A stretch of 42,978 nucleotides of DNA from Campylobacter sp. (GTDB lineage Bacteria; Campylobacterota; Campylobacteria; Campylobacterales; Campylobacteraceae), in NCBI GenBank assembly GCA_022775765.1, contig JALFKC010000051.1, positions 1 to 42,978 of the forward strand, given 5' to 3'. Shown here piece after piece: positions 1 to 42,978 of the stretch; position 1 is the first letter of the stretch; every line of letters begins with the position of its first letter. Position numbers and translations under genes: made by a program. The notes beneath the pieces were generated by a model. That model was not told the DNA's origin. It saw only the letters and a program-made list of their open reading frames with translations, and ran no database searches.

Positions 1-301
1 TTTTTAAGCTGGTTTAGGTAAAATCTTTATCAATTTGATTTGATTTTTAATTAGTTAAATTTAAATTTTACTCATTCAAACTAACTCTTTTTGAAAAATC
101 TAAAAAGTGCCAAATGTGTTTGAATTTATGCAATTTGATATTTTCATTTTTATAATTTAAATAGAATATTTTACTTTTAAATATAGTTCAAATTTTAAGC
201 AATTTTACTATTTTAAAACACCAAGCTATTTATGCCATATCCCAAATTTGCGGTTAATGTCAAAGGCGTCTTTGATTGCAACTAATTTTAATAAGGTAAA
301 T
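1..301. other. gene-free AT-rich stretch
   Basis: No open frame of useful length and no RNA gene recognised on either strand. The only structure seen is a small hairpin at 260-275 (TCAAAG, loop GCGT, CTTTGA) just beyond the sppA stop. It has no following T-run on the minus strand, so it is at best a weak terminator for sppA. Confidence 0.5.
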
Positions 302-1159
302 TTACCTTAAATTTATCCCCATCAAATTTACCAATGCACCGCTAAAGCTACTCTCTAAAGCTTTGCTAAATTTATCCATCAAAGGCGTTTTTGGCCATAC
401 TGGTGAGCTGACTCCACTTAGGGTTTCTACCCTTAATTTAGCGTCTTGCAGCGTCCCAACCCTATCAATTAGTCCTAGTTTTTTCGCGTCATCAGCTAAA
501 AATACTCTCGCGTTTGCCCAGCTATGTTTGGCGTTTATATTAAGCTTTCTTGCCTTTGCAACTTCAGTGGTAAAAAGTTCGTAACTTTTATCAGTTAGTT
601 CTTGCAAACTTTGCCTCTCAAGCTCGCTCCACTCTCTCATAATAGTTCCGGCTTGTTTGTATTCACCAGCTTGCACAGTTTGGGTAGAAATGCCGATTTT
701 ATCGGTTAAGTTTTGGATATTCATACCCTGCATTATTACGCCAATTGAGCCTATCATTGCTCCCTTATTAGCATAAATTTCCCTAGCCCAAACGCCACCC
801 AAATAGCTTCCACTAGCCATCGTCCCACCTGCATACGCAACTACTGGAATCTTCTCATTTAGTGCTTTTATAGCACCGCTTAGTTCAAAACTAGGTGCTA
901 ACGCTCCGCCAGGACTATCTATAAATAGTAGCACACCTTTGATCTCTTTGTTTTCAGAGATTTTATAAATTTGATTTAAAATTTTAGTATCGCCCATTAT
1001 AGGACCTTTTAGATCGATAATGGCTAAATTTGCATCCGATTTGGTTGTGGTAGAAAACGCCCCAAAAAGCCCAGCTATCAAAGCTATAACTACAAAAAAT
1101 TTGATGACAAATTTCAAAATATCAGCAAAAAATGCACCGATTGATTTCATAATTTCCAC
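302..1159 (-). CDS. sppA: signal peptide peptidase SppA, short form
   Basis: Membrane-anchored S49-family serine protease that cleaves signal peptides left in the membrane after protein export. At 285 residues it is the short single-domain form. One membrane segment lies at about residues 15-35, and the rest should face the periplasm. The likely nucleophile is Ser116 in the run GTMASGSYLGG, and the likely general base is Lys168 in AGEYKQAG, the Ser/Lys dyad of this family. The GTG start at 1159 sits 6 bases after GGAGG. An ATG three codons later (1150) would overlap the mqnF stop as ATGA but is 15 bases from the GGAGG, so the GTG is preferred. It is co-transcribed with mqnF, the same neighbour as in C. 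jejuni. Confidence 0.9.
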   Translation of the reverse strand: MEIMKSIGAFFADILKFVIKFFVVIALIAGLFGAFSTTTKSDANLAIIDLKGPIMGDTKILNQIYKISENKEIKGVLLFIDSPGGALAPSFELSGAIKALNEKIPVVAYAGGTMASGSYLGGVWAREIYANKGAMIGSIGVIMQGMNIQNLTDKIGISTQTVQAGEYKQAGTIMREWSELERQSLQELTDKSYELFTTEVAKARKLNINAKHSWANARVFLADDAKKLGLIDRVGTLQDAKLRVETLSGVSSPVWPKTPLMDKFSKALESSFSGALVNLMGINLR

Positions 1160-2364
1160 TCTTTTCCTCCTATAAATATAGTCTCACTCTCTTTGGTTTG
1201 AAGTATAAGCTCAAGTGCGATCTGATCTTCATCGCACACTTCAAACCCCTTAAATACCGCAATATCGGCTAGTTTGCCAGCTTCTAAGCTTCCATTTTCC
1301 AACCCCAAAGCTTTAGCCCCACTAAGTGTGCTAGCAAGAAGTAGAGTTTTGGCTAAATTTGGCAAATCTATTTCGCTATGAATTAGCAAATTTGCCCTTA
1401 ATTCATCAAAAAAATTCAGACTTATATTTGAGCTAAGCCCATCAGTGCCGATATTTAGTGATAATCCACTATCCAAAACCGCACTTAAATTTAATGGCTT
1501 ACTAATAAGCCTATTTGAAACCCCGCAAGTTGTAACCGAGTGCAAAGATGGATCAAAAACGCCAAAATCATCCACATAAACACAATGCGTAAAAAGCGTC
1601 CTAACGCTCTCAAAATACTCAATAAACTCATATCCATCATAAAATGGCCTAATATTTTTATCAAAAAAGCTTAGCCACTCTTTAAATTCACCATTTCCAT
1701 TAAAGAGCCACTGTTTTTCATATTCGCTTTCCAAAAAATGTGTGCTTAAAATGAGCGAGTTATCTTTGGCAAACTTAGCGGCTTTTTTAGCGAGTTCGCT
1801 TCTTGTAGAGTAGGGGGCGTGAACTGAAATAGCTGGGATAAAATTATCGCTTTTAAGCTTAGCGATTTTTTCAAAACGGCTCAAAAAATTATCCCAGTTT
1901 TTGGTTATAGCCGAGTCATTTGCACCCAAAATTTCACTAAAAAGCACCACCCTAGCTGGGCTAGAGACGCACTCGTTGGTATCTAATCCATAGCTTGAAA
2001 CCGCCCCAATTGTGCCAACGCCACTTTTTATCATTGTGTTTATAGCCTTAGTTACAACCCCACCACTCAAAGAGCTTGTAAGGTCAATCCTAGCTTCAAC
2101 TATACTTTTGACCCATTTTAGAAAATCCCCATAATAAAGACTTGTGAGATTTTGGCTAAACTCAAGGTGGGTGTGGGTGTTGATGAGTGATGGCATAACT
2201 ATACTATCACTATAATCATAAATTATGGTGTCTTTAAATTTAGCGTAAATTTCATCAAATTTGCCAATAGAGCGAATTCTATCATCAAAAGCGATCGCCA
2301 TATCTTTTAAAATAGTGAAATTTTCATCGCAAATTAGGATGTATTTTGCCTTTAAAATATTCAT
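1147..2364 (-). CDS. mqnF: aminofutalosine deaminase family metallo-hydrolase (MqnF-like)
   Basis: Amidohydrolase-superfamily protein of 405 residues. In Campylobacter the gene at this position is the aminofutalosine deaminase of the futalosine route to menaquinone. Visible metal-site motifs are the HxH pair in NTHTHLEFS (His64, His66), later histidines in STHFLES and FTHCVY, and the aspartate in IGTDGLSSN. The frame stays open upstream through the opposite-strand aroQ promoter, but the real start is the ATG at 2364, preceded by AAGGAG four bases away. Its last codons overlap the sppA start. The substrate is inferred from family and synteny; a general chlorohydrolase or guanine-deaminase-like role cannot be excluded from sequence alone. 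Confidence 0.82.
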   Translation of the reverse strand: MNILKAKYILICDENFTILKDMAIAFDDRIRSIGKFDEIYAKFKDTIIYDYSDSIVMPSLINTHTHLEFSQNLTSLYYGDFLKWVKSIVEARIDLTSSLSGGVVTKAINTMIKSGVGTIGAVSSYGLDTNECVSSPARVVLFSEILGANDSAITKNWDNFLSRFEKIAKLKSDNFIPAISVHAPYSTRSELAKKAAKFAKDNSLILSTHFLESEYEKQWLFNGNGEFKEWLSFFDKNIRPFYDGYEFIEYFESVRTLFTHCVYVDDFGVFDPSLHSVTTCGVSNRLISKPLNLSAVLDSGLSLNIGTDGLSSNISLNFFDELRANLLIHSEIDLPNLAKTLLLASTLSGAKALGLENGSLEAGKLADIAVFKGFEVCDEDQIALELILQTKESETIFIGGKEWKL

Positions 2365-2382
2365 TTTTCTCCTTGAGCTTAA

Positions 2383-2407
2383 ATTGTAGCGAAATTTTAG
2401 ATATAAT
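2383..2407. promoter_or_regulatory. divergent promoters for mqnF-sppA and aroQ
   Basis: On the plus strand TATAAT lies at 2402-2407, about 30 bases before the aroQ ATG, with AAAAGG in between as ribosome site. On the minus strand TACAAT (2388 down to 2383) would start RNA near 2376, just ahead of the mqnF AAGGAG. No convincing -35 boxes are seen, which is normal for Campylobacter. Confidence 0.5.
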
Positions 2408-2436
2408 ACGCATAATTTTATCTTAAAAGGAATAAT

Positions 2437-2916
2437 ATGAAAATAATGGTAATTCAAGGACCAAACATCAATATGCTTGGAAAAAGAGAAAAAAATATCT
2501 ATGGCAATATGACTATGGAAGAGATTCACAGCCAAATGAAGGCAGTTGCAGACCAAAGCAACAACGAAATAGAGTTTTTCCAAAGCAATTTTGAGGGCGA
2601 AATAGTAGATAAAATCCAGGAGTGCTATGGTGAGTTTGATGGCATAATCATCAATCCAGCTGCATATACTCACACCTCTGTTGCGATAAGAGACGCACTT
2701 TTAGCAGTTAGCTTGCCAGTAATTGAGGTGCATATCTCAAATATCGCAAGAAGAGAGGAATTTAGACAAAAGAGCCTTATTTCTTCAGTTACAGCAGGGC
2801 AAATCATCGGCTTTGGGCCACTTGGGTATCATTTGGCGATGATGGCGATGATTCAGATTTTTGAACAGATCAAATTAGTCAAAGCAGCCAGAGAAAAAAA
2901 ACAAACTAATGAGTAG
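2437..2916 (+). CDS. aroQ: 3-dehydroquinate dehydratase, type II
   Basis: Cytoplasmic shikimate-pathway enzyme that dehydrates 3-dehydroquinate to 3-dehydroshikimate. The 159-residue length is typical of the type II (dodecameric) family. Family motifs are clear: [11 protein letters not shown] at the N-terminus, the active-site Tyr in NIYGNMT, the substrate loop [16 protein letters not shown], and EVHISN with the catalytic His. It starts at an ATG with AAAAGG just upstream. It is the first gene of a plus-strand run into pepP and folK. The pepP start lies inside its last codons (8 bases shared), so translation is probably coupled. Confidence 0.95.
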
Positions 2917-3925
2917 TTATATACTTCAAGATCAAAATGCCGTATTTTATGAGTGTGGCTATAGCTGCGACAATGAAATTTTACTAGTTAGCAAAGATGA
3001 GAAGTTTTTGCTAACTGACGCTAGATACGGCATAGAAGCTAGTGAGCTTTCGCGGGATACAGAAGTTATAATTATCAAAGACACTCTAATCAAAGAGTGT
3101 GCTAGCCTTATAAAAAAGCTTGGGTTAAAAGAGCTGATTTTTGACCCAAATGACTTTACTTACGCACAGTTTATTGCTTTGAATACTGAAGTTAGCGTAA
3201 AATTTATCAGCAGGCCAAATTTTTCCAAACTAAAAAGAATTGTAAAAACTAGTGATGAGATTTCACTTCTAAAGCAAGCTAGCACCCTTGGAGCAAAATG
3301 CTTTGATGAGTTTGCTTATTTGATTAAATTTGGTTCTAGCGAAAAAGAGCTATTTTTTTATGCAGAGCAAACTTTCAAGCAAAAAGGTGAGTGCGGCCTA
3401 TCTTTTGAGCCAATTGTAGCCATAAATCAAAATGCCGCTAAGGCTCACGCCTTACCAAGTGAGAAAAAGCTAAAAAATGGCGATCTATTTTTGCTTGACG
3501 CGGGAGTTAGATATCAAAAATACTGCTCTGATAGAACTAGAACGGCGTGTTTTGATGGTTTGATAAATTTCTCAAAAGATCAAATTTTTAAAAGTCAAAA
3601 ACAAAATGAAATTTATGAAATCGTCAAAGAGGCTCAAAAAAAGGCGATTGAGTTTATAAAACCGGGCGTTTTAGCCAAAGAAATAGACGCTGTGGCTAGA
3701 GAGATCATCGTTTCAAATGGGTATGAAAAGCAGTTTTTTCATAGTACAGGGCATGGCGTTGGGCTTGATATACACGAACTTCCTATCATTTCGCAAAAAA
3801 GTGACACTGTTATAAAAGAGGGGATGGTTTTTAGCGTAGAACCTGGCATTTATATTGAGAATGAATTTGGTGTTAGAATTGAAGATGTGGTGGTTGTAAC
3901 GCCTGATGGGTGCGAAATTTTATAA
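2909..3925 (+). CDS. pepP: Xaa-Pro aminopeptidase / M24 metallopeptidase
   Basis: Cytoplasmic dinuclear-metal peptidase that removes an N-terminal residue preceding proline. It is 338 residues: an N-terminal creatinase-like domain (about 1-115) and a pita-bread catalytic domain. All five expected metal ligands are visible: Asp197 in LLDAG, Asp208 in CSDRT, His282 in [11 protein letters not shown], Glu311 in EPGIYIE and Glu325 in VRIEDV. Its start overlaps aroQ by 8 bases and its stop shares one base with the folK ATG. The M24 assignment is firm; proline specificity is family-based. Confidence 0.88.
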
Positions 3926-4395
3926 TGTTAAAAGGGGCTAGGGCTTTTATAAAAAGCGAGTTTTTTCCATCAAAATTTGCATTCAAAAATGGCTATAAAT
4001 TTAGCTTTATTTTAGGCGTTGGGGGTAATGTCGGCGATACTAGAACTAGATTTAAAAGGCTGTTTTGGCGTCTTAAAAAAGACAAAAGATTTCATATAGT
4101 TTTAATCTCATCTATTTTAAAAAATGAGGCTTTTGGCTACAAAAATCAGCCCGATTTTTTAAATGCGGTTATGCTTTTGCAAACTTCGCTATCGCCACTT
4201 CAAACGCTTAAAATTTGCAACCATTTAGAAAGGGTTTTTAGACGCCAAAGAAGCTTTAAAAACGCCCCTAGAACGCTTGATTTAGATTTGTTGTATTTTA
4301 GCAAAAAAGTTAGACCCCAAACACGCTTGATTTTACCGCACCCAGGCGTTAATGATAGGATTAGCGTGATAGTGCCATTAGGAGAAATTTTATAA
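3925..4395 (+). CDS. folK: 6-hydroxymethyl-7,8-dihydropterin pyrophosphokinase (HPPK)
   Basis: Folate-biosynthesis enzyme that transfers pyrophosphate from ATP to hydroxymethyl-dihydropterin. HPPK signatures are LGVGGNVGDTRTRF near residue 35 and NAPRTLDLDLLYF near residue 115, the latter holding the metal-binding DxD, followed by LPHPGVNDR. I use the ATG at 3925, which overlaps the pepP stop as TAATG, giving 156 residues; an in-frame GTG at 3910 would lie inside pepP. The 30 or so residues before the HPPK core are longer than usual, and their role is not evident. Confidence 0.9.
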   Translation: MLKGARAFIKSEFFPSKFAFKNGYKFSFILGVGGNVGDTRTRFKRLFWRLKKDKRFHIVLISSILKNEAFGYKNQPDFLNAVMLLQTSLSPLQTLKICNHLERVFRRQRSFKNAPRTLDLDLLYFSKKVRPQTRLILPHPGVNDRISVIVPLGEIL

Positions 4396-4403
4396 GGAAA
4401 TTT

Positions 4404-5000
4404 ATGGATTACAAACAAATTTTTAAAGAGATAAGAAGCTCAAAAGTTTTAAACAAGTTGCCACAAAATTGTGTGACATTTTTTGGCTCGGCTAGATTTG
4501 ATGAGAGCAATGAGTATTGCCAAAAAACTGCCATTTTAGCTGGGCGTCTAGCAGATAGTGGATACACTATCATTACAGGTGGCGGTGGTGGGATTATGCA
4601 AGCTGCCAATAAAGGAGCTTATGAAAGTGACCCAAACAAAAGTATAGGGCTTAATATAATTTTGCCAAAGGAACAAGGGGTTAATGAGTATGTCACGCAC
4701 TCTTTGATGTTTTCACAGCTCGCACTTAGAAAAACAGCCCTAATTGTAAAATCGGAAATTTTTATCATAATGCCTGGCGGATTTGGGACGATGGATGAGC
4801 TTTTTGAAATTTTGGTTTTGGTGCAAACTAGACTAAAAAAAGCAAAAATTTATCTTTATGGGGTGAGCTTTTTTAGGCCTTTAATTGAGTTTATGAAAAC
4901 TTCACTAATTGAGACTAAGGCGATATCGCCAAGTGATTTGGATATTTTTGTTTTGAGTGATGACATAGATGAAATTTACTCAAAAATAGTTGGAAATTAG
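4404..5000 (+). CDS. LOG-family Rossmann-fold protein (TIGR00730 type)
   Basis: A 198-residue member of the LOG / 'lysine decarboxylase-like' family. The diagnostic PGGFGTMDE motif (PGGxGTxxE) and the glycine-rich ITGGGGGIMQAAN loop are both present. Characterised relatives are nucleotide 5'-monophosphate phosphoribohydrolases that release a base from AMP-type substrates. True lysine decarboxylase activity is not expected. The start is the ATG after AAGGAAATTT, eight bases beyond the folK stop, so it is probably co-transcribed with aroQ-pepP-folK. The physiological substrate in Campylobacter is unknown to me. Confidence 0.85.
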   Translation: MDYKQIFKEIRSSKVLNKLPQNCVTFFGSARFDESNEYCQKTAILAGRLADSGYTIITGGGGGIMQAANKGAYESDPNKSIGLNIILPKEQGVNEYVTHSLMFSQLALRKTALIVKSEIFIIMPGGFGTMDELFEILVLVQTRLKKAKIYLYGVSFFRPLIEFMKTSLIETKAISPSDLDIFVLSDDIDEIYSKIVGN

Positions 5001-5041
5001 TTTTTTGTTGCGATAAATTTTGTTAGAATTATGGATTAAAA

Positions 5042-5047
5042 TATAAT
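5042..5047 (+). promoter_or_regulatory. -10 box upstream of mnmA
   Basis: TATAAT lies 15 bases before the mnmA TTG start, with AGGAAA between. RNA would begin near 5054, leaving a very short leader or none over the ribosome site, so the true start site may differ slightly. Confidence 0.4.
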
Positions 5048-5062
5048 TATTAGGAAATAAAA

Positions 5063-6085
5063 TTGAAAATTTTAGTTGCGATGAGTGGTGGTGTAGATAG
5101 TTCAATGACTGCCAAAATTCTTAAAGACGCAGGCAATGAAGTTCAAGGGTGTTATATGAGACTTCACAAAAAACCTGGCTACCACGAAGAAAATATCAGA
5201 AAAGTGAAAAAAGTCGGAGAGTTTTTAGGGATCAAAACTCATATTTTGGACCTTGAAGATGAATTTGAAGAGATGGTTTATAAGCCATTTGTTAGTTCGT
5301 ATAAAAATGGCCTAACACCAAATCCCTGTGCCCTTTGTAACCGCTATATCAAGCTTGGAAAACTGCTTGAGTTTGCCAAAAGTTTGGGGTGCGAAAAGCT
5401 AGCAACTGGGCACTATGTAAGGGTTGAGGATTCGCTTTTGAAGGTTGCAATTGACCTTAGCAAAGACCAAAGCTATTTTTTGGCAAATATTGACCCCGCT
5501 TCACTTCCTTTTATGATTTTCCCGCTTGGTGGTATGTATAAAAGCGAAGTTAAGGCTATGGCTAGAAACTACCCTGAGCTTATAGAGATTGCAGGACAGA
5601 AAGAAAGCAGTGAAATTTGCTTTGTAGAGACCACTTATATTGATATTTTAAAACGCCATTTTGACCCTGATATGCTAGGAATTGTTAAGGATAAAGATGG
5701 CAATAAAGTTGGAAAACATGATGGATATATGCACTACACAATCGGTAAAAGACGCGGTTTTAGCGTAGATGGTGCACACGAGCCTCACTATGTTACTTCC
5801 ATCAACCCGAACTCAAATGAGATCACAGTTGGGACAAAAGATGAGCTTGATACCTATAACTTTAATCTTAAAAATTTTAATAATTTTTTAAGCTTTGAAA
5901 AAATTAAAAATATGGATAAAATTTATGCCAAAATTCGCTATAGAAGCAAAAAACTTGAGGCTAAATTTGATAATAATTTTAAAAGTGTGCATTTAAAAAC
6001 ACCAGCTAGTGGCGTAGCATCTGGGCAATTAGCGGTATTTTATGATGAGTTTGATAGGGTTGTGGCAAGCGGTTTTATAGCTTGA
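5063..6085 (+). CDS. mnmA: tRNA-specific 2-thiouridylase MnmA
   Basis: Cytoplasmic enzyme that installs sulfur at C2 of the wobble uridine (U34) in Lys, Glu and Gln tRNAs, using ATP and a sulfur relay. The ATP pyrophosphatase loop is SGGVDSSM (residues 8-15). The catalytic cysteines are Cys92 in [11 protein letters not shown] and Cys185 in SSEICFVE, and a further Cys89 makes a CxxC. At 340 residues it is slightly shorter than E. coli MnmA. The start is a TTG preceded by AGGAAATAAAA; no ATG lies nearby in frame. It appears to be a single-gene unit, followed by 167 AT-rich bases carrying the petABC promoter. Confidence 0.94.
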
Positions 6086-6217
6086 GTTTGTAAAATTTTA
6101 CTAAAATTAATAATAATTTTTGCATTATAATTGAAAAATTATGTCAAAAAGTGATAGAATATCCATTTGCATTTAAAACAATATAATAATAAAATTTGCT
6201 TTTAATGTAAAAAAAGA

Positions 6218-6223
6218 TATAAT
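6218..6223 (+). promoter_or_regulatory. -10 box for petABC
   Basis: The sequence GATATAAT, with TATAAT at 6218-6223, lies 30 bases before the petA ATG and is followed by AAAGGAAAGG as ribosome site. No -35 box is evident. Confidence 0.5.
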
Positions 6224-6252
6224 CAACTTCAAATTTATTATAAAGGAAAGGT

Positions 6253-6756
6253 ATGACTGAACAAAACGACAGACGCGGTTTTATCGGTATGGCTTTTGGT
6301 GCGGTTGCAGCGGTGGGCGGAATATTTTCGCTTGTTGCTATGAAAAAGACATGGGATCCGCTTCCAAGCGTAAAAGCAGCCGGAATTACTAGCGTGGATC
6401 TAAATGCGGTAAAAGAGGGTGAGCTGTATCAAACAGAGTGGCGTAAAAAACCTATCTTTATCATCAAAAAGACAGCTGAGATGGCACCAAATGATGCTAG
6501 AGATGTGGTTGTTGGTAACGATAGATTTATAGTGTGCATAGGACTTTGCACTCACTTAGGCTGTATCCCTGCTTATAAGCCATCAAATAGTGAGTTTGTG
6601 TGTGCGTGTCACGGCGGTATTTTCAATGCTGATGGAGTTAATACTTTTGGACCACCTCCAAGACCGCTTGATATTCCACCTTTTAAAGTTGATGGCACAA
6701 ATCTAGTTCTTGGTGAAGTTGGACCTGAGTATGAAAAACTCATGGCTAACGCTTAA
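6253..6756 (+). CDS. petA: ubiquinol/menaquinol-cytochrome c reductase Rieske iron-sulfur subunit
   Basis: Carries the 2Fe-2S centre of the cytochrome bc1 complex on the periplasmic face of the inner membrane. The N-terminus has a twin-arginine motif (Arg7-Arg8, NDRRGFIG) before a hydrophobic helix at about 10-30, so it should be Tat-exported and stay anchored. Cluster box I is CTHLGC (Cys99, His101, Cys104) and box II is CACHGG (Cys117, Cys119, His120). Two residues per box bind iron and the other two cysteines form a disulfide. The 167-residue length is normal. It is the first gene of petABC, with petB 11 bases on. Confidence 0.95.
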   Translation: MTEQNDRRGFIGMAFGAVAAVGGIFSLVAMKKTWDPLPSVKAAGITSVDLNAVKEGELYQTEWRKKPIFIIKKTAEMAPNDARDVVVGNDRFIVCIGLCTHLGCIPAYKPSNSEFVCACHGGIFNADGVNTFGPPPRPLDIPPFKVDGTNLVLGEVGPEYEKLMANA

Positions 6757-6767
6757 AAGGGGGTTGT

Positions 6768-8033
6768 ATGGCACATATTAAAAAATCAAATAGCTTATTT
6801 GAATGGTTTGATCAAAGACTTGCGATAGATAAATTTTGGAAAGTTTTGGCAGCTGAGTACTGGATTCCAAAAAACATAAGTTTTCTTTGGGCAATGGGTG
6901 TTATTTTATTAGTTTTATTTGTTTTACTGCTTGTTAGTGGGCTTATGCTTTTATCATATTACAAACCTGATGCATTGACTGCATTTGATAGCGTAAATAA
7001 AGTCATTATGCAAGAGGTTGAGTATGGTTGGCTTTGGAGACATATTCACGCAGTTGGTGCGTCTGTAGTTTTCTTAATTATATATATTCATACTCTAACA
7101 GCGATCTATTACCGCTCATACAAAAGTGGCAGAGAGATGATTTGGGTAAGCGGTATTATCATAATGATACTATTTTCTGCTGAAGCGTTTAGTGGATATA
7201 TGCTTCCTTGGGGGCAGATGAGTTACTGGGCAGCACAAGTTATCACTCAGCTTTTTGGTGGTATTCCAGTTATTGGTGATGCGGTAGTTGAGTGGATTAG
7301 AGGCGATTATGCAGTTAGTGACCCAACTCTTACAAGATTTTTTATGCTTCATGTATGCTTGCTTCCTTTGCTTATTATAGTTTTGATTGCAGTGCATTTT
7401 TACTCTCTAAGAGTTCCACATGTCAATAATCTTGACGCTGAAGAGCTTGATTTTGACTTAGAGGCTGAAAAATACCTTGATGGCAAGACAAAAGAGTCAA
7501 AAGTTATACCATTTTGGCCGGGATTTTTGGCAAAAGATTTTTTTTATGTAAGTATCTTTTTGATATTTTTCTTTTATTTGGTTGGCTTCCACTATGGATT
7601 TGCTATGGACCCAATAAATTTTGACCCTGCAAATCACCTAAAAACTCCAGCACACATCTATCCTGAATGGTATTTTTTGTGGGAATATGAGATTTTAAGA
7701 GGATTTTTCTTTGATGTAGGACCTTTAAAAGCGGCCGATATCGGACTTATGGCGTTTGGTTTTGCTATGGTTTCACTACTATTTATCCCTTGGCTTGATA
7801 GAAGTGATGTAGTTGAACCGGCTCACAAAAACAAAGCGTTTTTTGTATGGTTTTGGGTTTTGATAGTGGATATGATAGCTTTAAGTGTATTTGGTAAGCT
7901 TCCTGCTGATGGATATACTTTAGGTATAGCTAATACCTATATAGGATTTGTGCTTTCTATAGGATATATTTTCCTTATACTTGTAGCACTACCTTTGATA
8001 ACTATAAATGAAAGAAAAAGGAGAGCTGCATGA
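6768..8033 (+). CDS. petB: cytochrome b subunit of bc1 complex
   Basis: Integral inner-membrane subunit that holds two b haems and the quinol sites. It is 421 residues with about eight or nine membrane segments. Haem-ligand histidines are expected in WRHIHAVGAS and in the later segment LIAVHFYSLRVPH. The Qo-site motif region reads HIYPEWYFLWEYEILRG, the PEWY signature of this family. The b6-like and subunit IV-like halves are fused in one chain, as in other bc1-type complexes. It starts at an ATG after GGGGG, and its stop overlaps the petC ATG as ATGA. Confidence 0.95.
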   Translation: MAHIKKSNSLFEWFDQRLAIDKFWKVLAAEYWIPKNISFLWAMGVILLVLFVLLLVSGLMLLSYYKPDALTAFDSVNKVIMQEVEYGWLWRHIHAVGASVVFLIIYIHTLTAIYYRSYKSGREMIWVSGIIIMILFSAEAFSGYMLPWGQMSYWAAQVITQLFGGIPVIGDAVVEWIRGDYAVSDPTLTRFFMLHVCLLPLLIIVLIAVHFYSLRVPHVNNLDAEELDFDLEAEKYLDGKTKESKVIPFWPGFLAKDFFYVSIFLIFFFYLVGFHYGFAMDPINFDPANHLKTPAHIYPEWYFLWEYEILRGFFFDVGPLKAADIGLMAFGFAMVSLLFIPWLDRSDVVEPAHKNKAFFVWFWVLIVDMIALSVFGKLPADGYTLGIANTYIGFVLSIGYIFLILVALPLITINERKRRAA

Positions 8034-9055
8034 AAGAGATAAAAACACTAATAATTGTCATTTTCTTTTCAGGTTTGCTTTATATTGGGATAGAGCCTTA
8101 TGCACACAGCAAGCTTAATCCAGCTGTTGCACCTGCAAACTACGACTTTGCGGCCGAAGATATTGCCCTTGCAACTACAAATGTTGAAAAAGCAAAAACA
8201 AGTGTCACAAGGGCTGAAAAAATTGGCGATGAAAAAATGATAGATGGTGCTAAAAAAGAGCTTGAGATAGCAGAAGCTAGTCTTAAAACTTATAGCGAGT
8301 TTTGGGACGGAATAAACGTTATTGATCTCTCAAAAGGCGACACAGCTAATGGTAAAGAACTATTTAGTATGGCGTGTGTGAGTTGTCACTCACTAACTGC
8401 TGATGGATTTGAGCCTATGATGAGTGCAATTGATGGAAGTAATGCATATGGGGTTAATCCACCAGATCTTAGCAGTGCAGGCAAAATTTATGACGCTAAA
8501 TTTTTAGCTGCGGTTATTCAAAAGCCAACTTTAGCTATGAAAGTGGATCATAAATTTGATGGTGTTGAAAACTTCCACCCTATGACTGAGTTTATGGGAA
8601 TGGGCGGTGATGTTAATGAAGAGACTGCCGATATCGTAGCATATCTTAAATCAGTTGCTCCAGCAAATATGGAAAACAAAGAGGTATTTGTAGATGCTTG
8701 CGTAAGATGCCATGATATGAAATATGATGAAGTTTATGTGGGTGGTGATAGAGTTGCACTTGCAAACTATCTTGGATCAAATCCCCCTGATCTTTCAATG
8801 TATATCAGATCAAGAGGCGTTCAGTATCTTCATGAGTTTATGAACGATACTCAAAAGCTTCTTCCAGGAACTGCTATGCCTAGAGTGGGTCTTACTAGTG
8901 AGGCTGAAGCTCAAGTTGTAGCATATATGCAAGATATTGGTGATTCTAAAAAAGACGAGAGAGAAAAAGTAAGTATCTATATAATGATATATTTTGTGAT
9001 ACTTGCTGTATTTGCTGGTCTTTGGAAGAAAAAGATCTGGTCTAAACTTCACTAA
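8030..9055 (+). CDS. petC: dihaem cytochrome c subunit of bc1 complex
   Basis: Membrane-anchored cytochrome c that takes electrons from the Rieske protein. Campylobacterota use a two-haem c-type subunit in place of classical cytochrome c1, and two CxxCH sites are present: Cys116-Cys119-His120 (CVSCH) and Cys224-Cys227-His228 (CVRCH). There is one hydrophobic segment near the N-terminus (about 5-22) and another at the C-terminus (about 315-333). Residues 42-90 form a charged, alanine- and lysine-rich helix between the anchor and the first haem domain. It overlaps petB by four bases and ends the petABC operon. Confidence 0.93.
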   Translation: MKEIKTLIIVIFFSGLLYIGIEPYAHSKLNPAVAPANYDFAAEDIALATTNVEKAKTSVTRAEKIGDEKMIDGAKKELEIAEASLKTYSEFWDGINVIDLSKGDTANGKELFSMACVSCHSLTADGFEPMMSAIDGSNAYGVNPPDLSSAGKIYDAKFLAAVIQKPTLAMKVDHKFDGVENFHPMTEFMGMGGDVNEETADIVAYLKSVAPANMENKEVFVDACVRCHDMKYDEVYVGGDRVALANYLGSNPPDLSMYIRSRGVQYLHEFMNDTQKLLPGTAMPRVGLTSEAEAQVVAYMQDIGDSKKDEREKVSIYIMIYFVILAVFAGLWKKKIWSKLH

Positions 9056-9059
9056 TGAG

Positions 9060-9076
9060 TGGCTCAAAAAGAGCCA
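9060..9076 (+). terminator. hairpin after petC
   Basis: TGGCTC, loop AAAAA, GAGCCA begins five bases after the petC stop and is followed only by ATCTTTAT, so the T-run is weak. It could reduce read-through from petABC into the corA-like gene, whose ATG lies six bases downstream. Confidence 0.4.
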
Positions 9077-9081
9077 TCTTT

Positions 9082-9855
9082 ATGAATTTATCTTTAAACG
9101 AATTTCATTTAGAAGATATCAAAAGCCCCAACCACGGGGCTGTCTTTGCTAAAAGCAAAGATTATACTATGCTTATTCTAAGACTTTTTGAGTATAAAAA
9201 CAAAAAAATCAGACCTTTTAATATTAATCTTATCATCAAAAACGACGAGATTTTTTGCTATGAAAATGGTGAATTTATAGCTTATAGTTTTGATGAGCTG
9301 TTTTCAAAGCTTGATCCATATATCGATAGAGTTGTGATGATAGGTGATGAGTTTTTAAAACAGACTCAAAAATTCGAAGATAAATTCTACTCAAAACACA
9401 ATATCAAAAATTTCAACTCATCTTGGTTTGAGTTAAAAAGCGGGCTAATTAAAATTTCAAGCATACTTTTGCAAAGCTGCGAAGCACTTAAGGACTTTTA
9501 TATTTATCATTGCAAGGATAGTGAGAGCTTAAAGTATAAATTTGGCGAATTAGTCGAAAATTTAGAGAGATCCAAAAATTACGCCTTTCGCTCTACTCAG
9601 AATTTAGACACGCTTTATAGCTTGTATTCTAAATTTAACAATGATAAAATTCAATCATCTATCTATACTCTTACTTTGATTTCAGGGATATTTTTGCCAC
9701 TGAATTTGATAGTTGGATTTTTTGGGATGAATGTTTCATCGCTTCCATTTACAAGTGGCAAAGGTGGGATATTTTTTGTAGTTGCGATAATGAGCGTTGT
9801 GATAGCGTGTTTTGTTTTGCTTTTAAAGTTTATAATTGACAAAAATACAAAGTAG
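9082..9855 (+). CDS. CorA-family divalent metal ion transporter
   Basis: Probable Mg2+ (or Co2+/Ni2+) channel of the CorA family: a long cytoplasmic N-terminal domain, then two C-terminal membrane helices (about residues 195-220 and 232-252). The first is followed by the family signature GMN, seen as GFFGMNVS. I start it at the ATG at 9082, after the petC hairpin, giving 257 residues. An earlier in-frame ATG at 9055 would put the hairpin inside the coding region. Neither has a strong ribosome site. It is shorter than E. coli CorA (316), mainly in the N-terminal domain. Ion specificity cannot be read from sequence. Confidence 0.8.
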
Positions 9856-9859
9856 AAAA

Positions 9860-10204
9860 ATGATAGGTATTGATATAGTTAAAATTGAGCGAATTTCAAA
9901 AATTAGGGCTAAATTTGGGGCTAAATTTATGAATAAATTTTTAAACCAAAATGAACAGTTTCTGATCAAAAGTGACGCTTCATTGGCTGGATTTTTTGCT
10001 GCTAAAGAGGCCTTTTCCAAAGCGATTGGCGTTGGGATTGGAAGCGAATTTGGATTTAGGGATATTGAAATTTACAAAGACCAAAAAGGTGCTCCAAAGC
10101 TCAACATTAGCCAAAGATTAAAAGAGAAATTTGCCATCACAAAAGCAGATCTTAGTATCAGTCACGATGGCGGATTTGCCATCGCAGCTGTGATAATTAG
10201 CTAG
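9860..10204 (+). CDS. acpS: holo-[acyl-carrier-protein] synthase
   Basis: Transfers the 4'-phosphopantetheine arm from CoA to acyl carrier protein, activating fatty acid synthesis. The 114-residue length is typical. Motifs are [12 protein letters not shown] at the N-terminus (metal-binding Asp5) and [13 protein letters not shown] around residue 50 (Glu and Lys of the active site), then [12 protein letters not shown]. The ATG at 9860 places the protein at its usual start; a TTG at 9836 lies inside the corA-like gene. It is four bases downstream of that gene and convergent with the small acidic gene. Confidence 0.94.
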
Positions 10205-10206
10205 GA

Positions 10207-10422
10207 TTATTTAGGAAGATCAAGTGCGATTATCCTTTTTTTATCCACTGGACTAAATTGGTTGATATACTCATAAGCCTCTTCATAGTCATCATCCATA
10301 AAACTTGCAATTTTGACTATAAACTCATAGAGCTCCTCATCATCCATTGCCTCAAATTTATCATCGTATTCTTCAAGTACTTCGTGTATGTATGCCTCAA
10401 GTTCTAATTCATCGTATGTCAT
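10207..10422 (-). CDS. small acidic protein of unknown function
   Basis: A 71-residue protein that I do not recognise. About a third of its residues are Asp or Glu, with almost no Arg. It is predicted all-helical, with clusters such as LEEYDDKFEAMDDEELYEF. It has no signal peptide and no membrane segment. The start is the ATG at 10422, directly preceded by GGAGGAAAT, and a TATAAT (10450 down to 10445) gives it its own promoter, so it is very likely a real expressed gene. It is convergent with acpS. Its charge could suit binding a basic partner or mimicking nucleic acid, but that is speculation. Confidence 0.75.
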   Translation of the reverse strand: MTYDELELEAYIHEVLEEYDDKFEAMDDEELYEFIVKIASFMDDDYEEAYEYINQFSPVDKKRIIALDLPK

Positions 10423-10444
10423 ATTTCCTCCAAAAAATTTTTGA

Positions 10445-10450
10445 ATTATA
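10445..10450 (-). promoter_or_regulatory. -10 box of the small acidic gene
   Basis: TATAAT on the minus strand, 22 bases before the ATG at 10422 and ahead of a GGAGG ribosome site. This implies a leader of about 15 bases. Confidence 0.5.
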
Positions 10451-10482
10451 ATACAAAAAAATGTTTTTTTCAACATTTTTGC

Positions 10483-10522
10483 AAAATTTCAAAAATTTTA
10501 TGAAAATTTCAAAAAAATTATG
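10483..10522 (+). repeat. two tandem copies of a 20-bp AT-rich repeat
   Basis: AAAATTTCAAAAATTTTATG (10483-10502) is followed directly by a second copy (10503-10522) that differs at two adjacent positions. It sits in the promoter region of ddh, 38 bases before its ATG. It may be a binding site for a regulator or simply AT-rich slippage. Confidence 0.6.
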
Positions 10523-10559
10523 ATAAATTTTCTCAATTAAATTCAAAAAAAGGATACAA

Positions 10560-11534
10560 ATGCAAAAAATAAAAATAGGGATAGTTGGTTATGGTAACCT
10601 TGGCAGTGGCGTTATTGAAGCACTAAAATTCGCTTCAGATATGGAGTTGGTTGGTATTTTTTCAAGACGAGAGCTAGATAAAAATGAGATTGGTTATCCT
10701 TGTTACAAGATTGATAATTTAAAAGAGTTTCAAGGCAAAATAGATGTGATGATACTTTGTGGTGGCTCGGCTACTGATTTGCCAGAACAAACCCCAAAAA
10801 TTGCTCAATATTTTAGCACGATTGATAGTTTTGATACTCACGCTAAAATCCCTGAGTATTTTAAAGCTGTCGATGAAGTGGCTAGTAAAAACGGCAATGT
10901 CTCAATCATAAGCGTTGGATGGGATCCGGGTCTTTTTTCTATCAATAGACTTTTGAGTGAGGCGATTTTGCCAAATGGCAAAACTTATACATTTTGGGGC
11001 AAAGGGCTATCTCAAGGCCACTCTGACGCAGTTAGAAGAGTTGAGGGTGTGCTAAAAGGCGTGCAATACACTATCCCTGATGAAAATATCATAAAAGAGA
11101 TCAGAGATGGCAAAACCCCAGAAGTTACTGGTTACACTGCACATAAAAGAGAGTGCTTTATCGTAGCAAAAGATGGTGCTGACAAATCTAAAATCGAAAG
11201 CGAAATCAAAAATATGCCAAATTACTTTAAAGAGTATGAAACTACTGTAAATTTTATAAGCCTTGATGAGTTTGAGCGCGACCACACTGCGATGCCTCAC
11301 GGTGGATTTGTGATAAGAGGTGGCACAACTGGTAAAAATACAAATCAAGTTTATGAGTTTAATCTTAAACTAGGAAGTAATCCTGAGTTTACCTCTAGCG
11401 TACTTGTGGCGTATGCAAGAGCGGCCTATAGAATGAAATTAGCAGGTTATAAAGGTGCAAAAAGCGTATTTGATGTAGCCCCAGCCCTAACTAGCCCAAA
11501 ATCAAAAGAGGAGTTATTAAAAGAGCTACTCTAA
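10560..11534 (+). CDS. ddh: meso-diaminopimelate D-dehydrogenase
   Basis: Reductively aminates tetrahydrodipicolinate (L-2-amino-6-oxopimelate) with NADPH and ammonia to meso-diaminopimelate in one step, feeding peptidoglycan and lysine. The 324-residue sequence follows the Corynebacterium glutamicum enzyme closely from memory. The nucleotide-binding GYGNLG (10-15) is followed by GSATDLPEQTPK, SVGWDPGLFSINR, WGKGLSQGHSDAVRR, YTAHKRECFIVA and HTAMPHGGFVI. It starts at an ATG with AAAGGA upstream. It stands alone between two AT-rich regions, with a strong hairpin after its stop. This pathway is unusual in Campylobacter, where the succinylase route is standard. Confidence 0.93.
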   Translation: MQKIKIGIVGYGNLGSGVIEALKFASDMELVGIFSRRELDKNEIGYPCYKIDNLKEFQGKIDVMILCGGSATDLPEQTPKIAQYFSTIDSFDTHAKIPEYFKAVDEVASKNGNVSIISVGWDPGLFSINRLLSEAILPNGKTYTFWGKGLSQGHSDAVRRVEGVLKGVQYTIPDENIIKEIRDGKTPEVTGYTAHKRECFIVAKDGADKSKIESEIKNMPNYFKEYETTVNFISLDEFERDHTAMPHGGFVIRGGTTGKNTNQVYEFNLKLGSNPEFTSSVLVAYARAAYRMKLAGYKGAKSVFDVAPALTSPKSKEELLKELL

Positions 11535-11539
11535 CAGAG

Positions 11540-11580
11540 CTGAAATTTGTAGATTTAACTCTACAAATTTCAGATATTTT
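11540..11580. terminator. strong hairpin between ddh and cls
   Basis: CTGAAATTTGTAG (11540-11552) and CTACAAATTTCAG (11561-11573) are perfect 13-bp arms around an 8-base loop, followed by ATATTTT. It lies five bases after the ddh stop. The symmetry would also let it act on the convergent cardiolipin synthase gene. Confidence 0.75.
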
Positions 11581-11648
11581 ATTTAAAATTACTGTTTTAA
11601 CTGTTTTATAATTTATAAATTAATTCTATCAAATTTATCTTATCATCT

Positions 11649-13157
11649 TTACAAAAGTGGTGCTATAAGCCTAAGAATTGAGTTTCTTATTTTACCTAAA
11701 AAGCCATCTTTTTTGAGGTCGTCGAATGTCATTTTATCTGAGCTTAAGATATCTTTTTCAAACTGCTCTTTTAAATTTTGTGTAATTTCTTTATTATAAA
11801 AAACGGTATTAATCTCATAATTGATATCAAAACTTCTTGCATCAAAATTACAAGTTCCGATGGTTGAGATATCATCATCACAAATCACAACTTTGCAGTG
11901 CAAAAAGCCATCCATATAGCTATATATTTCTACTCCAGCCATCAAAAGCTCTTCAAAATATGTCCTTGCGACCCAGTAAGTTATCATTTTATCAGGTATG
12001 CCTGCTATCATTAGGCGGACTTTTTTGCCAGAAAGTGCGGAAATTTTGAGCTGTTCTAGCAAAGCTTCATCTGGGATAAAATATGGCGTTTGGATTAATA
12101 CTTCGTGTTTGGCATTAGTTATCATTTTGGTATATAAATACTTAAGGCTTGGATAGTTACTATCTGGACCGCTTGAGCTAAGTTGGGCTGGATATGAGGT
12201 TTCGTATTTTTTATCCATTGCGATTTTGATCTCATTTCTTACTTTTTCATACTCGATTTCGCCACCGCTATTTAGCCAGTCAGTCAAAAACACCACCAAA
12301 TAATACAAAAATAGCTCCCCTTCAACCCTTACATTCGTATCTCGCCACGAGTTAAATTGCTCGCCCCCTGTTATGTATTCAATACCTAAATTCATCCCGC
12401 CTGTGTGAAGTACGTAGTAGTCGATAATTGTCATTTTGCGGTGGCTTGAGTAGTTGAGTTTAAAAATAGAGTGCTTAACATCTAAAAAATACAAAAACTC
12501 AACCCCAGCTTCATTTAGCTCTTTTCTATACGCCTTGCTTATGCGGTTTAGTGAGCCAACGCCATCAAATATCAGCTTGATTTCGACGCCCTCTTTAGCT
12601 TTTTGAACTAGCACATTTTTTATCGCTTCACCAAGTTCATCTGATCGCCATATAAAATACTCCATAAATATCGCTTTTTTGGCATTTTTGAGATCTTTTA
12701 AAAGTGAGCTAAACGCCTCCTTGCCATTATAATAAATCTCATAATTATCATTGAAATTTGGCAGAGTTTTTTCACTTCTGTATAAAAGAGTGATGATCTC
12801 TTTGGTTTGATTTGTGAGATTTGGATGAGAGATAAACTCTTTGAATTTCTCTTCTGGTAAGCTTTTTTCAAAGATACTTGCACTATCAAATTCGCTAAAA
12901 TCTGGGTTTAGCATATAAAGCATACCGGTGCGGTTGGTTTTAAAGATAAATTTGTTGATAATTTTCCTTTGACGCCAGTTAATTCCTAGAAGCAAATACG
13001 CAAGTATTCCGATGATTGGCACAAAAAGTATCACCATTACCCAGCCTGAGGTGGCACTGGGAGTTTTGTTTGAAAACAGCACCGAAATCACTGCTAAAAT
13101 ACAGATTAAAAAATAGATATGTTCTATCGATATTAACCAAAGCAAAAAATTTCCCAT
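11649..13157 (-). CDS. cls: cardiolipin synthase, phospholipase D family
   Basis: Inner-membrane enzyme that joins two phosphatidylglycerols to cardiolipin and glycerol. Two N-terminal membrane helices (about 4-25 and 35-58, the PLDc_N region) are followed by two HKD catalytic motifs: HRKMTIID (His239, Lys241, Asp246) and HCKVVICD (His420, Lys422, Asp427). The 502-residue length is close to E. coli ClsA (486). The frame is open upstream, but the ATG at 13157, with AAGGA before it and a TATAAT further up, is the sensible start and avoids overlap with the divergent PHP gene. Confidence 0.92.
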   Translation of the reverse strand: MGNFLLWLISIEHIYFLICILAVISVLFSNKTPSATSGWVMVILFVPIIGILAYLLLGINWRQRKIINKFIFKTNRTGMLYMLNPDFSEFDSASIFEKSLPEEKFKEFISHPNLTNQTKEIITLLYRSEKTLPNFNDNYEIYYNGKEAFSSLLKDLKNAKKAIFMEYFIWRSDELGEAIKNVLVQKAKEGVEIKLIFDGVGSLNRISKAYRKELNEAGVEFLYFLDVKHSIFKLNYSSHRKMTIIDYYVLHTGGMNLGIEYITGGEQFNSWRDTNVRVEGELFLYYLVVFLTDWLNSGGEIEYEKVRNEIKIAMDKKYETSYPAQLSSSGPDSNYPSLKYLYTKMITNAKHEVLIQTPYFIPDEALLEQLKISALSGKKVRLMIAGIPDKMITYWVARTYFEELLMAGVEIYSYMDGFLHCKVVICDDDISTIGTCNFDARSFDINYEINTVFYNKEITQNLKEQFEKDILSSDKMTFDDLKKDGFLGKIRNSILRLIAPLL

Positions 13158-13188
13158 AAATTTCCTTTTTTTTGAAAGTGTAATGAGT

Positions 13189-13210
13189 ATTATATTGTTT
13201 TTGATATAAT
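13189..13210. promoter_or_regulatory. back-to-back -10 boxes for cls and the PHP gene
   Basis: TATAAT on the minus strand (13194 down to 13189) serves cls. TATAAT on the plus strand (13205-13210) serves the PHP gene, whose ATG begins only six bases later at 13217. The two boxes are 10 bases apart, so the promoters must compete for polymerase. Confidence 0.55.
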
Positions 13211-13216
13211 AAACGG

Positions 13217-14014
13217 ATGAAATTTGATTTACATATGCACTCAAATTTCTCTGATGGAAAAGCAAGCGTCAGAGAAATTTTAAAAATCGCCAAAAAGCTT
13301 GGCACCGGTATCGCTATAACAGATCACAATGAGCTAAGGGGTTCTATTATGGCCTCTAAAATCGCCAAAAGGATGAATATCCCATACTTCATCGGCGTAG
13401 AACTTGGTACCAAAGAGGGCAAAGAGATGCTGCTATATTTTAGGGACGCTGCGTTGGCTAGAGAGTTTTATGAAAATGAGATTAAGCCTTTTAAAACCAC
13501 TAGGATGACTAGAATTAGTAGAGCGATGAGTGAATTTGTGGGTGAAAATGGCAAAAATTTAAAGGCAAAATATGGCATTTTTTTAAGCGTAATTCCACAC
13601 CCTTTTGCTATGCTTTATAAAAATATCTTTAGCGACAAAACTTTGGGCGAGAAAATGCTTGAGTTTTGCGATGGCATTGAGTGTATTAACGCTTCTCAAA
13701 GCAAAAAGTCCAATGCAATGGCGATGATTTTGTGCAAAGAGAGAGGCAAACTTCCTTTTGCTTCGACTGACGCACATTTGCCTGAAAATATTGCTAAACT
13801 AAGCACAAATTTAGAGTTTTTATCTGGCGGTGGTAAAATTTACTCTATGGATAATGAGTTTGATTTTTATAAAGAGTTTGAAAGTGTAAATTTTAAGATA
13901 ACCAAAAGTGATATTTCATACAATAACTATCACGATAGTATCTATAGTATCGCAAAAATGATATATCAAATTTCAAAGAAAAATTTCTACCATTCGTTTA
14001 TAAAGAAACAATAA
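13217..14014 (+). CDS. PHP-domain metal-dependent phosphoesterase
   Basis: Predicted hydrolase of 265 residues with the PHP fold found in DNA polymerase III alpha, histidinol phosphatase and stand-alone RNA/nucleotide phosphatases. Metal-site motifs appear in order: HMHSNFSDG (His6, His8, Asp13), AITDHNE, GVELGT, VIPHPFAM and STDAHLP. The substrate cannot be told. With the -10 box ending at 13210, transcription should begin at or next to the ATG, and there is no ribosome site (AAACGG only), so the mRNA may be leaderless. Its stop codon lies inside the Fur-like box of the next operon. Confidence 0.82.
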   Translation: MKFDLHMHSNFSDGKASVREILKIAKKLGTGIAITDHNELRGSIMASKIAKRMNIPYFIGVELGTKEGKEMLLYFRDAALAREFYENEIKPFKTTRMTRISRAMSEFVGENGKNLKAKYGIFLSVIPHPFAMLYKNIFSDKTLGEKMLEFCDGIECINASQSKKSNAMAMILCKERGKLPFASTDAHLPENIAKLSTNLEFLSGGGKIYSMDNEFDFYKEFESVNFKITKSDISYNNYHDSIYSIAKMIYQISKKNFYHSFIKKQ

Positions 14015-14022
14015 TCATTATC
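14004..14022 (+). promoter_or_regulatory. Fur-like box
   Basis: The right 12 bases, ATAATCATTATC, match the right part of the classical 19-bp Fur consensus (GATAATGATAATCATTATC) perfectly. The left seven match at only two positions (14 of 19 overall). It lies 44 bases before the first gene of a PepSY/TonB locus, a typical place for iron repression. Confidence 0.6.
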
Positions 14023-14065
14023 GTTTTAAGTATGAATTTATCTTTAGTTTGATAAACTTCTTTTT

Positions 14066-14308
14066 ATGAATAAAAAGTTGGAATTTTGTTTAAAAACAGT
14101 AGTTTTTATCTCTTTGGGATTGATGTTTTGTTTGAAATTTACTGAGATAGTTTGGTATTTTGATACTTCGATTGGAGTAAAACTTATGCTTGCAAATTTT
14201 ATATTTATGAGTTTATTTGCAATACATTTTTTTCTTATCTATATTTTAAATTTTAAATATATATCTGTTTGGTTTATTTTGACAACTCTTAGTATAATAT
14301 TGATATGA
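14066..14308 (+). CDS. small membrane protein at head of iron-uptake locus
   Basis: An 80-residue, very hydrophobic protein with about three membrane segments (roughly 8-26, 36-58 and 62-80) and no catalytic motif. I do not recognise a family. PepSY proteins in other proteobacteria often travel with small membrane partners annotated only as iron-uptake proteins, and its position suggests a similar role. The start is the ATG at 14066, with no clear ribosome site. The stop overlaps the start of the PepSY gene as ATGA, which supports translation of both. Confidence 0.65.
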   Translation: MNKKLEFCLKTVVFISLGLMFCLKFTEIVWYFDTSIGVKLMLANFIFMSLFAIHFFLIYILNFKYISVWFILTTLSIILI

Positions 14309-15735
14309 TGAAGCTTTTTCATAGATACATTGGCATAGTTTTTGCATATATTGGATTTTTTATTTTTTATAGTGGAACGCTTGGTTATTTTAGAGATGAA
14401 ATTAATTTTTTTATGCAACCAAATTTATATAAATTTGAGTATAAAAATAGCGATTATATAAATTTAGGGCTTAATTATCTAAATCAAAATCATAAAAATG
14501 CTGATATTTGGGAGATAACACCACCAAATATGCCTATTCCGTATATAAAAGTCGCCTATAAAGATGATGAAAAGGTTTTTACTAGTCGTAAAAGAGTAGT
14601 AAATTTAGATCCAGTAAATGGCGAAATTATAGCTTTAAAACCAACTTATGGCGGAAATTTTATAGCAAAGCTTCACTATAATTTGTGGTTTATGGATATT
14701 AAAATAGCTAGAGAAATCTCTTGTTTTTTAGGATTTGGTTTGCTTTTTGTATTTTTTAGCGGATTTTTAGCTAGAAAAAATATCTTTAAAAATCTTAATC
14801 TTAAATTTACAGCTATAAATTTTCATATAGGTACTGGAATTTTTGGATTTTTAGTGCTTTTTGTAGTGATTATAACTGGTATTTATCTTACAGAGCGTTT
14901 TGTTTTGAGTGAAATTTACGAAAAAGCTATGAGCGAAAATAGACAAGTACTTCAAGATGATTTTTATGAAAAAGCCAAATTAAAGAGACAAAAAGGTAAA
15001 AAAATGACACAAATTTCACCGCAAAAATATCAAATCACACCTAGCGATATGCAAAATATCAAAGAGCTTTGCTATGGCGAAAATTTTTCAAAAATCATAA
15101 TCACAAAAAGAGAAAATGGTGTATTTTTGCAAATTAATTACCCATCAAAAACCCTTTTTAGCGGAACTAAAATGAACTTTATTGCCAAGGCTTATGATAT
15201 CAAAACCAAAAAATTAGTCGATAGCAAAACTACTTTAAACCTAGCGACGCCAAAGTTTGTAAATTTACTGTTTAAAAATTTACACAATGGCGAAATTTGG
15301 AGTTTTGGTTGGAAAATGGTTTTTGTTATTTTTGGAATATTTAGCTCTTTATTATGCATATATGGTATTTTAGCTAGTAGATATAAAAACTCTAAAATAA
15401 TAAAAATCTTAAACAACACTATTTTTATAGGGTTAAATCTCGCTTTTGGGACATATTTATTAGTAAATCAACTTATTTTTGATAGTGCAAATTTAGAAAT
15501 TAAAGCGTTTTTTGGCTCTTTGATAGCTATTTTTATACTTTCTTGCTTTATAAAAAATTATCTTTATGCACTTAGTAGTTTTGCAGTTTGGATTGTGTTT
15601 TTGTTAGTTGGTATTTTAGCTTTAAAAAACGGAGCAATGCATAGTGAGATTAGTGCGATACTTTGTATCTGCTTTTTATCCATAGGTCTATCATTTGGCT
15701 ATTTAGGGATTAAATTTAAAAAGGAGAGAATATGA
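14305..15735 (+). CDS. PepSY-associated transmembrane protein
   Basis: Inner-membrane protein of 476 residues of the PepSY_TM family. Members lie beside siderophore receptor genes, and some act as periplasmic or membrane ferric-siderophore reductases. An N-terminal helix (about 8-28) is followed by a periplasmic domain, a helix pair near 135-200, a second large loop with PepSY-like sequence (about 205-330), and four or more C-terminal helices. Histidines near the membrane segments (HRYIG, LHYNLWF, FHIGTG, LHNGEIW) could bind haem or iron. It starts at ATGATG overlapping the previous stop. No ribosome site is obvious, so coupling is likely. Confidence 0.78.
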   Translation: MMKLFHRYIGIVFAYIGFFIFYSGTLGYFRDEINFFMQPNLYKFEYKNSDYINLGLNYLNQNHKNADIWEITPPNMPIPYIKVAYKDDEKVFTSRKRVVNLDPVNGEIIALKPTYGGNFIAKLHYNLWFMDIKIAREISCFLGFGLLFVFFSGFLARKNIFKNLNLKFTAINFHIGTGIFGFLVLFVVIITGIYLTERFVLSEIYEKAMSENRQVLQDDFYEKAKLKRQKGKKMTQISPQKYQITPSDMQNIKELCYGENFSKIIITKRENGVFLQINYPSKTLFSGTKMNFIAKAYDIKTKKLVDSKTTLNLATPKFVNLLFKNLHNGEIWSFGWKMVFVIFGIFSSLLCIYGILASRYKNSKIIKILNNTIFIGLNLAFGTYLLVNQLIFDSANLEIKAFFGSLIAIFILSCFIKNYLYALSSFAVWIVFLLVGILALKNGAMHSEISAILCICFLSIGLSFGYLGIKFKKERI

Positions 15736-15765
15736 GAGCCTGTTAATCTATCAAAAAGGTCAAAA

Positions 15766-18297
15766 ATGAAAAAGATTGTGTTAATTAGTTTTGTCTATGC
15801 TTGTGCGTTTGGCGATCAGATAGTCATCAAAGATCTAAATGTCACAGCAAACAAAGCCAAAGGCGGTGGTGCTATCAAAACAGGCGAGTTTTTGGGCTCG
15901 ACTAGTTATGATAGGGATTATTTGAATAGTTCGTTAAAAGGTGATGGAGTGATATCAAATATCATCAAAGCAAATCCAAATGCAAGAGTTAGCTTAGGTG
16001 AGAGAACTTCTAAAAATAGTGGTGAAATTTTACCACAAAATATCTCTATAAATGGAGCGGAGATTTATCAAAATAATTTTTTGGTTGATGGGGTAAATAT
16101 CAACAATGATATCAATCCATTAGGTGGCGTAATAAGCACTGGAGCGGCTGCCAATAGGACACCATTTTTAACCAATCCGTCTCAAGGATTAAATATTGAT
16201 ACCGATTTACTTGAAAATATTGAAATACTAGATAGCTCAGTTAGTGCAAAATATGGCTCATTTCAAGGTGGTGTGGTAAGGGCTAAAACAAAAGACCCAA
16301 GGCGTGGTTTTCACGGAAAGATAAACTTTAGCTACACTTCGGATGATTGGCAAAAGTTTCACATAGCCAAAGAAGAACAAGATGATTTTGATTATTCAAC
16401 CAATTCAAGTTATCAGCCCGATTTTAAAAAATACAAAACAGGTGTAACTTTAGAAGGGTTTTTGAGTGATAATTTTGGTTTGATAATGAACTACAATCAA
16501 ACTTATTCTAAAATTTATCAACAAATATACCAAAAAGATTACGATTTAGAACCATCACTTGTGGGTTCAAAACGCAAGCTATATAGAAAAAATGAGAATC
16601 TATTTTTAAAAGGACTTTGGTATGCAAATGATAGTCTTACAGTAAGGCCAAGTTTTACATATTCACCATACAAAGCCACCTACTATTCAACTGGCGGACA
16701 CAATGCTGGGGCTAAAGTTGAGGGTGGTGCGATAGGTGGAAGTGTTGAGTTTGATTACGATACAAGCTTTGCAAATATCAATCAAATTTTTTCATATCAA
16801 GAGTCTCAAATGTCAAGAGATACTAATAGCGATAGGATGTTTGTTTGGCGTAAGACAAAAAGTATGCCAGGAGTTACTAAAAGTAAAACTGATAATGTCA
16901 TTGATGGAGTTGGTGGCGATGTAGATCAAAAGCAAAGTAAGTTCGCATATAGTTTGGATGTGGAATTTAACGAGTTTGATTTGGGGATAACTTCTCATAG
17001 TTTTATAGCAGGACTACATTTAGACAAAACCGATGCAAAATATGATATCAAAAATCCATATTATCACGCAACTACGCCTTTAAATTTAGGCATATTTAGC
17101 TGCAAAAAAGATGATATATTTTGCCTTGATGATGAGATAATAGCTAATAGATATCAAAACTGGTCAGGCCAGTATTTTAACCGCTATAATTACTATCAAG
17201 GCAAAATCGATGTTGATATGAAAACTTACGCATTTTATCTTGAAGATAAGATTAAGATTGATAGATTTACTATAAGGCCGGGTTTTAGGCTTGATAAAAA
17301 CGACTATATGGGCAATCTTAACTATAGCCCAAGACTTAGTGTGAATGCTGATGTCTTTAATGATGATAAGACAAATATTTTTGGTGGCTATAATAGATAT
17401 TATGGAAGAAGCATTTTTGCCTATAAGCTTAGAGATGGGATGAGTGCTCTAGAAAGTAGCTACAAAAGAAAAAATCCAAACTCACCTTGGGAATATGACA
17501 AAAGTGCTTTAAATAGCTATAATTTTAAAGATTTAGATGTCCCTTATGATGATGAATATGTGGTAGGTTTTGCACAGAAATTCGGAGATTTTGAACTTAG
17601 TGGCAAATATACAAGAAGAGAGGGCAAGGATCTAATTAGACGCACAAGTGCTAGCAAAATGGGTGCAACGCCAGGCGATGGCAAAACTCTTAGAAAGGAT
17701 TATTACTACTACACAAACGAGGGTGAAAGCAAGACAAATATCTATACTTTAAAACTGAAAAATTTAAATCAATTAGAGGCTTTTGGGACTTATAACAGCT
17801 TTGAGATTTCATATAATTATATAGATACCAAAAGAAATTTTGATAATTTTAATGATATTTTTGATGATTACTACGACAAGGCTACTAAGGTTGTGTATAA
17901 AGATAAGGTTATCAATCAAACCGAACTTCCCAAAAACACTAATGATATTCCGTGGAAAGTTACAGCAACCACAATAACTAAAATCCCATCTATGCATTTT
18001 ACTTGGTCGAATTTCTTTACTCTACAAGGTGGATATGACGCTATTGTAAGAGATGGTAAGGTGGATATAGATGGCAAAAGACTTACAAAATATAAGGACA
18101 AAAGCATTGATAACTCATTTACTTGGGATACTAGATTAAGTCTAGAGTTTCCTTTACCAAAGGAGAGTTTTGCATTTATAAATTTTGATATTTACAATAT
18201 TTTGGATGATGAAAATGCTGTATCTATAAGTGATAATGGTGTGGTCAATTATGATGTGGGTAGGCAGTTTTGGTTAGAGGTTGGATACAGGTGGTAA
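15766..18297 (+). CDS. TonB-dependent outer-membrane receptor
   Basis: Outer-membrane importer, 843 residues. A signal peptide (about 1-17, ending ACAFG) is followed by a plug domain (to about residue 180, including NISINGAEIYQNNFLVDGV and AKYGSFQGGVVRAKTKDP) and a long barrel ending in aromatic YRW, the usual outer-membrane signature. The short stretch after the signal peptide (IVIKDLNVTANKA) resembles a TonB box region. Cysteines in FSCKKDDIFCLDD could form a disulfide in an outside loop. The ligand is not identifiable. The Fur-like box and PepSY neighbour point to a ferric siderophore or similar iron complex. The start follows AAAAAGG. Confidence 0.9.
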   Translation: MKKIVLISFVYACAFGDQIVIKDLNVTANKAKGGGAIKTGEFLGSTSYDRDYLNSSLKGDGVISNIIKANPNARVSLGERTSKNSGEILPQNISINGAEIYQNNFLVDGVNINNDINPLGGVISTGAAANRTPFLTNPSQGLNIDTDLLENIEILDSSVSAKYGSFQGGVVRAKTKDPRRGFHGKINFSYTSDDWQKFHIAKEEQDDFDYSTNSSYQPDFKKYKTGVTLEGFLSDNFGLIMNYNQTYSKIYQQIYQKDYDLEPSLVGSKRKLYRKNENLFLKGLWYANDSLTVRPSFTYSPYKATYYSTGGHNAGAKVEGGAIGGSVEFDYDTSFANINQIFSYQESQMSRDTNSDRMFVWRKTKSMPGVTKSKTDNVIDGVGGDVDQKQSKFAYSLDVEFNEFDLGITSHSFIAGLHLDKTDAKYDIKNPYYHATTPLNLGIFSCKKDDIFCLDDEIIANRYQNWSGQYFNRYNYYQGKIDVDMKTYAFYLEDKIKIDRFTIRPGFRLDKNDYMGNLNYSPRLSVNADVFNDDKTNIFGGYNRYYGRSIFAYKLRDGMSALESSYKRKNPNSPWEYDKSALNSYNFKDLDVPYDDEYVVGFAQKFGDFELSGKYTRREGKDLIRRTSASKMGATPGDGKTLRKDYYYYTNEGESKTNIYTLKLKNLNQLEAFGTYNSFEISYNYIDTKRNFDNFNDIFDDYYDKATKVVYKDKVINQTELPKNTNDIPWKVTATTITKIPSMHFTWSNFFTLQGGYDAIVRDGKVDIDGKRLTKYKDKSIDNSFTWDTRLSLEFPLPKESFAFINFDIYNILDDENAVSISDNGVVNYDVGRQFWLEVGYRW

Positions 18298-18298
18298 G

Positions 18299-18727
18299 AT
18301 GGAAGTTTTAAGTGAATATATTGATTATATAATTTTTGGCGTATTAGGATTTATGAGTTTTATATCTCTAAGTATAAGTATTGAAAGATTGATATTTTAT
18401 CTAAGATTTAAGCAAAAAAATTATACAAATTTTACCAAACTCAAAAACGATCTTAGCAAAAATCTCACCGCACTTGGCATAATAGGTTCAAATGCACCTT
18501 ATGTAGGGCTTTTGGGCACAGTTATAGGGATAATCATCACTTTTTTTGATATGGGAAAAAGTGGCAATTTTGAGACAACAGTAATAATGAGTGGCCTCTC
18601 AACTGCTCTATATGCTACAGCTTTGGGGCTTTTGGTTGCTATACCAAGCCTTATAGTTTATGGATTTTGTGTTAGAAAAGTCCAAAAAGAACTTGACATT
18701 TTCAAAGAAAATAAGGGGAGATCTTGA
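18299..18727 (+). CDS. exbB: ExbB-type proton channel subunit
   Basis: Part of the ExbB-ExbD inner-membrane motor that uses the proton gradient to drive TonB. It is 142 residues with three membrane segments (about 9-32, 55-82, 96-125), a short form of the MotA/TolQ/ExbB family. The family signature IGSNAPYVGLLGTVIGIIITF is followed by the last helix LSTALYATALGLLVAIP. I use the ATG at 18299, one base after the receptor stop. A TTG at 18281 would overlap the receptor. It is followed by exbD with a one-base overlap (TGATG). Confidence 0.9.
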   Translation: MEVLSEYIDYIIFGVLGFMSFISLSISIERLIFYLRFKQKNYTNFTKLKNDLSKNLTALGIIGSNAPYVGLLGTVIGIIITFFDMGKSGNFETTVIMSGLSTALYATALGLLVAIPSLIVYGFCVRKVQKELDIFKENKGRS

Positions 18728-19104
18728 TGGAAAATGATTTTAAATTAAATGTCGTTCCACTTATTGATGTTATGCTTGTTTTGCTGACAATTGTGCTTTG
18801 TGTGGCTAGCTTTATAGAGTATGGCAAGGTTGATTTAAACTTACCAAAAAGCTATAGCGGAAGTGGTGAGTTTCCAAAAGATAGGGTTGAGATTAATCTT
18901 GATAAAAATGGTGAAATCTCTTTTGATAATCAAAAGATGAGCTTAAGTTTTTTAAAAGAAAATTTACAAATCCTACCAAAGGATAAATTTATTATCTTTA
19001 AGGGTGATGAGAAGGCTTATTTTGGTGAATTCGTAGAAATTTTACAAATCTTAAAAGAGTGCGAACTTAGCAATTTTGTCATAATGACGCAGGTGCAAAA
19101 TTGA
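18727..19104 (+). CDS. exbD: ExbD-type energy transducer subunit
   Basis: Partner of ExbB, 125 residues. A short cytoplasmic N-terminus is followed by one membrane helix (about 11-30) carrying the proton-path aspartate in PLIDVMLVLLTIV, then a periplasmic domain. The ATG at 18727 is preceded at good spacing by AAGGGGAG, which favours it over the TTG three bases earlier. It sits between exbB and tonB with overlaps of one and four bases. Confidence 0.92.
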   Translation: MENDFKLNVVPLIDVMLVLLTIVLCVASFIEYGKVDLNLPKSYSGSGEFPKDRVEINLDKNGEISFDNQKMSLSFLKENLQILPKDKFIIFKGDEKAYFGEFVEILQILKECELSNFVIMTQVQN

Positions 19105-19772
19105 ATAGAAATTCATTCATCGCAATCACTTTATCTGGGGCGTTTCATCTTATAATAATATATGCTTTGATATTCAACGATTTGTTGAATACAAGCATAG
19201 CTGAAAGCAAAAATGATGGAGCTGTTTTTGCTCTTGAGTTTTATCAGGTTGTAGATGGCGATTTTAATAGTGATATGAGCGAAGATATTTTACAAAGTGC
19301 TGAAATTTCAAGCGTTGAAGCTGTTGAGGCCATAGAGACTTTGGAAGAAGAGATTATATTTGAAAATATAGAGAGTATCCATACAAAAGCCAAAAAGTCT
19401 CATCCAAAACCACCCAACTCTACACAAAAAGTCTCTCACACCCAAGCAGGTGGCAAGAGCGTAAGCGGTGATAAAATCTCTCAAAATACAGGCTCAAATC
19501 TTTTGGGTGAAATTTACGCTGCACTTAAAAAACACACAACCTATCCTAAAAAAGCACTTGAAAGAGAGTATGAAGGTAGGGTGCTTGTAAGTTTTAGGCA
19601 GATAAATGGTAGCGAGTTTGAATATATCAAAATCATAAAACCTTGCAAATGGGATATATTAAACTCACACGCACTTAGCATAGTCAAACACTCGGCCAAA
19701 TCAATGCCTAAAAATGCGTATAACAAAGACATAACAGTTCCCATAACATTTAGCTTAAAGGAGATAAGATGA
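19101..19772 (+). CDS. tonB: TonB energy transducer
   Basis: Periplasm-spanning link between ExbBD and the receptor, 223 residues. It has an N-terminal membrane helix (about 7-26), an acidic linker, then a Lys/Pro/Ser/Thr-rich stretch (about 92-125) that is short for TonB. The C-terminal domain begins near residue 137 with YPKKALEREYEGRVLVSF, a clear TonB signature. The start is a TTG overlapping the exbD stop (TTGA), with AGGTG upstream. Being beside this receptor, it is probably dedicated to it. Its stop overlaps the ABC ATPase start (ATGA). Confidence 0.88.
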   Translation: MNRNSFIAITLSGAFHLIIIYALIFNDLLNTSIAESKNDGAVFALEFYQVVDGDFNSDMSEDILQSAEISSVEAVEAIETLEEEIIFENIESIHTKAKKSHPKPPNSTQKVSHTQAGGKSVSGDKISQNTGSNLLGEIYAALKKHTTYPKKALEREYEGRVLVSFRQINGSEFEYIKIIKPCKWDILNSHALSIVKHSAKSMPKNAYNKDITVPITFSLKEIR

Positions 19773-20608
19773 ATATTATAGAGGTTATAAATTTAACACA
19801 AAATTTTTCTGGCAAAACGATTTATCAAAATCTAAATTTTAGCCTCAAAAAAGGCGAGGTTGTGGGGCTTTTAGGCAAAAATGGCGTGGGAAAATCAACT
19901 ACGATTAATATTTTGATGGGAAATTTAGCCCCCACTAGCGGAAAATGCCTAATTTATGGCAAAAATGCGTCAAACCTGCCACCAAATATAAAATCCAAAA
20001 TCGGACTTTTATACGAAGGATATGTGACATATGAATATTTAAGTATCAAAAATTTATATGAAATTTACAAATCTCAATACAAAAAAACCTTCAACAAAGA
20101 TAAATTTTTTGGACTTTTTGATAAACTCGAAGTAAGCTTAAATCAAAAAATCAAAACTCTATCTTGCGGACAAAAATCTCAAGTCGTTTTGGGGCTAATT
20201 TTTGCTTGTGAGCCAGAAATTTTGATACTTGATGATTACTCTTTGGGCTTAGATAGCGGATATAGAAGGCTTTTTGTGGATTATTTAAAAGATTTTATCA
20301 AAAAAGGCGATAAAACCGTGCTGATGACAACTCATATCGTAAATGACCTTGATGGAATTTTAACAGACCTTATTATTATGCGGAAAAATTCACTCCCGCT
20401 TAATATCAAATTTAGCGAATTTAGCCAAAATTTCAAAGGTTACAGCGTCGCAAAAGACACAAATTTAAATGAAATCAGCGGAATTGAAAGCAAACTTTGT
20501 TTTGAAAATGAAAACCAAATCTTTGGATTTTTTAAAGACGCCATCGATGGCAAAGAGCTAGATTTAAGCTTTGAAGATAAATATTTGGGCTATGTTGGGA
20601 GATATTGA
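19769..20608 (+). CDS. ABC transporter ATP-binding protein
   Basis: Cytoplasmic ATPase of 279 residues, close in type to the NosF / ABC-2 exporter class. Walker A is GKNGVGKS (36-43), the signature is LSCGQ (131-135), and the switch His189 is in TTHIVND. Walker B reads ILILDDYSLGLD, so the usual catalytic Glu after Asp155 is Asp156. It has a good AAGGAG and overlaps tonB by four bases and the permease by one. Its presence in a TonB operon suggests handling of something linked to the imported ligand, such as export of a product or passage across the inner membrane. This is inference. Confidence 0.85.
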   Translation: MNIIEVINLTQNFSGKTIYQNLNFSLKKGEVVGLLGKNGVGKSTTINILMGNLAPTSGKCLIYGKNASNLPPNIKSKIGLLYEGYVTYEYLSIKNLYEIYKSQYKKTFNKDKFFGLFDKLEVSLNQKIKTLSCGQKSQVVLGLIFACEPEILILDDYSLGLDSGYRRLFVDYLKDFIKKGDKTVLMTTHIVNDLDGILTDLIIMRKNSLPLNIKFSEFSQNFKGYSVAKDTNLNEISGIESKLCFENENQIFGFFKDAIDGKELDLSFEDKYLGYVGRY

Positions 20609-21288
20609 TGTTTAAAAAAGAGTTTTATAAATTTAAAAATATCTACTTTATTTTTCTATCTTTGGTGTCGATTTTTTTGCTGCATTTTTTTTATCAAATT
20701 TTAAAAGCAACCGATGAAATCGGCGAAGTTGGGCTGAATTTATCATTTTTGCTAGATAAAGATTTTTCGTTTTATTATATCCAAGAGTTAAATTTGTTTT
20801 TTTGCTTAAGTATCGGCATCGCTTCATTTTTGCAAGAGCGAATAAATGGGCGTTTAAGATTAAGCCTTCATTTTCCAAACTCAAATTTTATTAACATTTC
20901 TTACATAATTTTTGGCGGTTTGATTATGATTTTTGTAACATTTTTGAGTGAAATTTTAGCGTTAAATTTGGTGCTTTTTAACTTTTATCCGGGCGAGATT
21001 TTAAAAGTCATAAATTTTCATCTCTTGCTTAATATGCTTTTTGGCGTTTGCATTTATCTATTTTGCGGGGCGATTATTATAGAAAATCTCAAAAAAATCG
21101 CTATTTTTAATTTAGCCATTTTACTTATAAGCGTATATTTTTATTTTAAAATCAACCCAGATATCTATAAATTTAGCAGTTTTTATCAAAATGAAGATGG
21201 ATTTTTTTACTGCTTATTTTGTTTGATTTATGCGATTTTAGCTATTTTTTTAGCTTTTAAAGATTACAAAATGGGATATATCAGATGA
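20608..21288 (+). CDS. ABC transporter permease, probable
   Basis: A 226-residue membrane protein with about six hydrophobic segments (roughly 11-32, 52-72, 90-120, 128-155, 165-185, 195-215), the layout of ABC-2 type permeases. No motif gives the substrate. It is placed between the ATPase and the DUF4857-like gene with overlaps of one and four bases, so the three products probably form one complex. The ATG at 20608 overlaps the ATPase stop (TGATG). Confidence 0.72.
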   Translation: MFKKEFYKFKNIYFIFLSLVSIFLLHFFYQILKATDEIGEVGLNLSFLLDKDFSFYYIQELNLFFCLSIGIASFLQERINGRLRLSLHFPNSNFINISYIIFGGLIMIFVTFLSEILALNLVLFNFYPGEILKVINFHLLLNMLFGVCIYLFCGAIIIENLKKIAIFNLAILLISVYFYFKINPDIYKFSSFYQNEDGFFYCLFCLIYAILAIFLAFKDYKMGYIR

Positions 21289-22448
21289 AAATTTTAAGAT
21301 TTATTCAAGCTTTTATGATTATTTTAGTTTTAGCGACTGTTTTTCCGCTAATTTATGATGCGATTTTTAGCGAAACAAAAAACAAAACAAATTTATACTA
21401 TTCTCAAACTTTAAATGAATTTTTGATTGCAGATTATAACAAAAGCACCAAAAAATACACTTACAAAACTCAAAATGGCAAAAGTTTAAATTTAGATGAG
21501 TTTATGAGAGCTTTGCCTTTTAAATATTACAATTTTTTACTCGAAAAAAATGAATTTCCATTTGAAAAATGGGCAAATAAAGATTTAATCAAAACAAATT
21601 CTCAAAACCTAAATATCAAACCAAGCACTTACAATCAAAAGAAAATCCAGCTATTTACCATCTTTGAAGCAAATCCAAAATATTTAAAATTAAATTACAA
21701 CTCTTTTGCGATCTCAAATTTGGTCAAATTTATAAATTTACAAAATTTAAGCATTGATGAAAATTTAAGCCAAAATTTTATCGCCGCTTTGAAAAATGCA
21801 AATTTTAATTTTCCTTTTGCTGAGTTTTACAACAATCCAACTACCAAAAAACCATTTGATGAAGGGGTATTTTTAAGTGATTTTGATGGCAAAATTTATC
21901 ATCTAAAAATGATAAATTCACTTCCATTTGTAAAAGATACGAATTTAAAAAATATCGATTTTATGCTAGTTAGTGAAAATCCTAGAAAGGAGTTTTACGC
22001 AGCGATAATCGATAAAAATGGTTTTGGACTGATTAGCTATGATGATTATAAAATTATTCGTTTTGATAATCTGAATTACAATCCAAAAAATATGGAAATC
22101 AGCCTTGATATCAATCCGCTAAATAAATTTTTAACCATAAAAAGTAGTGATTTTGTAGAGATGATTTTGTTTGATTATGATTACAATGAGCTTAAAAGAT
22201 TTAAAATCATCAAAGAAAAAAGCCAGTTTTTAAAGGTCAAACCATACATTTTTGCATTTTGGTTTGACAAAGACGATAGTTATAAATTTAAACTTAAATT
22301 TAACGGATATTTTTTGCAAACTTTAGGGATTAATTTAATTTTAATGCTTTTTTATATCGCTTTTAGACGCAAAAAAATCAATATTTTTAAAGCCGCGATA
22401 ATCGCATTTGGTGGCATTTATGGAGTGATAGCAATTTTGGTAATTTGA
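21285..22448 (+). CDS. DUF4857-like membrane protein of the ABC locus
   Basis: A 387-residue protein with one N-terminal helix (about 7-27), a large hydrophilic and probably periplasmic domain (about 30-340), and two C-terminal helices (about 346-363 and 368-387). From memory it resembles DUF4857 proteins, which occur beside ABC transporter genes, but I could not run a search. The middle is rich in Asn, Lys and Phe and has no catalytic motif that I recognise. It overlaps the permease by four bases and ends the operon. A possible role is a periplasmic accessory or tether for the ABC transporter. Confidence 0.6.
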   Translation: MKILRFIQAFMIILVLATVFPLIYDAIFSETKNKTNLYYSQTLNEFLIADYNKSTKKYTYKTQNGKSLNLDEFMRALPFKYYNFLLEKNEFPFEKWANKDLIKTNSQNLNIKPSTYNQKKIQLFTIFEANPKYLKLNYNSFAISNLVKFINLQNLSIDENLSQNFIAALKNANFNFPFAEFYNNPTTKKPFDEGVFLSDFDGKIYHLKMINSLPFVKDTNLKNIDFMLVSENPRKEFYAAIIDKNGFGLISYDDYKIIRFDNLNYNPKNMEISLDINPLNKFLTIKSSDFVEMILFDYDYNELKRFKIIKEKSQFLKVKPYIFAFWFDKDDSYKFKLKFNGYFLQTLGINLILMLFYIAFRRKKINIFKAAIIAFGGIYGVIAILVI

Positions 22449-22481
22449 TTCGCTTTTATTTTGTTTTAGTCAAAATTTATA

Positions 22482-22487
22482 TATAAT
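22482..22487 (+). promoter_or_regulatory. -10 box at head of the glycosylation operon
   Basis: TATAAT in ATATATAATGG, 28 bases before the first start codon of the ligase gene. It is the only good promoter seen before gne-ecotin-pgl, so it probably drives the whole run to pglD. Confidence 0.5.
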
Positions 22488-22509
22488 GGCAGATTAAATT
22501 GCTAAAAGG

Positions 22510-23322
22510 ATGATTTTGAGATATATTTTGTGCGTTTTTGCGTTTATAAGTTCGCTATTTTGCAATGAAATTTTACTTTTAAAAGAGTATAATGATGAGA
22601 ATTTATCAGGCTTTGTTATGAGTGAAAAGCTTGATGGAATTCGCGGGTATTGGGATGGAAAGAGACTTATGAGTAGAAATGGCAATGATTTTAATCCACC
22701 TGAGTTTTGGACTGTAAATTTCCCAGATTTTGCAATTGATGGTGAGCTTTGGAGTGGTAGGGGTGAGTTTGAAAAAATCTCATCAATTGTGAGTTCTAGC
22801 AAGGATAAGGAGCGTTGGAATGAGATAAAATTTATGATTTTTGATGTTCCTGATGCAAATGGCACGCTCAAAGAGAGGCTTGGCGTTTTAAAGAGTTTTT
22901 TGGATAAAAATCCAAATGAGTTTATTAAGATTATCTCTCAGTACGAAGTTAGCGATAAGGCTAGTGCGTATTCGTTTTTAAACGAAGCACTAAGTCTTGG
23001 TGGGGAAGGGATTGTGCTTAGGAAAAATGACGCCCCATATGAGAGATTTCGCTCATCAAACGCTCTAAAACTCAAGCCAACTAATGATAGCGAATGCGAA
23101 GTCATCGCTATCAACAAAGGCAAGGGCAAAAATAGTGGCAAGATGGGCTCAGTTACTTGCAAGGATGAAAGTGTGACTTTTAAAGTTGGCAGCGGTTGGA
23201 GCGATGATGATAGAACTAATCCCCCTAAAATAGGCGATACAATCACCTATGAATACCGTGGCCTAACCAAAAATGGAATCCCTAGATTTCCAACATTTCT
23301 AAGATATAAAAAGGAGTTTTAA
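22510..23322 (+). CDS. secreted ATP-dependent DNA ligase
   Basis: Small ligase of 270 residues with an N-terminal signal peptide (about 1-18), so it should act in the periplasm. The adenylated lysine is Lys40 in EKLDGIRGYWDG. Other nucleotidyltransferase motifs are AIDGELW, EGIVLRK and ALKLKP, followed by a small OB-fold domain. Such exported ligases occur in Campylobacter, Haemophilus and Neisseria and may repair incoming DNA during uptake, though that is not proven. The ATG at 22510 overlaps the AAGGA ribosome site itself. A TTG at 22516 has correct 5-base spacing from AAGGA and may be the true start (268 residues). The stop overlaps gne (TAATG). Confidence 0.88.
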   Translation: MILRYILCVFAFISSLFCNEILLLKEYNDENLSGFVMSEKLDGIRGYWDGKRLMSRNGNDFNPPEFWTVNFPDFAIDGELWSGRGEFEKISSIVSSSKDKERWNEIKFMIFDVPDANGTLKERLGVLKSFLDKNPNEFIKIISQYEVSDKASAYSFLNEALSLGGEGIVLRKNDAPYERFRSSNALKLKPTNDSECEVIAINKGKGKNSGKMGSVTCKDESVTFKVGSGWSDDDRTNPPKIGDTITYEYRGLTKNGIPRFPTFLRYKKEF

Positions 23323-24311
23323 TGAGAATTTTACTTACAGGAGCGGCTGGTTATATCGGCTCGCACACATTAAAAGCATTGCTTGAAGAGAGCGGACACG
23401 AGATAGTTGCGATAGATAACTTTTATAGCGGGGACAAAAAAACTATTGAAATCCTAAGAGATATTGCAGGTTTTACCTTTATAGAGTGCGATACTGCTGA
23501 CACCAAAGAGCTTGATGAGATTTTTAGCGAGTATAAATTTGAAGCGATTATGCACTTTGCGGCTTATATCGAGGTGTTTGAATCCACTCAAAAACCACTC
23601 AAATACTATGAAAACAATGTCGTAAATGCTATAAATTTGATAAATTTAGCGGTTAAATATGGGGTTAAAAACTTTATCTTTTCTTCGACTGCTGCGACTT
23701 ATGGCGAGCCAGAAAGTGGCGTCGTAGATGAGAACTCGTCTCAAAATCCTATTAATCCTTATGGAAGGTCAAAACTTATGGTTGAGTGGATTTTAAAAGA
23801 CACTGCAGCTGCAAATGCTGGCTTTAACTACGGAATTTTAAGATATTTTAATGTTGCAGGGGCTGATGGCTTAATCGGTCAAAACTACCCAAATGCAACT
23901 CATCTTATCAAGGTCGCAACCCAAACTATCACAGGTCAAAGAAAAAGTATGAGTATATTTGGCGATGATTACGATACAAAAGATGGAACTTGTATTAGGG
24001 ATTATATCCATGTCAATGACCTTGCGAGTGCCCATTTAAGCGTGCTTAAGTATATAAATAATCACGGCAGTGAGATATTTAATGTAGGATATGGCAAGGG
24101 ATACTCTGTCAAGGAAGTGATCGAAGTTGCCAAAGAGGTAAGTGGGGTGGATTTCACTGCAAATTTGGCCCCAAGAAGAGCTGGAGATCCAGCTGTGCTT
24201 ATCTCAAATGTTGATAAAATCAAAAATTTAACCGACTGGAAACCAAAATTTGATGATTTAAAACTCATAATTGATTCAGCTCTAAAATGGGAAGAAAAAC
24301 TTATAAAATGA
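23322..24311 (+). CDS. gne: UDP-GlcNAc/UDP-Glc 4-epimerase
   Basis: NAD-dependent short-chain dehydrogenase-type epimerase of 329 residues. The NAD loop is GAAGYIGSH (7-15). The catalytic set is Ser122 in SSTAATYG with Tyr147 and Lys151 in YGRSK. In C. jejuni the gene at this place (gne, once called galE) makes UDP-GalNAc for the N-glycan, LOS and capsule. I infer the same here because it heads the pgl genes and PglA needs UDP-GalNAc. It has an AAGGAG site. One base overlaps the ligase stop, and the stop overlaps the ecotin ATG (ATGA). Confidence 0.9.
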   Translation: MRILLTGAAGYIGSHTLKALLEESGHEIVAIDNFYSGDKKTIEILRDIAGFTFIECDTADTKELDEIFSEYKFEAIMHFAAYIEVFESTQKPLKYYENNVVNAINLINLAVKYGVKNFIFSSTAATYGEPESGVVDENSSQNPINPYGRSKLMVEWILKDTAAANAGFNYGILRYFNVAGADGLIGQNYPNATHLIKVATQTITGQRKSMSIFGDDYDTKDGTCIRDYIHVNDLASAHLSVLKYINNHGSEIFNVGYGKGYSVKEVIEVAKEVSGVDFTANLAPRRAGDPAVLISNVDKIKNLTDWKPKFDDLKLIIDSALKWEEKLIK

Positions 24312-24688
24312 GAGCTTTGTTTTTGATATGTTTGCTCGCTCTTAGTTTGAGTGCTGATATAAAAGAGCTAAATTTTAAACCAAGAGACGATGAAAACGAG
24401 CTTTTGGTTCAAATCTCTTTTGGTAAATTTATGAGCGTGGATTGTAATGAGTATAGATTTCTCTCATCAAATTTAACTAATAGTGATGGAGTGTATAAGC
24501 TTAGTAGTGATGAGAAGATGATAGGCACCAAAATGGCGTGTGATGGCAAAAAAATAAGCAAATTTGTACTATACCCATCAATTATTATTTTACCATATAA
24601 CTCTACAAAGCCTATTTTGGTGGATATTCCTAGTGGGGTTAAAATAAAAGCTAGAGTTTATAAAGCCATCAAAGAACTAAATTTTTAA
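24308..24688 (+). CDS. eco: ecotin-type periplasmic serine protease inhibitor
   Basis: Secreted 126-residue homologue of ecotin. A signal peptide (1-16, LLALSLSA) leaves a mature protein of about 110. Characteristic ecotin blocks are visible: VDCNEYR (Cys46), GTKMACDGKK (Cys78), LPYNSTKPILV and KIKARVYKA. The two cysteines match the ecotin disulfide. By alignment from memory with E. coli ecotin (STMMACPDGKK, P1 Met84), the P1 residue here is Lys75, which predicts strong action on trypsin-like proteases. The loop after VDCN is shorter than in E. coli. It lies between gne and pglB and overlaps gne by four bases. There is no good ribosome site, so it is probably coupled. Confidence 0.88.
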   Translation: MRALFLICLLALSLSADIKELNFKPRDDENELLVQISFGKFMSVDCNEYRFLSSNLTNSDGVYKLSSDEKMIGTKMACDGKKISKFVLYPSIIILPYNSTKPILVDIPSGVKIKARVYKAIKELNF

Positions 24689-24696
24689 GGAAATAA

Positions 24697-26859
24697 ATGC
24701 GTTGTAATACTCAAAATTTAAAAGCTATCATTTATACATTAGTTGCATATATTTTTAGCGTAGCTGTGCGGTATATCTGGGTGAGCTGGGCGAGTGGGAT
24801 TGAGGAGTTTTTTTGGAATGGCGAACTTATGATAAATACAAACGATGGATACGCGTTTGCTGAGGGAGCTAGAGATAGAATAGCTGGATTTCACCAAGAA
24901 AACGACCTGAGCTATTTTAACCACTCACTAGCCAAGCTTACTTCGTGGTTTAGTTTAGTCCTACCAATGCTTAAATTTGAGACAATTATTCTTTATATGA
25001 GTGCGTTTTTTAGCTCACTTATTGTTGTGCCACTTATTCTTATAGCAAAAGAGCTAAAATGCCTTGAAGCTGGGCTGATTGGGGCTTTAATAGCAAGCAT
25101 TGCAATGAGTTATTACAATAGAACTATGATAGGGTATTTTGATACAGATATGCTAAATGTGGTGCTTCCTATGTTTGTTTTATGGGGAATTATAAGGGTT
25201 TTAAAAAGCCAAAAAATAGCAAATATCATCATCGCACCGATTTTTATGCTGATATCTTTGTGGTGGTATAGTGCGAGCTATTCTCTAAATGCCTTGTTAA
25301 TCGGTATATTTTTGCTCTACACTTTAATATTTGATAGAAAAAATATTCTTAATTATAAACTACTTGTTTTAATGCTAATAGTGATATCGGGTTTTAGCTT
25401 GCAAAACAAAATCATCACTATAGCTTTACTCTTTGCATTTTTTTGCTACAAGAAAAATAGCCTTGACTATAAGGTAGTAGCTGGAATCGGCATAGTGGTT
25501 TTGGGAGCACTTATTATAAGTGGTGGGCTAAATCCTATCATTAGGCAGCTTAGCTTTTATGTGGTAAGGGGCGAGGTTACAAATACAGAATCACTTTTTT
25601 ATTTTAATGTAAGCCAAACTATTCAAGAAGCTGGAATTGTTGATTACGATATGTTTTTAAGGCGAATTAGTTCTCACCCACTGATATTTTTGCTCTCAGG
25701 AATAGGGCTATTTTTGGCTATTTTTAGGGTTGAAAATATGGCTGGGCTAAAGGCTTTAAAATTTAGTGAGTTTTTTAGATACAAAGAGCTGATTTTAGCC
25801 CTACCTATACTAGCCTTAGGGTTTTTGGCTGTAAAAGCTGGACTTAGATTTACAATCTATGCGGTTCCAATAATGGCGTTTGGATTTGGGTACTTTGCCT
25901 ATTTTGTGGGTGATTTTGTCAAAAAAGCTCTCATTAATGAGACTCATCAGCAGATCGCAAAAGTGCTATTTATGGTGCTTTTAACCATTGGGGCGTTAAT
26001 TCCATCAATCAATCATATCAATGGATACAAATCATTTAGTGTGTTTTTCCAAGATGAGGTTGAGGTTTTAGATGAGCTAAAACGAGTGGCTGATAGAGAG
26101 GATTACGTCCTTGCGTGGTGGGATTATGGTTACCCTATTAGGTATTATAGTGATGTCAAAACCTTAGTAGATGGAGGCAAACATCTTGGCAATCACAACT
26201 TTGGCGTGAGTTTTGCTCTGTTAAACGACGAGGTAAGCTCAGCAAATATGGCAAGGCTTGAAGTCGAATACACTGAGCAAAATTTCACTCAAAAATTTGG
26301 TGATATTCATCTGCAAATGATGGAAGATTATGGCTTTGATGATATAAACTCATTCCTAATCTCTTTAAAAGATGAGAATTTTAAGCTTCCACCAAAAACA
26401 AGAGATATCTACTATTATTTGCCAAATAGAATGCTAGATATTTTTAGTGTTGTAGCTGCTTTTTCAAATTTAGACCTAAAAACAGGTGAAAGCTATGCAG
26501 ATGGGTTTTTGTTTTCAAGTTTTAATGTTAAAACCTTGCCAAGTGGCGTGGATATCGGCTCTGGGTTAAATTTAAGCGTGGATTTAAAATGGCTAAACTC
26601 TGCTAGAGAGAGTTTGCCAATTGCAAGTTTTATTATCACCAAACAAAATGGCAATGAAGTTGAACTTAAAATCCAAGACAATCATCAAGCAGGGCTTTAT
26701 GCGGTGTTTATGAGTGATTATGGAAGAATGCTTGTGATGGATGAGAAGATGTTTAATTCAACTTTTATCCAGATTTTTGTGCTTCAAATTTATGATAAAG
26801 AGCTGTTTGAGCCTGTTATTATTAACCCTTTTGCGAAAGTTTATAAGCTAAAAAGATAA
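24697..26859 (+). CDS. pglB: bacterial oligosaccharyltransferase PglB
   Basis: STT3-family enzyme that moves the lipid-linked glycan onto asparagine of periplasmic proteins. It is 720 residues (C. jejuni 713) with about 13 N-terminal membrane segments and a periplasmic C-terminal domain. The catalytic motif WWDYG is at 474-478. Acidic metal-site residues are in NTNDGYAF and GYFDTDMLNV, and the flexible-loop glutamate is probably in TNTESLF. Arg322-Arg323 (FLRRIS) matches the position of the C. lari arginine that selects an acidic residue at -2, so the expected sequon is D/E-X-N-X-S/T. The start has AAGGAAATAA upstream. Confidence 0.95.
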   Translation: MRCNTQNLKAIIYTLVAYIFSVAVRYIWVSWASGIEEFFWNGELMINTNDGYAFAEGARDRIAGFHQENDLSYFNHSLAKLTSWFSLVLPMLKFETIILYMSAFFSSLIVVPLILIAKELKCLEAGLIGALIASIAMSYYNRTMIGYFDTDMLNVVLPMFVLWGIIRVLKSQKIANIIIAPIFMLISLWWYSASYSLNALLIGIFLLYTLIFDRKNILNYKLLVLMLIVISGFSLQNKIITIALLFAFFCYKKNSLDYKVVAGIGIVVLGALIISGGLNPIIRQLSFYVVRGEVTNTESLFYFNVSQTIQEAGIVDYDMFLRRISSHPLIFLLSGIGLFLAIFRVENMAGLKALKFSEFFRYKELILALPILALGFLAVKAGLRFTIYAVPIMAFGFGYFAYFVGDFVKKALINETHQQIAKVLFMVLLTIGALIPSINHINGYKSFSVFFQDEVEVLDELKRVADREDYVLAWWDYGYPIRYYSDVKTLVDGGKHLGNHNFGVSFALLNDEVSSANMARLEVEYTEQNFTQKFGDIHLQMMEDYGFDDINSFLISLKDENFKLPPKTRDIYYYLPNRMLDIFSVVAAFSNLDLKTGESYADGFLFSSFNVKTLPSGVDIGSGLNLSVDLKWLNSARESLPIASFIITKQNGNEVELKIQDNHQAGLYAVFMSDYGRMLVMDEKMFNSTFIQIFVLQIYDKELFEPVIINPFAKVYKLKR

Positions 26860-26863
26860 GCGT

Positions 26864-27976
26864 ATGGCAAGGATAGGATTTTTATCTCACGCAGATATGA
26901 GCCTGTATTTTTTTCGCTCACCGGCGATGAGAGCATTAAAAAGCCTAGGGCACGAAATCTTTGCCATAGCCCCAGATAATGGGTATTTGTCTAGGCTTGC
27001 TAGTGAGTTTGAAGTGGTTGATTATAGCCTTGATAAAAGCTCACTAAATCCTATCAAAGTTTTAGATGATACCAAAAATTTAAGCCAAACTCTTAAAAAA
27101 CTAAACCTTGATATGCTTCAAACCTCAGCCCACAAATCAAATGTATTTGGAACATTTGCAGCCAAAAAAGCGGGCATTAAGGTAGTGATAAATTTAGTCG
27201 AAGGGTTAGGTAGCTTTTATATAGATGATGATATTAAAACTAAATTTGTTAGGCTAGCGTTAGAAAATCTTTATAAAAAGAGCTTTAGCCTTGCAAATGC
27301 CTGTATTTTTGTCAATCAAAGTGACCCAAACTATATGATAAGTAAAAATCTAATCCCAAAAGATAGAGCCTTTATCATTAAAAGCGTTGGAATTGATAGT
27401 GCTAAATTTGACCCAAACTTATACGAAAAGCCTAAAAGCGATAAAAAAATCATCCTAATGATGGGGCGTGCACTTTGGCACAAGGGAATACGCGAGTTTT
27501 ATGAAGCAGCTGAAATTTTAAAAGATAGAGATGATTGTGAGTTTGTATTTGTAGGTGATGAGTTTAAGGGCAACAAAAGCAGTGCTAATAGCGAGTTTTT
27601 GCATAGCAAATATGTGAAGTGGTTAGGCTGGGTGGATGATACGCCTAGGGTTTATGCTGGGGCGTATATGTTTGTTTTGCCAAGCTATAAAGAGGGCTTT
27701 CCACGCACGGTTTTGGAGGCGATGAGTATGGCAAAGCCAAGTGTTGTTAGTGATTGCACTGGCTCAAATGAAGCTGTGATTGATGGCGTAAATGGGCTAA
27801 TCTGCAAGGTAAAAAGTAGCGTGGATTTGGCTAAAAAGATAGAAATTTTGCTTGATGATGAAAATTTAGCTTTTAAAATGGGGCAAAACGCAAGGGATTT
27901 GGTGTTAAAAAACTATGACGAAAAGATAGTGGTGCAAAAATACCTTGAAATTTATGAGAAATTTATAGATGTATAA
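26864..27976 (+). CDS. pglA: N,N'-diacetylbacillosaminyl-diphospho-undecaprenol alpha-1,3-GalNAc transferase
   Basis: GT4-family glycosyltransferase, 370 residues (C. jejuni 376). It adds the first GalNAc to undecaprenyl-diphosphate-diNAcBac on the cytoplasmic side. It has two Rossmann-like domains. The donor-site stretch [17 protein letters not shown] holds the E-x7-E type motif, and NLVEGLGS and [14 protein letters not shown] match PglA-like enzymes. It begins four bases after pglB and overlaps pglC by eight. Because pglJ and pglH are absent here, this may be the only GalNAc transferase coded in the locus. Confidence 0.92.
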
Positions 27977-28574
27977 GAGATTTTTAAAAAGAATATTTGA
28001 TTTTATTTTTGCTTTGATTTTGATAATTTTGACCCTGCCGGTGATGATAATTTTATATTTTTTAATCAAAAAAAATCTTAGCCAAAAGCCTATTTTCACA
28101 CAACTTCGCCCGGGACTTAATGAGAGAGTTTTTAAGATTTATAAGTTTAAAACAATGAGCGATGAAAAGGATGAAAATGGCGAGCTTTTGTCTGATGAGC
28201 TTCGTCTAAATAGTTTTGGAAAGAAAATTAGATCTCTAAGCTTAGATGAACTTCCACAACTTTTTAATGTCCTAAAAGGCGATATGAGTTTTATTGGACC
28301 TAGACCTTTGCTTGTGGAGTATTTAGAGCTTTATAACTCTAACCAAAAGCTTCGCCACACCGTAAGACCAGGAATCACTGGCCTAGCTCAAGTTAAGGGT
28401 AGAAACGCCATCAGCTGGCACAAAAAGCTCAAATACGACGCGTTTTACGCTAAAAATTTAAGCTTTTTGCTTGATTTGAAAATCGCACTCTTAACCATCA
28501 AAAAGGTGATCAAAAAAGAGGGAATTTCCAAAGGCAATCTAGCGACAACGGAGAAATTTAATGGCAAAAACTGA
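27969..28574 (+). CDS. pglC: undecaprenyl phosphate diNAcBac-1-phosphate transferase
   Basis: Monotopic phosphoglycosyl transferase of 201 residues. It starts glycan assembly by moving phospho-diNAcBac from UDP to undecaprenyl phosphate. The N-terminal re-entrant helix (about 10-33) is followed by the catalytic core: KFKTM, then the Asp93-Glu94 dyad in [17 protein letters not shown], then GPRPLL and [14 protein letters not shown]. The length and dyad position equal C. jejuni PglC. It overlaps pglA by eight bases and pglD by fourteen. Confidence 0.95.
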
Positions 28575-29148
28575 AATTTACATTTATGGTGACGGCGGAC
28601 ACGGGCGAGTTGTAGCTGATATCGCTAGGAGCTTGGGCTATGAAAAGATAATTTTTTTGGATGATAAAAGCGAGAGTAAATTTAGCCCAAATTTACCCAA
28701 AAAAGAGATAATCATCGCTATTGGCGATAACTGCGTTAGAGCTAAAGTTCAAGATAAGGTGCTTAAATCTGGCTTTGAAGTGGTTAGTCTAATCCATCCT
28801 AGTGCTATAGTTTCAAAAAGTGCGGTTGTTGGCAAAGGCGTGGTGATTATGCCAAATGCCGTCATTAATGCAAATGTACTTATCAAAGATGGTGCTATCA
28901 TCAACACTTCAGCTGTTGTAGAACACGACTGCGTAATTGGTGAGTTTGCTCATCTTAGCCCAAATGTAGCCATCGCAGGTGGAGTAAAAGTTGGTGAGTT
29001 TTCGCATTTAGGCATTGCTAGTTCAGTGATACAAAAAATATCTATAGGTGCTAATTCAACCATCGGAGCTGGAGCGTGCGTGATAGATGATATCTCGCCA
29101 GATTGCGTTGCAGTAGGCGTGCCAGCAAGAGTTATCAAAACAAAATAG
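28561..29148 (+). CDS. pglD: UDP-4-amino-4,6-dideoxy-GlcNAc N4-acetyltransferase
   Basis: Left-handed beta-helix acetyltransferase, 195 residues. It makes UDP-diNAcBac with acetyl-CoA, the last step of the sugar donor for PglC. The N-terminal nucleotide-sugar domain has [12 protein letters not shown]. Hexapeptide repeats follow, with His122 in VVEHDCVIG as the probable catalytic base. The start lies 14 bases inside pglC, with GGAG upstream. A hairpin directly follows its stop, and pglE starts 96 bases on. Confidence 0.93.
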
Positions 29149-30362
<1,214 letters not shown>

Positions 30363-30363
<1 letters not shown>

Positions 30364-32144
30364 TGATTTTGAACTCTTTGCTGACACCAACAAAGCTCAA
30401 AAGGACCCTATTTTTTATAAGCTATGACTGTTTGGCTTCGCTTTTTGCCACTCTTTGTGCGTTTTTACTTAGATTTAGTGGCGAAATTCCACCGGTTTTT
30501 TATAAAGGGCTTGTTTTAAGTGCTCTAATTTTAATGGGGCTTAGAGTATTTTTTATGTGGATTTATAAAATTTACAAGGTTCCGTGGAGATTTTTTGGAC
30601 TTCATGAAGCTAGAAAAATTTTTAACGCTCACCTTTGGGTTATTTTAAGCTTTAGCGTGATTTTTATCATTTTTGAAGATTTTTTTAATCCATTTCCAAG
30701 AAGCGTTATCATTATAGACGCAGCGATTTCATATATATTAATAGGCGGATTTAGGATAACTAAAAGGCTATTTTTTAGCAAAACTACCCCAAAAGGTAGG
30801 CCTTGCGTGATAATAGGGGCTACTAAAAAAACCATTCAAGTCTTAAAAGGCATAGATGATGGATTTTTAAACTACTACGCAGTTGGAGTGTTTGATAGTA
30901 GAGATGAGCTAGTTGGAACCTATATCCAAAACCACAGAGTTCAGCCGATTTCAAACATCAACGAGCTTGTAAGGGGCGGGGTAAAGACTGCGATTATAGC
31001 CTTTGAAACTACGCCTGATGAGCTTAAGCAAATTTATGAAAAGCTAAATGTACTAGGCATAAAAGAGATCAAAATTTTCACTCTCTTAGATAGCAACGAA
31101 CACAGCATTAGAGATATATCAATTGAGGATTTACTTGCTAGAAAGCCAAAAGACCTTGACAAAACCGCTATCAAAGAGTTTATCAAAGACAAAACTGTGC
31201 TAATTACTGGAGCTGGTGGAAGTATAGGAAGTGAGCTTTGCAAGCAGTGTGAAATTTATGGTGCAAAAAGGCTGATTTTGGTTGAAAATAGCGAGTTTAA
31301 TCTCTATAAAATCAACGAATTTTTAAAGGTTGAGAGAACTTTAAATTTGGTGGATATCACTAGAAAAAATGAGTTAGAAGATATTTTCAAACAAAATAGT
31401 GATATCGATATAGTTTTGCACGCAGCTGCGTATAAGCATGTCCCACTTTGTGAATTTAACCCAAAAAGTGCGGTTAAAAACAATATCTTAGGCACCAAAA
31501 TTTTAGTTGATCTTTGCAAAGAGTATAAAATTCCTAAATTTGTGCTTATCTCAAGCGATAAGGCGGTGCGTCCAACTAGCATCATGGGGGCAACCAAAAG
31601 AGTGTGTGAGCTTTATGCACTCAACTCAAGTAGTGACGTTACCCAGATAGTAGCGGTTAGATTTGGCAATGTGCTTGGAAGCAGCGGCTCAGTTATTCCT
31701 AAATTTAAAGCTCAAATTGCAAACAATCAACCTCTTAGCGTAACTCACAAAGATATCACGCGGTATTTTATGCTAGTTGGCGAAGCGTGTGAGCTGGTGC
31801 TTCAGGCTGCTTCGATGGCAAAGGGTGGTGAGCTTTTTGTGCTTGATATGGGTGAGCCTGTGAAGATAGTTGATTTAGCCAAAAAAATGTTAGAGTTAGC
31901 TGGCAAAAGTGAGCTTGGTATCAAAATCGTAGGGCTTAGACCTGGCGAAAAGCTTTACGAAGAGCTTTTGGTTAGCGAAAATGACAAAAAAACTAAGTAT
32001 AATTCTATATTTGTAACTCATTCAGGCAAGTGCGAGCTTGATACATTAAATAGGCAAATTGATGAAATTTCAAAGCTTTTTGATGGTGATGAAATTTTAT
32101 CAAAATTAAAAGAGATAGTTGTGGATTTTAACCACCAAAAATAA
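30363..32144 (+). CDS. pglF: UDP-GlcNAc 4,6-dehydratase (inverting-type membrane form)
   Basis: First enzyme of diNAcBac synthesis, 593 residues (C. jejuni 590). Four N-terminal membrane helices (to about residue 130) are followed by a CoA-binding-like domain and a C-terminal SDR domain with TGAGGSIGSE. The active site reads SSDKAVRPTSIMGATKR: the usual SDR Tyr is replaced by Met, with the Asp-Lys pair retained, as in PglF/WbpM-type dehydratases. The ATG at 30363 overlaps the pglE stop (TGATG) with AAGGAAG upstream. It is the last pgl gene; pglG, next in C. jejuni, is missing. Confidence 0.94.
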
Positions 32145-32153
32145 AGGAAAAAT

Positions 32154-32753
32154 TTGAATAAAATTTATGAAGTTGGGATAATCAATTATGGGGCTGGCAA
32201 TATCCAAAGTGTGAAAAACGCTCTTAACGCTCTTGATGTTAGAGATATCAAAGTGCTTGATGAGAAATTTAACCCCTTAGAGTTTAAAAGGCTGATTTTA
32301 CCTGGAGTTGGAGCTTTTGGGGACGCTATGGTCGCACTAAAATCCAAAAAGCTTGATGAGTGTATCAAGGAATTTATAGGTCTTGATAGACCATTTTTAG
32401 GAATTTGTCTTGGAATGCAGCTACTTTTTGAGAGAAGTTTTGAGTTCAAAACGCACGCTGGGCTTGGAGTTTTAAAAGGTGAGATAGTTAAATTTCATAC
32501 CAAATTTAAAATCCCACATGTTGGTTGGAATAAATTAAACTTCTCATCAAACTCAGCCTTAAAAGATGGATATTTTTATTTTACGCACTCTTATCACGCG
32601 GTTTGTGACGATGAGATAGTTTTAGCAAAAACAGTGTATGATTATGAGTTTGTAAGTGCAGTTAGGATGAAAAACTTAGTTGGCATTCAGCCCCACCCTG
32701 AAAAAAGTGCAAACGTAGGCATAGAGTTTTTAAAGAGATTTATGGAGTTGTGA
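32154..32753 (+). CDS. hisH: imidazole glycerol phosphate synthase glutaminase subunit
   Basis: Glutamine amidotransferase subunit that supplies ammonia to HisF in histidine synthesis. It is 199 residues. The triad is Cys85 in [11 protein letters not shown] with His181 and Glu183 in QPHPEKS, and the N-terminal oxyanion region is [10 protein letters not shown]. The start is a TTG with AAAGGAAAAA before it, nine bases after pglF, so it is probably read through from the pgl transcript. It shares one base with hisA. hisF is not in the window. An alternative role feeding a legionaminic-type sugar amidotransferase (as C. jejuni hisH1/PseA contexts) is less likely because hisA is adjacent. Confidence 0.9.
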
Positions 32754-33469
32754 TGGAGATTTTACCAGCGATTGATTTAAAAGATGGTATGGCAGTTAGG
32801 CTTAGCAAGGGCGAAATGAGCTCAGCTAAAATTTATAGCAAAAATCCAGCTAATTTGGCTAAAACGTTTGAGGATATGGGTGCAAAATGGCTTCATATAG
32901 TTGATTTGGATGGTGCATTTGCGGGCGAGATGGTAAATTTTGACACCATAGAGATGATTGCAAAATCTAGCGGGCTTAAAATTGAAGTTGGGGGCGGAAT
33001 AAGGGATGAAAGCAAGATCAAAGCTTATCAAAACGCAGGCGTTGATAGATTTATTTTGGGCTCGGTTGCTCTAAAAAACCATAAATTTGTCAAAGATATG
33101 GCAAAAATTTACTGCATAGGAGTTGGGATTGATGCTAAAAATGGTATGGTGGCAACTGAAGGCTGGGCGAACGTCTCAAATATTAGTGCACTTAGTCTAG
33201 CTAAAGCCTACGCAGACGCTGGAGTTGATGCGGTGATTTGCACCGATATTAGCAAGGATGGAATGCTTGGCGGGGTAAATGTGGATTTTACCTTGGATAT
33301 TGCTAAATCTTCAGGTCTCAAAACTATTGCAAGTGGCGGCGTGGCTAGTATTGATGATATCAAAAAATTAAAGCAAACGGGCGAAATTTATGGTGTGATA
33401 ATTGGCAAGGCCTATTATGAGAACAAAATTGACCTAAAAGAAGCATTTAAAATTGCCAAAATAAGTTAA
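32753..33469 (+). CDS. hisA: ProFAR isomerase (1-(5-phosphoribosyl)-5-[(5-phosphoribosylamino)methylideneamino]imidazole-4-carboxamide isomerase)
   Basis: TIM-barrel histidine-pathway enzyme, 238 residues. Catalytic aspartates are Asp8 in PAIDLKDG and the later one in [10 protein letters not shown]. Phosphate-binding loops are GGGIRD and ASGGVAS. The ATG at 32753 follows GGAG at five bases, which favours it over the GTG one codon earlier. It is coupled to hisH by a one-base overlap. No terminator is seen before prmA 51 bases on. Confidence 0.94.
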
Positions 33470-33520
33470 ATTTGAAGTGAAATTTAGTAAAATAATATTA
33501 AATTTTTATAAGAAAGCAAA

Positions 33521-34354
33521 ATGAAGGATAAATTTTACGAATTAACGGTCTTAACTAGAGATACCCAACCATTTAAAGATTTTGTCTTTGATATGGGTGT
33601 GGAGTGTATTGAGGAGATTGATGGTGGATTTGTGGTGCGAGATGAAGAGAGCTTAGAAAATTTGGAGTTTGGGCTAAATGAATACAAAAACGCTCTAAAT
33701 TCAAACTTCAAAATAAACTTAAATTTAACTACAAATTTGGTAGTCAAAGAAAATAGAGACTGGATAAATGAATACAAAAAAGGTGTAACTTCCATAGAAG
33801 TTGGTAAATTCTACATTCATCCAAGTTGGCTAGCCCCAAAAAGTGGCCTTATCAATATCGCTATTGACCCAGCTCTAGCCTTTGGGTCAGGCCATCACGA
33901 AAGCACAAATTCGTGCCTAAATTTGATTAGCAAATATGCTAGTGGGGCAAAATCAGCCCTTGATGTAGGGTGTGGGAGTGGAATTTTAAGTATCGCTCTA
34001 GCAAAGCTTAGTATAAGCGTTGATTCGTGTGATACCGATATTCAAGCTATAGAAGCCACTACCAAAAACTCTAAATTAAACTCAGTCAAGCTTAATAAAA
34101 TTTGGCTTGGAAGCGTGGATAGGGCTGTAAAACAGTATGATATAGTTGTGGCAAATATAATAGCTGATATTATAATCATATTGCAAAAAGATTTAAAAAA
34201 ATATGTTAAAAATGGCGGCTTACTTGTTTTGTCAGGCATTTTAGATAAATATTTAGATAAAATACTAGAGATTTTTGGCGAATTTGAAGTTGTAGAAATT
34301 TTGCCAAAAAACGAATGGGTAAGTTTAGTATTAAAAAATAAGGAAGAGATATGA
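33521..34354 (+). CDS. prmA: ribosomal protein L11 methyltransferase
   Basis: SAM-dependent enzyme that trimethylates ribosomal protein L11. It is 277 residues: an N-terminal L11-recognition domain, then a Rossmann methyltransferase domain with the SAM motif LDVGCGSGILSIAL and the loop IDPALAFGSGHHEST. The family motif VVANI is present. It starts at an ATG after AAGAAAG and ends overlapping ftsH by four bases. prmA-ftsH-psd-like-pssA is the order found after the pgl cluster in C. jejuni, where cheY normally precedes prmA; cheY is missing here. Confidence 0.93.
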   Translation: MKDKFYELTVLTRDTQPFKDFVFDMGVECIEEIDGGFVVRDEESLENLEFGLNEYKNALNSNFKINLNLTTNLVVKENRDWINEYKKGVTSIEVGKFYIHPSWLAPKSGLINIAIDPALAFGSGHHESTNSCLNLISKYASGAKSALDVGCGSGILSIALAKLSISVDSCDTDIQAIEATTKNSKLNSVKLNKIWLGSVDRAVKQYDIVVANIIADIIIILQKDLKKYVKNGGLLVLSGILDKYLDKILEIFGEFEVVEILPKNEWVSLVLKNKEEI

Positions 34355-36297
34355 ACTTTAAGAACAATAAAAACGATCCGAATAACCAAAATAACAATCA
34401 GGGTGGCAATAACTTTTTTAACAATAACCCTATTTTTGTTTTTATAATTTTCGCACTTGTGATTATTGGTATTTTTAGATTTACCTCTGATGGAAATGAG
34501 ATGGCGGCATTAAGTGGGGGTTCAGCCAAAAGTGTGGCGTATTCTGAGCTTAAAAGTATGATTGAAAACAAGCAGGTCTCAAAGGTGCTTATCGGTGATA
34601 CTACTATTAAAGCCGAAGGGGCAAATACCATCTACACAGCCAAAAAAGTAAATGACCCAAATTTAGTTGAAATTTTAGAAAAAAATGAGATTCCATACAC
34701 AGCTTACAATGAGACGAATTTTTTAAGCGAACTTCTGTTTAGATGGGTGATACCGATTTTTATAATTTTTGGAATTTGGATGTTTTTTATCAGCCGTATG
34801 CAAAAAAATGTGGGTGGTGGAATATTAGGTGTTGGCAGTAGCAAAAAGCTTGTAAATTCAGAAAAGCCAAATGTCAAATTTAGCGATGTAGCAGGGGTTG
34901 AAGAGGCCAAAGAAGAGGTTCAAGAGATAGTGGATTATCTAAGAAATCCAGATAAATATCTACGCCTTGGAGCAAAAATTCCAAAAGGAATTTTGCTAGT
35001 TGGCCCCCCAGGAACCGGTAAAACTTTGCTTGCAAGAGCAGTTGCTGGTGAAGCGGATGTGCCGTTTTTTAGCATTTCAGCCTCAAGCTTTATAGAGATG
35101 TTTGTAGGTGTTGGAGCTAGTAGGGTAAGAGATCTTTTTGAAAATGCGAAAAAAGAGGCCCCATCAATAGTATTTATAGATGAGATTGATGCTATTGGCA
35201 AAAGCCGTTCAAGCAGTCCGATGGGTGGCAATGACGAAAGAGAGCAAACCCTAAATCAACTTCTATCAGAGATGGATGGGTTTGATGCGGATAAATCCCC
35301 AGTAATAGTCATAGCTGCTACAAATAGACCTGAAATTTTAGACGCCGCACTTCTTAGACCGGGGCGTTTTGATAGGCAAGTGCTTGTAGATAAGCCTGAC
35401 TTTAAAGGTAGAATGGATATCTTAAAAGTGCATATGAAAGATGTCAGATTTGCAAGCGATATCGATATAGAAGAGATAGCAAGGCTTACTACAGGTTTAG
35501 CTGGGGCCGATCTTGAAAATATCATCAATGAAGCTGCACTTTTAGCGGGTAGAAACTCAAAACGAGCAGTTGAGCAGGTTGATTTGGTTGAAGCGGTTGA
35601 AAGAAGTATAGCTGGCCTTGAGAAAAAATCGCGTCGTGTAAATCCAAAAGAAAAACGCATAGTGGCTTACCATGAGTGTGGTCACGCTTTGGTAGCTGAA
35701 CTTACTAAAGGGGCCAAAAAAGTCTCAAAAGTTTCGATTATTCCTAGAGGCTTAGCAGCTCTTGGTTATACTTTAAACACGCCTGAAGAGAATAAATTTC
35801 TAATGCAACGCCACGAACTTATCGCTGAAGTGGATGTGCTTTTGGGTGGTAGAGCAGCTGAATATGTATTTATCAAAGAGATTTCAACTGGGGCGAGCAA
35901 CGACCTTGAAAGAGCCACTGATATTATCAAAGCGATGGTTTCAAACTACGGAATGAGCGATGTAGCAGGGCTTATGGTGCTTGAAAAACAAAGAAACTCT
36001 TTCCTTGGTGGCGGACAAAGCATTAAAGACTATAGCGACAATATGGCACTAAAACTTGATAACTATGTTAAAGAGACTTTGGATGATAGATTTAAGGCTG
36101 TTGTGGATCTTATTAGCAAATATAGCGGTGCGATAGAAAATATGGTAAGTGCGCTTTACAAAGAAGAGACAATTGAGGGAGAAAAAGTTAGACAAATCAT
36201 CAAAGATTACGAAGTTCAAAATGGCTTTGAGTCAAAACTCATAACTATTGAAGATGAAAACAAAGATCTAACCGAGGCAAAAAATAAGGAAATATAA
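34351..36297 (+). CDS. ftsH: ATP-dependent zinc metalloprotease FtsH
   Basis: Membrane-bound AAA+ protease that degrades misassembled membrane proteins and unstable regulators. It is 648 residues: two N-terminal membrane helices (about 27-46 and 130-148), an AAA domain with Walker A GPPGTGKT (218-225) and Walker B SIVFIDEID, the arginine-finger region ATNRPEILDAALLRPGRFDR, and a zinc site HECGH (His441, Glu442, His445). The first 26 residues are unusually asparagine-rich. It overlaps prmA by four bases and the next gene by one. Confidence 0.96.
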   Translation: MNFKNNKNDPNNQNNNQGGNNFFNNNPIFVFIIFALVIIGIFRFTSDGNEMAALSGGSAKSVAYSELKSMIENKQVSKVLIGDTTIKAEGANTIYTAKKVNDPNLVEILEKNEIPYTAYNETNFLSELLFRWVIPIFIIFGIWMFFISRMQKNVGGGILGVGSSKKLVNSEKPNVKFSDVAGVEEAKEEVQEIVDYLRNPDKYLRLGAKIPKGILLVGPPGTGKTLLARAVAGEADVPFFSISASSFIEMFVGVGASRVRDLFENAKKEAPSIVFIDEIDAIGKSRSSSPMGGNDEREQTLNQLLSEMDGFDADKSPVIVIAATNRPEILDAALLRPGRFDRQVLVDKPDFKGRMDILKVHMKDVRFASDIDIEEIARLTTGLAGADLENIINEAALLAGRNSKRAVEQVDLVEAVERSIAGLEKKSRRVNPKEKRIVAYHECGHALVAELTKGAKKVSKVSIIPRGLAALGYTLNTPEENKFLMQRHELIAEVDVLLGGRAAEYVFIKEISTGASNDLERATDIIKAMVSNYGMSDVAGLMVLEKQRNSFLGGGQSIKDYSDNMALKLDNYVKETLDDRFKAVVDLISKYSGAIENMVSALYKEETIEGEKVRQIIKDYEVQNGFESKLITIEDENKDLTEAKNKEI

Positions 36298-36899
36298 TGG
36301 GTGATATAAGGTTGATTTCGCAGTATGGTTATAAGGTGGTTTTGGTAACTGGAGTGCTTTTTGTTCTGGCACTTTTGTTTGATTTTGGTGAGATAATTTT
36401 TGGGCTGATTTTTTTGATAGCTATATTTATCTATAGAAACCCAGAACGCCTTGAAAATACCACTGACGAAAAGGCTATCCTTTGCCCAGTTGATGGTAAG
36501 GTCACAAGAGTTGAGACAAAAGATGATGAGGTGGTAGTTGAGATAATTAATTCGCTTTTTAGCGTTGGTACTCTAAGGCTGCCGATGGACGCTTCTTTGC
36601 AGGATTTAAAAAATACCCACGGACTATTTACCTGCTCTTTTATGAGAAATAGTGAGCTTTTAAATGAAAAAGTTAGCTATGTTTTGCAAGGAAAATTTAT
36701 CAAATTTGAGCTTATAATGGTAGCTGGAGTCTTTGCAAGAAGGCTAAATTTTGGGAAATTTAATTCTCTTAAATCTGGCAGACGCATAGGATTTTTAAGT
36801 GATGGTAAAGTAATACTTAAACTTCCTAAAAATATTAGGCTTAATGTCTCAAAAGATAGTGGGGTTAGGGCTTGTGAGCCGTTAGGATTTGTGCTTTGA
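36297..36899 (+). CDS. phosphatidylserine decarboxylase-related protein lacking the pyruvoyl serine
   Basis: A 200-residue protein with an N-terminal membrane hairpin (about 13-45) and the short-form PSD fold: CPVDGKVTRVE, NEKVSYVLQGK and VAGVFARRLNFG. The position where active enzymes have a Gly-Ser processing site (GLIRFGSR in short-form PSDs, as I recall) reads GFLSDGKV here, with no serine at the cleavage point. The protein should therefore not make a pyruvoyl group. It is placed directly before pssA, which makes phosphatidylserine, so a role in phospholipid handling is likely but decarboxylation is doubtful. It overlaps ftsH by one base and pssA by four. Confidence 0.75.
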   Translation: MGDIRLISQYGYKVVLVTGVLFVLALLFDFGEIIFGLIFLIAIFIYRNPERLENTTDEKAILCPVDGKVTRVETKDDEVVVEIINSLFSVGTLRLPMDASLQDLKNTHGLFTCSFMRNSELLNEKVSYVLQGKFIKFELIMVAGVFARRLNFGKFNSLKSGRRIGFLSDGKVILKLPKNIRLNVSKDSGVRACEPLGFVL

Positions 36900-37621
36900 T
36901 ACAAGATCATAAAAATAGAGTAATCTACATACTTCCAAATTTATTCACCGCAGCGAGTTGCTTTGTTGGTGTTATGTCAATAATCGCTTCAATCAATGGC
37001 AATTTTACCAAGGCTTTCATCTATGTTTTTTTATCGCTTTTGCTTGATGGGCTTGATGGCAGAGTAGCAAGGCTTACCAATACAACCTCAAAATTTGGCA
37101 TTGAGTTTGACTCGCTTTCGGATGTTATCGCATTTGGTGCGGCTCCGGCTGTGTTTTTTTACTGCGTAGTTGGTAGTGAATTTGGTAAATTAGGGGCGGT
37201 AGTTAGCGGATTTTTTGTGGTTTTTGGTGCGATGAGACTTGCTAGATTTAATATTACTACTGGGACTTATGAACCAAATATCTTTATAGGACTTCCTATC
37301 CCACTTGCAGCGATCTGTCTTTGTGTGTGGGTTAAATTTTATATAGATTATGAGTTTAGTTCTTCTGCTGGGATATTTTTTGTGGGGATGATTTTGCTTT
37401 TATCTTTGCTTATGGTTAGCAATATTCGGTACCCAAGCTTTAAAAAAATCAAATTCAAACCAATGCACGCGGTTAAAATTTTAGTAATTTGTATAATATT
37501 TTTTGGAATTTTACATCTTTATCCACTTGAAATCGCACTAATTTTAGCGACTTTTTATGTTTTTTATGGAATTTTTAGAGCTATTTATAATCTATTTATT
37601 GCAAAATTTTTTAAAAAGTGA
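36896..37621 (+). CDS. pssA: CDP-diacylglycerol-serine O-phosphatidyltransferase
   Basis: Integral membrane enzyme that makes phosphatidylserine from CDP-diacylglycerol and serine, 241 residues with about seven or eight membrane helices. The CDP-alcohol phosphotransferase motif fits exactly: Asp54-Gly55, Ala58-Arg59, Gly68, Asp72 and Asp76 (in DGLDGRVARL and GIEFDSLSD). The start is a TTG overlapping the previous stop (TTGA), with AGGA upstream; no ATG is nearby. Confidence 0.93.
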   Translation: MIQDHKNRVIYILPNLFTAASCFVGVMSIIASINGNFTKAFIYVFLSLLLDGLDGRVARLTNTTSKFGIEFDSLSDVIAFGAAPAVFFYCVVGSEFGKLGAVVSGFFVVFGAMRLARFNITTGTYEPNIFIGLPIPLAAICLCVWVKFYIDYEFSSSAGIFFVGMILLLSLLMVSNIRYPSFKKIKFKPMHAVKILVICIIFFGILHLYPLEIALILATFYVFYGIFRAIYNLFIAKFFKK

Positions 37622-37645
37622 TAGAATAACTGATAAATTTTATTA

Positions 37646-37713
37646 ATTAAGGAGCAGATATGAGTTTCATTGCAAAAGTTAAATTTTACACAAGCCGTTT
37701 TATGCTCCTTAGT
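37646..37713 (+). promoter_or_regulatory. inverted repeat pairing the leader ribosome site with leucine codons
   Basis: TAAGGAGCA (37648-37656) is perfectly complementary to TGCTCCTTA (37703-37711). The stem extends by a U-G and an A-U pair to 37646 and 37713. The left arm contains the Shine-Dalgarno AAGGAG of a short ORF and the right arm covers that ORF's CTC CTT leucine codons. This looks like a regulatory fold upstream of leuA. Confidence 0.55.
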
Positions 37714-37725
37714 CTGCAAAAATAA
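37660..37725 (+). CDS. candidate leuA leader peptide
   Basis: A 21-codon ORF with a near-perfect ribosome site (AAGGAG, three bases, then ATG) that ends 50 bases before the leuA start. The peptide begins MSFIAKVKFY and ends RFMLLSLQK. The last part carries three leucines in four codons (CTC, CTT, AGT, CTG). CTC and CTG look uncommon in this AT-rich genome. Leader peptides rich in the end-product amino acid control many biosynthetic operons by ribosome stalling, and leucine is the product of the leuA pathway. No run of Ts follows, so control by transcription termination is not obvious. Whether it is translated is unknown. Confidence 0.5.
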   Translation: MSFIAKVKFYTSRFMLLSLQK

Positions 37726-37775
37726 CTTCAAATTTCACTTAAATTTTAAAATAAAATATAATAAAAGGATAAAAA

Positions 37776-39284
37776 ATGGATAAAAATAGAGTAATAATCT
37801 TTGATACAACTTTAAGAGATGGCGAACAAAGCCCGGGTGCGTCTATGAATATAGGCGAGAAAATTCAAATCGCAATGCAGCTTGAAAAGCTTGGCGTAAA
37901 TGTCATAGAAGCTGGATTTGCTGCTGCAAGCGTGGGGGATTTTAACGCAATTGACGCAATATCAAAAGAGGTAGATCATATCACAGTTACCTCTCTTGCA
38001 AGAGCAGTTGAAAAGGATATCAAAGCCGCAGCTGACGCACTAAAAAGTGCAAGAAACAAGCGAATTCACACCTTTATCGCCACAAGCCCTATCCATATGG
38101 AACACAAGCTTAAAATGTCACCTGATGAAGTGATCAAAAGAGCGGTAAATGCGGTTTCATTTGCAAAAAGTTATGTAGATGATATAGAGTTTAGTTGCGA
38201 AGACGCTGGAAGAAGCGATATTAGCTTTTTAAAAGAGATAGTTGATGCAGCAATTAATGCAGGAGCTACGACTATAAATTTACCAGATACCGTTGGCTAC
38301 AGACTTCCAAAAGAGCTTTATGTTATGTTTAAAGAGCTTTGCGATTTTGTAGGGGATAGAGCTATAATTTCAGCTCATAACCACGATGATTTGGGGCTTT
38401 CAACTGCTAATAGTTTGGCTTGCATTGAAGCTGGAGCTAGGCAAGTAGAGTGCACAATAAATGGCATTGGCGAAAGAGCAGGCAATGCAGCCCTTGAAGA
38501 GATAGTGATGACGATTAAGACTAGAAAAGACCTATTTAAGGGACTTTATACTGATATTAATCACAAAGAAATTTATCCAACAAGCCGTCTTGTCTCATCA
38601 ATCATCGGAATGGAACCACAAGCTAATAAAGCCATTGTTGGCAAAAATGCATTCGCACACGAGAGTGGAATTCACCAAGATGGAATGCTTAAAAACCCTG
38701 AAACTTATGAGATCATAAGACCATCAGATGTGGGTATGGAGACAACTGAGCTTGTCCTTGGCAAACATTCAGGTCGCCACGCTTTCAAAGACAAGCTTAC
38801 AAGCTTAGGATTTGATTTAAACGAAGATGAGATTAATGAAGCATTTGTTAAATTTAAAGCACTTTGTGATAAGAAAAAAGAGATTTTTGATGATGATATA
38901 ATTGAGCTTATTAATAGTGGTGCAACAAAGGTGCCTGAGGTTTATACTTTGGTAAAATTAAGCTCTAGTTCATCTACAAATGGTCACTTTACAGCGAGTA
39001 TTACTATTAATCATGCAGGCGAAGAGATAAGTGATTCGGCCCTTGGAAATGGCGGGCTTGACGCGATATTTAAAGCAATTGATAGAATTTCAGGCGTAAA
39101 AGGTGAGCTAAAAGAGTTTCAAGCAAAAGCCGTTAGTCAAGGCAAAGACGCCCTTGCTAAGGTCATTGTCAAGGTTAAATTTGAGGGCAAAGAGACTTTA
39201 ATTGGTCAAGGACTTGATGTCGATACTATGTATGCTACAGCTAAAGCTTATATGTCAGCACTCAATAAATATATAAATTTCTAA
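37776..39284 (+). CDS. leuA: 2-isopropylmalate synthase
   Basis: First committed enzyme of leucine synthesis. It condenses acetyl-CoA with 2-oxoisovalerate. The 502-residue length is typical. The HMGL-type TIM barrel begins [16 protein letters not shown], with metal-binding residues in [14 protein letters not shown], and then the [11 protein letters not shown] and [11 protein letters not shown] motifs. The C-terminal regulatory domain (about 375-502) should bind leucine for feedback inhibition. It starts at an ATG with AAAAGGAT at seven bases. No leuBCD follow; the next 1.1 kb has no gene. Confidence 0.95.
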
Positions 39285-39291
39285 TTTAAAT

Positions 39292-39318
39292 TGTAAGCTT
39301 GCGACTAGTAGGCTTACA
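39292..39318 (+). terminator. hairpin after leuA
   Basis: TGTAAGC and GCTTACA, perfect 7-bp arms around a 13-base loop, begin eight bases after the leuA stop. No T-run follows, so termination is uncertain. Confidence 0.4.
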
Positions 39319-39602
39319 CCCATATTCTAAATTCAATAATACTTTTATTTATTTGCTAAAGCAGACTCTATAATAGATTATATTATGTGGCACTCTCTTA
39401 AGTGAAAAATTGCAAGACAGCACCATCATCAATAAATTTAAAGGCAAAAACTAATCCACATAACCAATAGAGTAGTGAAGTTTAAAAGATAAGAGATTAG
39501 CATATCTTGCTAAATTTAGTGATAAAATCAAACAAAATAAATGATATAGCAATTAGCTGCGATAGAGATAATAATACATTTAAATAAAAAATTCTAAAAA
39601 AC

Positions 39603-39687
39603 TATGCGGTGGTGGGGTCGCCCTTACCCCCACACAGCCAACTTGTGGCCGGGGCACAACTGGTGCATAAAGCACATTCACCGCATA
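39603..39687. repeat. 85-base GC-rich multi-branched palindromic element
   Basis: The ends TATGCGGTG (39603-39611) and CACCGCATA (39679-39687) are perfect 9-bp inverted repeats. Between them lie three smaller hairpins: GTGGGG with CCCCAC (39612-39633), GCCA with TGGC (39637-39649), and GTGC with GCAC (39663-39675). As RNA this gives a closed stem with three arms; as DNA it could be a very small element with terminal inverted repeats beside TA. I do not recognise it as tRNA, tmRNA, RNase P, SRP RNA or a known riboswitch. Confidence 0.6.
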
Positions 39688-39812
39688 TTGACAAAATTAT
39701 ATCAAATAAAATCTATAGAGTCAATTATGGCAAAATATATGAATAGCAAATAAAAATGAAGTGAATTTTATAGTTATTATAGAGAATAATACAAAATGAA
39801 AAGTCACCAACA

Positions 39813-39830
39813 GCGGGACCTGACCCCCGC
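39813..39830. repeat. short GC-rich hairpin
   Basis: GCGGG and CCCGC arms around an 8-base loop (ACCTGACC), with outer CCA (39807-39809) and TGG (39836-39838) that could extend the fold. It is isolated in AT-rich sequence. Confidence 0.5.
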
Positions 39831-39886
39831 CTAGATGGCAATCATAAATATATTCTATCTCAATTGTATAATAAAAACATTAATAA

Positions 39887-39926
39887 ATCAGCGTCGGCGA
39901 GACCAGCACCCCACAACGACGCTGAT
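39887..39926. repeat. perfect 10-bp stem with 20-base GC-rich loop
   Basis: ATCAGCGTCG (39887-39896) is the exact reverse complement of CGACGCTGAT (39917-39926). The 20-base loop is rich in C and A (it includes GAGACCAGCACCCC). No T-run follows on either strand, so this is not an ordinary terminator. Confidence 0.6.
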
Positions 39927-40280
39927 GGGTATATTATATCTTATTATTCTGATAAAAATATTAAATATAAACTATGCTTTTACAATGAAAATATTATGAC
40001 AAGCAAAATACCCCACGGTGATATTTTACAAATCGATTGTGTAAGACCTATTAGATAATCAAATAAATAATTTTGACAAGCGTAGCAATAAGGAATTATA
40101 GAGACTAATGATAAGTGTAGTTTTTAGCAGAGATTAAGTTGGTGCAGGTGCAGGCTTAAAATTAAAAAACCATAGATGATAAAGCTTCTTGATAACGCAA
40201 AAACAATACAGCGAAAATTCCCGCAAATTCACAGAAGCAATGAATTAAAAAAGCTTAAAAAATAGATCAAAGAGAGTTGG

Positions 40281-40290
40281 GGTGGGGTCG
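40281..40290. repeat. GC-rich 10-mer repeated from the 85-base element
   Basis: GGTGGGGTCG is identical to 39611-39620 and is flanked by TTGG (40277-40280) and CCAA (40296-40299), a small inverted repeat. It looks like a fragment of the same repeat family. Confidence 0.45.
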
Positions 40291-40329
40291 TCATGCCAAT
40301 TTATAATACAAGATAAATTGCATAAATAT

Positions 40330-40350
40330 GTGTAAATTTTACACTTTTTT
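40330..40350 (+). terminator. palindrome followed by six Ts
   Basis: GTGTAAATTTTACAC is a perfect palindrome directly followed by TTTTTT. It could be a weak terminator for a transcript from the gene-free region, or an operator 90 bases upstream of the BASS transporter start. Confidence 0.4.
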
Positions 40351-40404
40351 ATAAATTTATACACAAAATTCTTATTATTTATTGAAAATAGAGAGATTTT
40401 GAGA

Positions 40405-40410
40405 TAGAAT
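40405..40410 (+). promoter_or_regulatory. possible -10 box of the BASS transporter gene
   Basis: TAGAAT, 29 bases before the ATG at 40440. One mismatch from TATAAT, and no -35 box seen. Confidence 0.35.
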
Positions 40411-40439
40411 CACAGATTAGTTTAAAAAGAAAGAAAAAT

Positions 40440-41372
40440 ATGTTAAGAAAAATCAGTCTGTTTGTCGGTAAGTATATAGCGGTTTTTGTTATTTTGGCTA
40501 CACTTTTTGCGTTATTTTTGCCAGAGTATGGTAAGGTTATCAAAACTTCTTGGGTAAATTATATTCTTGGACTTATAATGTTTGGGATGGGGCTAACAGT
40601 TAAATTTAGTGATTTTAAAGAGCTTTTTGTCCGTCCAAAATTTGTTATTATCGGTATTTTATCTCAGTTTATCGTTATGCCATCGATTGCGTTTTTTCTA
40701 GTTAAGGTTTTTAATCTCTCGCTAGAACTTGCCATAGGTATTGTGCTTGTTGGAACCTGTCCAGGGGGGACTAGTTCAAATGTTATTACCTACCTTAGTA
40801 GAGGCGACCTTGCTTTGAGTGTGGCGATTACTAGCTGCACTACGCTTTTAGCCCCTATAATGACGCCGTTTCTTACATATTTGCTTATTTCGCAAAGTAT
40901 TGAGGTTGATACGATTGGTATGTTTATAAGTGTGGTGCAAGTAGTGCTAATTCCTATCGTGCTTGGTATAGTTGTGAGTAGGTTTTTTCCTAAATTTACC
41001 CACGCAGTGATGGATGTTTTGCCACTTATCTCAACTCTTGGAATTATCGCTATTTTAGTAGCTGTGGTGAGTGTGAGTGCGTCTAAAATTTTAGCAAATA
41101 TTGGCATAATATTTTTGGTTGTTATCTTGCATAATTTGCTTGGATATCTTTTTGGTTTTATTATCGGCAAAATTTTCAAAGCCAACACCGCTCAAATCAA
41201 AGCTTTATGTGTGGAAGTCGGTATGCAAAACTCAGGCCTAGCCTCAGGCCTAGCTCTTGCTCACTTTGCGGCATATCCTTTGGCTGCGGTTCCGGGGGCA
41301 CTGTTTAGCGTATGGCACAATATCTCAGGTGGAATACTTGCAGGATTTTTTGCAAGAAAAAATAAGTTATAA
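40440..41372 (+). CDS. bile acid:sodium symporter (BASS) family transporter
   Basis: Inner-membrane secondary transporter of 310 residues with about ten membrane helices. Family signatures are LGLIMFGMGLTVKFSDF in the second helix region, the conserved GTCPGGTSSNVITYLSRGDLALSVAIT around residue 105-130, and EVGMQNSGLASGLA near 260. Bacterial members carry bile acids, ketopantoate (PanS) or other organic anions with sodium. The substrate cannot be told here. The start is an ATG after AAAGAAAG. It is a single-gene unit ending at a hairpin shared with the convergent Na/Pi family gene. Confidence 0.9.
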   Translation: MLRKISLFVGKYIAVFVILATLFALFLPEYGKVIKTSWVNYILGLIMFGMGLTVKFSDFKELFVRPKFVIIGILSQFIVMPSIAFFLVKVFNLSLELAIGIVLVGTCPGGTSSNVITYLSRGDLALSVAITSCTTLLAPIMTPFLTYLLISQSIEVDTIGMFISVVQVVLIPIVLGIVVSRFFPKFTHAVMDVLPLISTLGIIAILVAVVSVSASKILANIGIIFLVVILHNLLGYLFGFIIGKIFKANTAQIKALCVEVGMQNSGLASGLALAHFAAYPLAAVPGALFSVWHNISGGILAGFFARKNKL

Positions 41373-41448
41373 TTTAGCCAAATTTAACTCGCAAATTTTA
41401 TAGATTTATAGTTTGAGATAAATTTGGCTGAAGTTTCGCTTAATCTAT

Positions 41449-41480
41449 AAATTGGGAAATTCAATACAATTCCCCAATTT
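41449..41480. terminator. bidirectional terminator-like hairpin
   Basis: AAATTGGGAAATT (41449-41461) and AATTCCCCAATTT (41468-41480) pair over 13 positions with one mismatch, loop CAATAC. It lies between two convergent genes, so it can serve both. Confidence 0.6.
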
Positions 41481-41483
41481 AAC

Positions 41484-42917
41484 CTATTCAATGCTTTGAT
41501 TTTCTATTTTAACACTAGATTTGTGTTTGTAATAGTTATAATTCATCTGAATTATTTTTTGAAGATTTATACTAACATTTCTCATCATCAAAGTATCATT
41601 CATAAGCGAAGTTGCCATAGAACTAGTGATAAAATCTTTATCCAAAAGCTCATTCATTCTGCCTTTTCCAACCAAATCGTAGCTTTTTATTATCTTTTCT
41701 AACTCTAGTGATTTTGCTTCTATCGCATTTGGTTCATTTAGTTTTAGGGAAGAATTTGTGATATTGATACTTTTAAAAGCTTTAATTCTTAGTTTATTGT
41801 ATTCATCTTTGATGTATTCATTTGATGAGTTTAAAAATCTATTCAAATTTGGATAGATATTTTTGATATCTTTTAAAATTTCAGCAAGTCTTAAGCTACC
41901 ACGCCTTATTGATATAAAAATTTTGGTATCCTCTTCGTTTTGAGCAGTTTTATCAGCTCTCATAGAAAAGTCTATGATATCATTATATAGACTTTTAAAT
42001 CTATCGTCATAGAGCTTGTCAAAATCTATCTTTGTAGTCTTTTTCTTTGAGTATATTATGCTCTCTTCGCTTAAATTTGAGTTTAAATCATTAGCATTTA
42101 GTGAAAGTGTTTTGGCGATGATTGACATTGTGTTGGTGTAGAGGTGTTTTGTCTCTAAAATTAACACTTCTTTTGCACTATTTGCGTAGTTTAGTGCCTC
42201 TTTTTTGAGATACAAAGATACTGAAGCGGACTTTTTGGTATCTTTTGCTTTGATGATACGCTCTAAAAGCTTAACTACTTTTGAGTTTATTGGATAAAAT
42301 ATTAGCACTCCAATGGCATTAAAATAGGTATGAAATAGTGCTAGTTTTAGCGTGTAATCATCAGCTTTTATTCCAAATAACTCACTGCTAATATCTACAA
42401 AACTCATCAAAGGGTAGATAAGAACTATAGTTACTATAGCACTTGTGATATTAAATAGCAAGTGCCCCGCCATCAATCTTTTACCTTCTATGTTTGAGCC
42501 AAGAGAGCCTAAAAAAGCCATAATCGTGCTTCCAACATTTGAGCCAATTGTGATAGCTAGAGCGTTTTCATAGCTGATTTGTTCCCCAGCTAGAGCAGTT
42601 ATTGCAATTGCAATTGTAGCGTGAGAGCTTTGTGTGATTATTGTGATGACAAATCCTACAATTGTATAAACCAATACACCTTTATAGCCACTCATTCCAA
42701 AGCTTACTAGATCAACACTCTCTTTTATCTCCTCAAAACCCTCTTTGATATATGCAATTCCTAAAAATAAAAGCCCTATACTAAATAAAAAATATCCAAA
42801 GCCCTTGATCTGCTTTTGTTTGTTTAGGATAAATATCACCGTTCCTACAAACCTATAAAATCCTATAAAAAGATATAAAACTCTATAAATAGGATTTTTG
42901 TTGTATTCCTGTTTCAA
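41484..42917 (-). CDS. Na/Pi cotransporter family protein, probably lacking the first repeat
   Basis: A 477-residue membrane protein. The N-terminal part has a Na_Pi_cotrans repeat with the QSS signature (TQSSHATIAIAITALAG), then IGSNVGSTIMAFLGSLGSNIEGKRLMAGHLLFN. The C-terminal 250 residues form a PhoU-like helical domain. Full members have two QSS repeats, and the sequence here matches the second one. The family's first repeat (about 130-150 residues) is not present in this frame. The frame opens only at a TTG (42917) with an in-frame TAG five codons upstream, and the ribosome site is poor. A 10-bp tandem repeat lies at 42851-42890. It may be a truncated or decaying gene, or start further in (a GTG at 42839 follows TAGGA). 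Confidence 0.75.
   Translation of the reverse strand: MKQEYNKNPIYRVLYLFIGFYRFVGTVIFILNKQKQIKGFGYFLFSIGLLFLGIAYIKEGFEEIKESVDLVSFGMSGYKGVLVYTIVGFVITIITQSSHATIAIAITALAGEQISYENALAITIGSNVGSTIMAFLGSLGSNIEGKRLMAGHLLFNITSAIVTIVLIYPLMSFVDISSELFGIKADDYTLKLALFHTYFNAIGVLIFYPINSKVVKLLERIIKAKDTKKSASVSLYLKKEALNYANSAKEVLILETKHLYTNTMSIIAKTLSLNANDLNSNLSEESIIYSKKKTTKIDFDKLYDDRFKSLYNDIIDFSMRADKTAQNEEDTKIFISIRRGSLRLAEILKDIKNIYPNLNRFLNSSNEYIKDEYNKLRIKAFKSINITNSSLKLNEPNAIEAKSLELEKIIKSYDLVGKGRMNELLDKDFITSSMATSLMNDTLMMRNVSINLQKIIQMNYNYYKHKSSVKIENQSIE
42851..42890. repeat. four tandem 10-bp units, consensus NNCTATAAAA
   Basis: Consecutive units read ACCTATAAAA, TCCTATAAAA, AGATATAAAA and CTCTATAAAT in exact 10-base register. 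They lie at the 5' end of the Na/Pi family frame. Ten is not a multiple of three, so a change in copy number would shift any frame crossing them. Confidence 0.65.
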
Positions 42918-42978
42918 CCTTGCTAGTTGCTATTTGATTTATTGCTAAATCATCTAGCAGAGCTGTCAAGTCCGCAGG
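42883..42978 (-). CDS. possible 3' end of a gene entering from the right
   Basis: From the window edge, one minus-strand frame is open for 31 codons to a TAG at 42885-42883. It reads PADLTALLDDLAINQIATSK and then VETGIQQKSYL, a normal-looking protein composition. It overlaps the assigned 5' end of the Na/Pi family frame in another phase. It could be the C-terminus of a neighbouring gene or the remains of a frameshifted start of the Na/Pi gene. No family recognised. Confidence 0.3.
   Translation of the reverse strand, partial: PADLTALLDDLAINQIATSKVETGIQQKSYL

What the first reader, a model, noticed from the sequence alone, without database searches (positions are those of the whole stretch)
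24308..24688. An ecotin with a lysine P1 residue inside the N-glycosylation operon
The sequence shows a signal peptide, both ecotin cysteines and the GTKMACDGKK reactive-loop block, with Lys75 where E. coli ecotin has P1 Met84. Established: ecotin is a periplasmic inhibitor of chymotrypsin-fold serine proteases, and P1 sets preference. Inference: this one favours trypsin-like host proteases (gut trypsin, coagulation, complement or neutrophil types) and may shield glycosylated surface proteins. It is translationally linked to gne and lies nine bases before pglB. The mature protein has NLT and NST sites but no acidic residue at -2, so it is probably not itself a PglB target.
Basis: partly seen in the sequence, partly recalled or inferred. 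Interest (0 to 1): 0.62.

Follow-up and report, generated by a model that had tools for sequence, protein, structure and literature searches.

The report
Lysine-tipped ecotin beside glycosylation genes
A Campylobacter-family bacterium carries a small secreted protease blocker (ecotin) beside its protein-glycosylation genes; the gene and its location are already known in this group, but this copy has a lysine tip suited to trypsin-like enzymes and has lost the usual second gripping surface.

Summary
Window 24308-24688 encodes an intact 126-aa ecotin (Pfam PF03974, E=7e-16). The predicted fold matches solved ecotins (Z about 12-13). Lys75 aligns with P1 Met84 of E. coli ecotin, and both disulfide cysteines are kept.

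The setting is not new. Thomas et al. 2020 (PMC7773321) described ecotins in Campylobacter pgl loci and showed that two of them inhibit trypsin, factor Xa and neutrophil elastase. In my survey, 38 of 153 family genomes carry an ecotin; in 34 of these it lies upstream of pglB, same strand, within 15 kb. Only the window has it directly on pglB, because the flippase and glycosyltransferase genes that separate them in relatives are missing here.

The lysine is unusual but not unique. P1 in the 38 genomes: Met 26, Leu 8, Lys 2, Thr 1, Asp 1. Basic P1 is published for plant-associated ecotins, and I found Lys in Xenorhabdus.

This resembles the engineered M84R, 67-70-Ala ecotin (1ezs). Best reading: a site-1-driven inhibitor of trypsin-like proteases. 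The 'neutrophil' part of the inference is poorly supported. No biochemistry could be run.

The parts
24308..24688 (+). ecotin gene, 126 aa, intact (alternative ATG at 24287)
   Evidence: PF03974 E=7e-16; PDB ecotins E=9e-12; AlphaFold model pLDDT 88.6, Z 12-13 to ecotins
24308..24355 (+). putative signal peptide (residues 1-16, cleavage guessed after ...LSLSA)
   Evidence: read by eye; no predictor run; low pLDDT for residues 1-6
24443..24445 (+). Cys46, equivalent to E. coli Cys50 (disulfide)
   Evidence: invariant column
24527..24541 (+). reactive loop T74-K75-M76-A77-C78; codon for P1 Lys75 is AAA at 24530-24532; Cys78 = E. coli Cys87
24476..24496 (+). remnant of the 60s loop (TNSDGVY); Trp67-Gly68-Tyr69 of the usual GWGYxYY motif deleted
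24593..24610 (+). 100s loop PYNSTK: Arg108 replaced by Pro96, Asn110/Ser111 kept, sequon NST without acidic -2
23322..24311 (+). gne/galE-type epimerase, 4-base overlap with the ecotin start codon
   Evidence: TIGR01179 455 bits
24697..26859 (+). pglB oligosaccharyltransferase, 720 aa
   Evidence: STT3-PglB_core E=7e-57; NF050801 743 bits, below its cut-off of 1300
26864..32144 (+). rest of the pgl locus: GT4 (PglA-like), PglC-, PglD-, PglE- and PglF-like genes

Best explanation
The gene encodes an exported ecotin that inhibits S1-family (chymotrypsin-fold) serine proteases reaching the cell envelope. It acts substrate-like: the 80s loop (T74-K75-M76), held by the Cys46-Cys78 disulfide, enters the protease active site with Lys75 in the S1 pocket. 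Because P1 is Lys and the secondary site is largely lost (60s loop deleted, Arg108 to Pro), binding should rest mostly on site 1 and favour trypsin-like enzymes (trypsin, factor Xa, plasmin, MASP type) over elastase or chymotrypsin. It is probably co-transcribed with gne and pglB, so protease inhibition and N-glycosylation would be two co-expressed layers of protection against host proteases. Shown here: family, fold, P1 residue, site-2 loss, locus conservation. Inferred: export, co-transcription, dimer state, targets, physiological role.
For: Family and fold. P1 Lys. Constraint: despite a long branch (1.65 changes per column) it keeps 12 of 13 positions near-invariant in the aligned Campylobacteraceae and E. 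coli ecotins, including D49, C50, N51, T83, M85 and C87. Site-2 loss: W67, G68, Y69 deleted and R108 to P. Solved structures of engineered basic-P1 ecotins with trypsin-like enzymes exist: M84R with a 67-70-Ala 60s loop on trypsin (1ezs), M84R on factor Xa (1p0s) and on factor XIa (1xx9), listed. In PMC9136129, P1 Arg largely compensated for a weakened site 2 and for monomerisation (lectin-pathway IC50 83 nM for site1R/site2A, 141 nM for the site1R monomer, 107 nM for wild type). Locus: 34 of 38 ecotin genomes have pglB downstream within 15 kb. Function of relatives: PMC7773321.
Against: No biochemical test of this protein. P1 alone does not set ecotin specificity: Met- and Leu-P1 Campylobacter ecotins already inhibit trypsin and factor Xa (PMC7773321). 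The fast-evolving sequence, loss of the N-terminal segment and short C-terminal arm could also mean partial loss of function. Dimerisation is untested. The other P1-Lys relative (G072) has no pglB that could be found, and two others (G001, G004) have unlinked ecotin and pglB, so the coupling is not obligatory.
Confidence: 0.72

Rival explanations
1. It is an ordinary broad-range ecotin: Lys at P1 is neutral drift, and the protein inhibits the same range (trypsin, factor Xa, elastase) as the C. rectus and C. showae ecotins.
For: Ecotins tolerate several P1 residues (in the family survey Met 26, Leu 8, Lys 2, Thr 1, Asp 1). Campylobacteraceae ecotins with a shortened 60s loop and Met or Leu P1 are common.
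Against: A basic-loop ecotin (Tatumella citrea) is reported about 1,000-fold weaker on neutrophil elastase (PMC9904509); with site 2 weakened, P1 should matter more (PMC9136129).
Confidence: 0.15
2. It is a decaying ecotin: loss of the N-terminal segment, 60s loop and arm residues reflects relaxed selection, with little or no inhibitor activity left.
For: Very long branch; a relative in another genus (G132, L016) has an ecotin that lost the reactive-loop cysteine and part of the loop.
Against: ORF intact between overlapping or tightly spaced genes; cysteines, reactive loop and core kept; confident ecotin fold.
Confidence: 0.08
3. Its main target is a bacterial protease (its own HtrA or one from neighbouring microbes) rather than a host enzyme.
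For: Periplasmic location is expected, and the gene sits in a glycosylation locus concerned with the cell's own envelope proteins.
Against: E. coli, C. rectus and C. showae ecotins do not inhibit DegP or C. jejuni HtrA (PMC7773321).
Confidence: 0.05

Closest known systems
Ecotins of Campylobacter rectus and C. showae (Thomas et al. 2020, PMC7773321)
   Same: Same family, conserved cysteines and P2 Thr in most, located at the pgl (N-glycosylation) locus, low identity to E. coli ecotin.
   Different: P1 is Leu (C. rectus) or Met (C. showae), Lys here; inhibition of elastase, trypsin and factor Xa shown there, nothing measured here.
E. coli ecotin (eco, b2209)
   Same: Fold (Z about 12-13), Cys50-Cys87 equivalents, reactive loop T-P1-M-A-C.
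   Different: P1 Met84 versus Lys75; E. coli has an intact 60s loop WGYD, Arg108 and a full C-terminal dimerisation arm; here the loop is deleted, Arg108 is Pro and the arm is shorter. Score 50 bits against the NCBI ecotin equivalog model with cut-off 162.
Engineered ecotin M84R, W67A, G68A, Y69A, D70A (PDB 1ezs)
   Same: Basic P1 plus ablated 60s loop, the same combination of features; top of the structural list (Z 13.4, tied with others).
   Different: Laboratory mutant of E. coli ecotin with Arg, not Lys; the loop is mutated to Ala there, deleted here.
Basic-P1 ecotins of Burkholderia glumae (Lys), Tatumella citrea (Arg), Rhizobium (Arg) (review PMC9904509); Xenorhabdus stockiae and X. innexi (Lys, found here)
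   Same: Basic residue at P1.
   Different: Plant or insect associates; their neighbourhoods were not examined here; the two Xenorhabdus copies keep the GWGYNYY 60s loop.

Membership tests
Ecotin (PF03974) | Profile match above curated cut-off | tested here: met
   58.7 bits versus 22.2
Ecotin (PF03974) | Ecotin fold | tested here: met
   Model pLDDT 88.6; the 29 best PDB hits are all ecotins; best Z 13.4, unrelated folds at most 3.9
Ecotin (PF03974) | Two cysteines (E. coli Cys50, Cys87) | tested here: met
   Cys46 and Cys78
Ecotin (PF03974) | Reactive 80s loop T-P1-M-x-C | tested here: met
   TKMAC
Ecotin (PF03974) | Export signal | tested here: inconclusive
   Hydrophobic N-terminus read by eye; no predictor run; published Campylobacter ecotins also score low in SignalP (PMC7773321)
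Ecotin (PF03974) | Inhibition of S1 serine proteases | not testable with these tools
   needs an assay
E. coli-type two-site ecotin (NCBIfam PRK03719 equivalog) | Equivalog score cut-off of 162 bits | tested here: not met
   50.4 bits
E. coli-type two-site ecotin (NCBIfam PRK03719 equivalog) | Secondary site: 60s loop W67-G68-Y69-D70 and Arg108/Asn110 | tested here: not met
   loop deleted, Arg108 to Pro, Asn110 kept
E. coli-type two-site ecotin (NCBIfam PRK03719 equivalog) | C-terminal arm and homodimer | tested here: inconclusive
   arm shorter than in E. coli; monomer model only
Campylobacter pgl-locus ecotins | Encoded with gne and pglB on one strand | tested here: met

The most novel reading that the evidence does not exclude
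A natural one-site ecotin: in this lineage selection replaced broad, two-site inhibition (neutral P1 plus secondary site) by a narrow, site-1-driven trypsin-type inhibitor with basic P1, matching a host niche rich in trypsin-like rather than elastase-like proteases. This would be the natural counterpart of the engineered M84R, 67-70-Ala ecotin.
Probability: 0.35. Interest if true: 0.45.

Novelty: new variant of a known kind. Interest (0 to 1): 0.3.

Why it matters
If the inhibitor is specialised for trypsin-like enzymes, it would show how ecotin can trade its two-site breadth for P1-driven specificity in nature, and it would tie the protease profile of a Campylobacter niche to a single residue. 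It also adds to the evidence that ecotin and N-glycosylation are linked layers of protease resistance in non-thermophilic Campylobacter. The general idea is already published, so the gain is modest.

Tried and rejected
Single-protein search of named genomes with the window ecotin found no relative: it is too divergent. A 15-row ecotin alignment had no stretch conserved enough for that search. A five-row alignment worked, but its patterns require the GWGYxYY loop or an N-terminal motif, so those 80 loci cannot be used to say how rare loop loss is; I relied on the Pfam-based family survey for that. Common ancestry of the two P1-Lys Campylobacteraceae ecotins (window and G072) could be neither shown nor rejected (p-AU 0.257); both are long branches. 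I looked for a displaced glycan-assembly cassette in the rest of the genome: the flippase of one relative has no match (no positive control in that search), and the Wzx-like genes on C17 and C52 sit in other polysaccharide clusters. The species could not be named: the genome is held without a name.

Full report
What is there. The ORF at 24308-24688 (+) encodes 126 residues, and an in-frame ATG at 24287 gives 133. It matches Pfam Ecotin at 58.7 bits, E=7e-16, and solved ecotins, E=9e-12, and it is the only ecotin in the 1.80-Mb genome. The gne stop overlaps the ecotin start by four bases (ATGA), and eight bases separate the ecotin stop from the pglB ATG. Cys46 and Cys78 align with the disulfide cysteines Cys50 and Cys87 of E. 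coli ecotin. The AlphaFold model (pLDDT 88.6, 29-row alignment) matches 29 ecotin chains and nothing else convincingly (Z 12.0-13.4 for ecotin entries against at most 3.9 for other folds). Only aligned ranges are returned by that tool, so the residue-level P1 assignment rests on the sequence alignments.

Most ecotins grip the protease twice: the 80s/50s loops bind the active site (site 1), and the 60s/100s loops bind a second surface (site 2). In this protein the 60s loop is cut short: Trp67, Gly68 and Tyr69 are deleted, Tyr71 is Val, Arg108 is Pro and Leu113 is Lys, while Asn110 and Ser111 are kept. The N-terminal segment found in E. coli and in many relatives is also missing, and the C-terminal arm that holds the dimer is shorter. 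The comparison set was fetched with a pattern that includes the 60s loop, so near-invariance of the loop in that set is partly built in. In the Pfam-based family survey, loop shortening is also seen in a large Met/Leu-P1 clade. Of the 13 positions near-invariant in the other aligned Campylobacteraceae and E. coli ecotins, the window keeps 12, which argues against simple decay.

How it most likely works. Ecotin acts as a substrate-like inhibitor with P1 in the S1 pocket. [quoted passage not shown] In that paper P1 Arg raised potency on all three trypsin-like MASPs and largely compensated for a weakened site 2 (lectin-pathway IC50 83 nM, wild type 107 nM) or for loss of the dimer (141 nM). The window protein has a similar combination in natural form: a basic P1 and an eroded site 2. 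The engineered mutant M84R, W67A, G68A, Y69A, D70A (PDB 1ezs) is the top structural match, although its Z is tied with others. I therefore favour a site-1-driven inhibitor of trypsin-like proteases. Elastase-type neutrophil targets are less likely: the review PMC9904509 reports about 1,000-fold weaker elastase inhibition by the Tatumella citrea ecotin, which has a basic contact-loop residue but still inhibits trypsin.

The locus. Ecotin occurs in 38 of 153 genomes of the family, in 3 of 12 genera. In 34 of the 38, a pglB lies downstream on the same strand within 15 kb. In two the genes are unlinked (G001, G004), in one they are on different contigs (G008), and in one no pglB was found (G072). 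In G002, G003, G013, G131 and G132 the order is ligase, gne, ecotin, then a block of flippase and glycosyltransferase genes (in G013 mixed with other sugar genes; in G002 the flippase-like gene is on the other strand), then pglB, then the PglA-like GT4 and pglC and, where the stretch reaches, pglD. In the window this block is missing, which is why ecotin touches pglB. These counts are of related genomes and are not independent events.

P1 survey. In the 38 family genomes P1 is Met in 26, Leu in 8, Lys in 2 (window, G072), Thr in 1 (G061) and Asp in 1 (G132, where the loop cysteine is also lost) (its Met count of 28 includes one genome outside the family, listed twice). In 80 ecotins from named genomes P1 is Met 42, Leu 34, Lys 3 (Xenorhabdus stockiae, X. 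innexi, a Flavobacteriia MAG) and His 1. The literature lists Lys in Burkholderia glumae and Arg in Tatumella and Rhizobium (PMC9904509). A basic P1 is therefore rare but recurrent. Whether the two Campylobacteraceae cases share an origin is unresolved.

Known or new. Thomas et al. 2020 (PMC7773321) already reported ecotins at the pgl loci of non-thermophilic Campylobacter, P1 Met in C. showae and Leu in C. [quoted passage not shown] jejuni pglB mutant. The window gene is a new variant in that series: Lys at P1 with a reduced site 2. The NST sequon falls at the site-2 position Asn110.

Limits. No assay, no dimer prediction, no signal-peptide predictor, no second strain of this species, and no species name. 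The host and niche are unknown, so the choice of physiological target is inference.

Noticed in passing
24689-26859 in the window, compared with L118-L122, L132: The flippase and glycosyltransferase block that separates ecotin from pglB in relatives is missing from this pgl locus; the flippase of one relative has no match elsewhere in the genome, and the Wzx-like genes on C17 and C52 lie in other polysaccharide clusters. The N-glycan of this organism may be short or assembled differently.
   Followed up: partly
L011 / L124 (G072): A second P1-Lys ecotin, with a lipobox-like LQGC at its N-terminus (a possible lipoprotein ecotin), in a genome where no pglB was found.
   Followed up: partly
L016 (G132), 1489-1854: Ecotin gene that lost the reactive-loop cysteine and part of the loop, probably non-functional; its close relative G131 has an intact copy.
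   Followed up: no
window 22510-23322: Small ATP-dependent DNA ligase with a signal-peptide-like N-terminus directly upstream of gne; the ligase-gne-ecotin order is conserved in several relatives.
   Followed up: no
window 24287-24310: An upstream in-frame ATG giving MGRKTYKM before the annotated start; a similar start (MGRKYKGVKM, LGRKM) occurs in G002 and G131, so the true start may be 24287.
   Followed up: no
G034-G061 and related genomes: Many genomes of genus g3 carry two pglB genes, one about 1.4 kb and one about 10 kb downstream of ecotin.
   Followed up: no
window 15766-22448: Run of a large outer-membrane-receptor-like gene, ExbB/ExbD/TonB-like genes, an ABC transporter and a DUF4857 protein just upstream of the pgl locus.
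   Followed up: no
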